Source: Hyphomicrobiales bacterium (GTDB lineage: Bacteria > Pseudomonadota > Alphaproteobacteria > Rhizobiales > Methyloligellaceae). Taken from it: a stretch of 64,000 nucleotides of DNA. This document shows positions 1-64,000 of the stretch, piece by piece; the first letter of the stretch is position 1, and each line of letters starts with the position of its first letter. The notes beneath the pieces were generated by a model. It saw only the letters and a list, made by a program, of their open reading frames with translations, searched no databases and was not told where the DNA came from. Position numbers and translations under genes: made by a program. Location of the stretch: the NCBI GenBank assembly GCA_021775595.1, contig JAJFHN010000075.1:1-64000 (forward strand), in the 5' to 3' direction.

Positions 1-1336
1 GTTCAGCAAAGGGATCGCTCTCCGCGCCCGCGAAAAGGGGTCGAAGGGCCGCGATCTGCCCCTGGCGGCGCAGATAGGCGACGATCGAACGGATGCGCTG
101 CAGAGCTGTTTGCGAAAGAGGTTTGTCAGCGCCAGATGTTATTCGGCCATCGACCAATCTGCCTTCGCTGACCAAGATCTGCGTGAGTTCACCCTTCTGG
201 CTCGCGACAGACAAGCCAAGCGCCCCCCAAGGTCCAACCGATGATATCGCGAGCAGAAGCGCGAGAACCAGCGGTGCCGTGCGCAGATCGCGGTCCGTTC
301 GCAAAATCAGATAAATGACGGACAACGACACCAGCCAAACGCCGAACAGGACGACGAGGTAGCGGTCATCGGTCAGTCCATATTGCGCGATGCGCTGATA
401 AGCCGCCAAAAACAGCAATGCCGCGGGCACGAGGGTCAGCCAGAACCAATGACGCCATAGGGCCGCCACCAACGGTCCGCCGTGCGTGCGCACCGGATAG
501 GCCAGCAAAACGCTGAGCGTACCGACAGCGCCATAGCCCAGAACCAACGGCCCGACACGCCCTTTGGGCAGCGCTCCGTCGATTGCGATCTTGACGGCAT
601 AGGCATAGAGAATTGCCGTATAGACCAGCAGCAGCGGCGCCAGGATGTATTTTACGATTGTTGCGATCGCACGCGCCGTGAAATCGCTCTGCTCCCCCTC
701 CTCCACCTTGTCGTCGAACGCATCGGGCGCCAACGTCAGCCAGTTGACCGGCGCCACGAATCCAAGGCCAACAGTCCAGATTTTTTCGTGCGTTTCGCTC
801 GGAAAATCAGCATCGAACAACAGTTCGATGGTTTCGATAATTGCCGACAGGCCGCCGGCGAAAAGGACCGCACCCACCAGCGCGAGCCCAGCCCCCAACC
901 ACAGGCGGTGATTGAACTGCCAGAAGGCGGCGTTGACCGGTCGGCGCCAATCGCCCAGATAGGGCGCCAATCCGACGCAGATGAAAAGAGCGAGACCGAG
1001 AATGTAGGGCTGAAGCGCCAGCGCCACGGACAACCAGAACGCCAGCGCAATGAGTGCCAATCCGGCGGCAACGATCCCGAGCCGGCTGGCCCAGGTCATG
1101 GTGAGACGCTCGCAATAAAGACCCGCCGCAAATGCCCAAAGAAAGCCGCACCCCAGACAAACCGAAAGACGCAATGCCTGCTCGCTATTGAGAGCCATGG
1201 CGTCGTTCAAATTGAACAGGTGCAGCAACGTGAAGATCGCGGCGATCGCGACCGCAACGGGAAACCGGCGGAGCGCCAAACCAAGATCAGGCGCCATGGC
1301 CTTCAAGAAGCCGGATAAGCCCATTTTCGATGCCAT
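1..1336 (-). CDS. DUF4153-family integral membrane protein (3' end beyond window)
   Basis: An open frame runs leftward from an ATG at 1336 and leaves the window without a stop, so about 445 N-terminal residues are visible. The start is supported by an AGGAAAGG ribosome site about six bases upstream; a second in-frame ATG lies four codons later. The protein is a chain of strongly hydrophobic helices, with a more polar loop near residues 205-225 (motif KVEEGEQSDF), which resembles the DUF4153 family of multipass inner-membrane proteins. No function is known for that family. Conserved tracts such as APVNWLTLAPD and the charged loop after it fit the family as I remember it. The large plus-strand frame across 482-1318 is an antisense shadow. 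Confidence is high that this is a real membrane protein gene and moderate for the family name. Confidence 0.8.
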   Translation of the reverse strand, partial: MASKMGLSGFLKAMAPDLGLALRRFPVAVAIAAIFTLLHLFNLNDAMALNSEQALRLSVCLGCGFLWAFAAGLYCERLTMTWASRLGIVAAGLALIALAFWLSVALALQPYILGLALFICVGLAPYLGDWRRPVNAAFWQFNHRLWLGAGLALVGAVLFAGGLSAIIETIELLFDADFPSETHEKIWTVGLGFVAPVNWLTLAPDAFDDKVEEGEQSDFTARAIATIVKYILAPLLLVYTAILYAYAVKIAIDGALPKGRVGPLVLGYGAVGTLSVLLAYPVRTHGGPLVAALWRHWFWLTLVPAALLFLAAYQRIAQYGLTDDRYLVVLFGVWLVSLSVIYLILRTDRDLRTAPLVLALLLAISSVGPWGALGLSVASQKGELTQILVSEGRLVDGRITSGADKPLSQTALQRIRSIVAYLRRQGQIAALRPLFAGAESDPFAE

Positions 1337-1421
1337 TGAACACCTTTCCTAGAAAGCCCCGCGGCAGCGCCTTGTCTACGCAGCGAGACTGGCCATTCTG
1401 CGGCGCTTCCAGCGGACTCGC

Positions 1422-2264
1422 CTAAACACGATTCAGTAGCCCAGCCCAGGTGATGCGCGCAATGCGCCATGGCGGCGCGAGTCCGATGGCGGCCTTCTTA
1501 GCGGCAATACCGGCGCGCTCCAACGCTTTCAGGTCCGGTTCCACCAAAGCCAGGGGCAAGAACGCCCGAGGCACCGGCCCATCGGCCGAGGCAATGGCGG
1601 CCCGGGCCCGCGACAGCGCCTCGCGGGCGCTGGAATCCAGATCCATGAGCACGTCAACCAGAGCCGGGGCGAAATCGCCGGCAAGAAGCCGTTCGGGATC
1701 GACGTCATGGCGCTTTAGCAGATCGCGCGGCAAGAATATGCGGCCTCGTGCCAAGTCGCGGGAAAACCCGCAGGCTATACGCGACAGGCCGCAGGCCAGA
1801 CCAACCTCGTCGCCAATGGAGCGCGCGCTGGCTGCTTGTTGATCTGCCGCAAGCGAATACAACGCCCCCTCGCTCTTGCGCAAATAGGCAGCGAGCTCGG
1901 CTTCATCCGCCATGGCACCGCCCAGAACATCGAATTGGCGGGCGTCTAAGATACCCTTGAGCAACCGAATGGCTTGGGGCCGATCATCGACACCGGCGGC
2001 AAGCGCGTCGGCGATGGGTGCGCCTGCGGGCTCGCCTGTTTTCAAGCGATCCAACGTCTCACGCCACCACTGCAGCCTGATCTGGGCCAATTGCGGCTCG
2101 CTGAGGGTGTCGGCTACGCGGCGCAAGTCTCCATTGAAGCCGGCCAGCGCCATCATCCAGGCGCGCTCGGGCTCGGCTGCCAGCAAGGCGGAGAAATAAC
2201 GGTCGCGGTCACCCATGCGGGCGGCCTGCCAGATGGGATCGCGCATAAGGCCGGCGGCGGACAT
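1422..2264 (-). CDS. Squalene/phytoene synthase-like protein, NDUFAF6-type (likely complex I assembly)
   Basis: This 280-residue protein has the all-helical squalene/phytoene synthase fold signature: QIRLQWWRETL near residues 81-91 and a GRIFLPRDLL tract near 175-184. The aspartate-rich prenyl-diphosphate-binding motifs of true synthases are degraded: the second one reads CGFSRDLARGR where active enzymes carry DxxxD. That pattern matches the NDUFAF6 subgroup, whose mitochondrial member helps assemble respiratory complex I and is not known to make a terpenoid. Alphaproteobacterial homologues typically sit beside secDF, as here, 83 bases downstream of secF on the same strand. I infer a complex I assembly role rather than carotenoid or hopanoid synthesis; no other terpenoid genes are nearby. 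Confidence 0.8.
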   Translation of the reverse strand: MSAAGLMRDPIWQAARMGDRDRYFSALLAAEPERAWMMALAGFNGDLRRVADTLSEPQLAQIRLQWWRETLDRLKTGEPAGAPIADALAAGVDDRPQAIRLLKGILDARQFDVLGGAMADEAELAAYLRKSEGALYSLAADQQAASARSIGDEVGLACGLSRIACGFSRDLARGRIFLPRDLLKRHDVDPERLLAGDFAPALVDVLMDLDSSAREALSRARAAIASADGPVPRAFLPLALVEPDLKALERAGIAAKKAAIGLAPPWRIARITWAGLLNRV

Positions 2265-2347
2265 GGGATCAGCCTATAACGGCTGTACGACTTGCGTTCG
2301 CCAATTCGGTGAGATGAGAGCGGCAGCAGAGGCGTGGAACCACGCCG

Positions 2348-3343
2348 TCATTCGCCAGGGATTGGGCGCTCGACCGCTCCACCCGGCGGCGACCGCTTTT
2401 CTTTGCGCTCCGAGGGATCCTTAACCTTTGCGCCGCCAAGGCCGCTCCAGTCTCGCCGCACGCCGAGCTGCAACAGCAGTGGCGCGGCGATGAAAATGGA
2501 CGAATATGTTCCGACCAACACGCCCCAGATCATGGCGAAGGTGAAGCCGCGTATCACTTCGCCACCCAATATATAGAGCGATCCCAGCGCGATGAGGGTC
2601 GTGAATGAAGTTAGGATCGTGCGCGACAGAGTCTCGTTGATCGACAGATCGAGCAACTCAGGCAGCGGCATTTTCTTGTATTTTCTCAAGTTTTCGCGCA
2701 CGCGGTCGAATACGACGACCGTATCGTTGAGCGAGTAGCCAACGATGGTGAGAATGGCGGCGATGATCGATAAGCTGAACTCGAGCTGCAGCGCGCAGAA
2801 TATTCCGATGGTCAAGACCACGTCATGCACCAGAGCAGCCACTGCGCCGATGGAAAACTGCCACTCGAACCGGAACCAGATGTAGAGCAGCACCGCGAAT
2901 ATCGCGACGAACACCGCGATCGCGCCGGAGGTCTTCAATTCGCCCGAGACGGTTGGCCCGACGACCTCGACACGCCGGTAGTCGACCGTATCTGCCAGCG
3001 CGCCCTTGACGGCCGAGACCGCCTTCTGCTGCGTCTCCTCGCCGCCCGGCTGCTGTTCGATTCGTATCAGAACGTCGCTTGGGCCGCCAAATTCTTGAAT
3101 CTGCACCTCGCCCAAGCCAAGGCCGCCGATTTTCACGCGCAAATCGCCTATATCGGCCTCGCCCGACTTGTCGCGAATCTCAATCAGCGTGCCGCCGCGG
3201 AAATCGATGCCGTAATTGAGGTTGAAGGCAAAGAACAGACCAATCGACACCAACATCGCGATGCTGGACGCCAGCAAGCTAAATTTGCCGTATCGAATGA
3301 ACTTTATCGACGTTTCGTCTGGAACGAGCCTGATGCCTTTCAT
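2348..3343 (-). CDS. secF: Protein translocase subunit SecF
   Basis: SecF pairs with SecD to form the proton-driven RND-type complex that pulls pre-proteins through SecYEG on the periplasmic side of the inner membrane. The 331-residue protein has a first membrane helix near residues 18-38, a periplasmic P1 segment beginning with the family motif NYGIDFRGGT, and five C-terminal helices carrying GYSLNDTVVVFDRVREN. The last about 30 residues form a charged, proline-containing cytoplasmic tail (RKEKRSPPGG). The gene lies 9 bases downstream of secD and both follow yajC, so the three form an operon. Length and motifs are complete. Confidence 0.97.
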   Translation of the reverse strand: MKGIRLVPDETSIKFIRYGKFSLLASSIAMLVSIGLFFAFNLNYGIDFRGGTLIEIRDKSGEADIGDLRVKIGGLGLGEVQIQEFGGPSDVLIRIEQQPGGEETQQKAVSAVKGALADTVDYRRVEVVGPTVSGELKTSGAIAVFVAIFAVLLYIWFRFEWQFSIGAVAALVHDVVLTIGIFCALQLEFSLSIIAAILTIVGYSLNDTVVVFDRVRENLRKYKKMPLPELLDLSINETLSRTILTSFTTLIALGSLYILGGEVIRGFTFAMIWGVLVGTYSSIFIAAPLLLQLGVRRDWSGLGGAKVKDPSERKEKRSPPGGAVERPIPGE

Positions 3344-3352
3344 CGCGCGCCC

Positions 3353-4969
3353 CTACAACGGAACCGACGAGGGGCGCCGCATCTTGACCCACTGCGCGAC
3401 CATCAGGCGCGTCACCGTATAGGCGGTGAAGACGGACGTGATGATGCCGATCGACAGCGTGACAGCAAAGCCGCGGATGGGACCCGATCCCAGCCAAAAC
3501 AGAATGATGGCCGCGATGAATGTCGTGATGTTGGCGTCCAGAATCGTGCCGATGGCGCGCGAATAACCTGAATCGATCGACGCAATGGCCGATTTTCCGG
3601 CCCGCGCCTCCTCGCGGATGCGCTCGAATATCAACACATTGGCGTCGACCGCCATGCCGATCGTCAGCACGATGCCGGCGATGCCCGGCAGGGTCAGGGT
3701 CGCCTGCAACAGCGACAACGTACCCAGGATCAGCGCGATATTGACCGCCAGCGCGATGTTGGCGAAGACGCCAAAGAGACCATATGAAAACAGAATGAAG
3801 GCCACGACGAAGACGATACCGACCAGGCCGGCGAATTCGCCCGCAGCGATCGAATCGGCGCCAAGGCTGGCGCCCACCGTGCGTTCTTCGATGATGGTGA
3901 GATTCGCAGGCAAGGCGCCCGATCGCAGCAGGACCGACAGATCGTTGGCCTCCTGGACGCTAAAGCGGCCGCTGATCTGCCCCGTACCGCCCAGAATGGG
4001 CTCGCGGATGACAGGCGCCGAAATGACATTTTCGTCCAGAATGATCGCGAATGGCCGGCCGACATTGGTCTGCGTCACCCGTCCAAAACGGCGCCCGCCC
4101 GCGGTGTCGAAACGGAATGTGACGATCGGCTCATTGGATTGTTGATCGAAGCCCGGCTGTGAATCGACGAGATTTTCGCCCGTCACCATGGCGCGCGATT
4201 GCACCAAGTAACAGGTGGAGAAGCCATCGTCCGATTCGATAATTTCGGTGCCTGGCGGCACCCGGCCAGAATCCTTTGCCTGCTGGCACGTCGTCGAGGG
4301 ATCGACCAGCTTGAATTCGAGCTTGCCGGTCTTGCCCACCATTTCCTTCAGTCGCGCCACGTCGCTGATGCCCGGCACCTGAACCAGGATGCGGTCGAGC
4401 CCTTGGCGCTGGATCGTCGGCTCGGTCGTGCCGAAGGCGTCGATGCGGCGGCGTACGGTCTCGATGGAGGCCTCGATCGCCGAGCTGATGCGATGCTGCA
4501 GGCCGGGTTCGGTCAGCGTAAGCGCGATCACGCCCTCGCCCCGATCGGTTATTTCCAGCGTGTTCCCGGCCGCACCCGTGAAAACAGATCCTCCAACCGG
4601 TTCATTGAGTTCTCGGAGTTTCTTAAGAGCATCTGGCACCTTCTCCAGATCGCGAATTCGGACTTGAACCGAGCGATTGGCCGGCGACATGGCGAGCCCG
4701 CGATAACCGATACGCTCTTGGCGCAGCGCGTCGCGCACATCTCCCCGGATTGTCTTCAGCCAATCCTCGACCAACTCCTTCTGATCCATTTCATAGAGCA
4801 GATGCGCGCCGCCCTGCAGGTCCAAACCCAGATTGATCTGTTTGTGGGGAATCCAATCGGGAATGCCCTCCAGCGTTTTGGCCGAAAACAGATTAGGAGC
4901 CGCAAAAATCACCCCGCACACGGCGATGGCGAGGATCATGACGACTTTCCAGGTATCGAAATGCAGCAT
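3353..4969 (-). CDS. secD: Protein translocase subunit SecD
   Basis: SecD is the larger partner of SecF in the Sec translocon accessory complex. I chose the ATG at 4969 (MLHFDTWKVV), giving 538 residues; the frame is open 41 codons further upstream but that extension is polar, lacks family likeness and crowds yajC. Visible parts are a first membrane helix near residues 9-26, the motif GLDLQGGAHLLYEMD, a P1 periplasmic region with VQVPGISDVARLK, and a C-terminal five-helix RND half with GMAVDANVLIFERIREE. SecD and SecF are separate here, not fused. It sits between yajC (67 bases upstream) and secF (9 bases downstream). Confidence 0.97.
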   Translation of the reverse strand: MLHFDTWKVVMILAIAVCGVIFAAPNLFSAKTLEGIPDWIPHKQINLGLDLQGGAHLLYEMDQKELVEDWLKTIRGDVRDALRQERIGYRGLAMSPANRSVQVRIRDLEKVPDALKKLRELNEPVGGSVFTGAAGNTLEITDRGEGVIALTLTEPGLQHRISSAIEASIETVRRRIDAFGTTEPTIQRQGLDRILVQVPGISDVARLKEMVGKTGKLEFKLVDPSTTCQQAKDSGRVPPGTEIIESDDGFSTCYLVQSRAMVTGENLVDSQPGFDQQSNEPIVTFRFDTAGGRRFGRVTQTNVGRPFAIILDENVISAPVIREPILGGTGQISGRFSVQEANDLSVLLRSGALPANLTIIEERTVGASLGADSIAAGEFAGLVGIVFVVAFILFSYGLFGVFANIALAVNIALILGTLSLLQATLTLPGIAGIVLTIGMAVDANVLIFERIREEARAGKSAIASIDSGYSRAIGTILDANITTFIAAIILFWLGSGPIRGFAVTLSIGIITSVFTAYTVTRLMVAQWVKMRRPSSVPL

Positions 4970-5036
4970 TGCGCGCGTTTTCCGTGTCGCTGCCCGACTG
5001 GGCGCTTGCCAGATGGTACTCGTTCTTGGGGTCTGT

Positions 5037-5369
5037 TTAGCCGGCTTTGGCCGACTTTCCACCCTTAGCCAGAACGTTGGCGACAGTCGCACGCTCGATC
5101 TTTACGCGCACGCCTTGGGCAATTTCCACCTGAAGCTCACTGTCGCTGACGACCTTGGTAACCTTGCCGTGCAGGCCGCCCGCCGTCACTACATTGTCGC
5201 CCCTGCTCAGCGTCGCGATCATATTGGCGTGCTTTTTCTGGCGCATTTGCTGGGGTCGAATAACGAGAAAATACATGATCAAAATGACGATCATAAATGG
5301 CGCCAGCATGGCGATCAGATCGTTGGCGCCACCACCGGCGCCCTGCGCATAGGCCGGACTTATATACAT
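5037..5369 (-). CDS. yajC: Preprotein translocase subunit YajC
   Basis: YajC is a small single-pass inner-membrane protein that associates with SecDF. The 110-residue product begins with a short region containing AYAQ, followed by a membrane helix near residues 20-38 and the family motif FLVIRPQQMRQKKH. The soluble domain has RGDNVVTAGGLHGKV, diagnostic for YajC. It is the first gene of yajC-secD-secF on the minus strand. The upstream 255 bases separate it from the divergent DUF815 ATPase gene and must hold both promoters; I see TATA-rich sequence around 5525-5537 but no convincing paired -35 box. Confidence 0.95.
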   Translation of the reverse strand: MYISPAYAQGAGGGANDLIAMLAPFMIVILIMYFLVIRPQQMRQKKHANMIATLSRGDNVVTAGGLHGKVTKVVSDSELQVEIAQGVRVKIERATVANVLAKGGKSAKAG

Positions 5370-5625
5370 CTCAGACTAGTCTCCTTAAGAGCCCACCCGG
5401 CTCCGCACCTGCCCGACCATCTCACGACGGCAGCGGCATGCTGTTTGGTAGAATCGCGGCGACTATAATGCCCTCGCGCCAGAATTGTAACCGCCGCTGG
5501 ACGGACACGCAAAGCACGCATTAGGCTATATATGCTACTCCAATGCGGGCACGGCAAACTTGCTGCTTGGCAAGCGGCCCGCTAGGGAACGCACCTGAAA
5601 GACATTACCGGCGCCGGCAGGCAAA

Positions 5626-6498
5626 ATGAGCTTCGAAGAACCATTCACCAACCTGCTTCAACGGATCGCCGCCGCCGTGGAGCGCTTGGCGCCCTCACCC
5701 GCCCGCGCACCCGAATTCGACGCCGCCGAGGCCTTTATCTGGTCGCCTGATGGCGACGCGTTTCAACCGGTCGCCCACGTCAACCGCATCCCGCTCAAGC
5801 TGCTCCAGGGCATCGACCGCATGCGCGATCAGCTCTTGGCGAACACGGAGCGCTTTGCCAACGGCTTGCCAGCCAACAACGCCTTGCTGTGGGGCGCGCG
5901 CGGCATGGGCAAAAGCTCGCTGGTCAAGGCAGTCCACGGCGCCATCTCCAGCGCGCTCAAGCCGGATCAACAGGGCCTCAAATTGATCGAAATCCATCGC
6001 GAGGACATTGCCTCGCTGCCCCGCTGCCTGGGGTTGCTGCGGACCAGTTCGCACCGTTTCATCGTGTTTTGCGACGACCTTTCATTCGATGGCGACGACA
6101 CATCTTATAAGTCGCTGAAGGCGGTGTTGGAGGGCGGGCTCGAGGGCAGACCGGCCAATGTCATCTTCTACGCCACGTCAAACCGCCGGCATCTGATGCC
6201 GCGCGACATGATGGAAAACGAGCGGTCGACCGCAATCAATCCCTCCGAAGCCACGGAGGAGAAAGTTTCGCTGTCGGACAGATTTGGGTTGTGGATCGGC
6301 TTTCACCGCTGCAGCCAAGACGAATATCTGGCGATGGTGCGCACCTATGCCGCCCATTTTGGACTCGAAATCGAACCCGATATCCTCAAAGCCGAGGCGC
6401 TCGAATGGGCGATGACACGCGGCAGCCGGTCGGGCCGCGTTGCCTGGCAGTACATTCAGGATCTGGCCGGCCGATTGGGCAAGACGATCCAAGCCTGA
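5626..6498 (+). CDS. DUF815-family P-loop ATPase
   Basis: The 290-residue protein matches the DUF815 family of AAA-like ATPases. A Walker A motif GARGMGKSS is at residues 90-98 and a Walker B-like strand IVFCDDLSF is near 146-154. A sensor-type segment FYATSNRRHLMPRDMM follows near 180-195. The N-terminal 60 residues are the variable leader usual in the family, and the frame closes at the usual family length. The role is unknown; homologues are widespread in proteobacteria and are predicted cytoplasmic. It is monocistronic here, convergent with the LytM gene, with stop codons 22 bases apart. Confidence 0.88.
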   Translation: MSFEEPFTNLLQRIAAAVERLAPSPARAPEFDAAEAFIWSPDGDAFQPVAHVNRIPLKLLQGIDRMRDQLLANTERFANGLPANNALLWGARGMGKSSLVKAVHGAISSALKPDQQGLKLIEIHREDIASLPRCLGLLRTSSHRFIVFCDDLSFDGDDTSYKSLKAVLEGGLEGRPANVIFYATSNRRHLMPRDMMENERSTAINPSEATEEKVSLSDRFGLWIGFHRCSQDEYLAMVRTYAAHFGLEIEPDILKAEALEWAMTRGSRSGRVAWQYIQDLAGRLGKTIQA

Positions 6499-6520
6499 AT
6501 TTAGAATTTCGGCGGGCCTG

Positions 6521-7810
6521 TTAGGTGCCCGTCATATGCCGGCGCGGATCGACGGGCCGCGACCCCTTGCGCAATTCAAAGTGCAGCTGCGGCCGATTGA
6601 CCAGACCGCTTTGGCCTGCCTTGGCGATGATTTGACCCCGCCTGATTTTGTCGCCTCGTTTGACCATGATCTTGCTGTTGTGGGCATAAGCCGAGACCCA
6701 ATTGTTGTCATGGCGCACCAGAATCAGATTGCCATAACCCTTGAGTTCGTTGCCGGCATAGGCGACGACGCCGTTCTCAGCCGCCTTGATTGACGTTCCC
6801 TGCGGTACGGCGATGTTGATGCCGTCATTGTGTTTGCCGTTCGATTTCGCGCCATAGTTCGAAATGATCCGCCCGCGTGCCGGCCAACGGAATTTGCTGC
6901 CCGACATGGGTTTCGGTTTCGGAAGCTTGCCGATACTGGCGACCTTTTTCGGTTTCTGCTTCGGCGCACTGGCTTGCTTTTTCGGCAAAGGCGCCCGGTC
7001 GGGTTTGCTGGTCGGGATCGGAACATTGGGACTGGCCGAGGCCACGCGCACGGGCCTGGTTTTGACCTTCTTGATGCGTGGAACCGCAATTGAAGACGCG
7101 CGAGATGCATCAGCAACGGCTTGCCCGCCCTGAGGCACTTTGATGACATCGCCCGGCTGCAACTGGTCGGGATCGGTCATGGCGTTAGCGCGCGCCAGCT
7201 CGGCATGACTGGTGCCGTATTGGCGCGCGATCACCGCCAGCGACTCGCCTCGCTTGACCCGGTGATGATGGATGCCGGGCTTGGCGGCGATCCTTCCGTT
7301 CGGAATGATGATCGATTGGCCTTCCTCGAGATAGGTCGAGGACATGTTGTTGGCGGTTTTTATGCTGTCGATCGGCACGCCGTGATCGCGTGACAGGCTA
7401 TAGAGCGTATCGCCGCGCTTGACCCTGACGCTACCGCCCGTGCTCGAACGCGCGACGGCGGGCATCGGTGCAGGCGGTAGAGATTTCCGCTCAACCGCGG
7501 CCGGCGAATAATTGGCGTTCCGCGTCTGACCGTAATTGCGGTCTCTGTTGTAGCCGTAACTGGAATTTGAACCCGCTGCGCGTTGCGAGCCGTAGCTGGA
7601 GCCGTAAACGGACTCAGAGGGCACCGGCGGCAGTGACGATGTAACGATTTGATCGCTGTTGGATGATTGCTGGCCACCATAGGACGCGAAATCTGATCGC
7701 GAGAATCCAGAGCTGCATCCAGCAAGAGCTAAAATCGCAATCGCGCCCGCACACCCGCATATCGCTTTACGCAGGTGTGGGACAATCCACACACACCATA
7801 CACCCCACAT
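6521..7810 (-). CDS. LysM-LytM (M23-like) lipoprotein, DipM/NlpD type, probably non-catalytic
   Basis: I chose the ATG at 7810 (429 residues) because AAGGAG lies nine bases upstream; a GTG at 7828 and an ATG at 7819 sit on or too near that site. A signal sequence ends in a lipobox LAGC, so an outer- or inner-membrane lipoprotein is predicted. Two LysM peptidoglycan-binding repeats (VKRGDTLYSLSRDHG and VKRGESLAVIARQYG) precede a basic linker and a C-terminal LytM domain. The LytM zinc ligands are degraded: HxxxD reads NDGIN and the final HxH reads QLH, with only YAH and one His kept. This fits NlpD/EnvC/DipM-type regulators that activate amidases at division. It is the last gene of the surE-pcm run. 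Confidence 0.9.
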   Translation of the reverse strand: MWGVWCVWIVPHLRKAICGCAGAIAILALAGCSSGFSRSDFASYGGQQSSNSDQIVTSSLPPVPSESVYGSSYGSQRAAGSNSSYGYNRDRNYGQTRNANYSPAAVERKSLPPAPMPAVARSSTGGSVRVKRGDTLYSLSRDHGVPIDSIKTANNMSSTYLEEGQSIIIPNGRIAAKPGIHHHRVKRGESLAVIARQYGTSHAELARANAMTDPDQLQPGDVIKVPQGGQAVADASRASSIAVPRIKKVKTRPVRVASASPNVPIPTSKPDRAPLPKKQASAPKQKPKKVASIGKLPKPKPMSGSKFRWPARGRIISNYGAKSNGKHNDGINIAVPQGTSIKAAENGVVAYAGNELKGYGNLILVRHDNNWVSAYAHNSKIMVKRGDKIRRGQIIAKAGQSGLVNRPQLHFELRKGSRPVDPRRHMTGT

Positions 7811-7989
7811 GAGACCCATCTCCTTCACCTATGAGTAAACGCTTGAGGCGTAAACAAGGCGTTAATGCCCGCCGCCATTCGCCGAGAAGACTGCGCGGCA
7901 GGCGAGCCGAAGATGCGCTGGCAGATCAAGCGACCACGCGCGATCCGTCCCTCAGTGGAGCAAATGAGCTGAAATGTTTGGTTGTAAGC

Positions 7990-8220
7990 CTAGACGCCGC
8001 CGGCGCTCGAGAGCGATTGGGAATTCATCGATCCCGGATTGTTCAAATCGGCCTGTTCGTCATTTGAGAAATTGGACATCAGTCCGAAGGACGGGAACTC
8101 GAAACCGGTCATGTTGCCGGCGCAGCCGCCCAATATCGCGCAGAGCCCAAGCACGGCAGCCATGCGCGCCAAACGCGCAGACAGTGCCAAACCAGCAATG
8201 ATCGACGGCATTTTCGCCAT
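7990..8220 (-). CDS. Small predicted lipoprotein of unknown function
   Basis: The ATG at 8220 is preceded by GGGGAG with a nine-base gap, the best ribosome site in this stretch; an in-frame ATG exists 11 codons upstream without one. The 76-residue product has a hydrophobic segment with arginines and a lipobox-like LGGCAG near residue 29-34, followed by about 40 polar residues rich in Asn, Ser and Gly (MSNFSNDEQADLNN). A mature lipoprotein of roughly 45 residues is predicted. I do not recognise a family. It lies between pcm and the LytM lipoprotein gene on the same strand, so it may belong to the same envelope-related operon. Confidence 0.6.
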   Translation of the reverse strand: MAKMPSIIAGLALSARLARMAAVLGLCAILGGCAGNMTGFEFPSFGLMSNFSNDEQADLNNPGSMNSQSLSSAGGV

Positions 8221-8345
8221 GTCGAATATCTCCCCGAAGCTCGATATGAGCACTCGGTTATGAACAAGCGGTTAAGGTGGTCGCTTATCGGGACTAAATT
8301 GCGGCGACAACTGGGAAACTCGGTGAATTGACACAATGCGCGCGC

Positions 8346-8987
8346 TCAGCGCCGTTTTACCCGGCCTTTGACCAAGGGCACGAAGCGCACGGGTATCAGG
8401 TCGCGCTGCTCAACGCCCACCTCGTATTTGTCAATCTGGACGAGCATCTGGCTGTCGCGCGTCGGCCCGATGGGCGCGACCATGCGGCCTCCGGCCTTGA
8501 GCTGATCGATCAGAGCTTGGGGTGGCTCTTCGCTCGCCGCCGTGACGATAATGCGGTCGAAGGGCGCCTGCGGCGGCCAGCCGAGCCGCCCATCGCCAAT
8601 GATCGTCGTGACGTTTGTGATCCCCAGCTCCGCCAATCGCTGTTCGGCCGTCTTCTGCAACTCGCGATATCGCTCAATGGTGAAAACACGGCGCGCCAAA
8701 TGCGACAGAACGGCCGCCTGGTAGCCCGACCCCGTGCCGATCTCCAGCACCTTGTGGCGCTCCTCGATCTCAAGCGCCTGGGTCATATAGGCGACGATGA
8801 AGGGCTGCGAGATGGTTTGGCCGCAATCGATCGGCAACGCCGCGTCGAGATAAGCCTGCTCGACAAAGGCCGGATCGACAAACTGTTCGCGCGGCACCAA
8901 TTCCATGGCGCGCAGCACCGCCGTCGAGCGGATGCCCCGCCGCCGCAACTGCATGATCAAGCCAATTTGGTCGGAGGCCGCTGCCAT
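8346..8987 (-). CDS. pcm: Protein-L-isoaspartate O-methyltransferase
   Basis: Pcm uses S-adenosylmethionine to methylate isoaspartyl residues in aged proteins so they can revert to aspartate. The 213-residue protein has the substrate-region motif DCGQTISQPFIVAYMTQAL and SAM motif I VLEIGTGSGYQAAVL near residues 78-92, followed by the post-I acidic strand VFTIER. The frame has normal family length. It lies downstream of surE by 69 bases, the surE-pcm arrangement conserved across proteobacteria. A second, more divergent Pcm-like gene is at 31016-31690. Confidence 0.96.
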   Translation of the reverse strand: MAAASDQIGLIMQLRRRGIRSTAVLRAMELVPREQFVDPAFVEQAYLDAALPIDCGQTISQPFIVAYMTQALEIEERHKVLEIGTGSGYQAAVLSHLARRVFTIERYRELQKTAEQRLAELGITNVTTIIGDGRLGWPPQAPFDRIIVTAASEEPPQALIDQLKAGGRMVAPIGPTRDSQMLVQIDKYEVGVEQRDLIPVRFVPLVKGRVKRR

Positions 8988-9056
8988 CTCTGTTCATCAA
9001 AAGAGTGTGTGCGCCATTATTCGATGATTCTGACCGGATGTCGCGCACTCACCCGT

Positions 9057-9845
9057 TCAGCCGCCAATTGTCTCCAGCGCGTCGGCGCCCAATCGCTCCG
9101 CCAGCTGCGCGCGGGCTTCGTTTTGCGTCAGGTTGAGATGCAGCGGCGTCACCGATATCCGCCCCGAATAGACGGCCCACAGATCGCTACCCTCGGGCGG
9201 ACGCGAGCGCTTGCGTTGGAACCCAAGCCAATAATAGGGATTGCCGCGCGTATCCATACGATCCTCGATGGTCAACAGATCCTGGTCGCGCCGCCCCTGC
9301 GACGTCACTTCGAGGCCAACCACATCATCGGGATCTCTGTCGGGAAAATTGACGTTGAGCACGACACCCTCAGGCCAACCGACATCAAGCAATCGGCGAA
9401 CCAGACCAGCGCCCAGTTTCATCGGCGTCTCCCACCGAATCTTGCCGGAATTGTCGAACCTGGTCGCCAGCGATAGCGCGATCGAGGGAACGCCGAGCAA
9501 CGTGCCTTCGATGGCGCCAGCGACCGTGCCCGAATAGGTTACGTCGTCTGCCAAATTTTGCCCGTTATTGACGCCCGAGAGCACGAGATCCGGCGGCTTG
9601 TCTGCGATCAGAAAACGGATGCCCATAATGACGCAGTCCGTTGGCGTACCCTTGACCGCGTATATTTTCTCTTTGAGCGTTCGGCAGCGCAGCGGCTCGT
9701 GCAATGTCAGCGAGTGAGCTGCGCCACTTTGGTCGGTCTCGGGCGCGACGATCCAAATATCGTCGGAGAGCTCACTGGCAATCTGCTGCAAAACGTCCAT
9801 GCCGGGCGCTTCGATGCCATCGTCATTGGTGAGCAAAATGCGCAT
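9057..9845 (-). CDS. surE: 5'/3'-nucleotidase SurE
   Basis: SurE is a metal-dependent phosphatase acting on nucleoside monophosphates and needed for stationary-phase survival. The frame opens at a TTG (9854) overlapping the serS stop, but the ATG at 9845 gives the canonical N-terminus MRILLTNDDG, so I chose it (262 residues). NDD at the start supplies the metal-binding acidic pair. VSGVNNGQNLADDVTYSGTV near residues 89-108 is the second signature. It follows serS by five bases and precedes pcm, consistent with translational coupling in one operon. Confidence 0.96.
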   Translation of the reverse strand: MRILLTNDDGIEAPGMDVLQQIASELSDDIWIVAPETDQSGAAHSLTLHEPLRCRTLKEKIYAVKGTPTDCVIMGIRFLIADKPPDLVLSGVNNGQNLADDVTYSGTVAGAIEGTLLGVPSIALSLATRFDNSGKIRWETPMKLGAGLVRRLLDVGWPEGVVLNVNFPDRDPDDVVGLEVTSQGRRDQDLLTIEDRMDTRGNPYYWLGFQRKRSRPPEGSDLWAVYSGRISVTPLHLNLTQNEARAQLAERLGADALETIGG

Positions 9846-9850
9846 GGCGT

Positions 9851-11131
9851 TCAATCTGTTCCGATTTTTTCGAGCCCGCCCATATAAGGGCGCAGGGCCT
9901 CAGGAATCGCGATGGCGCCATCGGCTAGTTGGTTGTTCTCGAGCAGCGCGACCAGCGTGCGGCCGACCGCCAACCCCGAACCGTTCAATGTGTGCACGAA
10001 CTCGATGTCCTTGTCGTGACCAGAACGGAAGCGCGCATCCATACGACGCGCCTGGAAATCTCCGCAAACCGAGCAGCTCGAGATTTCGCGATAGGCCTTT
10101 TGACCCGGAAGCCAGACTTCAAGATCGTAGGTTTTACGCGCGGCAAATCCCATGTCGCCTGTCGACAGCAGCATCACGCGATAGGGCAACTCAAGACGCT
10201 TGAGAACTTCCTCGGCGCACGCGGTCATGCGCTCAAGCTCATCGAGGGCTGCCTCCGGCGCAGTGATCGAGACCAGTTCGACCTTGGAAAACTGGTGCTG
10301 GCGGATCATGCCGCGGGTGTCTTTGCCCGCAGCGCCGGCTTCGGCTCGAAAGCAAGGGGTCCAAGCCGTCAATCTCAGCGGCAGCTCAGCCTCTTCCAAG
10401 ATGCGTTCGCGCACCAGATTGGTCAGCGGCACCTCGGCGGTTGGAATCAGCCAAGACTCGGCCGTGGTCGCGAACAGATCTTCGACGAATTTGGGCAATT
10501 GGCCCGTTCCAAAAAGCGCGTGATCGCGCACCAGCGCCGGCGGCACCACTTCTGTGTAACCGAATTCTTGGGTGTGCAGGTCAAGCATGAAGGCAGCCAA
10601 CGCGCGCTCTAACCGCGCCAGCAATCCCTTCAACACCACAAAACGCGCGCCCGACATTTTGGCGGCAGCTTCGAAATCCATCAGCCCCAGCGCTTCACCA
10701 AGTTCGAAATGCTGCCGTGGTTCAAAGGAAAACGATGGCGGTTCGCCCCAGCGCCGTTGTTCGACATTGGCGCTTTCATCGGCGCCAACCGGCACATCAT
10801 CAAGCGGAAGATTTGGAATTTCGGCGAGCGCATCCATGAGCGCTTGGTCGAGACGCCGTTCCTCTTCTTCGCCCGCTTGCGCCGTGGCCTTAAGCGCGGC
10901 CACCTCTTCGATCAGCGCCTGGGCCTTCTTGTCATCTCCGGCCGCCTTGGCGTTGCCGATTTCTTTCGAAGCGGCGTTGCGCCTGGTCTGGGTCTCTTGC
11001 AAGATTGCAATGTGCTCCCGTCTCTCAGAATCGAACTTGAGCAACGCAGCGGCCTGCGGTTTCAGCCCGCGCGCGGCGAGGCGTTTGTCGAATCCTTCAG
11101 GATCGTCTCGAATGATTTTGAGGTCGTGCAC
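9851..11131 (-). CDS. serS: Seryl-tRNA synthetase
   Basis: SerS charges tRNA-Ser and is also the first step for selenocysteine where present. The 426-residue class II synthetase has an N-terminal coiled-coil arm (about residues 30-105, rich in Lys, Glu and Ala) followed by the catalytic core. Motif 2 reads [20 protein letters not shown] and motif 3 contains [16 protein letters not shown]. The N-terminus [18 protein letters not shown] is typical. It lies 129 bases downstream of tatC and just ahead of surE, the usual alphaproteobacterial order. Confidence 0.97.
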
Positions 11132-11260
11132 GAGCTCTGGTCCAAACTGGCGGGCAATTCACTTAGGCGACGGCGCGGGTCACACCGAGGCGATAGGCGT
11201 TCTAATACGCGCTGTGTGATGCGCCGTCCAGCCGCCCAATGGAACGCGCAAAGATGGCAT

Positions 11261-12055
11261 TCAGACAGGCTTGTTGCCGCTCGCCCGCGCGGCGTCGGCG
11301 CGCTTCTTTTCAACCATCCCAACGGCAAAAATCGAGAGCTCATAGAGCAGGAGCGTCGGCAGCGCGAGGCCGATCTGGCTGATTGGGTCGGGCGGGGTCA
11401 AGAAGGCAGCGACGGCGAACACGCCGACGATGGCGTATTTGCGTTTTTCACGCAGCCCCTGCGCTGTGACGAACCCGGCGCGCGCCAAAAGGGTGAGGGC
11501 AACGGGAAGCTGAAAACAGATGCCAAAGGCAAAGATCAGCGTGGTGATCAGGCTGAGGTACTCGCTGACACGGGCTGTCAGCTGGATCTGCACCTGTTGG
11601 CCGTCACCGGTTTGCTGCATGGAGAGAAAGAATGTCATGGCCAGCGGCATCACGACGTAATAGACGAGCGCCGCACCCAACATGAAAAGGATCGGCGTCG
11701 CCACCAGATACGGCAGAAAGGCACCACGTTCGGCCTTATAGAGGCCAGGCGCGACGAACATATAGATCTGGCTCGCAATGATCGGAAAGGCGAGAAACAA
11801 AGCGCCAAAAAGGGCAAGCTTCAACTGTGTGAAGAAGAATTCCTGCGGCGCCGTGTAGATCATTTCGATCGGCGTATCCGTGCCCACCGCCGCACGGTAG
11901 GGACCAAGCAGGATTCCGTATATTTCGCTTGCGAACGAAAAACAGATGAGGAACGCGACAAAAACGGCCGCCAGCGACCAAATCAGTCGTCCCCGCAATT
12001 CGATCAAATGATCGATCAGCGGCGCCTTCGAAGCGTCGATATCGTCATGCGTCAT
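11261..12055 (-). CDS. tatC: Sec-independent translocase protein TatC
   Basis: TatC is the six-helix receptor of the twin-arginine translocase that recognises RR signal peptides of folded proteins. The 264-residue product begins with the N-terminal cytoplasmic motif LIDHLIELRGRL and shows the conserved first periplasmic loop with an FFTQLKLALF tract and the FAFGICFQLPV segment. Its ATG overlaps the tatB stop in an ATGA junction, which suggests translational coupling. The C-terminal tail is short and basic (KKRADAARASGNKPV). A complete tatA-tatB-tatC set is present. Confidence 0.97.
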   Translation of the reverse strand: MTHDDIDASKAPLIDHLIELRGRLIWSLAAVFVAFLICFSFASEIYGILLGPYRAAVGTDTPIEMIYTAPQEFFFTQLKLALFGALFLAFPIIASQIYMFVAPGLYKAERGAFLPYLVATPILFMLGAALVYYVVMPLAMTFFLSMQQTGDGQQVQIQLTARVSEYLSLITTLIFAFGICFQLPVALTLLARAGFVTAQGLREKRKYAIVGVFAVAAFLTPPDPISQIGLALPTLLLYELSIFAVGMVEKKRADAARASGNKPV

Positions 12056-12474
12056 TGAACTTTTGGCTTTTTGGCGGACGAACCGGAGGTGCGCCGCCGC
12101 GCGGTCTTATTGGCCGGCTTCGCCGCAGTTTTGCGCCGCCGCTTGCTCGTCGACTTGGTCTTGGCGGTCGTCTTGCGCGCTGTGCGAGGCTTGGCCTCCG
12201 ACGGACTGACTGGTTCCAAGCTTGCCCCTATCGCGTTCTCGATGGCGCCGGCTGGATTCATCGCCGCTACATCGGCGAACTCTCGCTGCAATTCCTCAAG
12301 CTCGCTGTCGCGCACCGCGTCCTCGAACTGGGCCTTGAATTCGCTTGCGGTCCGCCGCACCGCCCCCATTGCACGGCCCAAATTGCGCAGCATACGCGGC
12401 AAGTCCTTTGGCCCAATGACGATGATCGCCACCACCGCAATGATCAGCAATTCGCTCCAACCGATATCGAACAT
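12052..12474 (-). CDS. tatB: Sec-independent translocase protein TatB
   Basis: TatB hands twin-arginine substrates from TatC to the TatA pore. The 140-residue protein has the classic N-terminus MFDIGWSELLIIAVVAIIVIG (single membrane helix), the PKDLPRMLRNLGRAMG hinge and amphipathic helix, and a variable acidic helix. The last about 45 residues form a lysine- and arginine-rich tail with repeats of KTTAKTKS type, common in alphaproteobacterial TatB. The stop overlaps the tatC start. The GWSE and FKAQFE features separate it from TatA. Confidence 0.95.
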   Translation of the reverse strand: MFDIGWSELLIIAVVAIIVIGPKDLPRMLRNLGRAMGAVRRTASEFKAQFEDAVRDSELEELQREFADVAAMNPAGAIENAIGASLEPVSPSEAKPRTARKTTAKTKSTSKRRRKTAAKPANKTARRRTSGSSAKKPKVQ

Positions 12475-12567
12475 GGAATGCGCGCCTTTCGCAGCCGAGC
12501 TGCCCTCCCCCCGCGATCGGCAGGTGAGGGACCCGAAGCTCGCCGAAACGCCTTCGGTCGTCTTACG

Positions 12568-12801
12568 CTACGATGTCTTGGCCTTTTGCCTGCGGCTCGT
12601 CTTTGACGTCTTAGCGCGGGCCGAAGCTGATTTGGAAATTGCCTTGGGCGCCCGATCTTCGGTCTCGTCCTCAGCAATGCCCTTTTTAAAGCTCTTGATG
12701 CCTTGGGCGACATCGCCCATCAAATCGGAAATCTTGCCGCGGCCGAACAGCAGAACGAGCAACACTACAACAATCAAAATTTGGATCCAACTCGGCGCCA
12801 T
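12568..12801 (-). CDS. tatA: Sec-independent translocase protein TatA
   Basis: TatA forms the protein-conducting assembly of the Tat system. I use the ATG at 12801 ([20 protein letters not shown]), which gives 77 residues; the frame is open 25 codons further but that leader is polar and atypical. The membrane helix is followed by the TatA hinge [20 protein letters not shown] and the acidic DETED patch, then a Lys/Ser-rich tail. It heads tatABC on the minus strand with 93 bases before tatB. Length is normal for TatA. Confidence 0.95.
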
Positions 12802-12925
12802 CGTGTCTTTGTCCTTCGCATTTTGCGCGCTTGAGTGCCGCGAACTCACTATCGCAGATACACCATAGAGCGGCAAGCAACCGCCCTAAAACAGCGTTAA
12901 ATCAGGTTGCCGGCGTGGCGTGCGT

Positions 12926-14044
12926 CTAGGCGTCAAACACCATCACACCCGAGCGCTCGATCGTTACGCCGACCTCCGCACCCGGCTCGGCCGCATCACC
13001 CTCACGCACACGGGCCACCAGCGTCTCATCGAGCCCTTCCACGCCGATCTCCAACAGGGCTGCCATGCCCAAGAACCGCGTGGAAAGCACCCTGCCCAGC
13101 TTTCCCTTGCTCACCGGGCCGATACGCACATCCGAATAACGCACGCAAACGACACATTGGCCGTCACTGGCCGCGCCATTCGCAGCGAATGTGCCAAGCC
13201 CAGTGCGCGCCTTGCCGCCCTTAACAACGCAGGCAATTTCATTGAGGTCGGAAAACATCCGCGCCACGTCGATATCAAAGGGCTTGTGATAGATCTCTTC
13301 CGGCCGGCCGGCCTGGATCATGCGCCCCTCCCGCATCAGTGCAATGCGATTGCCAAGTTGCATTGCCTCCTCGGGAGAATGGGTCACGATCATGCACGTG
13401 GCCCGCGTCTCTTTGAGAATCGCCAGCGTTTCTTCCCGCATCATCTCGCGCAAGCGGCTGTCGAGACCGGAGAAAGGTTCATCCATCAACAGCACGGACG
13501 GCCTTGGCGTTATAGCGCGCGCGAGCGCCACGCGCTGCTGCTCGCCGCCGGATAGAATATGGGGATACTCGTCGGCATATTGGTCGAGGCCAACGCGCTC
13601 AAGCGCCGCATGGGCTTCGTGCAAAGCATCGCCGCGCGCCAGATCTTTAAGGCCGAATGCGACGTTCTGGATGATCGTCAAATGTGGAAACAGGGCGAAA
13701 TCCTGAAACATCAGGCCGACGCCGCGCCGCTCCGGCGGTACGAAAACATCCGGTCCCGCGACCTCTTGCTCATTGATCAGAATTTGACCAGAGGTGGGCC
13801 GTTCAATGCCCGCGACCAGGCGCAAGAGCGTTGTTTTACCGCAACCGGAAGGCCCCAAAAGGCATAGAATTTCCCCAGGATCGACATCGAGCGAGACGTC
13901 TTCTACCGCGACAGCGCCGGCATAGTGGCGCCCAACGTGCTGCAGGCTGAGTCGGGCGGCGATTGTCGCGGCAGCGCTCCCCCGCCTGCCCCAACGGCCA
14001 GCGGGTTTTGGATCGCCTGTTTGTTTTGATTTACGAAATACCAC
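12926..14044 (-). CDS. ABC transporter ATP-binding protein, FbpC/PotA-like, orphan
   Basis: The 372-residue protein has Walker A GPSGCGKTT at residues 64-72, the Q-loop FQDFALFPH near 113-121, signature LSGGEQQRVALARA near 164-177, Walker B LLMDEP near 185-190 and the switch His in IVTHSPEEAMQ. The C-terminal about 120 residues look like the TOBE-containing regulatory region of the iron(III)/spermidine/sulfate importer ATPases. A 30-residue basic leader precedes the domain. No permease or binding-protein gene is adjacent; it is wedged between scpB and tatA on the same strand. Substrate cannot be told from sequence; iron(III) or polyamine are the nearest family guesses. Confidence 0.85.
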   Translation of the reverse strand: MVFRKSKQTGDPKPAGRWGRRGSAAATIAARLSLQHVGRHYAGAVAVEDVSLDVDPGEILCLLGPSGCGKTTLLRLVAGIERPTSGQILINEQEVAGPDVFVPPERRGVGLMFQDFALFPHLTIIQNVAFGLKDLARGDALHEAHAALERVGLDQYADEYPHILSGGEQQRVALARAITPRPSVLLMDEPFSGLDSRLREMMREETLAILKETRATCMIVTHSPEEAMQLGNRIALMREGRMIQAGRPEEIYHKPFDIDVARMFSDLNEIACVVKGGKARTGLGTFAANGAASDGQCVVCVRYSDVRIGPVSKGKLGRVLSTRFLGMAALLEIGVEGLDETLVARVREGDAAEPGAEVGVTIERSGVMVFDA

Positions 14045-14103
14045 CGTATCGCAATCGAATCAGACGTGGCGCACGCCCGCCACGTGTTCGCTCGAGTCTC
14101 GGC

Positions 14104-14907
14104 TCAAAGCGCGGAACGATCGCCCGACGAGCCAGAGCCCGGTTCTAGATCGTCGTCATCATCAATGGCAAGGGGTTCGTCCCCGTCATCGTGAACGGCC
14201 TCAAGCGGATCCTCGTCATCTTGCGCGTCCGCGTCATCATCGGGCATTGGCACGCTAAAGCCTGGCGGCAACCGATTGTCCAACAGGCCCGCCGCCTTGA
14301 GTTCGTCGAGACCAGGCAAATCTCCGATTTGCTCGAAATTGAAATGATCGAGGAAATTCGGGGTCGTGCCGTAGGTGATTGGCCGGCCGGGCGCCCGGCG
14401 GCGCCCTCGCATTCTGATCCAGCCCGTCTCCAGCAGCACATCAAGCGTGCCCTTGGAGGTGCTCACGCCGCGAATTTCTTCAATTTCGGCACGCGTCACC
14501 GGCTGGTGATAGGCGATGATAGCAAGCGTCTCGAGCGCGGCGCGCGACAGGCGGCGTTGTTCGACGGAGTGGCGCTCGAGCAAAAACGATAGATCCTCGG
14601 CTGTGCGAAACGCCCATTTGCCGGCTACCCGCACAAGATTGACGCCGCGACCGGCATAAAGACCCTGTAATTCTTCAAGCAGCGCCGCGATGTCTTCACC
14701 GGCCGGCAGATTGACACCCAGCGTCTCCTCATCAAGCGGTTCATCTGCGGCAAACAGCAGGGCTTCGATGACGCGCAGCTTTTCGCGCCGGTCCGCCGAC
14801 GGCAGAGCCGTGACATTTTCCGGCAGCGGCAAGCTCAACCGCTGGTCCTGCTTCTCGGTCTCATCATCAGAGCCGATCATCGCTTCGTCCTTCAGATTTC
14901 CACTCAT
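14104..14907 (-). CDS. scpB: Segregation and condensation protein B
   Basis: ScpB is the winged-helix kleisin-associated subunit of SMC-ScpAB, which compacts and segregates chromosomes. I chose the ATG at 14907 because GGAAGGG precedes it by four bases; the alternative ATG at 14934 overlaps the scpA stop as ATGA and would add nine residues. Family motifs LRVIEALLFAADEPL, LSRAALETLAIIAYHQPVTRAEIEEIRGV and the GRRRAPGRPITYGTT tract are all present. The C-terminus is an acidic Asp/Glu-rich tail (DDDADAQDDEDP) ending in Ser/Gly. It is coupled to scpA upstream. Confidence 0.95.
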   Translation of the reverse strand: MSGNLKDEAMIGSDDETEKQDQRLSLPLPENVTALPSADRREKLRVIEALLFAADEPLDEETLGVNLPAGEDIAALLEELQGLYAGRGVNLVRVAGKWAFRTAEDLSFLLERHSVEQRRLSRAALETLAIIAYHQPVTRAEIEEIRGVSTSKGTLDVLLETGWIRMRGRRRAPGRPITYGTTPNFLDHFNFEQIGDLPGLDELKAAGLLDNRLPPGFSVPMPDDDADAQDDEDPLEAVHDDGDEPLAIDDDDDLEPGSGSSGDRSAL

Positions 14908-14930
14908 CAATCCCTTCCGATCCCCCTGCT

Positions 14931-15731
14931 TCATGTCGCCGACCGCCGCCGGACGAACAACGGCGCAAATGGGCGTGATTGTTTCAAATCGAGCGCCCCA
15001 TCGCGCGCCAGCTCAAGGCTCGCGCCGAAACTGCTGGCAATGGCGCTGCGCCGCAGCACCGGGTCATCCAAATACTGGCCGAGAAAATCGTCGATCGGCG
15101 TCCAATCGATCGATGTCCCGAGCATGCTTTCCAGCCGCGCGCGCGCTTCCTTGAGCGTAATCACCGGCCTGCGCTCGAACCGGATCGTATCCACGGAAGT
15201 GCGTCGCCGCCGCTCAGCGTAGGCCTTGAGCAAATCGTAGACATTCGCCGCATATGTGCTGGTGCGTACCAGCCGAATGCCTTCGGGCGCGCCCCGCTCA
15301 AACACGTCGCGCCCGAGCCGTTTGCCGGTCATCAGACGCGCCGCGGCATCGCGCATGGCCTCAAGGCGTCTCAGGCGGAACGCCAAATGGGCCGCCAGCT
15401 CCTCACCCGTCGGTTCGTCGTCGTCGGCTTCCTCGGGCAGCAGTAATTTCGATTTCAAAAACGCCAACCAGGCCGCCATCACCAAATAGTCAGCCGCCAA
15501 CTCAAGTCTCAGCTCGCGCATTTCGGCGATGAAGTCCAAATATTGCTGAGCCAAGGCCAACATCGAGATCTTGGTCAAATCGAGCTTGTTTGCGCGCGCC
15601 AGCCCAAGCAGCATATCGAGCGGACCCTCGAAGCCTTCGACGTCGACCACGAACGCCGATTGGTTCGGATTTGGCCCCTCAAAATCGCTGATTTGGGGGC
15701 CTGTTGGGCTCTCAAAGGGTGTCGTTGTCAT
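14931..15731 (-). CDS. scpA: Segregation and condensation protein A
   Basis: ScpA is the kleisin that bridges the SMC heads and binds ScpB. The 266-residue protein carries the N-terminal motif FEGPLDMLLGLARANKLDLTKI and a central YLVMAAWLAFLKSKLLLP helix, followed by an acidic linker with EEADDDEPTGEELA. The C-terminal winged-helix region is present and the overall length is normal. Its stop touches the alternative start of scpB and it lies 59 bases after nagZ. The nagZ-scpA-scpB order is common in alphaproteobacteria. Confidence 0.95.
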   Translation of the reverse strand: MTTTPFESPTGPQISDFEGPNPNQSAFVVDVEGFEGPLDMLLGLARANKLDLTKISMLALAQQYLDFIAEMRELRLELAADYLVMAAWLAFLKSKLLLPEEADDDEPTGEELAAHLAFRLRRLEAMRDAAARLMTGKRLGRDVFERGAPEGIRLVRTSTYAANVYDLLKAYAERRRRTSVDTIRFERRPVITLKEARARLESMLGTSIDWTPIDDFLGQYLDDPVLRRSAIASSFGASLELARDGALDLKQSRPFAPLFVRRRSAT

Positions 15732-15790
15732 GGTTCCCGCCGACGTCCCGTTTACGCGTTTCGTTTGTTACGAGATCCCGCGCCACCCGG

Positions 15791-16804
15791 TTACGCCAGC
15801 GCAGCGACCTCATCGGAAAATGCCGAGGCCTTTTCCTCATCGAATGGGGCCGGGGTCTTGATTCGCCCGATCGCGGCCTCGAATCGGGCCCCATGCTTAC
15901 CTTCGAATTCCGGCACAACGTCGGCAACGGCCCGCATTTCTTCGAGAATTCCATTGCAGTGCAATACGACATCGCAACCGGCTGAAATCACCGCCTCCGC
16001 GCGTTCGGCGATGCTTCCCTCAAGCGCACCCATGCTGAGATCGTCACACATCACCAAGCCTTCAAAGCCGATCATTCCGCGAATCACTTGGTCCATTATA
16101 ACCGGTGAAACGCTGGCTGAACGCTCAGGGTCCAATTCCGGAATGAGCACGTGCGCCGTCATCGCCAGCGGCATGTCATTGAGCGCGCTGAAGGGCAGGT
16201 AATCGGATTGTTCGAGTTCGCTTGCCGGGGCATCAATGCGCGGCAAGGACAAATGACTGTCCGCCGTCGCCCGGCCGTGTCCGGGAATGTGTTTGACGAC
16301 CGGCAGCACGCCACCCTCAAGATATCCTTCGGCCGCCGCGCGTCCCAATTGCGCCACGCAATGGGGATCGGTGTGAAATGCGCGGTCGCCGATGATGCCG
16401 TGAGCGCCCGGCGCCGGCAGATCAAGCACCGGCGCGCAATTGACGTTGATCGAAACCTGCGAGAGCTCCTGGGCCGTCAACCGCGCGACCAGCCGGATCG
16501 CTTCGAGCCCACGCTCTGCATCCTGCTCATAAAGTTTGCCGAAGGCGCGCGCCGGTGGCGCTTCGCGCCAGTGAGGCCGGCGCAGACGCTGCACCCTGCC
16601 GCCCTCTTGATCGATCAGCACAAAGACACCGGCTTCGGCGACCGCGTCGCGAAAGTCGGCGACCAAGCGGCGCAGCTGATCGGGCGTTACGCAGTTGCGG
16701 CTGAACAGAATCAGGCCACAGGGGCGCGTCTCGCTCAAAAAAGTGCGTTCTTCCGAAGTGAGCTCGGGACCGGATGTTCCGACAATAAACGCTTTCAGCG
16801 CCAT
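15791..16804 (-). CDS. nagZ: Beta-N-acetylhexosaminidase (NagZ, GH3)
   Basis: NagZ cleaves GlcNAc from anhydromuropeptides in the cytoplasm during peptidoglycan recycling. The 337-residue GH3 enzyme has the motifs LIDQEGGRVQRLR near residues 83-95, KHIPGHGRATADSHLSLP near 171-188 (general-acid His region) and VMCDDLSMGAL near 244-254 carrying the nucleophile Asp. No signal peptide is visible. Its partner in recycling, AnmK, is encoded at 57374-58483. It lies between the SPOR protein gene and scpA on the same strand. Confidence 0.95.
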   Translation of the reverse strand: MALKAFIVGTSGPELTSEERTFLSETRPCGLILFSRNCVTPDQLRRLVADFRDAVAEAGVFVLIDQEGGRVQRLRRPHWREAPPARAFGKLYEQDAERGLEAIRLVARLTAQELSQVSINVNCAPVLDLPAPGAHGIIGDRAFHTDPHCVAQLGRAAAEGYLEGGVLPVVKHIPGHGRATADSHLSLPRIDAPASELEQSDYLPFSALNDMPLAMTAHVLIPELDPERSASVSPVIMDQVIRGMIGFEGLVMCDDLSMGALEGSIAERAEAVISAGCDVVLHCNGILEEMRAVADVVPEFEGKHGARFEAAIGRIKTPAPFDEEKASAFSDEVAALA

Positions 16805-16835
16805 TGTCGGGGCATAGACGCCCCTCCGGTCGTGG

Positions 16836-18587
16836 TCAAGAGCCCGAGTAGGATCGCACGAGGCAGCTGCTCATGCCGGCGGATTTGAGTTTTTGGCACA
16901 GGTTCGCCGCGCTCGTCTTTTGTTTGAGCGGTCCAACCCGCAACCGGTACCACACGCCCTTTGATCCCAAGTCGGCCCGTTCGATGATGGGCCGGTAATT
17001 GTTCAATAGGCTCGGGTATTTTTGCTGCAGATCGGCGAAGGCGGCCAGCGCATCGGTCTGGCTCTTGCGGGCGGCCACTTGCACGACATATTGGCTGCTT
17101 GAACTGCTGGCCGCCGCGCGCGGCGCTGCGGCTGCCGTTCGTGTTGGTTGCGCAGCCGTCGGTTTGCGGGTGGGCGTATCCACCGGCGGTCCCGACTGGG
17201 CCTGGACCGCTGGCGCTGGTTGTGCGGGCGAACCCGGCACCGCGGGCATCGCTGGAACGCTTGGCACCGCCAGCGCTTGGGCCGGCGGGGTCGGCATCGC
17301 GCTGGCCGACTGAGTCTGGGGCGGCTGAACGACAGTTCCGTCAGGCTTCACCACCAGGGTTTTTACTTTTTTTGGCCCGTCGGCATCGCCGGCAGGCAGC
17401 GCGGCGCTCCCCACCGCGGCCGGGACTTCTTGAACAGCCACCGCCGCGACCTCTTCTTGGCGGGGCACGATGCGCGCGACCTCAGGCGTTTCATCGCCCT
17501 GCAATCGATCGTAAATCAGCTTGTTCTTGTGCGGGAATTGCTTGCCGCCTGGATCATCGGGCGCCTGCTTCACCGGCTTGCTGTCGGCTTGGATCAATGG
17601 CGGCTCGCCGGATCCGCCCATGATGGCGTCGCTGTTTTTGTAAGCAAATGCGAGCGCGCCGCCCAATGCAAGTGAACCAACGAGCGCGCTGGTGATCATG
17701 ACAAGGCGCTTGCTGCCCTTGTTGCCCTTGACCGCATCGGCGACGGCGCCAGGTGCTGCGTCTTCGTCGAGAAAACTGGCGTCAACCTCAGCTTCTTCGC
17801 CCAAGAAAGGCGCGGCCGATTGCATCTCGGCATCGGCTTGATCGAAATCCCCGACCGGAATTTGAGGCGGTTGATCGTAGCGCGCCTCAAAGGCTTGAAG
17901 ATCGGTGGAGTCCGACAGGCCGTCGTCGGCGACCAGAGATGCGTCGGGTTCGAGACCTGCATCAAATTCAGGCTCTGCAGGAAAGGCGTCTTGATCGAGT
18001 GCGGCTTGTTGGGGCTCGTCTTCCATGGGCAGCGCGCCCTCGCCCGCCAAGAACCGTTCAAGCGAATCTTTTGAAAACGCGCTGAAATCGTCGTCTTGCG
18101 CTTGCGGTTCCTCGGCGATCGGCGCGGCCTCGACCGGCGCGCTCTCTTGCAGGCCGTCAAGCGACATATCGGGCGCTTCCGCCTGACCGGCAAGCGACCA
18201 GTTCTCATCGAGTGGCTCCGTGGGCTCTTGCGGCATGGCCGCAGGCTCGGGCAACGCATCGCTAAAATCTTGAGGTGGATCTGCGGGCAGTTCGGGATCA
18301 GGCGGCAGCATGGGCACCGGATCGTCTGCGACCGGCGCCTGCTGGGGCGCGATCGCGCCCGCCAGCGCTTCAGGCATCACCAGGCCTTGCGGCTCTTCGG
18401 GCTGGGGTTCTGGAATGGGCTCGGGTTGTGGCTCGACCTGCTGCTTCGCATAGGCATCGGTTTGAGCGAATCCGGCCAGGCCCGGCAATCCGCCCTGCGG
18501 GCGATTTCCGGCCTGCTCCTGCTCATCCGAATCGGCTTGAGCAGCAGACTTGGTGTCGATGCCGGTCCCCTCGTTCAACGTGGACAT
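16836..18587 (-). CDS. SPOR-domain membrane protein with long acidic, proline-rich cytoplasmic region
   Basis: The 583-residue protein has three parts. Residues 1-290 are low-complexity and acidic, rich in Pro, Gln, Glu and Ala (EPQPEPIPEPQPEEPQG), probably cytoplasmic and disordered. A single membrane helix follows near 292-312 (LVMITSALVGSLALGGALAF). The periplasmic part has a Pro/Ala linker and ends in a SPOR domain (about 503-583, beginning QYVVQVAARKSQTDALAAF), which binds glycan strands stripped of peptides at division sites. Two Cys residues close together near the C-terminus (LCQKLKSAGMSSCLV) are usual for SPOR domains. It lies between argS and nagZ, a conserved alphaproteobacterial position. 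Confidence 0.9.
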   Translation of the reverse strand: MSTLNEGTGIDTKSAAQADSDEQEQAGNRPQGGLPGLAGFAQTDAYAKQQVEPQPEPIPEPQPEEPQGLVMPEALAGAIAPQQAPVADDPVPMLPPDPELPADPPQDFSDALPEPAAMPQEPTEPLDENWSLAGQAEAPDMSLDGLQESAPVEAAPIAEEPQAQDDDFSAFSKDSLERFLAGEGALPMEDEPQQAALDQDAFPAEPEFDAGLEPDASLVADDGLSDSTDLQAFEARYDQPPQIPVGDFDQADAEMQSAAPFLGEEAEVDASFLDEDAAPGAVADAVKGNKGSKRLVMITSALVGSLALGGALAFAYKNSDAIMGGSGEPPLIQADSKPVKQAPDDPGGKQFPHKNKLIYDRLQGDETPEVARIVPRQEEVAAVAVQEVPAAVGSAALPAGDADGPKKVKTLVVKPDGTVVQPPQTQSASAMPTPPAQALAVPSVPAMPAVPGSPAQPAPAVQAQSGPPVDTPTRKPTAAQPTRTAAAAPRAAASSSSSQYVVQVAARKSQTDALAAFADLQQKYPSLLNNYRPIIERADLGSKGVWYRLRVGPLKQKTSAANLCQKLKSAGMSSCLVRSYSGS

Positions 18588-18634
18588 GGCGATACTTCCC
18601 TCAAACTCACCTCGGCGTATCTAGCGCAGCTGCC

Positions 18635-20395
18635 TCAACGCATTTCACGGATGGGTTGGACACCGAGAACACCGAGGCCTGACGCTAATACTTCCGCTGT
18701 CGCGGCTACGAGCGCAACACGCGCCATTGTTAAATCTCGGTTGTCAGCGTTAATAAAGCGTAATTGTGGCGACTCTTTGCCACGTGTCCACAGCGCATGA
18801 AAGTCGCCCGCGAGTTCATAAAGATAAAATGCAATACGGTGAGGCTCATGCGCAATAGAAGCTGCATGAATAATTCGAGGATAGTACGACAGACGTTTGA
18901 TCAACGTGATTTCTTCGTCTGAATTCAGAAGTCCTGCATTTATAGACTTGAGATCATCACCATTTTCATCGAAGCCAACAAAGGCTTCCTTGGTGTTGCG
19001 AAACACCGAATGTGCGCGCGCATGGGCGTATTGCACATAGAACACCGGATTGTCGCGGGACTGCTCGCGTACCTTGAGCAAGTCGAAATCGAGCGTCGCA
19101 TCGTTTTTTCGGTAAAGCATCATGAAGCGAACGCTGTCGGGACCCACTTCGTCGACAACCTCGCGCAGGGTCACGAAATCCCCTGCCCGCTTCGACATTT
19201 TCACCGCTTCGCCGCCGCGAAACAGCCGCACCAGTTGGCAGATTTTCACATCCAGCGCGGCTTTTCCACCCGACAGCGCCTTGACGGCTGCGGCCATGCG
19301 CTTGACGTAGCCGCCATGATCGGCGCCCCAGACATCGATCAAATTTGTGAAACCGCGCGCGATCTTGCTGGCGTGATAGGCCATATCGGAAGCGAAATAA
19401 GTGTAACTGCCGTCTGACTTTATCAGCGGCCGGTCGCTGTCGTCGCCGAATTGGGTGGCGCGGAACAGGGTCTGCTCCCGGTCCTCCCAATTCTCCGCCG
19501 CCTTACCCTTGGGCGGCGGCAGATGGCCCAGATAGACCAGATCGCGCGCCCGCAAATCCTCGATCGTCGCCGCCACCCGATCCCCATCGCTACCGGTCAG
19601 CGAGGCTTCGGAATAAAATTCGTCGTGACGAATGTTGAGCGACGCCAAATCATCCTTGATCTGTGACATCATGGCTGAGATGGCGGCTTTTCGGACCAGC
19701 GGAAGCCACGTCTCTTCGGTCATTTTGAGCAAGCTGTCGCCATGCTCCTTGGCCAGCGCCTCGCCCACAGGCACCACATAATCGCCCGGATAAAGCCCGT
19801 CTGGAATGGCGCCAATCTTCTCGCCCAAGGCTTCGCGGTAACGCAGAAAGACAGAATGCGCCAGTATATCGACCTGCGCGCCGGCGTCGTTGATGTAATA
19901 CTCGCGCGTCACCTCGTAACCGCTAAAGTCAAGCAGATTGGCCAGCGCATCGCCAAAAACGGCGCCTCTACAGTGTCCGATATGCAGCGGTCCGGTTGGA
20001 TTGGCCGAAACGTATTCAACATTTACGCGTTCATCCTGGCCGACATCGCCTCGGCCATATTGAGCGCCGGCGGCCAGAATATCGGCAACCGCTCCGCCCC
20101 ATACCTCGCCTGAGAGCGTGATGTTTATGAAACCTGGACCGGCGACCTGAACCGCCGCCACATGGTCGGCATGCGAGAGAATCTCCGCCAGCTTCTCCGC
20201 CAGTTCGCGCGGATTGACGCCGGCCTGCTTGGCCAACACCATGGCCGCATTGGTCGCCAGGTCGCCATGGGCGGCATCGCGCGGCGGCTCGATATTGACG
20301 TGATCAGTCACCGCGTCGTCCGGCACCACGCCGCTGGCTTGCAGCGCCTTGATCGCGGTGTCGATTTCGGCGGCAAAATGCGCAAACACATTCAT
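18635..20395 (-). CDS. argS: Arginyl-tRNA synthetase
   Basis: ArgS charges tRNA-Arg. The 586-residue class I enzyme has the HIGH motif in [20 protein letters not shown] near residues 132-151 and a [20 protein letters not shown] signature near 395-414. The N-terminal Add-1 tRNA-binding domain and the C-terminal DALR anticodon domain are both present, the latter ending in [17 protein letters not shown]. The start ATG at 20395 gives [18 protein letters not shown] as expected. It lies 88 bases downstream of dgt and 47 bases upstream of the SPOR gene. Confidence 0.97.
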
Positions 20396-20483
20396 GGGCT
20401 ATCGCCCCGCTCCAAGGCGTTCTGGGACCGCGATTGGTGATCTGCGCCGGCGAAAATCGGCGAGCGGGCGCGGCGCAGCCGGA

Positions 20484-21788
20484 CTATCGCAATTCCGGTG
20501 TGTCGTCAAACAAACGGCGGTGCTCACCGATCGCGTAGCGGTCGGTCATACCGGCGATAAAATCAGCAACGTGGCGCTGCAGCGCCTCTTCCTTGCCCGC
20601 AGCGATGCGTCCGCGCCACTTCTCAGGCAGGCTTTCGGGCGCGCCGGTATAGGCTTTAAAGAGATCGACGACGATTGCTTGGGCCTTATCCATCACGCCG
20701 CTGATGCGGGGATGGCGATAGACGCGCGCGTGCAGAAATGCCCGCAATTGGCTGAGCTCTTCGGCGGTTGCTTGCGAAAAAGCCGCGATCGGCTGGCCCG
20801 CGGCGCGCACGTCGCCCGCTTTCGATGGCGCCAGCGCTGCGAGCCGGCGCTCTGTCTCGGCCACCGCGTCCTCAATCATCAGCGTTATGAGCCGGCGATT
20901 GATCTCATAGATCAGCCGCGATCCCTCGAGCGCGCCATGAGCGCGCGTCACCTCTTGCAGAATGGGTCCGGCCAAGGGCACCTCCGCCAGGTCGTCGGCT
21001 GATAGAAAGCCGGCCCTGAAACCATCGTCGAGATCGTGGTTGTTGTAAGCGATGTCATCGGCAAGCCCCGCCACCTGTGCCTCGGGTCCTGCATGGGTAC
21101 CGAGCTCAAGATCGTTCTCTTCGCAATAGGATGTGATGGCCTGGGGCACGCCGCTTTCGGCGTAACGCGCCACCGGTTGGCCCGCACCATCGAGCAACGG
21201 ACCATTGTGCTTGACGATGCCCTCGAGCGTCTCCCAGCTAAGATTGAGCCCATCGAAGCTCGCGTATTTGCGTTCCAGACTGGTGACGATGCGCAGGCTC
21301 TGGGCATTGTGATCAAAGCCGCCATAGGGCGCCATGGCGCCATCGAGGGCGCGCTCGCCGGCATGGCCAAAGGGCGTATGCCCGAGATCGTGCGCCAACG
21401 CGATCGCTTCAGCCAAATCCTCATCGAGCTTGAGTGTGCGGGCGATCGAGCGCGCAATCTGGGCGACTTCCAGACTGTGGGTCAGCCGTGTGCGGTAGTG
21501 ATCGCCCTCGTGGTAGAGAAAAACTTGGGTTTTGTGGGTCAGGCGGCGGAAGGCAGTGGCGTGCAAGATCCGGTCGCGGTCGCGCTGAAAGGGCGTCCGC
21601 GTCGGGCTTTCGGTTTCGGGCCTGAGCCGCCCGCGCGAGTGCGCGGCCAAACTCGCATAAGGCGCAAGGCGCACATTCGTCTGGTCCGCCTGCCTCACCG
21701 TCTCGCGCCCCAGCCAACAGCCACGCCGATTGACAAGCGCGCGCGAGACCATATGTTTCGTGTAACGAACCGTTTGCACGGATTCCAT
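20484..21788 (-). CDS. dgt: Deoxyguanosinetriphosphate triphosphohydrolase-like protein
   Basis: This HD-domain protein removes triphosphate from dNTPs. The metal-binding residues are seen in RLTHSLEVAQIAR and ALAHDLGHTPFGHAGERAL, with a third part in VAGLADDIAYNNHD. The 434-residue frame from the ATG at 21788 has about 40 N-terminal residues that look unlike the family; likely real starts are GTG codons at 21698 or 21674, just ahead of APYASLAAHSRGRL. A downstream start would also free a good promoter for divergent erpA at 21730-21757. The enzyme is of the short dGTPase-like type (about 400 residues) common in alphaproteobacteria, ahead of argS. Confidence 0.9.
   Translation of the reverse strand: MESVQTVRYTKHMVSRALVNRRGCWLGRETVRQADQTNVRLAPYASLAAHSRGRLRPETESPTRTPFQRDRDRILHATAFRRLTHKTQVFLYHEGDHYRTRLTHSLEVAQIARSIARTLKLDEDLAEAIALAHDLGHTPFGHAGERALDGAMAPYGGFDHNAQSLRIVTSLERKYASFDGLNLSWETLEGIVKHNGPLLDGAGQPVARYAESGVPQAITSYCEENDLELGTHAGPEAQVAGLADDIAYNNHDLDDGFRAGFLSADDLAEVPLAGPILQEVTRAHGALEGSRLIYEINRRLITLMIEDAVAETERRLAALAPSKAGDVRAAGQPIAAFSQATAEELSQLRAFLHARVYRHPRISGVMDKAQAIVVDLFKAYTGAPESLPEKWRGRIAAGKEEALQRHVADFIAGMTDRYAIGEHRRLFDDTPELR
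21730..21757 (+). promoter_or_regulatory. Candidate sigma-70-type promoter for erpA-xth
   Basis: TTGACA at 21730-21735 is a perfect -35 box; after 16 bases TATGTT at 21752-21757 is a four-of-six match to the -10 box. The predicted start is near 21764, about 58 bases ahead of the erpA ATG. It lies inside the long form of dgt, which supports a shorter dgt. This is a visual match only. Confidence 0.45.
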
Positions 21789-21821
21789 TCAAACATCTGA
21801 TCTGATTGAAGAAATTGAAAA

Positions 21822-22154
21822 ATGCCTGAGTCCTCCATCACTTTGAGCGACAGCGCCGCCAAGCGAATCAGCGAAATCGTGGCAGGCGAGACCGAGAACA
21901 CCATGTTGCGCGTCAGTGTGGAAGGGGGAGGATGCTCGGGATTCCAATATAAATTCGACCTGGTGAACGCCCGTGACGATGATGATCTGAAGGTCGAGAA
22001 TGCCGGCGCCGTGGTCCTGATAGATCCTATTTCGGTCGTCTATATGGAGGGCAGCGTCATCGACTTCGTCGACGACCTGATCGGCGCGGCTTTTCAAATC
22101 AAGAATCCCAACGCGACCGCAGGCTGCGGCTGCGGTACGAGCTTCTCAGTCTAG
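21822..22154 (+). CDS. erpA: Iron-sulfur cluster insertion protein ErpA
   Basis: ErpA is an A-type carrier that passes Fe-S clusters to apo-proteins. The 110-residue protein has the three family cysteines: Cys38 in GGGCSGFQY and Cys102/Cys104 in AGCGCGTSF at the C-terminus. No membrane segment. It is divergent from dgt and 20 bases ahead of xth, an arrangement seen in many alphaproteobacteria. A second A-type carrier, SufA, is in the suf operon at 48787-49200, so this one probably serves as the general delivery protein. Confidence 0.95.
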   Translation: MPESSITLSDSAAKRISEIVAGETENTMLRVSVEGGGCSGFQYKFDLVNARDDDDLKVENAGAVVLIDPISVVYMEGSVIDFVDDLIGAAFQIKNPNATAGCGCGTSFSV

Positions 22155-22174
22155 AGCAAGCCGGCCTAGCACCC

Positions 22175-22957
22175 ATGAAAATTGCCAGCTGGAACATCAA
22201 CGGCGTCAAGGCCCGGCTGGAGACGGCGCTCACCTGGTTGGCCCAGGCCGAGCCCGACATCGTCTGTCTGCAGGAAATAAAAAGTATCGACGAGGGCTTC
22301 CCCTCCGAGCGCTTCGAGGAACTCGGCTACAGCGTCGCCCTCAACGGCCAGAAGGGCTTTAACGGCGTCGCCATCCTCTCCAAGCACACCATCGACGAGA
22401 CCCGCAAAGGTTTGCCCGGCGACCCATCCGACGAACAAGCGCGCTATCTCGAAGCGGTGATCTCAATCGAATCGGGCGCGTTGCGCGTGGCCTCGATCTA
22501 TTTGCCCAACGGCAATCCGACCGACAGCGACAAATTTCCCTATAAGCTCGCCTGGATGGAGCGCCTCAAAGATCACGTTCAATCGCTGCTCGAGCTCGAA
22601 GAGCCCTTGGTGCTGGCCGGCGATTACAACGTTATCCCGCAACCCGAAGACGTTTATTCACCGGACGCCTGGGAAGGCGACGCGCTTTACCGGCCCGAAT
22701 CGCACGCCAAGTTCCGGGCTTTGCTCAATTTGGGCCTCACCGACTCGTTGCGCGCCTGCACGAATGCGCCAAACCTCTACACCTTCTGGGATTATCAGGC
22801 GGGCGCTTGGCAAAAGAACAACGGCATCCGCATCGATCATTTGCTGCTCTCGCCCCAAGCCGCCGACCTGCTGCGCTCGTGCGAAATCGACAAGTTCGCG
22901 CGCAGCTGGGAAAAGCCCTCCGACCACGTTCCGATTTGGATTGATTTGGCCGCCTGA
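22175..22957 (+). CDS. xth: Exodeoxyribonuclease III
   Basis: Xth is an AP endonuclease and 3'-exonuclease of base-excision repair. The 260-residue protein starts MKIASWNINGVKARLE and shows the catalytic motifs CLQEIKSIDEGFP (Glu, metal), GDYNVIPQPEDVYSP, WRYDY-equivalent FWDYQAGAWQKNNGIRIDHLL and the final SDHVPIWIDL with the catalytic Asp-His. Length is normal. It probably forms a two-gene transcript with erpA, 20 bases apart. The gene ends three bases from the stop of the convergent ExoR-like gene. Confidence 0.96.
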   Translation: MKIASWNINGVKARLETALTWLAQAEPDIVCLQEIKSIDEGFPSERFEELGYSVALNGQKGFNGVAILSKHTIDETRKGLPGDPSDEQARYLEAVISIESGALRVASIYLPNGNPTDSDKFPYKLAWMERLKDHVQSLLELEEPLVLAGDYNVIPQPEDVYSPDAWEGDALYRPESHAKFRALLNLGLTDSLRACTNAPNLYTFWDYQAGAWQKNNGIRIDHLLLSPQAADLLRSCEIDKFARSWEKPSDHVPIWIDLAA

Positions 22958-22959
22958 AC

Positions 22960-23796
22960 CTATTGCGTCGCAGCCGGCAGAGCGGATAAGGCGCGTGCCC
23001 GTTTGTTGGGCTGATGCGGCGTCACCGTGGCGGCCTCCGCCGGTTCGGTCTCACCTTTTGCGCGCGCAAGCAGCTCGCCGATCCATTCTGCATCGGGGCC
23101 TCCGGCGGCGTTCTTGTTGGCAAGCTCCAGCAGCGCCATTCCCTGCGACGGCCGGCGCGTCAGATCAGGCCGCCCACGCCACAGCAAGTCACCCAACAGC
23201 GCTTGCGATGGCGCGTGTTTCTTCTTCACCGCGTTGGCCAGCCAGTTGACCGCCAATTGGGTGCTTTGGCTGACGCCATCGCCCTTGAGGTGGAGTTCCG
23301 CGAGCTTGTACTGGGCGCGCGGATCGCCAAAAAAGCTCGCCGCGTGACGATACAGATCGGCGGCGCGGCCCCTATTGGCCTCGATTTTAAGCGCCGGTAC
23401 GCCGCTCGCATAATAATCGCCAAGTGCCACAAAGGCAGCCGCAATACGGGGCGCCATGCGGTGGCGCGGATTCATCTCCGCGTGGGTATCAGCCACCTGC
23501 TGATAAAGTCGAAAGGCTTTTGCTGGATCGGCTTCGACGCCATTGCCCGTTTCGTAAATTTCCACGAGCTTGAGCTGGGCCACCAGCACGCCCTCATTGG
23601 CGGCGAAGGTTAGAGCTTCGACGGCACGCTCACCGGCGCCCGCCCGATGGGCGGCGAGTCCGGCGCGATAGGCTTGGTTTGCGGATTTGAATTGCGGTTT
23701 CTCTTCCGCAGACAGATCCGCCGCCCCGGCCACGAGCAATGCCGCTGCAGCCAAAGCCGCCAAGCCCCAACGCTGTGTGGCCTTAAACGTCGGCAT
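22960..23796 (-). CDS. ExoR-like periplasmic Sel1-repeat regulator
   Basis: I chose the ATG at 23796, which gives a clean signal peptide ([19 protein letters not shown], cut before EEKPQF) and 278 residues. The rest is Sel1/TPR-like helical repeats, with motifs such as [54 protein letters not shown] and [18 protein letters not shown]. Order and wording closely resemble ExoR, the periplasmic protein that binds and inhibits the ChvG/ExoS sensor kinase in rhizobia and brucellae and so controls exopolysaccharide and motility. The start overlaps the end of ilvD by 14 bases. ExoR identity is from recall of family sequences, not alignment. Confidence 0.8.
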
Positions 23797-25507
23797 AGCA
23801 CTCCACTTCCACTGCACCGCCTGGATGGGTGACCGCACCGCTCCTTGCCGGACCCACCTGCTGGGCGTATTTCCAAAGCGTGCCGCTGGCGAATTTGCCC
23901 GTTGGTGGCTTCCAGGATTTGGCCCGCTCGGCCAATTCCGCTTCGCTCACTTCCAAATCCATCGTGCCTTTTTCCGCATCGATCGCGATCATGTCGCCGT
24001 CGCGCACATGCGCGATCGGTCCACCAATAGCGGCCTCCGGCCCCACATGACCGACGCAGAAGCCGCGCGTGGCGCCGGAAAACCGCCCGTCGGTGATCAG
24101 CGCCACCTTATCGCCCATGCCTTGGCCATAGATTGCAGCCGTGGTCGAGAGCATCTCGCGCATGCCAGGCCCGCCCCTGGGGCCTTCATAACGGATAACC
24201 AACACCTCGCCCTCTTCGTAGGCGCGTTTGGAGACCGCTTCAAAGGCCTCTTCCTCGCTGTCGAAACAGCGTGCCGGCCCGCGAAAACTCGGGTTTTCCA
24301 TGCCAGCAACCTTGGCAATGGCGCCATCGGGCGCCATCGAGCCTTTGAGACCGACGACGCCGCCCGTCGGCGTGATCGGATCGGTCGCCGGACGCACGAC
24401 GTCCTGTTTGTCGTTCCACTTCACCGATTTCATATTTTCAGCAATGCTGCGGCCCGTCACGGTCAGACAATCGCCGTGGAGGTAACCCGCATCGAGCAGC
24501 GTCTTCATCAAGAGCGGTACTCCGCCCGCCTCGAACATGTCCTTTGCGACATAGCGTCCGCTGGGTTTTAAATCGGCGATATAGGGTGTGCGCTCGAAAA
24601 TCTTGGCCACGTCAAAGAGATCGAATTCAATGCCGCACTCGTGTGCGATGGCGGGCAGATGCAAGGCCGCGTTGGTCGAACCACCGGTCGCAGAGACGAC
24701 GGTGGCCGCGTTTTCCAGCGCCTGCCGCGTGACGATGTCGCGCGGGCGGATATTGAGAGCGATGAGATCCATCACCTTTTCACCCGCCGCCATGCAGAAT
24801 TTATCGCGGATCTCATAAGGAGCCGGCGCGCCTGCCGAATAGGGCAGCGCCAAGCCGATCGCCTCGGAGACGGTCGCCATGGTGTTGGCCGTAAACTGCG
24901 CGCCACAAGCGCCTGCCGAGGGACACGCAACCTGCTCGAGCTCTTCCAGATCTTCAAGCGACATGTCGCCGACCGAATAGTGGCCGACCGCCTCGAAGAC
25001 ATCTTGGATCGTGACGTCTTGGCCGCGGAAGTTGCCCGGCAGGATCGAACCGCCATAAATGAAAATCGACGGAACATTGAGCCGGCACATCGCCATCATC
25101 ATGCCGGGCAGTGATTTGTCGCAGCCAGCAACGCCGACAAGCGCGTCATAGCAGTGGCCGCGCATGGTGAGCTCGACAGAATCGGTGATCACCTCGCGCG
25201 AAACGAGCGAGGATTTCATACCCTGGTGACCCATGGCGATGCCGTCGGTGACCGTGATCGTGCAGAACTCGCGCGGCGTGCCGTTGGCGTGCGCGACACC
25301 CTGCTTGACTGCCTGGGCCTGGCGCATAAGCGCAATGTTGCAAGGAGCCGCCTCATTCCAGCACGTCGCCACGCCGACAAAGGGCTGGGAGATCTGCTCG
25401 CGCGAAAGACCCATCGCGTAATAATAGGATCGGTGCGGCGCGCGCTCAGGCCCTTCGGTAACGTGCCGGCTGGGCAGCCGCGATTTATCGAACGTCTTCA
25501 CGTCCAT
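23783..25507 (-). CDS. ilvD: Dihydroxy-acid dehydratase
   Basis: IlvD dehydrates dihydroxyacids in isoleucine and valine synthesis and needs an Fe-S cluster. I chose the ATG at 25507, preceded by AGGGAG; a GTG two codons upstream sits inside that site. The 574-residue product has the cluster and active-site motifs [28 protein letters not shown] and [21 protein letters not shown]. The C-terminus ends in VECYADV. Branched-chain partners are not nearby. The ExoR-like gene starts inside its last codons. Confidence 0.96.
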
Positions 25508-26037
25508 ACTCACTCCCTGGTGTGTGTCGCACCTTCGCGCTCTTAACGCCTGCCCACCATGGGCGTCGTCTAGCGCAATATTATCGGGGCTAATCAGGCC
25601 TCTGTGATGATGGCTTTATAGCAGGGTCTAAGCGTTTTGCCCGCCCCCGCGCATCCCGCCAACCCAATCCCGCCGGGTACCCCCCACTGACCAAATTTTT
25701 ATGGCCACATCGGGGCGCTAGCCCAACGGCATGCTTTACGACTTTAACGCCGCTCAGCTCACAGAATATCTAAAGATCCCGGCCCAAGCGATTCGAAAGA
25801 TTCGGATTTTTGCACTTCAGCGCGAGCGCTCCGTCAGAGCACCATTTCGTTCAGCGGAATCACCTCGACTAATTCTCTGTAATTTTCTCAAAATTAACAA
25901 TGCGAAACAATAAAACGCGCCAATCAACGAAGTAGAGATGGCCTAATTGTATCATTCCCATGAATAACTTGATCTCGATCACTCCGCTATCGGGAGATTA
26001 CGTACATTAGCTCAACCACTTCGTGGGGTTTACTGCG
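25508..26037. other. 530-base intergenic region, relatively AT-rich
   Basis: The stretch lies between the divergent ilvD and secreted-TPR genes. The first 230 bases resemble the genome average and contain a candidate ilvD -10 element (GATAATAT on the minus strand near 25577-25584). From about 25730 on, the sequence becomes AT-rich, with stretches such as TTTTCTCAAAATTAACAATG near 25885. It holds one frame of 60 codons (25731-25913) with no ribosome site and no family likeness, which I do not call a gene. A GAGCGCTC palindrome at about 25825 is the only clear short symmetry. I see no tRNA or convincing structured RNA here. Confidence 0.5.
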
Positions 26038-26754
26038 ATGAAACGAGCATCAGTCCGTATTGTGAGCGCGCTCTTTGGCGCCGCACTCGCCTTGACCGCA
26101 GGAACCGCGGCAGCCGATCAAGTGGAAGTCAGCAGCGGCTTCTACGTCACTAAGAAATCATTCCCCGCGCCAGCCAACGAGCAACCCTTCTATGGCTTTC
26201 GGGAGAAAACGCCGCAAGAGTTGAAAGCTGACAAGGATTTGCTGGATGGACTCGCCAAGAAGGGATACGCCAAATCATACGCATTCAATCGCGCCATGGC
26301 GAGTGGTTGGCTGGCGTTTAAGGATGGAAAACTAGACCTCGCAGCCCGCCGCTTCAATCAAGCCTATTTGATAGATCCATCCCAATCGGCCGTCCTTCAC
26401 GCCTTCGCTGTTGTCGCGCAAGTGCGGTTCCGCGACGACGACTACGCGGAGGAGCTGTTCAGAACCGGGGCCGCGATGAACAACCGGAGACCGGGCTTCA
26501 TGGCGGACTATGGGAGATTCTTGCTCAAAACAGGTAAGGGACGCGAAGCCATGCCAATCATGGAAGAAGCGGTGAAAGAGGCCCCAAAAGACGCCGATGC
26601 ATGGTCCAATCTGGCGTTCGCGCGGCTGTATGCTGGGATGCGCCTTAGCGCCTGTTATGCAGCTTTCAAGAGCAGCCGCCTGAACCCGCCGGCGAATACC
26701 GCCAGGGATTTGAAAATCTTTGCCGCCAAGGCAAAGTGCGATGTGCGGCTCTAG
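26038..26754 (+). CDS. Secreted TPR-repeat protein of unknown function
   Basis: The ATG at 26038 has GTGGGG about ten bases upstream and gives 238 residues with a signal peptide (SALFGAALALTAGTAAA, cut before DQVEV). Two to three TPR-like helical pairs follow: AFNRAMASGWLAFKDGKLDLAARRFNQAY-type near residues 75-105, then EELFRTGAAMNNRRPGFMADYGRFLLKTGKGREAMPIME-type and a third with AWSNLAFARLYAGM. Cys occurs near the C-terminus and within LSACYAAF. It is a single gene flanked by the AT-rich intergenic region and by convergent valS. Function is unknown; a periplasmic protein-binding role is inferred from the repeats. Confidence 0.7.
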   Translation: MKRASVRIVSALFGAALALTAGTAAADQVEVSSGFYVTKKSFPAPANEQPFYGFREKTPQELKADKDLLDGLAKKGYAKSYAFNRAMASGWLAFKDGKLDLAARRFNQAYLIDPSQSAVLHAFAVVAQVRFRDDDYAEELFRTGAAMNNRRPGFMADYGRFLLKTGKGREAMPIMEEAVKEAPKDADAWSNLAFARLYAGMRLSACYAAFKSSRLNPPANTARDLKIFAAKAKCDVRL

Positions 26755-26820
26755 TCGATCACGCAGCCAAGCCCATTATCGCCGCTCTGACGCGCCGACT
26801 CTCATGCCAAGAGCACGCAA

Positions 26821-29493
26821 TCAAAGCGTCGTCTCGAGCCGTTTCAGAGCCTGCTTGAGGCGCTCGGCCGCGTCTTGCGCCTCGGCCTTACGTTGACGTT
26901 GCTCGGCGACGACGTGTTCGGGCGCACGCGAAGTGAATTTCGTGTTGGCGAGCTTGGCTTCGTATTTTTCGATTTCGCTGTTCGCCTTGTCGATCTCGCG
27001 CCGCAAACGCTCGGTCTCGGCCGAAATGTCGATCACGCCGGCCAGCGGCAACGCCAAAACCGCTTCGCCAAGCAGGATTTGCACCGAGCCCTTGGGCGCC
27101 TCGGAGCCAAGCGTGATCTCCTCGATGCGCGCCAGACGCTTGAGCGTCTCGTCGTAAACCGCGGCGAGACGGGCCGTCTCCTCGCCTGCGCCGACAAGCA
27201 CGACCGGGATCTTAGCGCCCGCCGGCACATTTATCTCGGCGCGCACCGAGCGCACTTCGGAGACGAATTCGATGACCCAGCCGAGCTCGCGGGCGGACTC
27301 GGCATCTGCCAGACCGCTCAAGCGCGGCCAGTCGGCGACAATCAGCATTGTTTCGCGGGCAGGTCCCCGTTCGCCAAGCCGGGCCCAGAGTTCTTCCGTA
27401 ATGAACGGCATGAAGGGATGGAGCAGCTTGATCGCCTGATCGAGCACCCAGGCCGCGGTCGCCCTGGTCTCGGCCTGAATGGTCTGATCCTCGCCTTGAA
27501 GCAGCGGTTTGACGAGTTCGAGATACCAATCGCAGAAGACGTGCCAGAGGAAGTGATAGATGGCAGCGGCCGCATCGTTGAAACGGTAGGCGGCAATGCC
27601 CTCGGTGACCTTCTCGACCGTCTTTTCGGCCTCGCCCACGATCCATTTGTTGATCGGTTGGGTGCATTTGGCCGGATCGAAGTCGGACTGGCGCAGACAC
27701 TCGTTCATTTCCAGAAAGCGCGCCGCGTTCCAGAGCTTCGTCCCAAAATTGCGGTAGCCCTCGACACGTGAAGTGGCGAGTTTGATGTCGCGGCCCTGGG
27801 CCGCCATCGCTGCGAGCGTAAAGCGCAGGGCATCGGCGCCGTATTCATCCGCCAGACCCAGAGGGTCGATCACGTTGCCTTTAGATTTCGACATCTTGGC
27901 GCCGGTTTCATCGCGCACCAGGGCGTGGATATAAACGGTGTGAAACGGCACCTCGTTCTTGAAGTGAAGGCCCATCATCATCATCCGCGCGACCCAGAAA
28001 AAGATGATGTCGAAGGCGGTCAGCAGAACATCCGTCTTGTAATAACGTTTGAGCTCCGGCGTCTCCTCCGGCCAGCCCAGCGTCGAGAACGGCCACAGGG
28101 CCGATGAAAACCAAGTGTCGAGCACGTCTTCGTCGCGCTCAAGTTCCGTGGCCTTGCCGTAATGGGCCTCGGCCAGCGCCTTGGCCTCGGCCTCGTCGTG
28201 GGCAACAAAGATTTCACCGTCCGGCCCATACCACGCGGGAATCTGGTGCCCCCACCACAACTGGCGCGAAATGCACCAAGGCTGGATGTTTCGCATCCAT
28301 TCGAAATAGGTCTTTTCCCAGGATTTCGGCACGAATACGGTCTCGCCCCGCTCGACCGCCTCGATCGCCGGCTTTGCGAGGGTCGCCGCGTCCACGTACC
28401 ACTGCTCGGTGAGGTAGGGCTCGATCACCTCATTGGAGCGGTCGCCATAGGGAATGACGTGGCGGTGATCGTCGATTTTCTCGATCAGTCCGAGCGCTTC
28501 GAGATCGGTCAGCACGCGTTCGCGCGCCGCATAGCGCTCAAGCCCGCGATAGGCTTCCGGCGCATTGTCGTTGATGTGGGCGTGCCGGTCGAAAATGTTG
28601 ATCTCTTCCAGCCCGTGACGCCGCCCGACCTCGAAGTCGTTGAAGTCGTGCGCCGGCGTGATCTTGACCGCTCCCGATCCCTGCTCTGGGTCGGCGTGCT
28701 CGTCGGCCACGATCTGCAATTTGCGCCCGACCAGCGGCAACACGGCGAATTTGCCGATCAAATCCTGATAGCGCTCGTCGTCCGGGTGCACGGCCACGCC
28801 GGTGTCGCCCAGCATGGTTTCGGGCCGCGTCGTCGCCACGACGATATGGCGTTTTTCGTCGCCGTCGATTGGGTAGCGCAAATGCCAGAGATGACCGTCG
28901 GTTTCGACCTGCTGGACTTCAAGGTCGGAAATTGCGGTCTCAAGCTTGGGATCCCAATTGACCAGCCGGTTGTCTTTGTAAATCAGTCCCGCCCGGTAGA
29001 GATCGACAAACACCTTAAGCACGGCCTTCGACAGGCCTTCGTCCATGGTGAAGCGTTCGCGGCTCCAGTCGCAGGAGGCGCCCAGGCGCTTGAGCTGGTT
29101 GATGATCGTGCCGCCGGATTCGTCCTTCCAAGCCCAAATCCGCTCGACGAAGGCTTCGCGGCCCATTTCGCGGCGGCCGGGTTGTTGCTGTTCCATCAAT
29201 TGCCGCTCGACCACCATCTGGGTGGCGATGCCGGCGTGATCCATCCCCGGCTGCCAAAGCACGTCCTTGCCCCGCATGCGCTCAAACCGCGCCAAGACGT
29301 CCTGCAGCGTGTTGTTCAGCGCGTGGCCCATATGCAGCGAGCCCGTGACGTTCGGCGGCGGGATGACGATGCAATAGGGCTTGGCGCCGGCCTTGAGCCG
29401 GGCTTCGTCGCCGCAAGCAAAGGCACCCGCGTTCTCCCATTGCTGGTAGATTCGGCTCTCGGTTTCGGCAGGTTCAAAGGTTTTGTCGAGCAT
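26821..29493 (-). CDS. valS: Valyl-tRNA synthetase
   Basis: ValS charges tRNA-Val. I use the ATG at 29493 (MLDKTFEPAETESRIYQQW), giving 890 residues; the frame is open 53 codons upstream but that leader is Arg/Ala-rich and atypical. The HIGH motif is in PPPNVTGSLHMGHALNNTL near residues 45-63 and KMSKS in ETGAKMSKSKGNVIDPLG near 535-550. The CP1 editing domain (TTRPETMLGDTGVAVHP), anticodon domain and the C-terminal coiled coil (ERLRREIDKANSEIEKYEAK) are all present. It lies downstream of popZ on the same strand, as in most Hyphomicrobiales. Confidence 0.97.
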   Translation of the reverse strand: MLDKTFEPAETESRIYQQWENAGAFACGDEARLKAGAKPYCIVIPPPNVTGSLHMGHALNNTLQDVLARFERMRGKDVLWQPGMDHAGIATQMVVERQLMEQQQPGRREMGREAFVERIWAWKDESGGTIINQLKRLGASCDWSRERFTMDEGLSKAVLKVFVDLYRAGLIYKDNRLVNWDPKLETAISDLEVQQVETDGHLWHLRYPIDGDEKRHIVVATTRPETMLGDTGVAVHPDDERYQDLIGKFAVLPLVGRKLQIVADEHADPEQGSGAVKITPAHDFNDFEVGRRHGLEEINIFDRHAHINDNAPEAYRGLERYAARERVLTDLEALGLIEKIDDHRHVIPYGDRSNEVIEPYLTEQWYVDAATLAKPAIEAVERGETVFVPKSWEKTYFEWMRNIQPWCISRQLWWGHQIPAWYGPDGEIFVAHDEAEAKALAEAHYGKATELERDEDVLDTWFSSALWPFSTLGWPEETPELKRYYKTDVLLTAFDIIFFWVARMMMMGLHFKNEVPFHTVYIHALVRDETGAKMSKSKGNVIDPLGLADEYGADALRFTLAAMAAQGRDIKLATSRVEGYRNFGTKLWNAARFLEMNECLRQSDFDPAKCTQPINKWIVGEAEKTVEKVTEGIAAYRFNDAAAAIYHFLWHVFCDWYLELVKPLLQGEDQTIQAETRATAAWVLDQAIKLLHPFMPFITEELWARLGERGPARETMLIVADWPRLSGLADAESARELGWVIEFVSEVRSVRAEINVPAGAKIPVVLVGAGEETARLAAVYDETLKRLARIEEITLGSEAPKGSVQILLGEAVLALPLAGVIDISAETERLRREIDKANSEIEKYEAKLANTKFTSRAPEHVVAEQRQRKAEAQDAAERLKQALKRLETTL

Positions 29494-29678
29494 GGCGCGC
29501 GGTCTTGCAGTGACTTCTATGGCGCGGTCGTATGTCGTTCGCGCGCGCGCTGTCAACAGGCAACGGCCGCAGCCAATGGCCGAGACCGCCTCAGATGCCG
29601 CCGATCGGCCGCACGAAGGGGCGTTCGCGCGTCTGACGACGCCCGCCACCACGGCTCACGCGGGCTTAAGGCTGGATG

Positions 29679-30791
29679 CTAGTCGTGGCTGCGATCGACC
29701 GACTGGCCAAGCTCTTCCTTGACCGCGCTCTCGAGAATGCGCGGCAGGTTGTCGTCCAACCATTCACGCAACATCGGCTTCAGCATCTGTTTGACGCTGG
29801 CCTCCAATGGACTGTCATTGGCATTGACCTCAAGTGCGGCAGAAACTGGTTCTTCGGCCACCGGCTCACTCTCCTCGATCACGGCGACGGCCTCTCCAAG
29901 CAGGATGTCTTCTTCGACATCCGGGCCCTCGATCACCTCGACCATCTGCTCTTCGCCGACGGCTTCTTCAAGCGCCGCTTCCTCTGGCTCCGGCTCCATA
30001 ATGGGTTCCGGCGTCTCCTCGGCAACAGCCGGCTGCTCAGCTTCCATGGCGGGTTCGCCACCACCCATGGCAATTGCCTCGACGGCTTCGGCGATAAGAC
30101 CGGGCGACTCGTCGCTTTCCGGCGCCGCTTCTTCCAGCGCCATTTCGGCGCCGGCCAATTGTTCGGCAACCGCGGCATCGACGCTTTCTGCGTCGCCCGA
30201 TCCAAGGTCGATTTCCGACGCCGCCGGCTCTTCAACCACCGGCTCCGGCGCGGCTTCATCGGTTGACAACGCAGAGTTGAATTCTGCCGAGAGATCAGGC
30301 ACTTCGGCTTCGATTTCTTCGTCCGTCACCTCAAAAGAAGCATCAGCGACCAGCGCTTCGGCCTCAACCGCCATGCTCTCATCCGCCAGTTCGGCGTCGG
30401 GCGCCTGCACTTCCGGCTCCAACGCAGCCTCGGTCGCGGCGGCGATTTCCGCCATGATGTCCTCCGGCGAAGGCTCTGACGAGCTCTCCTCTGCCGCCAG
30501 CTCTGGCGCGGCCGCCTCAACCTCGGCAACCTCCGGTTGAGGTTCGAGCGATGCCTGACTCAGCTCATTGGTCAGCTCGAGAATGTCATCTTGAATGGAC
30601 TCCCCAGACGGCGCCGCTGATGCCTCGTCGGCAGCTTCGGTCTGAGAGGTATCTTGTGACTGCGGCGCTGCCTCGCTTGACGCCTCCGCTTCTCCTTGAC
30701 CCGCCTCGGCCTCATCGTCGGAGATGATCCGCCTGATGGACGCCAAGATCTCGTCCATTGTTGGTTCAGGAGCTTGCTCGCTGCTACTCAT
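29679..30791 (-). CDS. popZ: Polar organizing protein PopZ (DUF2497)
   Basis: PopZ self-assembles at cell poles and, in Caulobacter and relatives, anchors the chromosome origin through ParB. The 370-residue protein has the conserved N-terminal helix PTMDEILASIRRIISDDE (about residues 11-28), a long acidic disordered middle rich in Glu, Ala, Pro and Ser, and the C-terminal assembly region beginning EASVKQMLKPMLREWLDDNLPRI near residue 330. The middle, about 290 residues, is much longer than the linker of Caulobacter PopZ. The popZ-valS pair is the usual order. The Ser/Ala-rich plus-strand frame opposite it is a shadow of the acidic repeat. Confidence 0.93.
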   Translation of the reverse strand: MSSSEQAPEPTMDEILASIRRIISDDEAEAGQGEAEASSEAAPQSQDTSQTEAADEASAAPSGESIQDDILELTNELSQASLEPQPEVAEVEAAAPELAAEESSSEPSPEDIMAEIAAATEAALEPEVQAPDAELADESMAVEAEALVADASFEVTDEEIEAEVPDLSAEFNSALSTDEAAPEPVVEEPAASEIDLGSGDAESVDAAVAEQLAGAEMALEEAAPESDESPGLIAEAVEAIAMGGGEPAMEAEQPAVAEETPEPIMEPEPEEAALEEAVGEEQMVEVIEGPDVEEDILLGEAVAVIEESEPVAEEPVSAALEVNANDSPLEASVKQMLKPMLREWLDDNLPRILESAVKEELGQSVDRSHD

Positions 30792-31015
30792 TCCTTATTC
30801 CCTTTGCCGCAATTACCCGCCATTTACACGCCCGCAACTGCGTGCACTTGAAACCTGCCATTTATATTAACACAGGGTAAATACAGAAGTCTCGCCCCCG
30901 TTCCCGCCGAGCCGACCAGCTGTGAATATGGTTAATGGTCAAAGGCTTGATTGCGAAAAACAGGCCAAAATAGCGCCGTATGCGGCATCTGATCAAGCGC
31001 CTATAGCCCCGTTTT

Positions 31016-31690
31016 TTACACAAATGTGAAGGTCTGGGCGCGCTCGAAGCCAGGCAAAATCGGCGCCGCTGCCTCAAAAACCGGCCGCGTGCTCAATTCG
31101 CCGGCAATCTTTTCGAAGAGATGGGCGCGCGGCACGCCGGCATCGTCCAGAACGCCGACCAAGCGTCCGCCCTCCTTCAATTGGCCCGCCAACGACACCG
31201 GAGGATCCGGCAGCGCGCCGGAGACGAGGATGACGTCATAGGGCGCATTGGGAGCATGGCCCCCTTGCAGCGAACCGGTGACGATTTCCGCATTGTCGAC
31301 CTCCAGCTCCGCCAGCACCCGGGCGGCATGGGCAGCCAAGTCGGCATCGCACTCCAAGCCCACGACCGCGCCGGCCAGCTGCGCGAAGATCGCGCTCGAA
31401 TAGCCGCTCGCGCAGCCAACGTCCAAAACCAAATCGTCGTCCTTGACCGCGCACAGCTGGATCAGCCGAGCAAGCGGCATAGGCGCGATCAGCGTGCGCG
31501 CCAGAAAATCGCCCTCTGGCGCCTTCAGCACGATTTCGGCGTCCATATAGGCGAGTGAGCTTTGGGTGTCTGGCACGAACAGCTCGCGCGGAATACCCGA
31601 CATGGCGGCGATAATGCGCGCGTCGGTCACCTCGTTGGGCCGAATCTGGGATTCGACCATATTGAGCCGTTCCACCGCCATATCGCTCAT
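31016..31690 (-). CDS. Protein-L-isoaspartate O-methyltransferase family protein (second, divergent copy)
   Basis: The 224-residue protein has a Pcm-like Rossmann methyltransferase core with SAM motif I LVLDVGCASGYSSAIFAQL near residues 88-106 and the upstream MVESQIRPNEVTDARII segment typical of the alphaproteobacterial second Pcm-type. The canonical Pcm substrate motif with GQTIS is not seen, so activity on isoaspartate is doubtful. In most relatives this gene precedes tolC, popZ and valS; here tolC is missing. The gap of 224 bases to popZ holds no gene. Its 5' leader region ends about 230 bases from tRNA-Cys. Confidence 0.85.
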   Translation of the reverse strand: MSDMAVERLNMVESQIRPNEVTDARIIAAMSGIPRELFVPDTQSSLAYMDAEIVLKAPEGDFLARTLIAPMPLARLIQLCAVKDDDLVLDVGCASGYSSAIFAQLAGAVVGLECDADLAAHAARVLAELEVDNAEIVTGSLQGGHAPNAPYDVILVSGALPDPPVSLAGQLKEGGRLVGVLDDAGVPRAHLFEKIAGELSTRPVFEAAAPILPGFERAQTFTFV

Positions 31691-31921
31691 GGGCCTCGCC
31701 CCAACTCCGAGCCGTCTTGATCCAGGACCGATCCAACCGCAGCACGCGGCGAATCTGGCCGGACATTAGCCAATGGCGCCCGCGCCCGCTAGGGCGCAGT
31801 TGATGATTTCAGTTTCATCGCCAAATGCGTCAAGCTATTGCCGTGCGCCTACCGCATTGTGATGCGAAGAGGCCTTTGCTATAGGTCGCGCGCTCGGTTC
31901 GCGACCAGACCGAACAGCGAT

Positions 31922-31995
31922 GGCCACGTGGCGGAGTGGTGACGCAGCGGCCTGCAAAGCCGTGTACGCCGGTTCGATTCCGGCCGTGGCCTCCA
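31922..31995 (+). tRNA. tRNA-Cys (anticodon GCA)
   Basis: The acceptor stem GGCCACG (31922-31928) pairs with CGTGGCC (31985-31991), followed by discriminator T and an encoded CCA (31993-31995). The anticodon loop reads CTGCAAA between stems GCGGC and GCCGT, giving anticodon GCA. The T-arm has GGTTCGATTCC. All four arms are formed without gaps, length 74. Confidence 0.95.
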
Positions 31996-32041
31996 TCGCG
32001 TCTGCGAACCGCTCGATTTTCGCGAGGGAGTTGGACCCGCA

Positions 32042-32242
32042 ATGGCAATTTGGGACAAGCTTATCGTTCTCGCCGCCTACCTGCTGGTGATGTTCTATTC
32101 CGGCCTCATGGCCGACACCTTCTTCTACAACGCCGAAAGCGACTGGCATCCGGGCGTCTTTGTCTGCTCTTGGGCGGGCTTGGGCTTGGTCGGCTTCTGG
32201 GCGTTGAAGGGATTGAAACGCACGCCAGAGCCCGATGCTTGA
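32042..32242 (+). CDS. Small two-helix membrane protein of unknown function
   Basis: The 66-residue frame starts 46 bases after tRNA-Cys. It contains one hydrophobic segment near residues 8-25 (LIVLAAYLLVMFYSGLM) and a second near 38-55 (GVFVCSWAGLGLVGFWALKG), then a short polar tail. A GAGGGAG sequence lies about 11 bases before the ATG, which supports translation. I do not recognise a family. Its stop is only four bases from the stop of the convergent small membrane gene. Confidence 0.6.
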   Translation: MAIWDKLIVLAAYLLVMFYSGLMADTFFYNAESDWHPGVFVCSWAGLGLVGFWALKGLKRTPEPDA

Positions 32243-32245
32243 GGG

Positions 32246-32497
32246 TTATGTCTCGTCTCGGTCACGGCGCGCTTGTCGCCGGCGCGCCCACCAAACCTGA
32301 AAGCGCCGCCGCGCGCGTCGCAGCATGGGTATGTCAATTGAGAGCACCAGTACGCCGAGCGGGACCATCCAGAAGCCCAGAACAGGCAAAAAACCGACAA
32401 GGCCTCCCAGGATCAACAGCAGGCCAATGATGACGCGCACGACGCGCGATCGCGGCAAAGCGATGTGATTGTTTCCGATGCGAATTCTTGGCGTCAC
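32246..32497 (-). CDS. Small conserved membrane protein (PGPGW-like type)
   Basis: The 83-residue protein has an N-terminal basic region (RIRIGNNHIALPRSR), one or two hydrophobic helices spanning RVIIGLLLILGGLVGFLPVLGFWMVP, and a strongly basic C-terminus (RRARRRFQVWWARRRQ). It resembles the small PGPGW-type membrane proteins found in many Hyphomicrobiales, including the Leu/Gly-rich turn before a Pro-Leu-Gly. The topology would place the Arg-rich tail in the cytoplasm. Function unknown. It lies between tRNA-Cys and tRNA-Asn on the opposite strand. Confidence 0.72.
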   Translation of the reverse strand: MTPRIRIGNNHIALPRSRVVRVIIGLLLILGGLVGFLPVLGFWMVPLGVLVLSIDIPMLRRARRRFQVWWARRRQARRDRDET

Positions 32498-32671
32498 GCG
32501 GGCGATGGCTCAATGAAAAAGGCGGCCTAATCAAGCCAACAGATAGGCGCAAGGGCCAATCCATGCAATCAAACGGCCTTGTTGACGCAATTGGCGTCTT
32601 TGCCACTGGCAACGGCTCTGCGCTTTTGCTATAGCGAATCCGACCAGACACCGCGCATCGGTGCGCGCTGA

Positions 32672-32747
32672 TCCTCGGTAGCTCAGTTGGTAGAGCAAGC
32701 GGCTGTTAACCGCTAGGTCGTTGGTTCGAGTCCGACCCGGGGAGCCA
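32672..32747 (+). tRNA. tRNA-Asn (anticodon GTT)
   Basis: The acceptor stem TCCTCGG (32672-32678) pairs with CCGGGGA (32737-32743), with one T-G pair; discriminator G and encoded CCA follow (32745-32747). The anticodon loop CTGTTAA between AGCGG and CCGCT gives GTT. The D-arm has TAGCTCAGTTGGTAGAGC and the T-arm GGTTCGAGTCC. Length 76. Confidence 0.96.
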
Positions 32748-32753
32748 GTTAAG

Positions 32754-32793
32754 ATCAGGGGGCCAGTGGAAATCGCTGACCCCCTGATTTATT
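32754..32793. terminator. Strong hairpin after tRNA-Asn, shared with the GST gene
   Basis: ATCAGGGGG (32754-32762) pairs with CCCCCTGAT (32780-32788), with an extra CAG/CTG pair inside, giving a long GC-rich stem; TTTATTTCG follows on the plus strand. The hairpin is six bases after the tRNA CCA and 14-19 bases from the stop of the convergent GST gene, so it can end transcription from both sides. Confidence 0.75.
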
Positions 32794-32806
32794 TCGCACT
32801 CACAAT

Positions 32807-33427
32807 TCAGGTTTTGAACCCGTGGGCCCGCCAGACCGGTCCATAGACGGCGTCGGCGATGACCGCCTGCTTCACCCGCTGCAGGCCGGGCGCGGAGCTG
32901 TCGACCGGGCACCAGTTCATCAGCATGGCGAGATAGACATCGCCGATCGAGAGATCATCGCCACAGAGATATGGCGTCTTCTCCAGCGCCTCTTCGACGA
33001 TGGCAAAGCTCTTGCTCATATGCGCCGCCGCCGCTGCCTTGACCCCTTCAAGCCCGTCCGGATCGGTGGTGTAGCGGTCGGTGTAGTAATAGCGCACGTC
33101 GCCCTCATAAAGATTGATGGCCATGAAGAACATCCAGCGCAGAAAAGCCGCATGATCCGAAGTGGCGGGTTTGGGCGCCAAGCCCTGATCTGGAAATACG
33201 TTCGCCAGATGAATGACGATGGCCGCCGACTCGGTCAGCACCGCGCCGTCTGGCGCGCGCAGCGCCGGTATCTGACCCATGGGATTGATGGCCAGATATT
33301 CGGGACTGTTCTGCTCGCCCTTCGAGGTATCGATTTCCACCACGGCGAACTCGGCGCCAGCCTTGGCGAGCGCCGCCTCGACGATGAAGCCGCCCGTCCC
33401 GGTTCGACTGTAAAGCGTGTAACTCAT
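32807..33427 (-). CDS. Glutathione S-transferase family protein
   Basis: I use the ATG at 33427 (MSYTLYSRTGTGG), with an AGGAG site five bases upstream; this gives 206 residues. An N-terminal thioredoxin-like fold (TLYSRTGTGGFIVEAALAKAGAEF, then INPMGQIPALRAPDGAVLTESAAIVIHLA) holds the cis-Pro and the Glu-Ser glutathione contacts, and a C-terminal all-helical domain follows (YLCGDDLSIGDVYLAML). The first strand has Ser/Arg/Thr rather than a Cys, so a transferase rather than a disulfide enzyme is likely. Substrate unknown. It is close behind a divergent set; the esterase gene is next upstream on the same strand. Confidence 0.9.
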   Translation of the reverse strand: MSYTLYSRTGTGGFIVEAALAKAGAEFAVVEIDTSKGEQNSPEYLAINPMGQIPALRAPDGAVLTESAAIVIHLANVFPDQGLAPKPATSDHAAFLRWMFFMAINLYEGDVRYYYTDRYTTDPDGLEGVKAAAAAHMSKSFAIVEEALEKTPYLCGDDLSIGDVYLAMLMNWCPVDSSAPGLQRVKQAVIADAVYGPVWRAHGFKT

Positions 33428-33473
33428 AGGCTCCTGCCCTCCCCATTCGGCCCCAATGCGCGCAACGGCCCCT

Positions 33474-34388
33474 TCAACGCGCCGCCAGCGGCGGTCGGTC
33501 GGCAATCGCATTGACGAAACTCAGGGTTTCATCAAACACCGGCGCGCGCCAGCGCAACGGCCAAGCCATCGCCAAAATCGGTTCGATATGGCCGATGTCC
33601 GCCAGTTCGATCGGTGTGATGCGCGCACCCTTGTCCCGCAACTCCTTTGTCAGTGTCTGCATGTTCCACAGTTTCACGACAGTATCGTCGAGACCGTGCA
33701 TCACCAGCATGGGCGGCGCGTCGGCGCGCGCGAAAGCGGCCGGCCGCGCGTCGTCGGCGCTTGGCGCCTCAGCGAATATATTTTTTGTCGTGTGCCATGT
33801 GGTCGGATCGAACGCGTAGGGCCCCGAAATGCCGATGAAGCCAGCAGGCTGCCGCAGGCGCGGCTCGATGGCGGCAAGATAGCGCTTGTCGAGCGTCATC
33901 AAGGCGCCGATATGAGCGCCCGCCGAATGGCCCATCACGACGATGTCGCGCGGCTGCCCATTTGCGCTTTTGAGATGGTCGGCGACCCAGCCATAGGCGC
34001 GCGCGGCGTCCTCGACAAACGCCGGAAACCGCACGTCCGGAAACAGCCGGTAATCGGGAACGACGGTTGTGAAGCCGCGGGACGCAAATCCAGCGCCGAT
34101 GAACCGGTACATGGCGCGGTCGCCCTGGCGCCATCCGCCGCCATAAAGAAAGAGCACGATGGGCCCCTTGGCCGGCGCGCCGTTGTCGGGACGATAAACA
34201 TCGAGCCGGTGGCGCGGGTCAGGACCGTAGGCGATGTCGCGCTCGATGCGTGCACCGCGCTCAGACAGCAGCGTTCCGATTGCCGCCTTGACCGAACTGG
34301 ATTTTTGAAAGGCCACCACGGTTCCAACGCCAAGTCCGAGTGCAATGAGATTGGTGATCGCGAGGCTAAATATAAATTTTCGCGGCAT
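33474..34388 (-). CDS. Alpha/beta-hydrolase (esterase/lipase), membrane-anchored or exported
   Basis: The 304-residue protein starts with a hydrophobic segment (FIFSLAITNLIALGLGVGTVVAF) that is a signal anchor or a signal peptide. The hydrolase core has an oxyanion-hole-like VLFLYGGGWRQGD, with Tyr where HGGG enzymes have His, a nucleophile elbow GHSAGAHIG near residues 154-162, an acid in MLVMHGLDDTVV and a His in ADIGHIEP. These form a complete Ser-Asp-His set. It resembles the hormone-sensitive-lipase or carboxylesterase class. Its stop is 46 bases from the GST start; the two may be one transcript. Substrate unknown. Confidence 0.85.
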   Translation of the reverse strand: MPRKFIFSLAITNLIALGLGVGTVVAFQKSSSVKAAIGTLLSERGARIERDIAYGPDPRHRLDVYRPDNGAPAKGPIVLFLYGGGWRQGDRAMYRFIGAGFASRGFTTVVPDYRLFPDVRFPAFVEDAARAYGWVADHLKSANGQPRDIVVMGHSAGAHIGALMTLDKRYLAAIEPRLRQPAGFIGISGPYAFDPTTWHTTKNIFAEAPSADDARPAAFARADAPPMLVMHGLDDTVVKLWNMQTLTKELRDKGARITPIELADIGHIEPILAMAWPLRWRAPVFDETLSFVNAIADRPPLAAR

Positions 34389-34481
34389 GGCGCCCTATCC
34401 ATCCTCGGCACGTTTCTAGGCTGGATATGGTTCGCGCGCACGACTCTGCCAAGAGCCGGGGCCGTCGAAGCTCGAGGCCGG

Positions 34482-34907
34482 CTAATGGCTGACGACGATT
34501 CGCGTCCGTGATGCGCCGTGGCGGCTGACGAGACTGAACAGACGGGCCGCATTGCGGGGATGCAGCCGGACGCAGCCATGCGAGGCGCGTCGGCCCAAAT
34601 AGCGGAGTTGGTCCGTGCCGTGGATCGCGTAGCCCCGGTAGAAGAACACCGAATGGGGCATCGCCGCGCCGTCATATTTTGACGAATAGTGCATCCGCCG
34701 CAGGACCGTCGGCCGGAACGATCCGGTCGGCGTGCGGTAGCGTCCGGCGCCCGTCGAAACCCGCCACGTCGCGTATCTGGAACCGTCGACATAGACGTAC
34801 ATGCGCTGTTCCGAAATATCGATTTTTGCGACGACGCTGGCAAAGCTCACGGCCGGCAAGACCAGCCAAGCGCAAAGAAAGGCCAATAAAGCTGCGCGAA
34901 TTTTCAC
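34482..34907 (-). CDS. L,D-transpeptidase (YkuD domain), short form
   Basis: The 141-residue protein has a signal peptide (ALLAFLCAWLVLPAVSFA) and then a minimal YkuD catalytic domain. The active-site motif is complete: His96 in YAIHGTD, Ser109-His110 and Cys112 in SHGCVRLHP. A YVDGSRYATWRVSTGAG segment starts the domain. These enzymes form 3-3 peptidoglycan cross-links or link outer-membrane proteins to peptidoglycan; in Hyphomicrobiales they can attach OmpA- or beta-barrel-type proteins. No LysM or SH3 domain is attached. It is separated by 93 and 98 bases from its neighbours. Confidence 0.92.
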   Translation of the reverse strand: MKIRAALLAFLCAWLVLPAVSFASVVAKIDISEQRMYVYVDGSRYATWRVSTGAGRYRTPTGSFRPTVLRRMHYSSKYDGAAMPHSVFFYRGYAIHGTDQLRYLGRRASHGCVRLHPRNAARLFSLVSRHGASRTRIVVSH

Positions 34908-35005
34908 AAGTCACCTCCGACATGCACCCGAATACAGTTTTCGCAGCCGCAGATTCCCCAAGTCCACGACCGATGCGAGAATATGCCATAGCCGTAGGCC
35001 AAACC

Positions 35006-36700
35006 CTAATTGCCGAACAGCCAATCAAACAATCCGCCACGCCGCGGCGCCCGGCGACGCGGTTCGGGCGGACGGTCGCCATAGAGCCAATTGTCGAAAA
35101 TTCCCTGGCCGGAGGGATCGGTTTGCTGCCGCCGGGCCTTGCGCAGCTGGATTTCGCTCGGCGTACCGTGCAGGTCCGTGACCACCACCGATACATTTGC
35201 CCATGCCCATTTGGTTGCCCGGCCCCCGAGGCTGTGGGGTTCGATCGCTACAACCGAGTTTCGCCACAGATCGATGATGGCGATGTATTCGCTGCGTCCG
35301 CCTTCGTCCGTCGAACCGGCGAAGTAGCGCAACAGGCCGATTCCACGCAGGGCATTCTTGAGTATACGCCACTCGAGCAATTGCGGCGTCCCCTCGCCAT
35401 ACATCTCCAACGGCACCTTAAGAGCGGGAAAACGCGGATTGGTTGCAACGAAGCGCCTCTGACCCGTCCGCTTGACCAGCCAGTCCTCGAAAGGTTCGCC
35501 GACCACCTCGCCCGCCTGAGGCAGCAACGGCTCGCTCTGGGCGGCGTTGGCCGCCCCCCGCCCGCTGTTGACGGGATCGAGTTCGGTCGCCTTGGCTTGA
35601 TCGGCTGCTGCATCTTCGGCCCGGCCCATCTTTTCGTAGATTTCGGCTCGCGCCGCATAGGCTGCCGCACTCTTGGGATCTATGGCCAGCGCCCGATTGG
35701 CGTCCGTCAATCCTTCTTGAGGGGCGCCCATGCGCACATGAGTTGTGGCGCGGCTGATATAAGCGCTGGTCAAATTTGGCGCGAGGCCAAGGGCCTTCGC
35801 AAGATCGGCCTGCGCCTTCTTGAAAGAGCGCAAATCCGCATAGACCTTGCCCCGTTCACTGAAGGCTTGCGGCGACTCGGGATTGATTTCGATCACCTTG
35901 CTGTAGTCGGCGATCGCCGGTCGATAGCGCTTGAGGCGGGTATATGCGCGGGCGCGGGCAAGATAGAGCGCCGTGTCTTTGGCGTTGCTGCCGATCGCTT
36001 GGGTGAGATCTTTGATGGCGCTGGTGTGTCGCTCGAGCGACAAGTTGGCGCTCGCCCTGTTTCGATAGGCGCTGCTGTATTTTGCATTCAACAGAATTGC
36101 GCGGTTGAGATCGCGCATGGCGGCGAATGGGCGCTCGAGTTCGGTATTGACCTTGCCGCGTCCATTGAGAGGCACGGCGTTGTTTGGCATCAGCTCTACT
36201 GCCTTTGCGAAAGCTTTATGAGCTTGATCCGTTCTGCCCATAGCCAGCAGGGCATTGCCGCGATTGTTGTGCGCTGCGCCATAAGCCGGCGCCAGCTCGA
36301 TGGCGCGTTCGAAGTCCTTGATGGCCTCATCCGGGCGCTTCAGATCCATCAAGGCATTGCCGCGGTTGTTGTAGACGACGGCATAGTCGGCAAACAGTTC
36401 AATCGCCTTGTTGAAGTCGTCGATGGCATCCTTGGCGCGCGCCATACGCCACTTCGCCACGCCGCGGTCATTGTAGATGTTGGCGCGCCGCACATCGGAC
36501 AGATCCGCCGACTCAAGCGCCTGACTATAGGCCTCGATGGCTTTTTCATACTGTCCGCGCAACAGCGCCGAAACACCCTGTCCGGCCTGCAACAGAGCTC
36601 GATTTGTAGCCGCGTGTGCGGTCGGCGCGAGCGCCAAAAACAGCACACAGAGCGCGAGCGCCGAACCTCGCCAAAAGCGCCGTCGACCGCGATTTGACAT
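35006..36700 (-). CDS. Secreted TPR-repeat protein with unrecognised C-terminal domain
   Basis: I use the ATG at 36700, with GAGG eight bases upstream (564 residues); an ATG two codons earlier is possible. A signal peptide (ALALCVLFLALAPTAHA) precedes about eight to ten TPR units (repeats such as YNNRGNALMDLKRPDEAIKDF and AYRNRASANLSLERHTSAI). The repeats end near residue 370. The remaining about 190 residues show no repeat: they contain GEPFEDWLVKRTGQRRF, a WRILKNALRGIGLLRYFAG segment, WAWANVSVVVTDLHGTP, and end in a basic stretch and GGLFDWLFGN. I do not recognise this domain. The protein is predicted periplasmic or cell-surface. The 672-codon plus-strand frame across it is an antisense shadow. 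Confidence 0.82.
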   Translation of the reverse strand: MSNRGRRRFWRGSALALCVLFLALAPTAHAATNRALLQAGQGVSALLRGQYEKAIEAYSQALESADLSDVRRANIYNDRGVAKWRMARAKDAIDDFNKAIELFADYAVVYNNRGNALMDLKRPDEAIKDFERAIELAPAYGAAHNNRGNALLAMGRTDQAHKAFAKAVELMPNNAVPLNGRGKVNTELERPFAAMRDLNRAILLNAKYSSAYRNRASANLSLERHTSAIKDLTQAIGSNAKDTALYLARARAYTRLKRYRPAIADYSKVIEINPESPQAFSERGKVYADLRSFKKAQADLAKALGLAPNLTSAYISRATTHVRMGAPQEGLTDANRALAIDPKSAAAYAARAEIYEKMGRAEDAAADQAKATELDPVNSGRGAANAAQSEPLLPQAGEVVGEPFEDWLVKRTGQRRFVATNPRFPALKVPLEMYGEGTPQLLEWRILKNALRGIGLLRYFAGSTDEGGRSEYIAIIDLWRNSVVAIEPHSLGGRATKWAWANVSVVVTDLHGTPSEIQLRKARRQQTDPSGQGIFDNWLYGDRPPEPRRRAPRRGGLFDWLFGN

Positions 36701-36939
36701 GTCCATCACCTCAACCACCGCTCATACGCCCCTTCGATCGCGCCGCTTTTGGCGCGCCGTCACGCATTTTAGAGGCAAAATCGGGAGATTTGCGGGCGAG
36801 CGATCGTGACCTGCGTGTCATAGCAAATTTGCGGGCCCGGCACCAAGTTCGCCTGGCCCGCCGGGCGCTACTTACGAAGCATCTGGAATTTATGTAAGGT
36901 ATTGCTCAACCTGATCCAACGGCCTGCCCCGAGACAAAA

Positions 36940-37473
36940 ATGAGCGATAGCCAAATACCCAAGCCAAAAAAGACCTTTTGGGTTCGGGCGCGGCCGTATC
37001 TCATCATGACGACCTTCATTCTGGGCCTCGAATTCGCCGTTGCCTATTGGCTCGATTGGAGCCTTTTTCACGTTACTGAAATCGAACTCTCGCAGCTTGA
37101 CGATAAGGGAAAATGTATCCGGTTCAGCGTCGACAATTTGCTGCAGGAAGAGCGTGTTTTAGAAGAGCCCACGCTCTCGTTGATGGCATTCGACGAAGAT
37201 TCCGTTACACGCAGCCGCCCCATTCCCCTCAAGATCGAAGGCACCGACAACGACCGCATTTTGCTTCAAGCGGGCGATCGCCAACAGCTCTGCGCGAGCT
37301 TTGCCTCCGACATGCTCAAGCGCAACATCATCTATAAGATCCAGAGTTTCGACCGGCCCGAGAAAACGCAGTGTAAATTCAGCGTCTTGGTGAGGAAGCC
37401 GCTGCGCAGTCATACCCATGTGTATGCGCGCGTATTCAACTGCGTTGATCAGCTCCAAAGCCTCTACGAATAA
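36940..37473 (+). CDS. Membrane-anchored protein of unknown function
   Basis: The 177-residue protein has a short basic cytoplasmic start (SDSQIPKPKKTFWVRARPYL), one signal-anchor helix near residues 22-40 (MTTFILGLEFAVAYWLDW) and a soluble extracytoplasmic domain of about 130 residues. That domain has four Cys residues (KCIRF, LCASF, QCKFS, FNCVD) that could form two disulfides. No family is recognised. The ribosome site is weak. It is convergent with nnr, whose stop lies 20 bases downstream, and is separated from the TPR gene by about 240 bases. Confidence 0.65.
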   Translation: MSDSQIPKPKKTFWVRARPYLIMTTFILGLEFAVAYWLDWSLFHVTEIELSQLDDKGKCIRFSVDNLLQEERVLEEPTLSLMAFDEDSVTRSRPIPLKIEGTDNDRILLQAGDRQQLCASFASDMLKRNIIYKIQSFDRPEKTQCKFSVLVRKPLRSHTHVYARVFNCVDQLQSLYE

Positions 37474-37492
37474 GGCCCCCTCCGCCGATATC

Positions 37493-38986
37493 TTACGAGA
37501 GTTCGCCCCTCCATAGGGCGCCCAGCACAGCAGGCAGCGCTTCGGACAAATCTTCGGCGATCAGTCCCGGCCCAACGTTCTCGGCCGCTGCGGCATGGAG
37601 CCATGTGGCGGCTGCGGCGGCCTCAAACGCGTCCATGCCTTGCGCCAGATAACCGGTTGCCAATCCAGCTAAAACGTCGCCCGCGCCCGCGGTTGCGAGC
37701 CAGGGCGGCGCATTTTCATTGATCGCGCAGCGCTGGCCGTCCGAGATCACGCTGTCGGATCCCTTGAGAACGATGGTGGCGCCAGAGCGCCGGGCCGCCT
37801 CGCGCGCCCGCACGGCCTTCGAGCCCTCGATGCGGCCAAACAACCGCGCAAATTCACCATCGTGCGGTGTCAAAACAACATCCGCAGACCGGGCTTTAAT
37901 TGGCTCAAAGAGCGCGTCGGGCTGATCGGCAAATGAGGTAAGCGCATCCGCATCCAGGGCGACAGCGGCCCGGCTCGAAAGCAACGCCGCGACACAATTG
38001 CGCGTGTCCTCGCCAAGACCAGCGCCAGGGCCGATCAGGCACGCATTCATGCGCTCATCGGCCATTATCTCAGTCAGACCGCTTGCGCCGTCGAACTCCG
38101 CGATCATGACGGCCGTGAGCTGCGCCGCATTGATGGCAAGGGCATCTGGCGGCGATGCCAGCGTGACCAAGCCCGCGCCGGCCCGCAGCGCGCCGCGGGC
38201 AGCCAACCGGCTTGCGCCGGTGGCATTTGCAGGTCCAGAGACAATAACGGCATGGCCGCGGTCATATTTGTGGCCTGCCGGCAATGGCCAAGGATATGCG
38301 CCAGCCCACAGAGCGGGAGCGTTGGCGAAAATGCTGGGTCCGATGCCGTCCAGCACCCACTCATCGATGCCGATGTCCGCCAGCACCACTTCGCCGCAAT
38401 GGCGGCGCCCTGGCAGCAGCACATGGCCCGGTTTGCGGCGAAAAAACGTGACGGTGATATCCGCATCAACGCAGAAGCCGCCCTCGCCCGCCCCCAAGAC
38501 CTCACCGCTCGTGCCATCGATGCCACTTGGAACGTCGACGGCGACGACGGCAAGCGGGGCCCTATTGAGCGCAGCCACGGTCGCCGCAGCCGCGCCTTCG
38601 AGTTTGCGTGCGAGACCCGCACCAAAGAGCGCGTCGATGGCCACATCAGCGCCCTCAAGCAGGCTTGGATCAAGTGCCGCTATCTCGTCCGGCCAGTCAT
38701 CGGCTGCTAAAGCGGCATCGCCCGCGAGCTGGCTGCGGGCGCCAAGCAACCCCAATCTGACCAAATAGCCGCGCTCGACCAAATGGCGCGCGGCAACAAA
38801 ACCATCACCGCCATTGTTGCCAGGCCCACACAGCACAGCGACGCAGCCAGCATCCGGAAAGCGCTGGGCCACTGCATTCGCCACCGCACGGCCCGCATTT
38901 TCCATCAGCTCGCGCCCGGCGCGACCGGCGGCGATGGTCAACCGGTCGGCTTCGCCCATTTCTTCATTGGTCAGCAGTTCATGCAT
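37493..38986 (-). CDS. nnr: Bifunctional NAD(P)H-hydrate epimerase and ADP/ATP-dependent dehydratase
   Basis: The enzyme repairs hydrated NAD(P)H. The N-terminal half is the YjeF_N epimerase (NNGGDGFVAARHLVERG near residues 60-76, and VAVDVPSGIDGTSGE near 150-164). The C-terminal half is the YjeF_C ribokinase-like dehydratase (GPGAGLGEDTRN, VLTPHDGEFARLFG, and the catalytic GAGDVLAGLATGYL near the end). The ATG at 38986 gives 497 residues; a GTG at 38998 is an alternative start. The fusion is the usual bacterial form. It is divergent from glnB across a 325-base regulatory region. Confidence 0.95.
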   Translation of the reverse strand: MHELLTNEEMGEADRLTIAAGRAGRELMENAGRAVANAVAQRFPDAGCVAVLCGPGNNGGDGFVAARHLVERGYLVRLGLLGARSQLAGDAALAADDWPDEIAALDPSLLEGADVAIDALFGAGLARKLEGAAAATVAALNRAPLAVVAVDVPSGIDGTSGEVLGAGEGGFCVDADITVTFFRRKPGHVLLPGRRHCGEVVLADIGIDEWVLDGIGPSIFANAPALWAGAYPWPLPAGHKYDRGHAVIVSGPANATGASRLAARGALRAGAGLVTLASPPDALAINAAQLTAVMIAEFDGASGLTEIMADERMNACLIGPGAGLGEDTRNCVAALLSSRAAVALDADALTSFADQPDALFEPIKARSADVVLTPHDGEFARLFGRIEGSKAVRAREAARRSGATIVLKGSDSVISDGQRCAINENAPPWLATAGAGDVLAGLATGYLAQGMDAFEAAAAATWLHAAAAENVGPGLIAEDLSEALPAVLGALWRGELS

Positions 38987-39112
38987 GTCCGTTGACACCT
39001 ATCGCGAACGACGAGCAGCGCCGGCGTCCGCCGCCGTGTCTGTGTTAGCGCAACGCCACCGCGCACGCGCGCCCAAAAAACAGGCTCGTGGGCCCGGCCG
39101 GCGGCTCTTTGG

Positions 39113-39149
39113 TGCATATTTTTTGTGCATGGTGCATAACACGTGTGCA
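39113..39149. promoter_or_regulatory. Two NtrC-type TGCA-N9-TGCA dyads upstream of glnB
   Basis: TGCA occurs at 39113, 39126, 39133 and 39146, forming two 17-bp dyads (39113-39129 and 39133-39149), TGCA-N9-TGCA. The 17-bp size and TGCA ends equal the NtrC consensus (TGCAC...GTGCA), and TTTGGTGCA at 39108-39116 adds a good half site. Their centres are 20 bp apart, two helical turns. They sit about 118 and 138 bases upstream of the predicted sigma-54 transcript start, normal for NtrC enhancers. Confidence 0.6.
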
Positions 39150-39232
39150 AAATGACGTCGCATATGCCTGCCCCACGCCGGCCGTGAATCCGCAAGATAT
39201 TGAAATGATAAAGCTTTTCAATCTCCGCCGCC

Positions 39233-39249
39233 TTGGCACGGCGCATGCT
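39233..39249 (+). promoter_or_regulatory. Sigma-54 (RpoN) promoter for glnB-glnA
   Basis: TTGGCACG at 39233-39240, four bases, then ATGCT at 39245-39249 gives TTGGCACGGCGCATGCT, one mismatch from the YTGGCACG-N4-TTGCW consensus. The invariant GG (39235-39236) and GC (39247-39248) are ten bases apart as required. The predicted start is near 39260, about 52 bases ahead of the glnB ATG. Together with the upstream dyads this is an NtrC-dependent arrangement typical of glnB in Hyphomicrobiales. Confidence 0.85.
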
Positions 39250-39281
39250 ATGGCACAGGCGAACAATCGACCATCGCATAA

Positions 39282-39650
<369 letters not shown>

Positions 39651-39651
39651 C

Positions 39652-39669
39652 CTGGTCCCAATGGACCAG
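39652..39669 (+). other. Intercistronic hairpin between glnB and glnA
   Basis: CTGGTCC (39652-39658) pairs with GGACCAG (39663-39669) around a four-base CAAT loop, immediately after the glnB stop. It has no T-run, so it is more likely an RNA-stability or partial-attenuation element between the two cistrons than a full terminator. Confidence 0.5.
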
Positions 39670-39773
39670 ATCCTCACCACGACAGACCAATCCGACCTGC
39701 CGTGACTCAGACGATTCCCAATCAGCCGGCTGTGGTGCCGGTGCAGTAACCCGAATTGAAACAGGGGAAGACA

Positions 39774-41183
39774 ATGGCTGACGTAAGTAAAGTGCTGAAA
39801 CAGATCAAAGACGAGGACGTCAAGTACGTCGATCTCCGATTCACCGACCCGCGCGGAAAAATGCAGCATCTGACGATGGACGGATCGCAGATGGACGAGG
39901 CCGCGTTCGCCGACGGCATTATGTTCGATGGATCGTCAATTGCGGGTTGGAAAAACATCGACAAATCCGACATGACGCTGATGCCCGATACCAGCAGCGC
40001 CACGCTCGACCCCTTCTTTGCCCAAACGACGATGGCTATTTTCTGCGACATCGTCGAGCCGACGACGGGAGAGATCTACGAGCGAGACCCCCGCGGCACG
40101 GCCAAAAAAGCAGAAGCCTATTTGAGCCAAACAGGAATTGGCGACACGGCCTATTTCGGTCCCGAGGCCGAATTTTTTATCTTCGATGACGTCCGTTTCT
40201 CAGCCGACCCCTACGACACCGGCTTCAAAGTAGATTCCACGGAACTCCCCAGCAATTGCGGCACCGAATACGAGATGGGCAATCTCGGTCATCGGCCGCG
40301 AACCACGGGTGGTTATTTCCCCGTTCCGCCGGTCGACTCGGCTCAAGACATCCGCTCAGAAATGCTGAGCGTCATGGCCGAAATGGGCGTCACGGTGGAA
40401 AAACACCATCATGAGGTGGCGGCGGCTCAACACGAGCTCGGTATAAAATTCGCCCCGCTGACGACCATCGCCGACCACTTGCAGATCTATAAATATGTGA
40501 TCCACAACGTGGCCCAAGCCTACGGCAAAACGGCAACCTTCATGCCCAAGCCGGTGTTCGGTGACAATGGCACGGGCATGCATTGCCATCAGTCTCTCTT
40601 CAAGGGTGGCGAGCCGGTCTTTGCCGGCAACAAATATGCCGATCTTTCGGAGACGTGCCTCCACTACATTGCCGGCATTTTGACCCACGCCAAGGCACTC
40701 AATGCTTTGACCAACCCGTCGACCAACTCATACAAACGGCTGGTCCCGGGATACGAGGCGCCGGTGCTGCTGGCCTATTCTGCCCGCAATCGCTCGGCCT
40801 CTTGCCGCGTTCCCTTCGTCTCGAACCCGAAGGGCAAGCGCTTCGAAGTTCGTTTCCCCGATCCGATGGCCAATCCCTATCTCGCCTTTGCTGCAATGCT
40901 GATGGCCGGCCTCGACGGCATCGAGAAAAAGCTCGATCCGGGCGATCCGATGGACAAGAACCTTTACGATCTGCCGCCGGACGAGCTCGAAGGCATTCCG
41001 ACCGTCTGTGGTTCGCTGCGTGAGGCGTGCGAATGCTTGGACGCCGATCGCGACTTCTTGAAGAAGGGCAATGTCTTCACCGATGATCAGATCGACGGTT
41101 ATTTGGAGCTGAAGCTGGAAGAAGTCGAGCGCGTCGAAATGACGCCGCATCCGGTCGAATTCGATATGTACTACAGCTCATAG
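39774..41183 (+). CDS. glnA: Glutamine synthetase, type I
   Basis: GlnA makes glutamine from glutamate, ammonia and ATP and is the main ammonia-assimilation enzyme. The ATG at 39774, preceded by AGGGGAAG, gives 469 residues. Motifs include the N-terminal [28 protein letters not shown], the ATP-binding [17 protein letters not shown] and the glutamate/adenylylation region with [17 protein letters not shown] and NLYDLPPDE, whose Tyr is the GlnE target of GSI-beta enzymes. The gene follows glnB and is followed by a strong terminator at 41213-41244. It is the dodecameric GSI type. Confidence 0.97.
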
Positions 41184-41212
41184 CAGATACGCCAAGCGCG
41201 TCTGCGAATATG

Positions 41213-41244
41213 AAAAGGGGCGGCCCAAGGGCCGCCCCTTTTTT
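41213..41244 (+). terminator. Rho-independent terminator of glnB-glnA
   Basis: A GC-rich stem GGGGCGGC (41217-41224) pairs with GCCGCCCC (41231-41238), loop CCAAGG, flanked by AAAA and followed by TTTTTT (41239-41244). It starts 30 bases after the glnA stop. Because the A-run and T-run are symmetric it could also act on the other strand. Confidence 0.92.
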
Positions 41245-41411
41245 GGATGCCTTGCATATCGGTCGATTCCCCCAAAGCGCATCCACCGCCTGATCAGACT
41301 TAAAGTCCTGAGGCTTTGCGCTTCATAGAGATTGCATACTGCCCATTACGCAATCTCCAATTCGACCAGCAAGGCTCCCCCCGAAACCAAATTTTTCCGT
41401 CTGCAAACGCC

Positions 41412-41717
41412 CTAAGCCACGACGAACAGGCCGCCGATCATTACGATCAGCACCAGCGTCGCGAGACGATCCTTGTTGTCTTTGATCCAAGTCCAAACCG
41501 CCACCGGCGCCCGCGAAAACATGAAGCGGAATACCGAAAACAGGCTGGCAGCGGCCATCAGCGCCAGGATCCAAAAGCCCATCGCTTCGGGATTTTCGAC
41601 CGCGCGGCCGTTTTCGGCCAGCAACAGCTGACCGGTCGCCGCGGTGGCGCTGATAAATGCGAGAATCGACGCTCCCCCGAGCGCCAAAAGGCAGACGTAA
41701 CGCAATACTAAAACCAT
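41412..41717 (-). CDS. Small membrane protein of unknown function
   Basis: The ATG at 41717 has GGGGGAG four bases upstream, a strong ribosome site. The 101-residue product has three hydrophobic segments: about residues 5-22 (LRYVCLLALGGASILAFI), 47-66 (FWILALMAAASLFSVFRFMF) and 86-101 (LATLVLIVMIGGLFVVA). A polar loop with WTWIKDNKDR lies between the last two. No family is recognised, although small proteins of this size and pattern occur in Hyphomicrobiales. It is isolated, convergent with glnA. The overlapping longer frame from 41730 is a shadow. Confidence 0.7.
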   Translation of the reverse strand: MVLVLRYVCLLALGGASILAFISATAATGQLLLAENGRAVENPEAMGFWILALMAAASLFSVFRFMFSRAPVAVWTWIKDNKDRLATLVLIVMIGGLFVVA

Positions 41718-41808
41718 ACCACTCCCCCAACTGATCGCGAGATTAGCAGCAGTATGTAAAAAAAACGGAAATGCCCACGGCGTTGCGGCTAAGACCCGAT
41801 TTGCCGCC

Positions 41809-42363
41809 TCAGGCCGCGATCCATTTGATGGAACAACCCATCGAAGCGGCTTGATCGGCCGGTCCGGCGCCTGTCGTGGCGACAGCCTTCATGGCCTCGA
41901 GGAGTTCGCGGCGCACATCTGGCGCGGCCGCCCGCATGCCGCTTTCGTCCAGCCTGCCACGATATTGCAACTCAAGCGCAGCGTTGAAACCGAAAAAATC
42001 AGGCGTGCACACCGCGCCATAGGCGCGCGCGGCCGACTGTTGAGCGTCATGGAGATATGGAAAACCAAATCCGTTTGCGCTGGCAAACTCGACCATCTTG
42101 TCGAGCGAATCGTCAGGATAGGCCACAGGGTCATTGGAGCAGATCGCCGCCGCACCCACGCCAAGGTCCTGCAATTGGGCGACATCGCGCACGATGCGGT
42201 CGATCACCGAACGGACATAGGGGCAATGGTTGCAGATGAACATGACGAGCGTTCCGTTCTCGCCGCGTATGTCCTCGAGCCGGTAGATTTTTCCGTCGGT
42301 ACCGGGCAGCGCGAAGTCCGGCGCCTTCCAGCCAAAATCGCAAATTGGCGTCACCTCCGGCAT
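41809..42363 (-). CDS. Thioredoxin-fold (AhpC/TSA-type) redoxin family protein
   Basis: The ATG at 42363 follows GAGGAGAG by four bases and gives 184 residues. The domain has the redoxin start FALPGTDGKIYRLEDI and an active-site-like FICNHCPYVRSVIDRI, a CxxC (CNHC) near residues 39-42, plus CTPDFFGFN near 122. Homologues are a family of cytoplasmic thioredoxin-like proteins often annotated as redoxins. The C-terminal segment contains MGCSIKWIAA, typical of this family. It is divergent from parE across about 180 bases. The true reductant or substrate is unknown. Confidence 0.9.
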   Translation of the reverse strand: MPEVTPICDFGWKAPDFALPGTDGKIYRLEDIRGENGTLVMFICNHCPYVRSVIDRIVRDVAQLQDLGVGAAAICSNDPVAYPDDSLDKMVEFASANGFGFPYLHDAQQSAARAYGAVCTPDFFGFNAALELQYRGRLDESGMRAAAPDVRRELLEAMKAVATTGAGPADQAASMGCSIKWIAA

Positions 42364-42546
42364 TACGCTCTCCTCAAATCTCAGGCCCCAAACGGGCGAT
42401 GCTAGCCAACCATACCCTTGGCACGCAATGCGCCCCTTGCCAAATACCAAGCCCCATGCGACCAAATTTGCACTGTTGCTTGACAGATTCGCCCAACTCG
42501 ACCCGATCGCGCCGCTGCGCCGACCAGGTTTAGGACGCACCGACTC

Positions 42547-44580
<2,034 letters not shown>

Positions 44581-44604
44581 TTATTGCCGTTCGCTGTAGC
44601 CTGA

Positions 44605-45312
44605 TTAGCCGGCCAAAGCGCGGTCGCGCAGAAACGCGGTGATCATGCCGTTCACCTCATCCGGGCATTCCAGCGTCGAGAGATGGCCACATCCCGGGAT
44701 GATCTCAAGCTGCGCGTTCTCGATACCGGCAGCCAATTCGTACGAGAGATCCGCCGGCGTCATGGCATCTGCCTCACCGACAATGACGAGCGTAGGGCAC
44801 GCGATTCCAGCCAGACCGGCGACATAATCGCCCCTTCCCGCCAGTGCCGCCTGTTGACGTTTAAAGACATCAAGCCCCGAACTCTCGGCCATATCGAGCA
44901 GTGTCTCGCGCAGCACCGGATCGTTTTGCCGGGTTTCATGCAACATCAAGGGAATCGATTTTTCCATCGCCGCCCTCAGGCCGGCCTGCTCGGCGAATTC
45001 GATAAATCCCAAGCGTCGCGCCGCCTGCTCGGGCGAATCGGCACGCGCGCTGGTGTCGATCAAAACCAGTCCCGATACGCGCTCGGCGGCCTGAACCACC
45101 ATTTCAAGCGCGATGATGCCGCCAAGCGACAGGCCGACCAGCACGAACCGTTCGGGCGCCGCGGCCAGGATCGCACCCGCCAAAGCGCCAATGGTCTCCT
45201 CGCCCGTATGATCGGCGATCGAAATCTCAAGATCGCGCGCCAGGGCGGCGGACTGGGGCGCGAACACCTCGCCCGTGCACAACAGGCCCGGTACAAACAA
45301 CGCCGCCGTCAT
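44605..45312 (-). CDS. Alpha/beta-fold hydrolase
   Basis: The 235-residue protein is a single alpha/beta-hydrolase domain with nucleophile elbow VGLSLGGIIALEMV near residues 60-73, acid region IVGEADAMTPADL near 180-192 and His in PGCGHLSTLE near 209-218. No signal peptide. The fold family covers esterases, haloperoxidases and C-C hydrolases; the substrate cannot be told. It runs opposite to parE with 24 bases between stops and is followed upstream by the methyltransferase-like membrane gene on the same strand. Confidence 0.85.
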   Translation of the reverse strand: MTAALFVPGLLCTGEVFAPQSAALARDLEISIADHTGEETIGALAGAILAAAPERFVLVGLSLGGIIALEMVVQAAERVSGLVLIDTSARADSPEQAARRLGFIEFAEQAGLRAAMEKSIPLMLHETRQNDPVLRETLLDMAESSGLDVFKRQQAALAGRGDYVAGLAGIACPTLVIVGEADAMTPADLSYELAAGIENAQLEIIPGCGHLSTLECPDEVNGMITAFLRDRALAG

Positions 45313-45367
45313 ATTGCCTCAACCCGCAGCACGATCGGACGCCGCTCCATCGCCTGCCATCTGAACC

Positions 45368-45832
45368 CTAGAACCACCGGGGCACGCGCTCTTGAAATTT
45401 TCTGTATGGTTCGCCGAATTTGGCCGCGAGATAGGCTTCCTCGCGCAACACCACGCCGTGATGGAGCACCGCGATCAAAAATGGCAGGAAAATCAAGGCC
45501 CAAACACTGGTGAGTGCTACGGACAGTCCAAAATAAAGCGTCACCAGGCCGATATAGATCGGGTTGCGCGTGAAGTTGTAGGGTCCGTCTTCAACCAGCG
45601 CCAGCGACGGTTGCCAGGTGGGCACATTGGTGCCGGCGGCCAAAAAACGGCGGACGGCAAAGGCAAAGGGCACAGCGCCCAACACCATCAAGCCGATTCC
45701 GACCAGCACCGCACGCCGCGGTCCCCCAGCCAATCCCGGCCCCAACGGCAGCAAATATTCAATCACCATGGCCGCCAAGAACGGCACCGCGAACAAAATC
45801 GGAGGCCTGACTGCGACGTTTGCGTGATCCAT
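45368..45832 (-). CDS. Isoprenylcysteine carboxyl methyltransferase-like (PEMT/ICMT) membrane protein
   Basis: The ATG at 45832 gives 154 residues (MDHANVAVRPPILFAVPFL). Four hydrophobic segments are present. The C-terminal half has the ICMT/PEMT signature: DGPYNFTRNPIYIGLVTLYFG near residues 77-97 and REEAYLAAKFGEPYRKFQERVPRWF at the end. This family methylates small-molecule or lipid substrates with S-adenosylmethionine at the membrane; substrate is unknown. It lies 55 bases upstream of the hydrolase gene and could share its transcript. Confidence 0.88.
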   Translation of the reverse strand: MDHANVAVRPPILFAVPFLAAMVIEYLLPLGPGLAGGPRRAVLVGIGLMVLGAVPFAFAVRRFLAAGTNVPTWQPSLALVEDGPYNFTRNPIYIGLVTLYFGLSVALTSVWALIFLPFLIAVLHHGVVLREEAYLAAKFGEPYRKFQERVPRWF

Positions 45833-46103
45833 GGTGCGTGCTTTCGAACCGTTCTGCCCGATCAAAAAAGCGCGCTCGCGCGCGCCGGCATCCTTCCAGC
45901 CAATGTGATCGCTACCCTTTCATACCATCCACATGCCGGCGTCAACATAAGGCGCCGTTTGACAAATCGCTGCCGAACCCTATTTTCAGGCTAGGTTTTT
46001 CGTAGGCGAGTCGCACAGATCGACCGCAGTTCCCAATGCTTCGAACATAATGTGTCAAGCGGGCCCTCCGCAGGTGGCATTGCCGCGATTAAGACAATTA
46101 CGC

Positions 46104-47510
46104 ATGACATTTGAAAATCTTGGTCTAAGCCAAAAAGTAATCGCCGCGGTCGAAGCCGTCGGCTACACCGAACCAACGCCCATACAAGCGCAGGCAATTC
46201 CGTTTGCGGTCGATGGCCGCGACGTTCTCGGCATCGCCCAGACCGGTACGGGCAAGACGGCCTCCTTCGTTTTGCCGATGTTGACGCGCCTGGAGCGCGG
46301 TCGCGCCCGGGCGCGCATGCCGCGTTCGCTGATCATCGAACCAACGCGCGAACTGGCAGCCCAAGTTGCCGCCGCTTTCGAGCTTTACGGCTCCCAGCAC
46401 AAATTGACTGTCGCGCTGCTGATCGGCGGCGTGTCGTTCGACGAGCAAAACCGCAAGCTCGATCGCGGCGCCGACGTCTTGATCGCGACGCCTGGTCGAT
46501 TGCTCGACCATTTTCAACGCGGAAAGCTGCTTCTCACCGGTGTCGAGATACTTGTTATCGACGAAGCTGACCGCATGCTCGACATGGGCTTTATTCCAGA
46601 CGTCGAACGCATCAGCAAAATGCTGCCTCCCAGACGGCAAACCTTGTTCTTTTCGGCGACGATGCCGCCCGAGATCCAACGCCTGGCCGATACGTTTCTC
46701 AACAATCCAGAGCGCATTGAAGCGACCCCGCCGGCAACGGCAGCCGGTACGATCGTCCAGCGGCTTAAATTCTCATCCAACGATCCGGCTGAAAAGCGCG
46801 AGGCTCTGCGCGAACTGCTGCGCGATCTTGAGGTTCGCAACGCCATTTTGTTTTGTAACCGCAAGCGCGACGTCGCGATCCTGCACAAGTCTCTACTGAA
46901 ACACGGTTTCGATGCGGCCGCCCTACACGGCGATATGGATCAACACCAGCGCATGGCGACGCTGGATGCCTTTCGCGGCGGCAACGTCTCGCTGCTTGTT
47001 GCCAGTGATGTCGCGGCCCGCGGCCTCGACATCCCCGATGTCAGTCACATCTTCAATTACGACGTACCCTCCCAGCCTGAGGACTATGTACATCGCATCG
47101 GCAGAACCGGCCGTGCGGGCCGCGAGGGTTTTGCTGCAATGCTTGTAACACCCGAAGATGGGCGCGCCGTAAAAGCCATCACAAATATGCTCGGCTCCGA
47201 GATCGAATGGATTGGTGATGCTCCCGGTCGAGACGCATTCGAATCCAAGCGCGGACGACGTCCCGCCCGGGGGCGTGGACCGCGCAAATCCGGAGCTCAA
47301 GGCGGCGGACGCCCACCACAACGCCAGGAAAGCGCGCCAGCTCAATCCAACGGAGATGTCAAAAAGAAGCGACGCCGAGGCAAGACAAAGCCCAACGGCG
47401 AACCGCAAGGCTCCAATCAAGCCAAATCACCCGCCAAGGGCGGAGAACGGGTGGTCGGCATGGGCGACCACATGCCCGCGTTCATGAAGCGCTCGCCACG
47501 CGCCTCCTGA
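46104..47510 (+). CDS. DEAD-box ATP-dependent RNA helicase (RhlE type)
   Basis: I use the ATG at 46104 (MTFENLGLSQKVIAAVEAVG), giving 468 residues; the frame opens 18 codons earlier. All DEAD-box motifs are present: Q motif EPTPIQAQAIP, motif I AQTGTGKT, II VIDEADRMLDMGF, III SATMPPE, and VI HRIGRTGRAGREG. The last about 90 residues form a basic Lys/Arg/Gly-rich tail (KKKRRRGKTKPNG), usual in RhlE-type helicases. It acts on RNA structure in ribosome biogenesis or decay. It stands alone, with about 270 bases of upstream sequence containing no gene. Confidence 0.93.
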   Translation: MTFENLGLSQKVIAAVEAVGYTEPTPIQAQAIPFAVDGRDVLGIAQTGTGKTASFVLPMLTRLERGRARARMPRSLIIEPTRELAAQVAAAFELYGSQHKLTVALLIGGVSFDEQNRKLDRGADVLIATPGRLLDHFQRGKLLLTGVEILVIDEADRMLDMGFIPDVERISKMLPPRRQTLFFSATMPPEIQRLADTFLNNPERIEATPPATAAGTIVQRLKFSSNDPAEKREALRELLRDLEVRNAILFCNRKRDVAILHKSLLKHGFDAAALHGDMDQHQRMATLDAFRGGNVSLLVASDVAARGLDIPDVSHIFNYDVPSQPEDYVHRIGRTGRAGREGFAAMLVTPEDGRAVKAITNMLGSEIEWIGDAPGRDAFESKRGRRPARGRGPRKSGAQGGGRPPQRQESAPAQSNGDVKKKRRRGKTKPNGEPQGSNQAKSPAKGGERVVGMGDHMPAFMKRSPRAS

Positions 47511-47637
47511 AATAACGCTCCTTTAACCAAATACTCAGTAATTCAGCGCAGTGTTGCTGGCATGGACACAATTCGTGCGAGGTGATTCTGCGCCTGCGCG
47601 AATTGCAATTCGAACCCAAATGAAATGGCAGAAGGCC

Positions 47638-47694
47638 ATGACTGATACGTCCAATTTTTCAAAATTGGCACCACACCGCGAGACGCCCAAGTGA
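47638..47694 (+). CDS. Possible 18-codon leader overlapping the diguanylate cyclase start (GTGA)
   Basis: An ATG at 47638 (with an in-frame ATG at 47620) opens a short frame encoding MTDTSNFSKLAPHRETPK and stops with TGA at 47692-47694. That stop overlaps the GTG start of the cyclase gene in GTGA, the layout of translational coupling. The cyclase GTG itself lacks a good ribosome site, whereas AGAAGG lies just ahead of 47638. The short product matches nothing I know. This may be a leader or a sign of an N-terminal frameshift. Confidence 0.35.
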   Translation: MTDTSNFSKLAPHRETPK

Positions 47695-48749
47695 CGCACG
47701 ATCACGAATACGAACGCGCCGTCGAACTAAGCCGCAATGCGCTCGGTTTCCTGCAGAAATCGAAGACGGCGCCCGTGCCCAAGAATTACGAGTTGTTCTA
47801 CACCTACGCTTCCGGCACCAACAAATCGCTGAATGAAGCGGTGCGTAACATGTTGTCCGACAAAAACGAGATCAGCCGAGAAGACGCCGCTCTTTTCTAC
47901 GAGACATTTATCGGCACCAGCCGATTCGACACAAAAGTCGAAGAAATCGGCGCCGGCATGAGCAGCGAGATCAAAGAGGTGCTCAAGAGTCTTACATCGG
48001 CGACTGATTGCACGTCGTCATTCCGGCAATCCCTTGATCTGGTGAACGACCAGCTTGGCCGCATCACGGATCTCCAGCAATTCGAATTGGTCGTGCGGAC
48101 CGTTCTGGCGGCCACGCAGAAAATGGCCGTCAATACGGAGGAGCTGGAAGATCGTCTCTCCTCGTCTCACAAGCAAATTACCGACTTGCACATGGACCTC
48201 GAGATGGTCCGCGCCGAATCCCTTACCGACGAGTTGACCGGCATCCCCAATCGCAAGCGCTACGATCACGTGCTGCAAGACGCCATCAGCGAATGCCAAG
48301 AAACGAACCAGCCGCTTTCCTTGTTGATGATGGACATCGACCACTTCAAGCGATTTAACGACACACACGGCCACTTGGCCGGAGACGGCGTGTTACGGCT
48401 GGTCGCCAAGACGATGCAGGCCAACGTCAAGGGACGCGATTTGGTGGCCCGTTACGGTGGCGAAGAATTCTCTGTGATTTTGCCCAATACCGGGCTGACT
48501 GACGCGGTGACCGTGGCCGAGCAGATCCGCAACGCGGTCAAGACCAAGGAGCTGGTTAAAAAATCAACCGGCGACAGCCTCGGTCATGTGACTTTGTCGA
48601 TCGGAGCGGCGCTGCACCGGAGAGGCGAAACGCCCAAAGAGCTGATCGAGCGCGCGGACTCCCATCTCTACAGCTCCAAGCACAACGGCCGCGATCAAGT
48701 CATGAGCGAAGACAGCGCCGTACCCGAAGGCGCCACTGACGCAGCTTGA
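47691..48749 (+). CDS. Diguanylate cyclase (GGDEF domain)
   Basis: The 352-residue protein starts at GTG 47691. An N-terminal helical region (NALGFLQKSKTAPVPKNYELFYTYASG) resembles the domain found before many alphaproteobacterial GGDEF domains, and a coiled coil near residues 148-180 joins it to a GGDEF domain. The active site is GGEEF in VARYGGEEFSVILPNTG near residues 255-260. The I-site position reads KGRD instead of RxxD, so product feedback inhibition may be weak or lost. No EAL domain or sensor TM is present. It makes c-di-GMP; the signal is unknown. It is opposite to sufA. Confidence 0.92.
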   Translation: MTHDHEYERAVELSRNALGFLQKSKTAPVPKNYELFYTYASGTNKSLNEAVRNMLSDKNEISREDAALFYETFIGTSRFDTKVEEIGAGMSSEIKEVLKSLTSATDCTSSFRQSLDLVNDQLGRITDLQQFELVVRTVLAATQKMAVNTEELEDRLSSSHKQITDLHMDLEMVRAESLTDELTGIPNRKRYDHVLQDAISECQETNQPLSLLMMDIDHFKRFNDTHGHLAGDGVLRLVAKTMQANVKGRDLVARYGGEEFSVILPNTGLTDAVTVAEQIRNAVKTKELVKKSTGDSLGHVTLSIGAALHRRGETPKELIERADSHLYSSKHNGRDQVMSEDSAVPEGATDAA

Positions 48750-48786
48750 GTCAATCCAATTCTATGAATGGAACTCGCGTGGCGGC

Positions 48787-49200
48787 CTATGATCCGCCGA
48801 GCGCGCTTTCGTTTTTGGCGTAGGCTTCCAGCTGAGCGCGAGATACGGGCTGGATCTCAACCGATTCCCCGCAACCGCAAGCGCTGGTCTGGTTGGGATT
48901 GTTGAAGACGAATCCCGACGAGAGCTTATCTATCTCGTAATCCATCTCGGTACCGAGCAGAAAGAGCACGGCCTTTGGTTCGATGAACAGCCTGACGCCA
49001 TGCTCCTCGACAATCTCATCAAGCGGCTCCGCGTTCTCGGCGTAATCGATTGTGTATTCCATACCCGCACAGCCGCCGTTCTTGACGCCGATGCGCAGGC
49101 CGACCGCCTGCTTCTGCGAGGTCGCCATAATATCCTTGATGCGGTCGGCCGCCTTGCTCGTCAGCCGCATCACCTGGAGTTTTGCTCTCTGCATCGTCAT
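48787..49200 (-). CDS. sufA: A-type Fe-S carrier SufA
   Basis: SufA accepts clusters from SufBCD and passes them on. The 137-residue product has the three carrier cysteines: Cys44 in KNGGCAGMEY and Cys108/Cys110 in SACGCGESV. The N-terminal ten residues before MRLTSKAAD may be a leader; a second ATG there is an alternative start. The C-terminus extends about 25 residues beyond the last Cys. It is the last gene of the suf operon, 38 bases after sufT. ErpA at 21822 is the other A-type carrier here. Confidence 0.93.
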   Translation of the reverse strand: MTMQRAKLQVMRLTSKAADRIKDIMATSQKQAVGLRIGVKNGGCAGMEYTIDYAENAEPLDEIVEEHGVRLFIEPKAVLFLLGTEMDYEIDKLSSGFVFNNPNQTSACGCGESVEIQPVSRAQLEAYAKNESALGGS

Positions 49201-49238
49201 CTGCTTTCAAATATGCGCTCGATCATGCCGCTTCAACG

Positions 49239-49682
49239 TTAAAACATGTTGAGCGCGACACGCGCTTCTTCCGACATGCGACTGATTTCCCATGGCGGGT
49301 CGAACACGAGCTTGACCGTTACGTTATTCACGCCGGCAACGCTGGCAACGGCGTTCTCCACCCAAACGGGCATTTCGCCGGCCACCGGACAGCCGGGAGC
49401 CGTCAAAGTCATATCGACCTCGACATTGCGGTCATCATCCACATCGATCCTGTAAATCAGGCCGAGCTCGTAGACATCCACCGGAATTTCCGGGTCATAA
49501 ACCGTCTTGATGGCCGCAACCATATCGTGGGTCAGCCGCTCGATTTCCTGTTCGCTCAGCCCCGATTCCGCTTTCTTCGGCGCGCCCTTGACGGCCTCGA
49601 CCGTCTGCGCGCATGCCTCCTCGAGCTCGGTATCGCTCATCAGAAAATCCCTTGGTTGGCGGTCTTCTGGTTTTTCCATCAT
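49239..49682 (-). CDS. sufT: SUF system assembly protein SufT (DUF59/MIP18 family)
   Basis: SufT-type proteins help mature or deliver Fe-S clusters. The 147-residue protein has the DUF59 core with DPEIPVDVYELGLIYRIDVDDDRNVEVDMTLTAPGCPVAGEMP, including the conserved Cys in PGCP. An about 45-residue N-terminal acidic extension precedes it. The ATG overlaps the sufS stop in ATGA, so translation is probably coupled. It lies between sufS and sufA, the usual alphaproteobacterial order. Confidence 0.92.
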   Translation of the reverse strand: MMEKPEDRQPRDFLMSDTELEEACAQTVEAVKGAPKKAESGLSEQEIERLTHDMVAAIKTVYDPEIPVDVYELGLIYRIDVDDDRNVEVDMTLTAPGCPVAGEMPVWVENAVASVAGVNNVTVKLVFDPPWEISRMSEEARVALNMF

Positions 49683-50950
49683 GCGAAAAATTCCCGGGCT
49701 TTGATCAACGCTGCGGCCAAAGCGTCGACCTCTTCAATGGTGTTGTACATGGCAAACGACGCCCGGCAGGTTGCCGTAACGCCAAAGCGTTCGAGCAGCG
49801 GCTGGGCGCAATGGTGACCGGCCCGCACCGCAATGCCCGAGCGGTCAATAATCGTTGCGATATCATGGGGATGCATGCCTTCAATATCAAACGATACGAT
49901 TGCACCCTTGTTGGGTGCTTCGCCAATGATGCGCAAACCCTCGATTTCGCCAAGCCGGGCATGGGCGTGGGTCAACAGCTGGTCCTCATGGGCGGTGATC
50001 GCATCGCGTCCGATCGTTTCGACATAATCCAGCGCCGCGCCAAATCCAATCGCTTGCACGATCGACGGCGTACCCGCTTCGAAGCGATAGGGCGGCTTGC
50101 CATAGCTGATCTCTTCGCATCTCACCGCCTCAATCATTTCACCGCCGCCTTGATAAGGCGGCATCGCGGCCAAATGCTCAGCCTTGGCATACAGCGCGCC
50201 TATGCCCGAGGGGCCATAGAGCTTATGGCCGGTGATTACATAGAAATCGCAATCGAGCGCCTGGACGTCGACATTCATATGAACGCCCGCCTGGGCGCCG
50301 TCGACGAGTACGGGAATGCCACGCTCATGAGCCAACGCGCTGACCTCAGCGATCGGCACGATGGTGCCAAGCACGTTGGACATGTGGCTGATGGCGACCA
50401 TTTTGGTGCGGGGTCCGAGCAACTTCTCGAACGCGTCCATTTGGAATTCGCCGTCTTGCGAGACGGGCGCCCATTTGAGCACCGCGCCGTTCCGCTCGCG
50501 GTGAAAATGCCACGGCACAATGTTGGAGTGGTGTTCCATGATGCTGACGACGATTTCATCGCCAGGCTCAATACGCTCGCCGCCGAAGGACTGCGCCACC
50601 AGATTGATCGCCTCGGTTGCGTTGCGAGTGAAGATGATCTCATTTTCCGAGGCGGCGTTGAGAAAATCGCGCACCTTGATCCGCGCGCCCTCGTAATTGG
50701 CGGTCGCAGCGTTGCTCAAATAGTGTAAGCCTCTGTGAACGTTGGCATATTCGCTCGCATAGGCGGTCTCGATGGCATCCAACACGGCTTGAGGCTTTTG
50801 CGCTGAAGCGCCGTTGTCCAGATAGACGAGCGGCTTGTCGTAGACGGTGCGCGACAGAATCGGGAAATCGGCCCGCACACGGGCGACGTCGTAGCCGCCT
50901 TGTGTCTGTAGCGCGCTGTCCTTCACCTTGAGCTCCATCGGTGCCGTCAT
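49679..50950 (-). CDS. sufS: Cysteine desulfurase SufS (group II)
   Basis: SufS takes sulfur from cysteine as a persulfide for SufBCD. I use the ATG at 50950 (MTAPMELKVKDSALQ), one base after the sufD stop; a TTG at 50959 is the earlier frame start. The 423-residue PLP enzyme has the lysine region VITGHKLYGPSGIGALY and the catalytic Cys loop RAGHHCAQPLLERFG near residue 382, in the HCAQP form of group II enzymes. No sufE or sufU is in the operon, so the sulfur acceptor must be encoded elsewhere. Confidence 0.95.
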   Translation of the reverse strand: MTAPMELKVKDSALQTQGGYDVARVRADFPILSRTVYDKPLVYLDNGASAQKPQAVLDAIETAYASEYANVHRGLHYLSNAATANYEGARIKVRDFLNAASENEIIFTRNATEAINLVAQSFGGERIEPGDEIVVSIMEHHSNIVPWHFHRERNGAVLKWAPVSQDGEFQMDAFEKLLGPRTKMVAISHMSNVLGTIVPIAEVSALAHERGIPVLVDGAQAGVHMNVDVQALDCDFYVITGHKLYGPSGIGALYAKAEHLAAMPPYQGGGEMIEAVRCEEISYGKPPYRFEAGTPSIVQAIGFGAALDYVETIGRDAITAHEDQLLTHAHARLGEIEGLRIIGEAPNKGAIVSFDIEGMHPHDIATIIDRSGIAVRAGHHCAQPLLERFGVTATCRASFAMYNTIEEVDALAAALIKAREFFA

Positions 50951-50951
50951 A

Positions 50952-52295
50952 TCACCCAATCCGGTGGGCCAACCAGCCGCGGACTGCTTCGCCTAAAGCC
51001 TCGCGGATGGTCTCGTTTTCGATCAGTTCAAGCGCTTCTCCGGCGAAGGCTTGAATCAAAAGCGACCGCGCTTCGAGCTCGCCGATGCCGCGCGCGCGCA
51101 AATAGAACAGCAGGTCTTCGTCGATCTGACCGGACGTTGAGCCATGCCCGCACAGCACATCGTCGGCAAAAATTTCCAGCTCGGGTTTTGAATCGAATTC
51201 GGCGCGCTCGGAAAGCAGCAATCCCTGCACCATCTCATTGCTGTCGGTCTTCTGGGCCTGTTGGCGCACCATGATCTTGCCCTGAAAAACGCCGCGCGCC
51301 GCATCGTCAAGCACGCCCTTAAAGACCATTCGGTTCACGCAATTGGCTGCGGCATGATCGACAAACAGCGTGGTGTCGATGTGTTGCTCGGAGGCACCCA
51401 TAAAGACGCCATTGACGCCCCCGCGCGCATGCTCACCGTTGAAGCTCAAATGGATCTCGTTGCGCGTTAAGCCGGTGCCGCCGACAAATTGAAATGCGTC
51501 ATAATTGGTAGAGGCCGCCAAAGCGACCCGCCAAGTCGACAAGTGGGTCGCTGAATCCGATTCCTGCTGGATCTTCAGGTGATGCATCGCCGCGCCCTCA
51601 GCCAACGACACGTCACTCGCCACATTGTGCTGCACCGCCGCGCTCGAGGGTCCCACATGGGACTCCAAAACGCTCGCCCGCGCGCGCGCTTCGAGGGCAA
51701 TCACGTGTCTGGTGGCGATGCCGACAGGCGTAGTTGCGGTATGCAAGTGCACGATGTGGATGGGTTTTTCTATGCTGACGTCCGCCGCAACGCGCAAGGC
51801 AACGCCATCGGACATCATTGCGGTGTTGAGACACAACACGGCATTTTGCGGCGCCATCTCGCCATCGGCCAAGCGCTCTTCCAGCCAGGTTGGCGGCGCG
51901 GCCAGCGCCGATGCCATGCTCGACAATTCACCCTGCTCACCCAAAAAATTCATTTCCGAGAGACCGATCGCCACTTGCCCATCGACCAGCACGATCAAGT
52001 GGCAATCCAAGGCGGCAAGCTCGCTTCCGAGCGCTTGCAGGACGTCATCGCGCGTGAGCTTGGGCCCCTCACCCGCCGGCGGCGCGAAGGCATCATCCAG
52101 ACGCGCATAAAGGTCCGTGTATTTCCATTCTTCAACACGCCGGTTGGGCAGCCCGGTGCGCGCAAAACCGCGCATTGCATCGTTGCGCAACTCGTGCACG
52201 CTGTCTGCGCCCGGCAACTCGGCCTTGACGCGGTCGAAGGTCTCGGCAAAGGCCAATTCAGCCTTGCTGGTCAATGTGTTCACCGCGGCATCCAT
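50952..52295 (-). CDS. sufD: Fe-S cluster scaffold subunit SufD
   Basis: SufD pairs with SufB and SufC in the scaffold complex. The ATG at 52295 has AAGGAGCG upstream and gives 447 residues. Visible parts are the beta-helix core and the C-terminal SufB/D motif with GHGSTSGQIDEDLLFYLRARGIGELEARSLLIQAF. The N-terminal helical domain carries RRVEEWKYTDL. It lies between sufC (12 bases upstream) and sufS. Length is normal for alphaproteobacterial SufD. Confidence 0.94.
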   Translation of the reverse strand: MDAAVNTLTSKAELAFAETFDRVKAELPGADSVHELRNDAMRGFARTGLPNRRVEEWKYTDLYARLDDAFAPPAGEGPKLTRDDVLQALGSELAALDCHLIVLVDGQVAIGLSEMNFLGEQGELSSMASALAAPPTWLEERLADGEMAPQNAVLCLNTAMMSDGVALRVAADVSIEKPIHIVHLHTATTPVGIATRHVIALEARARASVLESHVGPSSAAVQHNVASDVSLAEGAAMHHLKIQQESDSATHLSTWRVALAASTNYDAFQFVGGTGLTRNEIHLSFNGEHARGGVNGVFMGASEQHIDTTLFVDHAAANCVNRMVFKGVLDDAARGVFQGKIMVRQQAQKTDSNEMVQGLLLSERAEFDSKPELEIFADDVLCGHGSTSGQIDEDLLFYLRARGIGELEARSLLIQAFAGEALELIENETIREALGEAVRGWLAHRIG

Positions 52296-52307
52296 CAAAA
52301 TCGCTCC

Positions 52308-53057
52308 TTAAGCCGCTGCTTCTTCGTATTCGGCATAACCCGATTTCTCGAGTTCGAGCGCCAACTCCTTATCGCCCGAACGCACAATTTTACCGGCTGA
52401 AAGCACATGGACGCGATCGGGGACGATATAGGTCAGCAGACGCTGGTAATGGGTGATGACAAGCATCGCGCGCTCTGGCGAGCGCAGCGCGTTGACGCCT
52501 TCGGAGACGATCCGCACGGCGTCGATATCGAGGCCTGAATCGGTCTCATCCAGCACGCAGAGCGAGGGCTCGAGCAGCGCCATCTGAAGCACTTCTTGCC
52601 GCTTTTTTTCGCCACCGGAAAACCCGACATTCAGCGGACGTTTCAACATGTCGGACTCGATCTTGAGCGCTTCGGCTTTCTCGCGCACAACGCGCATGAA
52701 GTCGGGCGTGGTGAGCTCATCTTCGCCGCGCGCCTTGCGCACGGCGTTCAGCGCCGTTCGCAGAAAAGTCATCGTGGCAACGCCGGGTATCTCCACCGGA
52801 TACTGAAAGGCGAGAAAAACGCCCGCCGCAGCGCGCTCATCGGGACTGAGCTCCAGGAGGTCCTCGCCGTTCCAGGTGATCGATCCCTTGGTGACCACAT
52901 AGTCGTCCTTACCCGCCAACACGTAAGCGAGCGTCGATTTCCCCGATCCATTGGGACCCATGATGGCGTGTACTTCGCCCTTGGGAACTTCGATATCGAG
53001 ACCGTCGAGGATCTCCTTGCCATCGACTTCGACGTGCAGATTTTCAATTTTCAACAT
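52308..53057 (-). CDS. sufC: Fe-S assembly ATPase SufC
   Basis: SufC is the ABC-type ATPase that drives cluster assembly on SufB-SufD. The 249-residue product has Walker A MGPNGSGKSTLAYVLAG near residues 33-49, the signature FSGGEKKRQEVLQMALLEP near 146-164, and Walker B CVLDETDSGLDIDAV near 167-181, where SufC proteins have DETDSGLD in place of DEPTSGLD. No membrane partner exists; it is soluble. It is 57 bases downstream of sufB and 12 bases ahead of sufD. Confidence 0.97.
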   Translation of the reverse strand: MLKIENLHVEVDGKEILDGLDIEVPKGEVHAIMGPNGSGKSTLAYVLAGKDDYVVTKGSITWNGEDLLELSPDERAAAGVFLAFQYPVEIPGVATMTFLRTALNAVRKARGEDELTTPDFMRVVREKAEALKIESDMLKRPLNVGFSGGEKKRQEVLQMALLEPSLCVLDETDSGLDIDAVRIVSEGVNALRSPERAMLVITHYQRLLTYIVPDRVHVLSAGKIVRSGDKELALELEKSGYAEYEEAAA

Positions 53058-53114
53058 GGATGAAACTTTCTCGAATCTCTTTTTTCACAGACGCGTTCAA
53101 ATTTGCGCCAACGC

Positions 53115-54632
53115 CTATCCCACGCTCCCTTCGAGCGAAATGCCGATCAATTTCTGCGTTTCAGCCATGAACTCCATCGGCAAATGCTGAAGAACGTCGC
53201 GCACGAAGCCGTTGACGATCAGTGCCACAGCCTCCTCATCGTTCATGCCGCGAGCCTGGCAATAGAACATCTGATCGTCCGAAATCTTGGACGTCGTCGC
53301 CTCGTGTTCAAAGGTGGCCGACGCGTTCTTCGCCTCGATATAGGGCACGGTATGAGCGCCGCACTCATTCCCGATCAGAAGTGAATCGCACTGGGTGAAG
53401 TTGCGCGCGCCGGTTGCTTTGCGGTGCGCCGAGACCAGTCCGCGATAGGTGTTGGACGAATGACCCGCCGAAATGCCCTTCGAGATGATCCGGCTTGATG
53501 TGTTGCGCCCCAAGTGAACCATTTTGGTCCCTGAATCGACCTGCTGGTATCCGTTCGAAACGGCGATCGAATAGAACTCGCCGCGCGAATTGTCACCGCG
53601 CAGGATGCAGCTTGGATATTTCCAGGTGATTGCTGAGCCCGTTTCCACCTGGGTCCAGGAAATCTTGGAGTTCTTGCCGCGGCAATCACCACGCTTGGTG
53701 ACGAAATTGTAGATGCCGCCCTTGCCGTTCTTGTCGCCGGGATACCAATTTTGCACGGTCGAATATTTGATTTCGGCATCGTCCAGCGCGACGAGTTCGA
53801 CGACGGCCGCATGCAGCTGATTTTCATCGCGCATGGGAGCGGTGCAACCCTCCAGGTAGCTGACGTAGGAGCCCTTGTCGGCGATGATCAGCGTGCGCTC
53901 GAATTGGCCTGTCTGCTGCTCGTTGATGCGGAAATAGGTCGAGAGCTCCATCGGGCAGCGGGTGTTCTCGGGCACATAGACGAAACTGCCGTCGGAAAAC
54001 ACGGCCGCGTTGAGCGTGGCGTAGAAATTATCCGTTGTGGGGACCACCGTTCCCAGATACTTGCGCACCAATTCGGGGTACTTTTGCAGAGCCTCTGAGA
54101 TTGAACAAAAGATGACGCCGGCTTTCGCCAACTCTTCCTTGAAGGTGGTCACGACCGAAACCGAATCGAACACCGCATCGACTGCGACTTTGCCGGTGCC
54201 ATAGTCTCCCACCGTCTCGTCTAGCTCGCTCGGCTCACCCTGTTTGCGCACGCCAGCGAGCAGCTCTTGCTCCTTCAGCGGGATACCGAGCTTTGCATAA
54301 GTCTCGAGCAGCTCGGGATCGACCTCGTCCAAACTCTTGGGCCCTTCGGTGCTCTTGGGCGCGGCGTAGTAATAGAGGTCTTGGAAATCGATTTTGGGAT
54401 AATGGACGCGCGCCCAGGTGGGCTCGTCCATGGTAAGCCAGCGGCGATAGGCGCCGAGCCGCCATTCGAGCATCCATTCGGGCTCGGACTTCTTCTCAGA
54501 GATGAAGCGGACGATGTCCTCGTTGAGGCCCTTGGGCGCCTTAACGGTCTCGATATCGGTGGAAAATCCGTATTTGTACTTGTCGACGTCAAGGTCTTTG
54601 ACCTGTTCGACCGTTTCCTGAACCGCTGGCAT
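53115..54632 (-). CDS. sufB: Fe-S cluster scaffold subunit SufB
   Basis: SufB is the main scaffold on which SufBCD builds the cluster. I use the ATG at 54632 ([22 protein letters not shown]), giving 505 residues; a 25-codon Arg-rich upstream extension is unlikely. Motifs include [38 protein letters not shown], and the C-terminal [15 protein letters not shown] and [21 protein letters not shown], which hold the conserved Cys. It is 49 bases after the IscS-like gene and is followed by sufC. Confidence 0.97.
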
Positions 54633-54681
54633 TACTCTCTCCAACCTTTCGCGTTGTCTAAGTCCGTTCGGCCGGCATCGC

Positions 54682-55854
54682 TCACGCCGCTTGCCGCCTC
54701 GCGACAAAGCGCGCGTGGATATCGCGCCATGCCGTCAAAAAAAGTTCGATGTCCCGATCACTGGTGTCGTGGCCCAAGCTCACCCTGACGGCCCCGTTCG
54801 CCAACGCCGCCTCCACGCCCATCGCTTCGAGCACATGGGAGCGTTCGACTTTGCCCGAAGAGCAGGCCGCGCCAGCGCTGACCGCCACGCCCGCCAGATC
54901 GAATGCGATGACGAGATTTTCGGCCGACATGCCATCGACGGCAAAGCACATAGTGTTCGCCAAACGCTCGACGGTCTGCGCAATCACGACTGCGTCAGGC
55001 GCAATCGCCATGACCTCGGTTTCCAGCCGATCGCGCATGTCCTGCAGATTTGACGTGCGCGCCAACGCCTTGACCGCTGCATCCGCCGCGATGCCAAAGC
55101 CGATGATGCCAGAAACATTTTCAGTTCCAGCCCGCCATCTGTGTTCTTGCCCGCCGCCGCTGATCAGACGGTCGTTCAGCTGGGCCAGCGAGCGACCCAG
55201 CACCAACGCGCCGACGCCTTGCGGGCCGCCGATTTTGTGTGCCGACAAGCTCATCATATCAGCGCCCAAAGCATCCAAATCGAGCGGGATTTTACCCGCC
55301 GCCTGCACGCCGTCGCAATGAAGCTTGCCGCCCAATTCATGGACGATCGATGCAATTTCCGCGACCGGTTGCAGCGCGCCCGTTTCGTTGTTCGCCGCCA
55401 TGACCGCGACCAAGAATGGCGTATCTGGAGACGCCGTCACGAACGCCGTGAGATCGGCGCGCAATTGCGTGCAATCGATCACGCCGTCACTCGATACGCT
55501 AAGGATCGATACCCGCTCAGCCGGAAACCGGCCGCCGCCAAGCACTGATGGATGCTCGATGGCCGAAACGAAGCAGTGTGCCGCGTCATTCGCGATGCCG
55601 GCATGGGCTGGCGCCAGCGCCGTCACATTGGCTTCGGTTCCACCACTGGTGAAAATCACCTGGCCTGGATCAACGCCGGCGAGGTCGGCCACCTGTTGGC
55701 GGGCGCGGTCCAGCAACGCCCGCACGCCTCGTCCCTCGGCATGAACCGATGAGGGATTGCCGCCCAACGCCAAAGCGCGTGCAACACCTTCGCGCACCTC
55801 CGGCAAGATCGGCGCGGACGCGTTGTGATCGAGATATGCGCGTTCTTGGCTCAT
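54682..55854 (-). CDS. iscS: Cysteine desulfurase, group I (IscS/NifS-like)
   Basis: The ATG at 55854 gives 390 residues. The PLP lysine is in [17 protein letters not shown] and the catalytic Cys in the long group I loop [21 protein letters not shown]. That loop distinguishes it from SufS, which is also in this operon. It starts five bases after the iscR stop. Alphaproteobacterial suf operons often keep this gene as a second desulfurase; whether it serves Fe-S assembly or tRNA thiolation cannot be told from sequence. Confidence 0.92.
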
Positions 55855-55859
55855 CAACC

Positions 55860-56354
55860 TTACTTCGCCGCGGCCTGACGGCTGGGCGCATCCTGGACCT
55901 CGGGTTCAGAACGCTCCGCCGCGCCGCGCATCATTTCCTTGGCGATTTGGTTGTCGACCACATCGCCCAGTGTGACGCCGTCCAGAAAATTCACGATTTG
56001 GCGGCCGAGCGCGTCCCACAGATCGTGCGTCAGACAGCGATCGTCGCCCATACAGCCCACGTCGTGATCGCCCCCACCGCAGCGGGTCATTTTCACTGGC
56101 TCGTCCACGGCCCGCATGATCTCGGCAATGGTGATCTGACCAACTTCACGCTGCAGCGCATATCCGCCGCCTGGTCCGCGAAAGCTCGTAACCAAGTCGG
56201 CCCGGCGCAGCTTTAGGAAAAGCTGCTCCAGATAAGGCAGCGAAATCTGTTGGCGCTCGGCGATCGACGACAGATTGACGATGCTGTCTTCGCCCTGTTT
56301 GGCCAGATCCGCCAGCGCCATTACGGCGTATCTTCCTTTGGTGGAGAGTTGCAT
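55860..56354 (-). CDS. iscR: Fe-S-sensing Rrf2 regulator IscR
   Basis: IscR is a winged-helix repressor/activator that senses Fe-S cluster status and controls its own operon. The 164-residue protein has the recognition N-terminus MQLSTKGRYAVMALADLA and wing GPGGGYALQRE. Its cluster ligands match the IscR set: Cys92, Cys101, Cys107 and His110 (RC...C...CLTHDLW). Eight residues lie between the first two Cys, three more than in Escherichia coli. The CLTH with LW favours IscR over RirA. It heads the operon iscR-iscS-sufBCDS-sufT-sufA; its promoter has an IscR-like operator. Confidence 0.93.
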   Translation of the reverse strand: MQLSTKGRYAVMALADLAKQGEDSIVNLSSIAERQQISLPYLEQLFLKLRRADLVTSFRGPGGGYALQREVGQITIAEIMRAVDEPVKMTRCGGGDHDVGCMGDDRCLTHDLWDALGRQIVNFLDGVTLGDVVDNQIAKEMMRGAAERSEPEVQDAPSRQAAAK

Positions 56355-56487
56355 TTTCTACCACTCGCAACGGTTGAGAAACGGCATGCCGACCGAAATA
56401 ACCGGCCGAGGTTTTCGAACACTTGCCCAACACCCCGTCGATTGTGCTATGAAGCGCCGCGCCCGTTTAGACCGGGCATTCAGCTTT

Positions 56488-56502
56488 TTTGAATAATTCT
56501 AA
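56488..56502 (-). promoter_or_regulatory. Irr-type ICE-box-like palindrome at the predicted iscR start site
   Basis: Read on the minus strand, TTAGAATTATTCAAA is a nearly perfect inverted repeat, one mismatch from the Irr ICE half sites TTAGAA...TTCTAA. It begins about four bases downstream of the predicted transcript start. Irr in Hyphomicrobiales represses iron-using genes under iron limitation, so a second iron input is likely. Confidence 0.5.
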
Positions 56503-56512
56503 GTCTAGGCTG

Positions 56513-56541
56513 GTTATAGGAATCCCGACTCAGCAAGTCAA
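56513..56541 (-). promoter_or_regulatory. Promoter of the iscR-suf operon
   Basis: On the minus strand TTGACT (56541-56536) and TATAAC (56518-56513) are separated by 17 bases, an excellent sigma-70-type promoter. The predicted start is near 56506, about 150 bases ahead of the iscR ATG. The IscR-like operator overlaps the -35 box and spacer. Confidence 0.78.
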
Positions 56542-56545
56542 GTAT
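56521..56545 (-). promoter_or_regulatory. IscR type-1-like operator
   Basis: Read on the minus strand, the 25 bases have arms ATACTTGACT and AGTCGGGATT around a five-base centre. The arms fit the IscR type 1 consensus (ATASYYGACT...AGTCRRSTAT) at all but two arm positions. The site covers the -35 box and most of the spacer, so IscR would block RNA polymerase, giving autoregulation. Confidence 0.65.
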
Positions 56546-56689
56546 TTATGGACTATCGTATTAGCCGTTCGCTCCATTCAGCGCCCCGAGGGCGCCTTAG
56601 GTCAGGATGCGGGCCGATTCGATGCCGTATTTCCCTCGCGCTGAAGACGTCCCGAGCCCTCAAGACGAGCCGAACCGAATTGGGTCAAC

Positions 56690-57349
56690 ATGCCTGAAGT
56701 CATTATCAACGGTCCCGCCGGACGCATCGAGGCCCGCTACCATCACGAGCCCTCTCAGACCGCGCCGGTTGCAATCATTCTCCATCCTCACCCGCAATTC
56801 GGCGGGACGATGAACAACCAGATCGTCTATCACCTCTATTACACCTTCGTGCGGCGCAAATTCTCGGTGTTGCGCTTCAATTTCCGCGGTGTTGGACGAA
56901 GCCAGGGCCTGTTCGACAATGGACCGGGCGAGCTTGCAGATGCCGCAACCGCGCTCGACTGGATGCAGAGTTTCAATCCCGATGCGCGCGCCTGCTGGAT
57001 CGCCGGCGTCTCGTTCGGTTCTTGGATCTCGATGCAGCTTTTAATGCGCCGTCCCGAGATCGAAGGCTTCATTTCGATCGCGCCGCCCGCCAATCTCTAC
57101 GATTTCAGCTTTTTGGCGCCCTGCCCGTCCTCTGGCCTAATGGTCAATGGCGGCGGCGACCGTGTCGTCTCGACCGAGGCGGTGGCGGGTCTCGTCGACC
57201 GGCTCAAGACGCAGAAGGGCGTGGTGATCGACCACGAAGTCGTGCCCGAAGCCAACCATTTCTTCGAAGGCAAGGTCGATCAGCTGATGGGCGTGGTTGA
57301 TGGCTATTTAGACAAGCGTCTCAAGAAAAAGGCTGAATCGGCCGCCTGA
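56690..57349 (+). CDS. Alpha/beta-hydrolase of the dienelactone/YqiA-like conserved type
   Basis: The 219-residue protein has a hydrolase core with HPHPQFGGTMNNQIV near residues 32-46, FNFRGVGRSQG near 68-78, nucleophile elbow GVSFGSWISMQLL near 107-119 and a late acid and His in GDRVVST and EANHFFEGK. All three catalytic residues are in place. It is a widespread proteobacterial family of unknown substrate. It is divergent from iscR; its start codon is 335 bases away, so both promoters share that space. Homologues are often next to the suf operon in alphaproteobacteria. Confidence 0.85.
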   Translation: MPEVIINGPAGRIEARYHHEPSQTAPVAIILHPHPQFGGTMNNQIVYHLYYTFVRRKFSVLRFNFRGVGRSQGLFDNGPGELADAATALDWMQSFNPDARACWIAGVSFGSWISMQLLMRRPEIEGFISIAPPANLYDFSFLAPCPSSGLMVNGGGDRVVSTEAVAGLVDRLKTQKGVVIDHEVVPEANHFFEGKVDQLMGVVDGYLDKRLKKKAESAA

Positions 57350-57373
57350 TGCCCCCAAATGACCGCCGGCACC

Positions 57374-58483
57374 CTAGCGGGGTCGAACGAGCCGCCCGCC
57401 GGTTTGAGGCTGGGCCACGCCCGTAGTCTCTGGGAAAGTGAGCGGCAGGCCATAGAGCGAGCGCACTGCCAAAAAGGCAAACGCCTCGGCCTCCATGAAT
57501 TCGCTCGACCAGCCAAACGCCTCGGCGCGCTCCACATGGCCCGGCAGCCGGGCGCGAAGCTCATCCATCAGCGCCGGATTGCGGGCGCCGCCACCCGTCA
57601 CCACCCAATTGCGCGGCGCAGCTTCCATGAAGTCTACCGCGCGGGCAATGGCCGCCGCGCTAAAGGCAGTCAGCGTCGCGGCCCCGTCTGCCGTGCTTAG
57701 GCTCTGGGCGGCGTCGAGCGAGAAATCTCCCCGATCAAGCGATTTTGGCGGTCGCTTGGCGAAGAACGGGTGCTCGAGCAGTTTTCCGAGCGCAGCCTCA
57801 TCGACCGCGCCACTGCGCGCCATTACGCCGTCCGTGTCCATTGCTTGCGACGTCTTTTCCATCGCCCAATCGTCGATCAGACCATTGCCTGGTCCGATGT
57901 CGAATGCCAGCAATTCGCCATCTTCGCCAACCCAGGTGACGTTTGAAATGCCGCCGATATTCAGCACCGCAACCGGGCGCTCGATGCTTGCCGCCTCGAT
58001 CAAGGCGCGATGATAGGCCGGAACGAATGGCGCGCCCTCGCCCGCTGCCGCAACGTCATCGCCGCGGAAATCGAACACCACGTCACGGTGCAACATGTCT
58101 GCCAGCAACGAACCATCGCCAAGCTGAACGGTCAGCCCGGCCTGGGGTCTGTGCAGAACCGTCTGGCCGTGAAACCCGACAATCGCGATGTCGCTTTCCT
58201 GTATGCCGTTGGCGGCGAGAAAATCACGCACCGCTTGGCCGTGGGCCCGGGTGATCATCTCCTCCGCCCGCGCCAACGCCTCTGGGCGCCCATCGCGTTG
58301 CTCGAGCGCTCTTGCCTGGTCGACCGCCTCAGCGATCAGGCTGCGCTCATCCACCCCATAGGCCCTGCTTGTACCGGGACCGCGCGCGGTAACGCGCTCG
58401 CCATCAGTCTCGATCATTGCGACATCGATGCCGTCCATCGACGTGCCGCTCATCAGACCTATCGCGCGCAATGGCGTGTTCAT
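57374..58483 (-). CDS. anmK: Anhydro-N-acetylmuramic acid kinase
   Basis: AnmK phosphorylates and opens anhMurNAc for peptidoglycan recycling. The ATG at 58483 gives 369 residues; the frame opens six codons earlier. Motifs are AIGLMSGTSMDGIDVAM at the start, VGFHGQTVLHRP near 108-119, NIGGISNVTWV near 178-188 and GPGNGLIDDW near 198-207, and TGGGARNP near 295-302. It is convergent with the hydrolase and divergent from tyrS. NagZ, the enzyme upstream in the pathway, is at 15791-16804. Confidence 0.94.
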   Translation of the reverse strand: MNTPLRAIGLMSGTSMDGIDVAMIETDGERVTARGPGTSRAYGVDERSLIAEAVDQARALEQRDGRPEALARAEEMITRAHGQAVRDFLAANGIQESDIAIVGFHGQTVLHRPQAGLTVQLGDGSLLADMLHRDVVFDFRGDDVAAAGEGAPFVPAYHRALIEAASIERPVAVLNIGGISNVTWVGEDGELLAFDIGPGNGLIDDWAMEKTSQAMDTDGVMARSGAVDEAALGKLLEHPFFAKRPPKSLDRGDFSLDAAQSLSTADGAATLTAFSAAAIARAVDFMEAAPRNWVVTGGGARNPALMDELRARLPGHVERAEAFGWSSEFMEAEAFAFLAVRSLYGLPLTFPETTGVAQPQTGGRLVRPR

Positions 58484-58581
58484 GCCGGCAGCTCCGTGCA
58501 TTCCTGGTGTAAACCTGTTACATGCCGGTTTAGCATATCGCGTTCGCGATGCGGCCCACCTGATTCGGATCGTTCACTCTC

Positions 58582-59835
58582 ATGAGCGCCTTTAACTCAG
58601 ACTTGCTCAACGTGCTTTCAGCCCGTGGGTACATACATCAGTGCACCGACGAGGCGGCGCTCGACGAGGCCGCCGGGTCAGGTGTTCTGACCGCCTATAT
58701 CGGATTCGATTGCACCGCTCCAAGCCTGCACGCCGGCAGCTTGCTTGGAATCATGATGCTGCGCAAGCTTCAGCAAGCCGGCCACAAACCAATCGTGCTG
58801 ATGGGCGGCGGGACGACCAAGGTTGGCGATCCGTCCGGCAAGGAAGAATCGCGCCAGTTGCTGGGCGACGACGATATCTCCGCCAATATGGCCAGCATTC
58901 GCGCGGTGTTCGAGACATTCCTCAGCTTCGGCGATGGCCCCACCGACGCGGTCATGGTCGACAATGCCGAATGGCTCGATGAGCTCAACTACATCGCCTT
59001 TTTGCGCGATTACGGACGTCACTTCACCCTGAACCGCATGCTCACCTTCGATTCGGTCAAGCTGCGCCTGGAGCGCGAACAGCCGCTCACATTCCTCGAA
59101 TTCAACTACATGATTCTGCAAGCCTACGACTTTCTCGAGCTCAACCGGCGCCATGGTTGCCGGCTGCAGATGGGCGGCTCCGATCAATGGGGCAACATCA
59201 TCAACGGCATCGAGCTTGGCCGCAGGGTCGACGGTTTGGACCTCTATGGCCTGACATGTCCGCTGCTCACCACCTCGTCAGGCACAAAAATGGGCAAGAC
59301 GGCGTCCGGCGCTGTGTGGCTAAACGCTGATATGACCAGCCCGTACGATTACTGGCAGTACTGGCGCAACACGGAAGACACCGATGTTGGCCGCTTTTTG
59401 CGGCTCTTCACGGAACTCGACGAGCGCGACATCGCGCGGCTCGAAAGTCTCGAGGGCGCCGAATTGAACGAGGCCAAAAAGGTCTTGGCCAACGAGGCAA
59501 CGGCTCTGGCCCATGGCAAATCGGCGGCCAAGCAAGCGGAGGAGACCGCTCGCCAAGCCTTCGAGGAAGGGGCCCATGCCGAAGGCTTGCCCAGCATCGA
59601 ATTGCCCGGCGCGGAATTGGAAAACGGATTGGGCTTGCTAAGCGCACTGGTCAAGGCGGGCCTCGCCGCAAGCAATGGCGAAGCGCGCCGCTTCGTCACC
59701 GGCGGCGGCGCTCGGGTCAACGATCAGAGTGTGTCTGATCACGCCATGACGCTCACACTGAGCGACGTTACAGATGAGGGCGTTATCAAGCTTTCGATCG
59801 GCAAGAAAAAGCACGTGTTGATCAGACCGGTCTGA
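58582..59835 (+). CDS. tyrS: Tyrosyl-tRNA synthetase
   Basis: TyrS charges tRNA-Tyr. The 417-residue class I enzyme has [21 protein letters not shown] with the HIGH-equivalent HAGS near residues 50-53, an acceptor region [27 protein letters not shown] and KMSKS-equivalent [15 protein letters not shown] near 233-247. The C-terminal S4-like RNA-binding domain ends the protein ([16 protein letters not shown]). Complete. It is convergent with the AsmA-type gene, with nine bases between stop codons. Confidence 0.96.
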
Positions 59836-59843
59836 TCAATCGA

Positions 59844-62800
59844 TCAGTTGTCGCCCGGAAACGAGGGCCGCTCGCCAAGCCAGGGCGGAATCTTTGCCTG
59901 GGTTGTGGTCGAGGGTGGAACCGGCAGTTGTGTCGCCGGCGGCGCCGTCCCAATGCCCCGCGGCGGCGGCGCATTTCCAATATTTGGCTTCGGCGGCGGC
60001 AACGCCTGCGAACGACCGGTGAATTCAAAAATCTGCCGAAAAATTCCAGGCGCCACCATGGACACCGGGTTCATCATGACCTGCGGTTCCGACATCGATC
60101 CCTTGACCGCGAAGGTGATGCCAAGCACGCCCTCACCACGCCTTCCGACCAAAAGATTGCCGATGATGGGAATGGAGCCGAGCGCCGAGTTGAGGCCATA
60201 GAGCGGGACGTATGTGCCACCCAAATTGATCTGCTTTGTCTTGAAATCCACGCGTCCGCGCATGGTCGCCCCAAGCATCGGTCCGTTGACGTATGAATTG
60301 TGCAAGACAAATTGTCCCTCGCCGACCGAGAATGGCGCCCGCAGCTGATTGAACGCGATACGTCTGCGCTGGGGCGAGGTGCGGCGTCGACGATTTCGCG
60401 ACTGAGACGTCGCGTTGGTCGGAGAATCGACGACGAGTTGATTGACCACCCTATCGCCGAGAATAACGAAATCGCGCGCCCACAGCGTGCCCGTCGTGTT
60501 GGCGCGTCCTCGGCCATCCAGATTGACTTGCAGCGACGCTTCGCCGCCTTCGACTTTTGGATAAAAACCGACGAGTCGGAACGCCGAGCCGGCGTCCTGC
60601 GCCTCCGCCAGCAATACGCGGGGCTGCCCTTCTTCGGGATTGAGACGCACGGCGATTGGCGACTTGCCGTTCAGCTTACCGGTTGCATCCAGACGCTGCA
60701 GCTTGCCGCCACGCTTAATAACGGAGATTTCGGCATCTTTCACGGTCGTGTTGGAGAAGCCCATTACGGTCGTGATTTGCGCGCTCAGATCAAGTCCCGG
60801 CTCGTCTTTCGAGGGTGGTTTTTGATCTTCAGCCAGTTGGCCGGCGGAAAACAGCGATTCAAAAAACTGCCGCCCATCATAGCCCGAGCCTTGCGCCTGG
60901 ACGTCCCAAACATTGTCGCTGCGCAGATTGCCCGCCAACTCCAGATGCGTGATCACATTGAAAGAGAAATCCGGGAAGAAAAACGCTTTGGGATCGCCCT
61001 TTTCATTTAGCCCGATCCAACCCTCGATGCCTATATTGTCACCGACCACCTTGAAATTTTGCAGCTCGGTATTGCCGTCCTGGCCATCGGCCACATCGAA
61101 TTGCAGATTTGCCGACTGTCCCGGCGGCTTACGCCAACCGAAATTGGACATCACCAGATCGGCCTTGTTCAAATCAGCCTCGACGCGAATCTTCTTTTTT
61201 GAGCTCGCAACATTGCCGACACTGACGCTGACGGGCACGGGTCCGCGAATCATGTGATTGAGGTCGAAGCCGAGCTTGTCCCGTTCAGCTTCGTTCAGCA
61301 CCGCGGTGACGCGAAGATCGGGTTGCTTGTCGTCGGGTGCGGCAAAAATTCTTTGCCAGTTGATTTGCGCCGGAATGCCGTTCAGAACGACATCGCCGCG
61401 AGCCTGCAACGCCTTTTCACTCGCGTTGAAAACCACCGTACCACCCTCGACGGCTACGCCCTCAAAATTGCTCTGCAAGGTCACGCGGTCCAGCTTGACG
61501 TCACCGCGCATGCTGACGTCGTCAAACGTCAAACCCTTCATCGTCGGCAATGCGATGCGGAAATTTCCCTCGGCGTCTCCGCCGATCATTTCGGGTTTGA
61601 AGCCGACCTTCTTGGCATAGCCCAGTGGATCGTGGTCGAGCAGCTCGAGCACCGCCGTCGCCGCGCCAGCCGCCTTGAATGTGAGCTCGCCGATTTCGGG
61701 CAATGGACGCAAATCGTCGACCACAAAGCGTCCGTCTTTCAGGTCGATGCGCTTTCCGCTCGGCAGATTGACCCAGGCCTTGGGCGCGCTGAATTCGAAG
61801 CTTCGGCCATATAGGCGCATAACGCCTTCGGCCGTCTGGATCGGCGGCATTTGATCGATATAGTGGATTTCGACGCCCGTTGTTTGGAGATCGAATTGAA
61901 CGGACTCGGGCGCAATGTCGCCGCCGGCCTGGAGTTTGGCGAGCGCGCCAGCGGGAATGTCTATCTTGGCAACGCCGCCAAGGATTTGTCCGGCAGTCAG
62001 ATTTTTGCCCGACCATTGTCGTGCGCCGGCGGCCACAAATTTGGGCCACAGCTTCATCATCTGATCGACCGACATTGCGCTCAACTGACCCGTCAGCTTG
62101 ACTTCCGGCGATCCCGGCGCGTCAACGACCGTGCCCTGCAGCGTCATGCTGGCGGTGCCCATTCTGATATGGAATCGGGAGACTTCCAGATGCCCCGTCT
62201 CGGGCGTCACGATACCCTCGGCAACCCATTCATCCACCGGAACCGGCGCAAGGCCAAATTCTTCGACGCCCAACACCGCATCATCTGCTTTCAATCGGAA
62301 GCGCCAACTCTTCGGCGCCAGCCCCCCAGCAGCCGCCTCGCCTTGCGGTGCCTGCGCCAACGGCTCGAATACACCGCTGATCACAGCCCTGCTTTCGCCC
62401 CACAGGATGGTCGATGGCAAGATTTCGACCTTATCCTCGAGCGCCAAATAGCGCACATGGAGTTCGCCTTCATCGATCAGCATCGGGTATTTTGCGTCCC
62501 AGGGCGGCCGGATATGACCGGCTGAAAGATTGATGCGCGCTTCGGCGCCGAGCACCGCGCCTCCGGTCGACATATCGATGCTGGTCTCCGCCGTCACCGG
62601 CATCTCCAACGCCCCGATGCCGCTGTAGCCTGGCAAATTCGCGGCGATGCCCTTGGGCACCAGATCTTTGATCATTGCGGTGAATGTCAGCTGCTGGCGC
62701 TTTTCCGACTGCTCCGTGCTGAAATTGAGCTTCCACGGACCCTCGGACGAGGAGATGTTGGCCTCGCCGAGTAATACGCTGCGCTTCTTGCCGTGTTCCA

Positions 62801-63638
62801 GATCGATTGCGAAATCTGGCACCTGCCAGAAGCTTTGTTTGCCGCTTTGATTGAACACAACCACCGCATCGCGCACGCCAAAGCTCGTGAGGTAGGACGA
62901 AGCCGTCGTTCCCTTCCTGGCCTTCTCGAACGCATCGGCGATGGATTGGGTGAGATTGATTTGGCCCAGTCCGGGATTGGCGAGCGGAACCTGGCCGCCC
63001 GGACTCTCCGGCGCATCTCCACTGGCCACGACTTCGCCTGCCGCGCCATCGGATCGCGCACGCGGTTGCATCTGATCAGCGGGCGCGACCGGCGCCGTCT
63101 GATCGTTGGAAAACGAAAGCGATAAGCCGCCGCTCGGCGAATAGAACAGCAACAGCCTCGGCCCGATGAAATCGACGCTGCCGGGAGCAATGCGTCCCTC
63201 GAGCAATCCTCGCGCGCTCAGGCCGATCGCCGCATAGGGTGCTTGGGCAACAACCGAACCGCGGCTGTCGATCAGGCGGATGTTGCGCAAACGAAATTGC
63301 ACATCGGGACCATCGTCGCCCTTGCGCACCACCGCATCGTCGATTTTCACTTCGGCATCGGCGAGTTCGCGGTTGATCGCCTCCTCAAGTATCGGCACCA
63401 AGAAGGGGAGCGAAACGGGTCCCTGATTGAGCCGGCCATAGGCCAGCGTCACCGCCAATGCGCCCACCACCAAAAGGCCTGCGAAAATCTCGAAGGTGAA
63501 GCGCAGTGACCGGCGCGAAGCCGTTTGCAAACCGAGCTGAACGGGCTTGGGCAGCCGGCGGACAAGCTGGCGCCCTTTCTCGGGCAGCTCTGCGAGCGCC
63601 CGTCCCTTGTCAGGAAACTTGATGAAGTCGCGTGTCAT
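59844..63638 (-). CDS. Large AsmA-like/DUF3971 envelope protein
   Basis: The 1,264-residue protein has an N-terminal cytoplasmic basic segment, one membrane helix near residues 51-66 (FAGLLVVGALAVTLAY) and a very long extracytoplasmic part built from beta-rich repeats. It has the AsmA/DUF3971 layout of the YhdP/TamB/AsmA type, proteins now thought to carry phospholipids between the two membranes. A Pro-rich tail ends the chain (ATQLPVPPSTTTQAKIPPW). The region GTYVPLYGLNSALGSIPIIGNLLVG near residues 1140-1164 is the recognisable AsmA-like C-terminal element. It is followed, divergently, by the peroxiredoxin gene. The plus-strand frames within it are shadows. Confidence 0.9.
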   Translation of the reverse strand: MTRDFIKFPDKGRALAELPEKGRQLVRRLPKPVQLGLQTASRRSLRFTFEIFAGLLVVGALAVTLAYGRLNQGPVSLPFLVPILEEAINRELADAEVKIDDAVVRKGDDGPDVQFRLRNIRLIDSRGSVVAQAPYAAIGLSARGLLEGRIAPGSVDFIGPRLLLFYSPSGGLSLSFSNDQTAPVAPADQMQPRARSDGAAGEVVASGDAPESPGGQVPLANPGLGQINLTQSIADAFEKARKGTTASSYLTSFGVRDAVVVFNQSGKQSFWQVPDFAIDLEHGKKRSVLLGEANISSSEGPWKLNFSTEQSEKRQQLTFTAMIKDLVPKGIAANLPGYSGIGALEMPVTAETSIDMSTGGAVLGAEARINLSAGHIRPPWDAKYPMLIDEGELHVRYLALEDKVEILPSTILWGESRAVISGVFEPLAQAPQGEAAAGGLAPKSWRFRLKADDAVLGVEEFGLAPVPVDEWVAEGIVTPETGHLEVSRFHIRMGTASMTLQGTVVDAPGSPEVKLTGQLSAMSVDQMMKLWPKFVAAGARQWSGKNLTAGQILGGVAKIDIPAGALAKLQAGGDIAPESVQFDLQTTGVEIHYIDQMPPIQTAEGVMRLYGRSFEFSAPKAWVNLPSGKRIDLKDGRFVVDDLRPLPEIGELTFKAAGAATAVLELLDHDPLGYAKKVGFKPEMIGGDAEGNFRIALPTMKGLTFDDVSMRGDVKLDRVTLQSNFEGVAVEGGTVVFNASEKALQARGDVVLNGIPAQINWQRIFAAPDDKQPDLRVTAVLNEAERDKLGFDLNHMIRGPVPVSVSVGNVASSKKKIRVEADLNKADLVMSNFGWRKPPGQSANLQFDVADGQDGNTELQNFKVVGDNIGIEGWIGLNEKGDPKAFFFPDFSFNVITHLELAGNLRSDNVWDVQAQGSGYDGRQFFESLFSAGQLAEDQKPPSKDEPGLDLSAQITTVMGFSNTTVKDAEISVIKRGGKLQRLDATGKLNGKSPIAVRLNPEEGQPRVLLAEAQDAGSAFRLVGFYPKVEGGEASLQVNLDGRGRANTTGTLWARDFVILGDRVVNQLVVDSPTNATSQSRNRRRRTSPQRRRIAFNQLRAPFSVGEGQFVLHNSYVNGPMLGATMRGRVDFKTKQINLGGTYVPLYGLNSALGSIPIIGNLLVGRRGEGVLGITFAVKGSMSEPQVMMNPVSMVAPGIFRQIFEFTGRSQALPPPKPNIGNAPPPRGIGTAPPATQLPVPPSTTTQAKIPPWLGERPSFPGDN

Positions 63639-63926
63639 GCATTTCCATCGCGAACGACGGGTCAGCGGCCAGCAGAGTTTTTAGTGCCGGTCACTCAGGC
63701 CTTCAGCCCCCCATCGACCACCTTGAACTTGCTTAAGAAGTTGCCGGTCGTCACAAGCCGCACAATCATTCCCGTTGCGGCATTATCGGGCCCATAAGGT
63801 TTACGAATGTCCCCAGATAATTCTAAACACAATCTCTGGCGAGTTCGGCCCCAACCACGGCCATTCCGAACTCCTGGACCGTATGTTTGGCCTATAGAGT
63901 AATATCGACAAAAGGAAGGCGGGTTG

Positions 63927-64000
63927 ATGTTGAGAAAAGGCGATTTTGCGCCGGATTTTGAGCTGCCAACTGCCGGTGGCAACACGCTGAATTTGAGCGC
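63927..64000 (+). CDS. bcp: Thioredoxin-dependent peroxiredoxin, Bcp type (5' end only)
   Basis: The ATG at 63927 follows an AAAGGAAGG site by seven bases and opens a frame reading MLRKGDFAPDFELPTAGGNTLN that runs off the window. The KGDFAPDFELP motif is the usual start of PrxQ/Bcp peroxiredoxins. Only 24 residues are visible, so the peroxidatic Cys cannot be checked. It is divergent from the AsmA-like gene, a common alphaproteobacterial pairing. Confidence 0.85.
   Translation, partial: MLRKGDFAPDFELPTAGGNTLNLS

Follow-up and report, generated by a model that had tools for sequence, protein, structure and literature searches.

A predicted iscR-suf promoter with separate putative IscR and Irr operators in a Hyphomicrobiales bacterium

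The window analysed here, a 64,000-nucleotide stretch of a Hyphomicrobiales genome, carries on its minus strand an iron-sulfur cluster assembly operon of the order iscR-iscS-sufBCDS-DUF59-sufA. A promoter and two operator-like sites lie together upstream of iscR, all within 56545-56487 of the minus strand. The features are as follows.

56521 to 56545, minus strand: IscR type-1-like operator ATACTTGACTTGCTGAGTCGGGATT, about -39 to -15, overlapping the -35; predicted from consensus fit, genome uniqueness and conservation
56513 to 56541, minus strand: sigma-70-type promoter of the iscR-suf operon, read from the sequence; -35 and -10 retained by almost every family member, whether iscR is present or not
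56487 to 56503, minus strand: predicted Irr box (ICE) CTTAGAATTATTCAAAA, about +4 to +20; 2 of 14 mismatches to TTTAGAANNNTTCTAAA, fixed offset in Hyphomicrobiales, follows the presence of irr
56421 to 56458, plus strand: element CTTGCC ... TGCTATGAA, conserved in Hyphomicrobiales leaders; putative promoter
55860 to 56354, minus strand: iscR, 164 aa (TIGR02010, 176 bits; PDB IscR matches, E about 1e-35)
54682 to 55857, minus strand: iscS-type cysteine desulfurase (below equivalog cut-offs)
53115 to 54707, minus strand: sufB (NF008773, 906 bits)
52308 to 53057, minus strand: sufC (TIGR01978, 361 bits)
50952 to 52298, minus strand: sufD (TIGR01981, 266 bits)
49679 to 50959, minus strand: sufS (TIGR01979, 586 bits)
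49239 to 49682, minus strand: SUF-associated DUF59 protein (TIGR02945, 155 bits)
48787 to 49200, minus strand: sufA (TIGR01997, 137 bits)

The promoter has the form TTGACT-N17-TATAAC and is located 150 nt upstream of the operon. On the minus strand TTGACT occupies 56541-56536 and, after a spacer of 17, TATAAC occupies 56518-56513, with the predicted start at the A at 56506. An automated promoter scan of the window missed it because the scan requires T as the final base of the -10. A preliminary description of this DNA had reported the promoter with an IscR-like site over its -35 and an Irr-type palindrome at the start; re-reading of the minus strand bears out this observation, and every coordinate given there is right.

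The upstream site ATACTTGACTTGCTGAGTCGGGATT is a 25-bp partial palindrome of the type 1 kind. It fits the E. coli type 1 consensus ATASYYGACTRWWWYAGTCRRSTAT, itself a 25-bp partial palindrome (PMC3899308), at 19 of 25 positions, and the arm cores GACT and AGTC are both exact. Across the 2.9-Mb genome the core TTGACT-N5-AGTCGGG is matched perfectly at this promoter, the next best sites having two mismatches and none having one. When the 300-bp upstream region was Markov-shuffled 20,000 times, no shuffle reached the core. The second site, cTTAGAATTATTCAAAa, read directly as TTAGAATTATTCAAA at 56502-56488 of the minus strand, is a palindrome of the TTTAGAA-N3-TTCTAAA type near the start. It agrees with TTTAGAANNNTTCTAAA at 12 of the 14 defined bases, many relatives reaching 13/14 or 14/14, and shuffling 300 bp gives a match this good in about 0.15% of cases. 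The sequence TTAGAANNNTTCNAA is found once in the genome, at this promoter. On sequence grounds the two sites are predicted operators at which IscR and Irr would bind and repress.

Both regulators are encoded in the genome; the preliminary description gave as background that IscR and Irr are used in alphaproteobacteria. The best match of the window's IscR among Rrf2 models is TIGR02010 (E 2.8e-52), but its 176 bits fall below the curated cut-off of 207.55; the name therefore draws jointly on the protein family, the operon and the residues. The protein's best PDB matches include IscR structures, and it has the Cys3His set, Cys92, Cys101, Cys107 and His110 being the likely [2Fe-2S] ligands. The genome holds three Fur-family genes, one of which is Irr by NCBIfam (IrrA model, 207.9 bits; cut-off 150). 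This irr gene is on another contig than the window, and the protein sequence contains an HFH heme-type motif. A further Rrf2 protein, at L086 (G000 C48:19137-19526), reaches 133 bits with the NsrR model and 125 bits with the RirA model, both below the cut-offs. RirA in place of Irr is possible from these scores but not needed.

Conservation of the two sites was followed in 89 iscR upstream regions, the window included, of which 88 are distinct (L002 and L089 come from the same genome). The ICE is present at two mismatches or fewer in 31 of the 89 (30 of the 88 distinct regions), compared with three for the reversed ICE and 0, 0 and 0 for three permuted palindromes in the same regions. Its position takes two forms. 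In Hyphomicrobiales the ICE lies 38-40 bp from the TTGAC of the -35 in 20 of 21 rows and 33 bp in the remaining one; in Rhodobacterales the offset is 21 bp in all ten rows, within the -10, and the ICE contains TAGAAT at -10 spacing. The window's ICE has an offset of 38 and so does not overlap the -10 in the Rhodobacterales manner, while both boxes are placed around the iscR promoter and its predicted start. The preliminary description had named a scan of relatives beforehand, with lack of conservation counting against it; both sites are conserved, and none of the contrary outcomes that could be tested here appeared.

The ICE also follows Irr, which is present in the window's own genome. In the 44 genomes that have an iscR locus, several of them incomplete MAGs, an ICE with up to two mismatches precedes iscR in 18 of the 24 with Irr over the cut-off versus 2 of the 20 that lack an Irr over the cut-off (Fisher p 1.6e-5, uncorrected for kinship). 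No ICE is found in the examined Caulobacterales iscR upstream regions, nor in two of Rhodobacteraceae, all from genomes without Irr over the cut-off. Irr is present and the ICE absent in six genomes, so the box is not forced by the presence of Irr. Within the genome the ICE is not outstanding: five sites are equally good, against six for the reversed control, and the window's box is no better than four others. The genome-wide count was rejected as proof, being equal to the reversed control, and the ICE is therefore convincing only through conservation. A shared Irr regulon did not emerge from the genome scan: the remaining ICE-like sites are situated near a phage-like region, near unclear genes and near a gene for an ABC-transporter substrate-binding protein. 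Upstream of this last gene, at L118:1501-1547 (G000 C101:37236-37282), are two such palindromes with a spacing of 30 bp, and a histidine kinase gene is divergent or nearby. The pair is a possible second Irr target; an iron transporter is suspected, its substrate being uncertain.

The family of the window's organism offers a natural series of iscR loss. In some genera iscS-suf stands behind the same divergent hydrolase gene without iscR. At 17 such loci the -35, a CCTATA-type -10 and the ICE (1-2 mismatches) are all retained before iscS-suf. The type 1 consensus score out of 25 is 19-21 in ten family loci with iscR versus 11-18 in the 17 without (Mann-Whitney p 2e-5, uncorrected for shared descent), the drift affecting the IscR flanks and the right arm. 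The 17 loci are not independent, and the loss may represent one or two events. Irr is over the cut-off in 29 of 30 family genomes. The ICE is retained while the IscR site decays; thus the two elements are under separate constraint, like operators for two proteins, and the series supports, at the level of sequence, two separable operators. An iscR-less locus from another family (L167) shows the same pattern. The iscR-less iscS-suf operons at L158-L164 and L167 keep promoter and ICE, and Fe-S assembly in this lineage may be under Irr alone. No account of such a series was found in the literature searched, most subscription journals lying outside it.

Between the ICE and iscR lies a block of about 35 bp that Hyphomicrobiales conserve whether or not they have iscR. 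Read on the plus strand it is CTTGCC ... TGTGCTATGAAG, an extended -10-like sequence with an unusual 19-bp spacer in which CCCC is often conserved. It is probably the divergent promoter of the alpha/beta-hydrolase gene (56690-57349), and it could be a regulator site instead. Transcription from this element would run through both the ICE and the IscR operator. The P5 promoter of R. sphaeroides is a precedent for a divergent or antisense promoter of this kind. An RNA element in the leader was rejected, there being no Rfam match and no convincing consensus fold.

The reading we favour, with a probability of about 0.7, is an autoregulated iscR-iscS-suf promoter with two separable repressor operators, one for IscR and one for Irr. 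The inferred elements of this reading are the binding of both proteins, the sign of their effects, the position of the start and a geometry of mutual exclusion or roadblock. While clusters are plentiful, Fe-S-loaded IscR on the -35 would shut out RNA polymerase; when clusters run short, IscR would be released and the operon would rise. Irr, active at low iron or heme, would occupy the ICE immediately past the start, block initiation or escape and damp the operon, keeping cluster assembly below its full rate when the iron supply is lacking. The combined outcome of this presumed dual repression would be an operon that is low with plentiful clusters and limited when iron is very scarce. A broader proposal, which we hold tentatively and at somewhat less than even odds, is that Hyphomicrobiales have a second dual-promoter form, in which the Irr box follows the start instead of sitting on the -10 and IscR and Irr can repress independently, and that whole genera then lost iscR, leaving Irr alone.

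The main competing reading makes IscR the sole regulator that matters, with the ICE bound weakly or under special conditions and Irr acting indirectly. It draws on the isc-suf promoter P2 of R. sphaeroides, where Irr failed to bind the promoter region in vitro, giving no shift, where its effects are small and where indirect action was concluded (PMC6956336). We consider it unlikely for the present promoter: the position of the ICE is fixed in dozens of genomes, the box is mostly missing where irr is missing, and it is retained in the 17 iscR-less promoters, a persistence not expected of a non-functional site. These observations argue for real Irr control of Fe-S assembly in this clade despite the negative in vitro result in the Rhodobacter counterpart, the sole one tested.

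The sign of the Irr effect is a further matter, as the R. sphaeroides results point both ways. An irr mutant has more suf transcript overall (PMC3413700), but P2 reporter activity is about 2-fold lower on loss of irr, a small effect opposite in sign to repression (PMC6956336). Irr might accordingly be an activator, or it might regulate the divergent alpha/beta-hydrolase transcript and affect iscR through transcription interference; the plus-strand element at 56421-56458 would send such a transcript across the ICE, and antisense promoters of R. sphaeroides (P5 for RSP_0444) overlap isc-suf starts. A position past the iscR start is nevertheless the classic one for a repressor, the Rhodobacterales ICE coincides with the iscR -10, and the putative plus-strand promoter has a long spacer, so that we regard these alternatives as quite improbable. 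Least credible by far is the view that a chance AT-rich stretch of the initially transcribed region happens to resemble an ICE. The genome-wide count at two mismatches, not above the reversed control, is what it has in its favour, and it is already largely refuted by conservation, namely by the recovery of the box over its four controls at two discrete offsets.

The repressor reading on both sites accords with the species studied so far, in which cluster-bearing IscR represses and Irr represses at low iron (PMC4618611, PMC3413700). The closest known system is R. sphaeroides P2, where the -35 is likewise covered by an IscR box and an Irr box is placed at the start of the iscR-suf operon (Remes 2015, PMC4618611; Nie 2019, PMC6956336); it too has a divergent neighbour with an antisense start. 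IscR binding and strong repression are proven there (PMC6956336, PMC4618611). It differs in that its Irr box extends from -13 to +1 and falls within the -10, whereas that of the window lies past the start, and in that its IscR has a single Cys in contrast to the Cys3His set of the window protein. The novelty that the preliminary description implied for the pairing finds no support: both boxes had been predicted upstream of Rhodobacter iscR by Rodionov et al. in 2006, as cited in PMC6956336, and both were tested in R. sphaeroides by Nie et al. in 2019 (PMC6956336). The window promoter is a member of a known design and a modest variant of ordinary biology, to which it adds a different ICE position and the natural iscR-loss series.

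Other systems share one half of the arrangement. The E. coli iscR promoter has the same 25-bp type 1 consensus over the promoter, and Fe-S-dependent autorepression is expected in both; unlike the window's organism, E. coli, among the control genomes, has no Irr over the cut-off and so no ICE input. At the Caulobacter isc-suf promoter IscR likewise lies over the -35 and represses at iron sufficiency (PMC11475020), but the examined Caulobacterales show neither an ICE upstream of iscR nor an Irr over the cut-off. The mbfA promoter of R. sphaeroides and the bfr promoter of Bradyrhizobium carry an ICE at or over the transcript start, as here, and their description contains no IscR operator (PMC3413700). 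The clades compared offer a clean natural series, in four states, for the question of how two iron sensors share a promoter. Caulobacterales and Pelagibacterales have IscR alone; Rhodobacterales have both, the Irr box coinciding with the -10; Hyphomicrobiales, among them the window, have both, the Irr box following the start; and where iscR has been lost, Irr alone is left.
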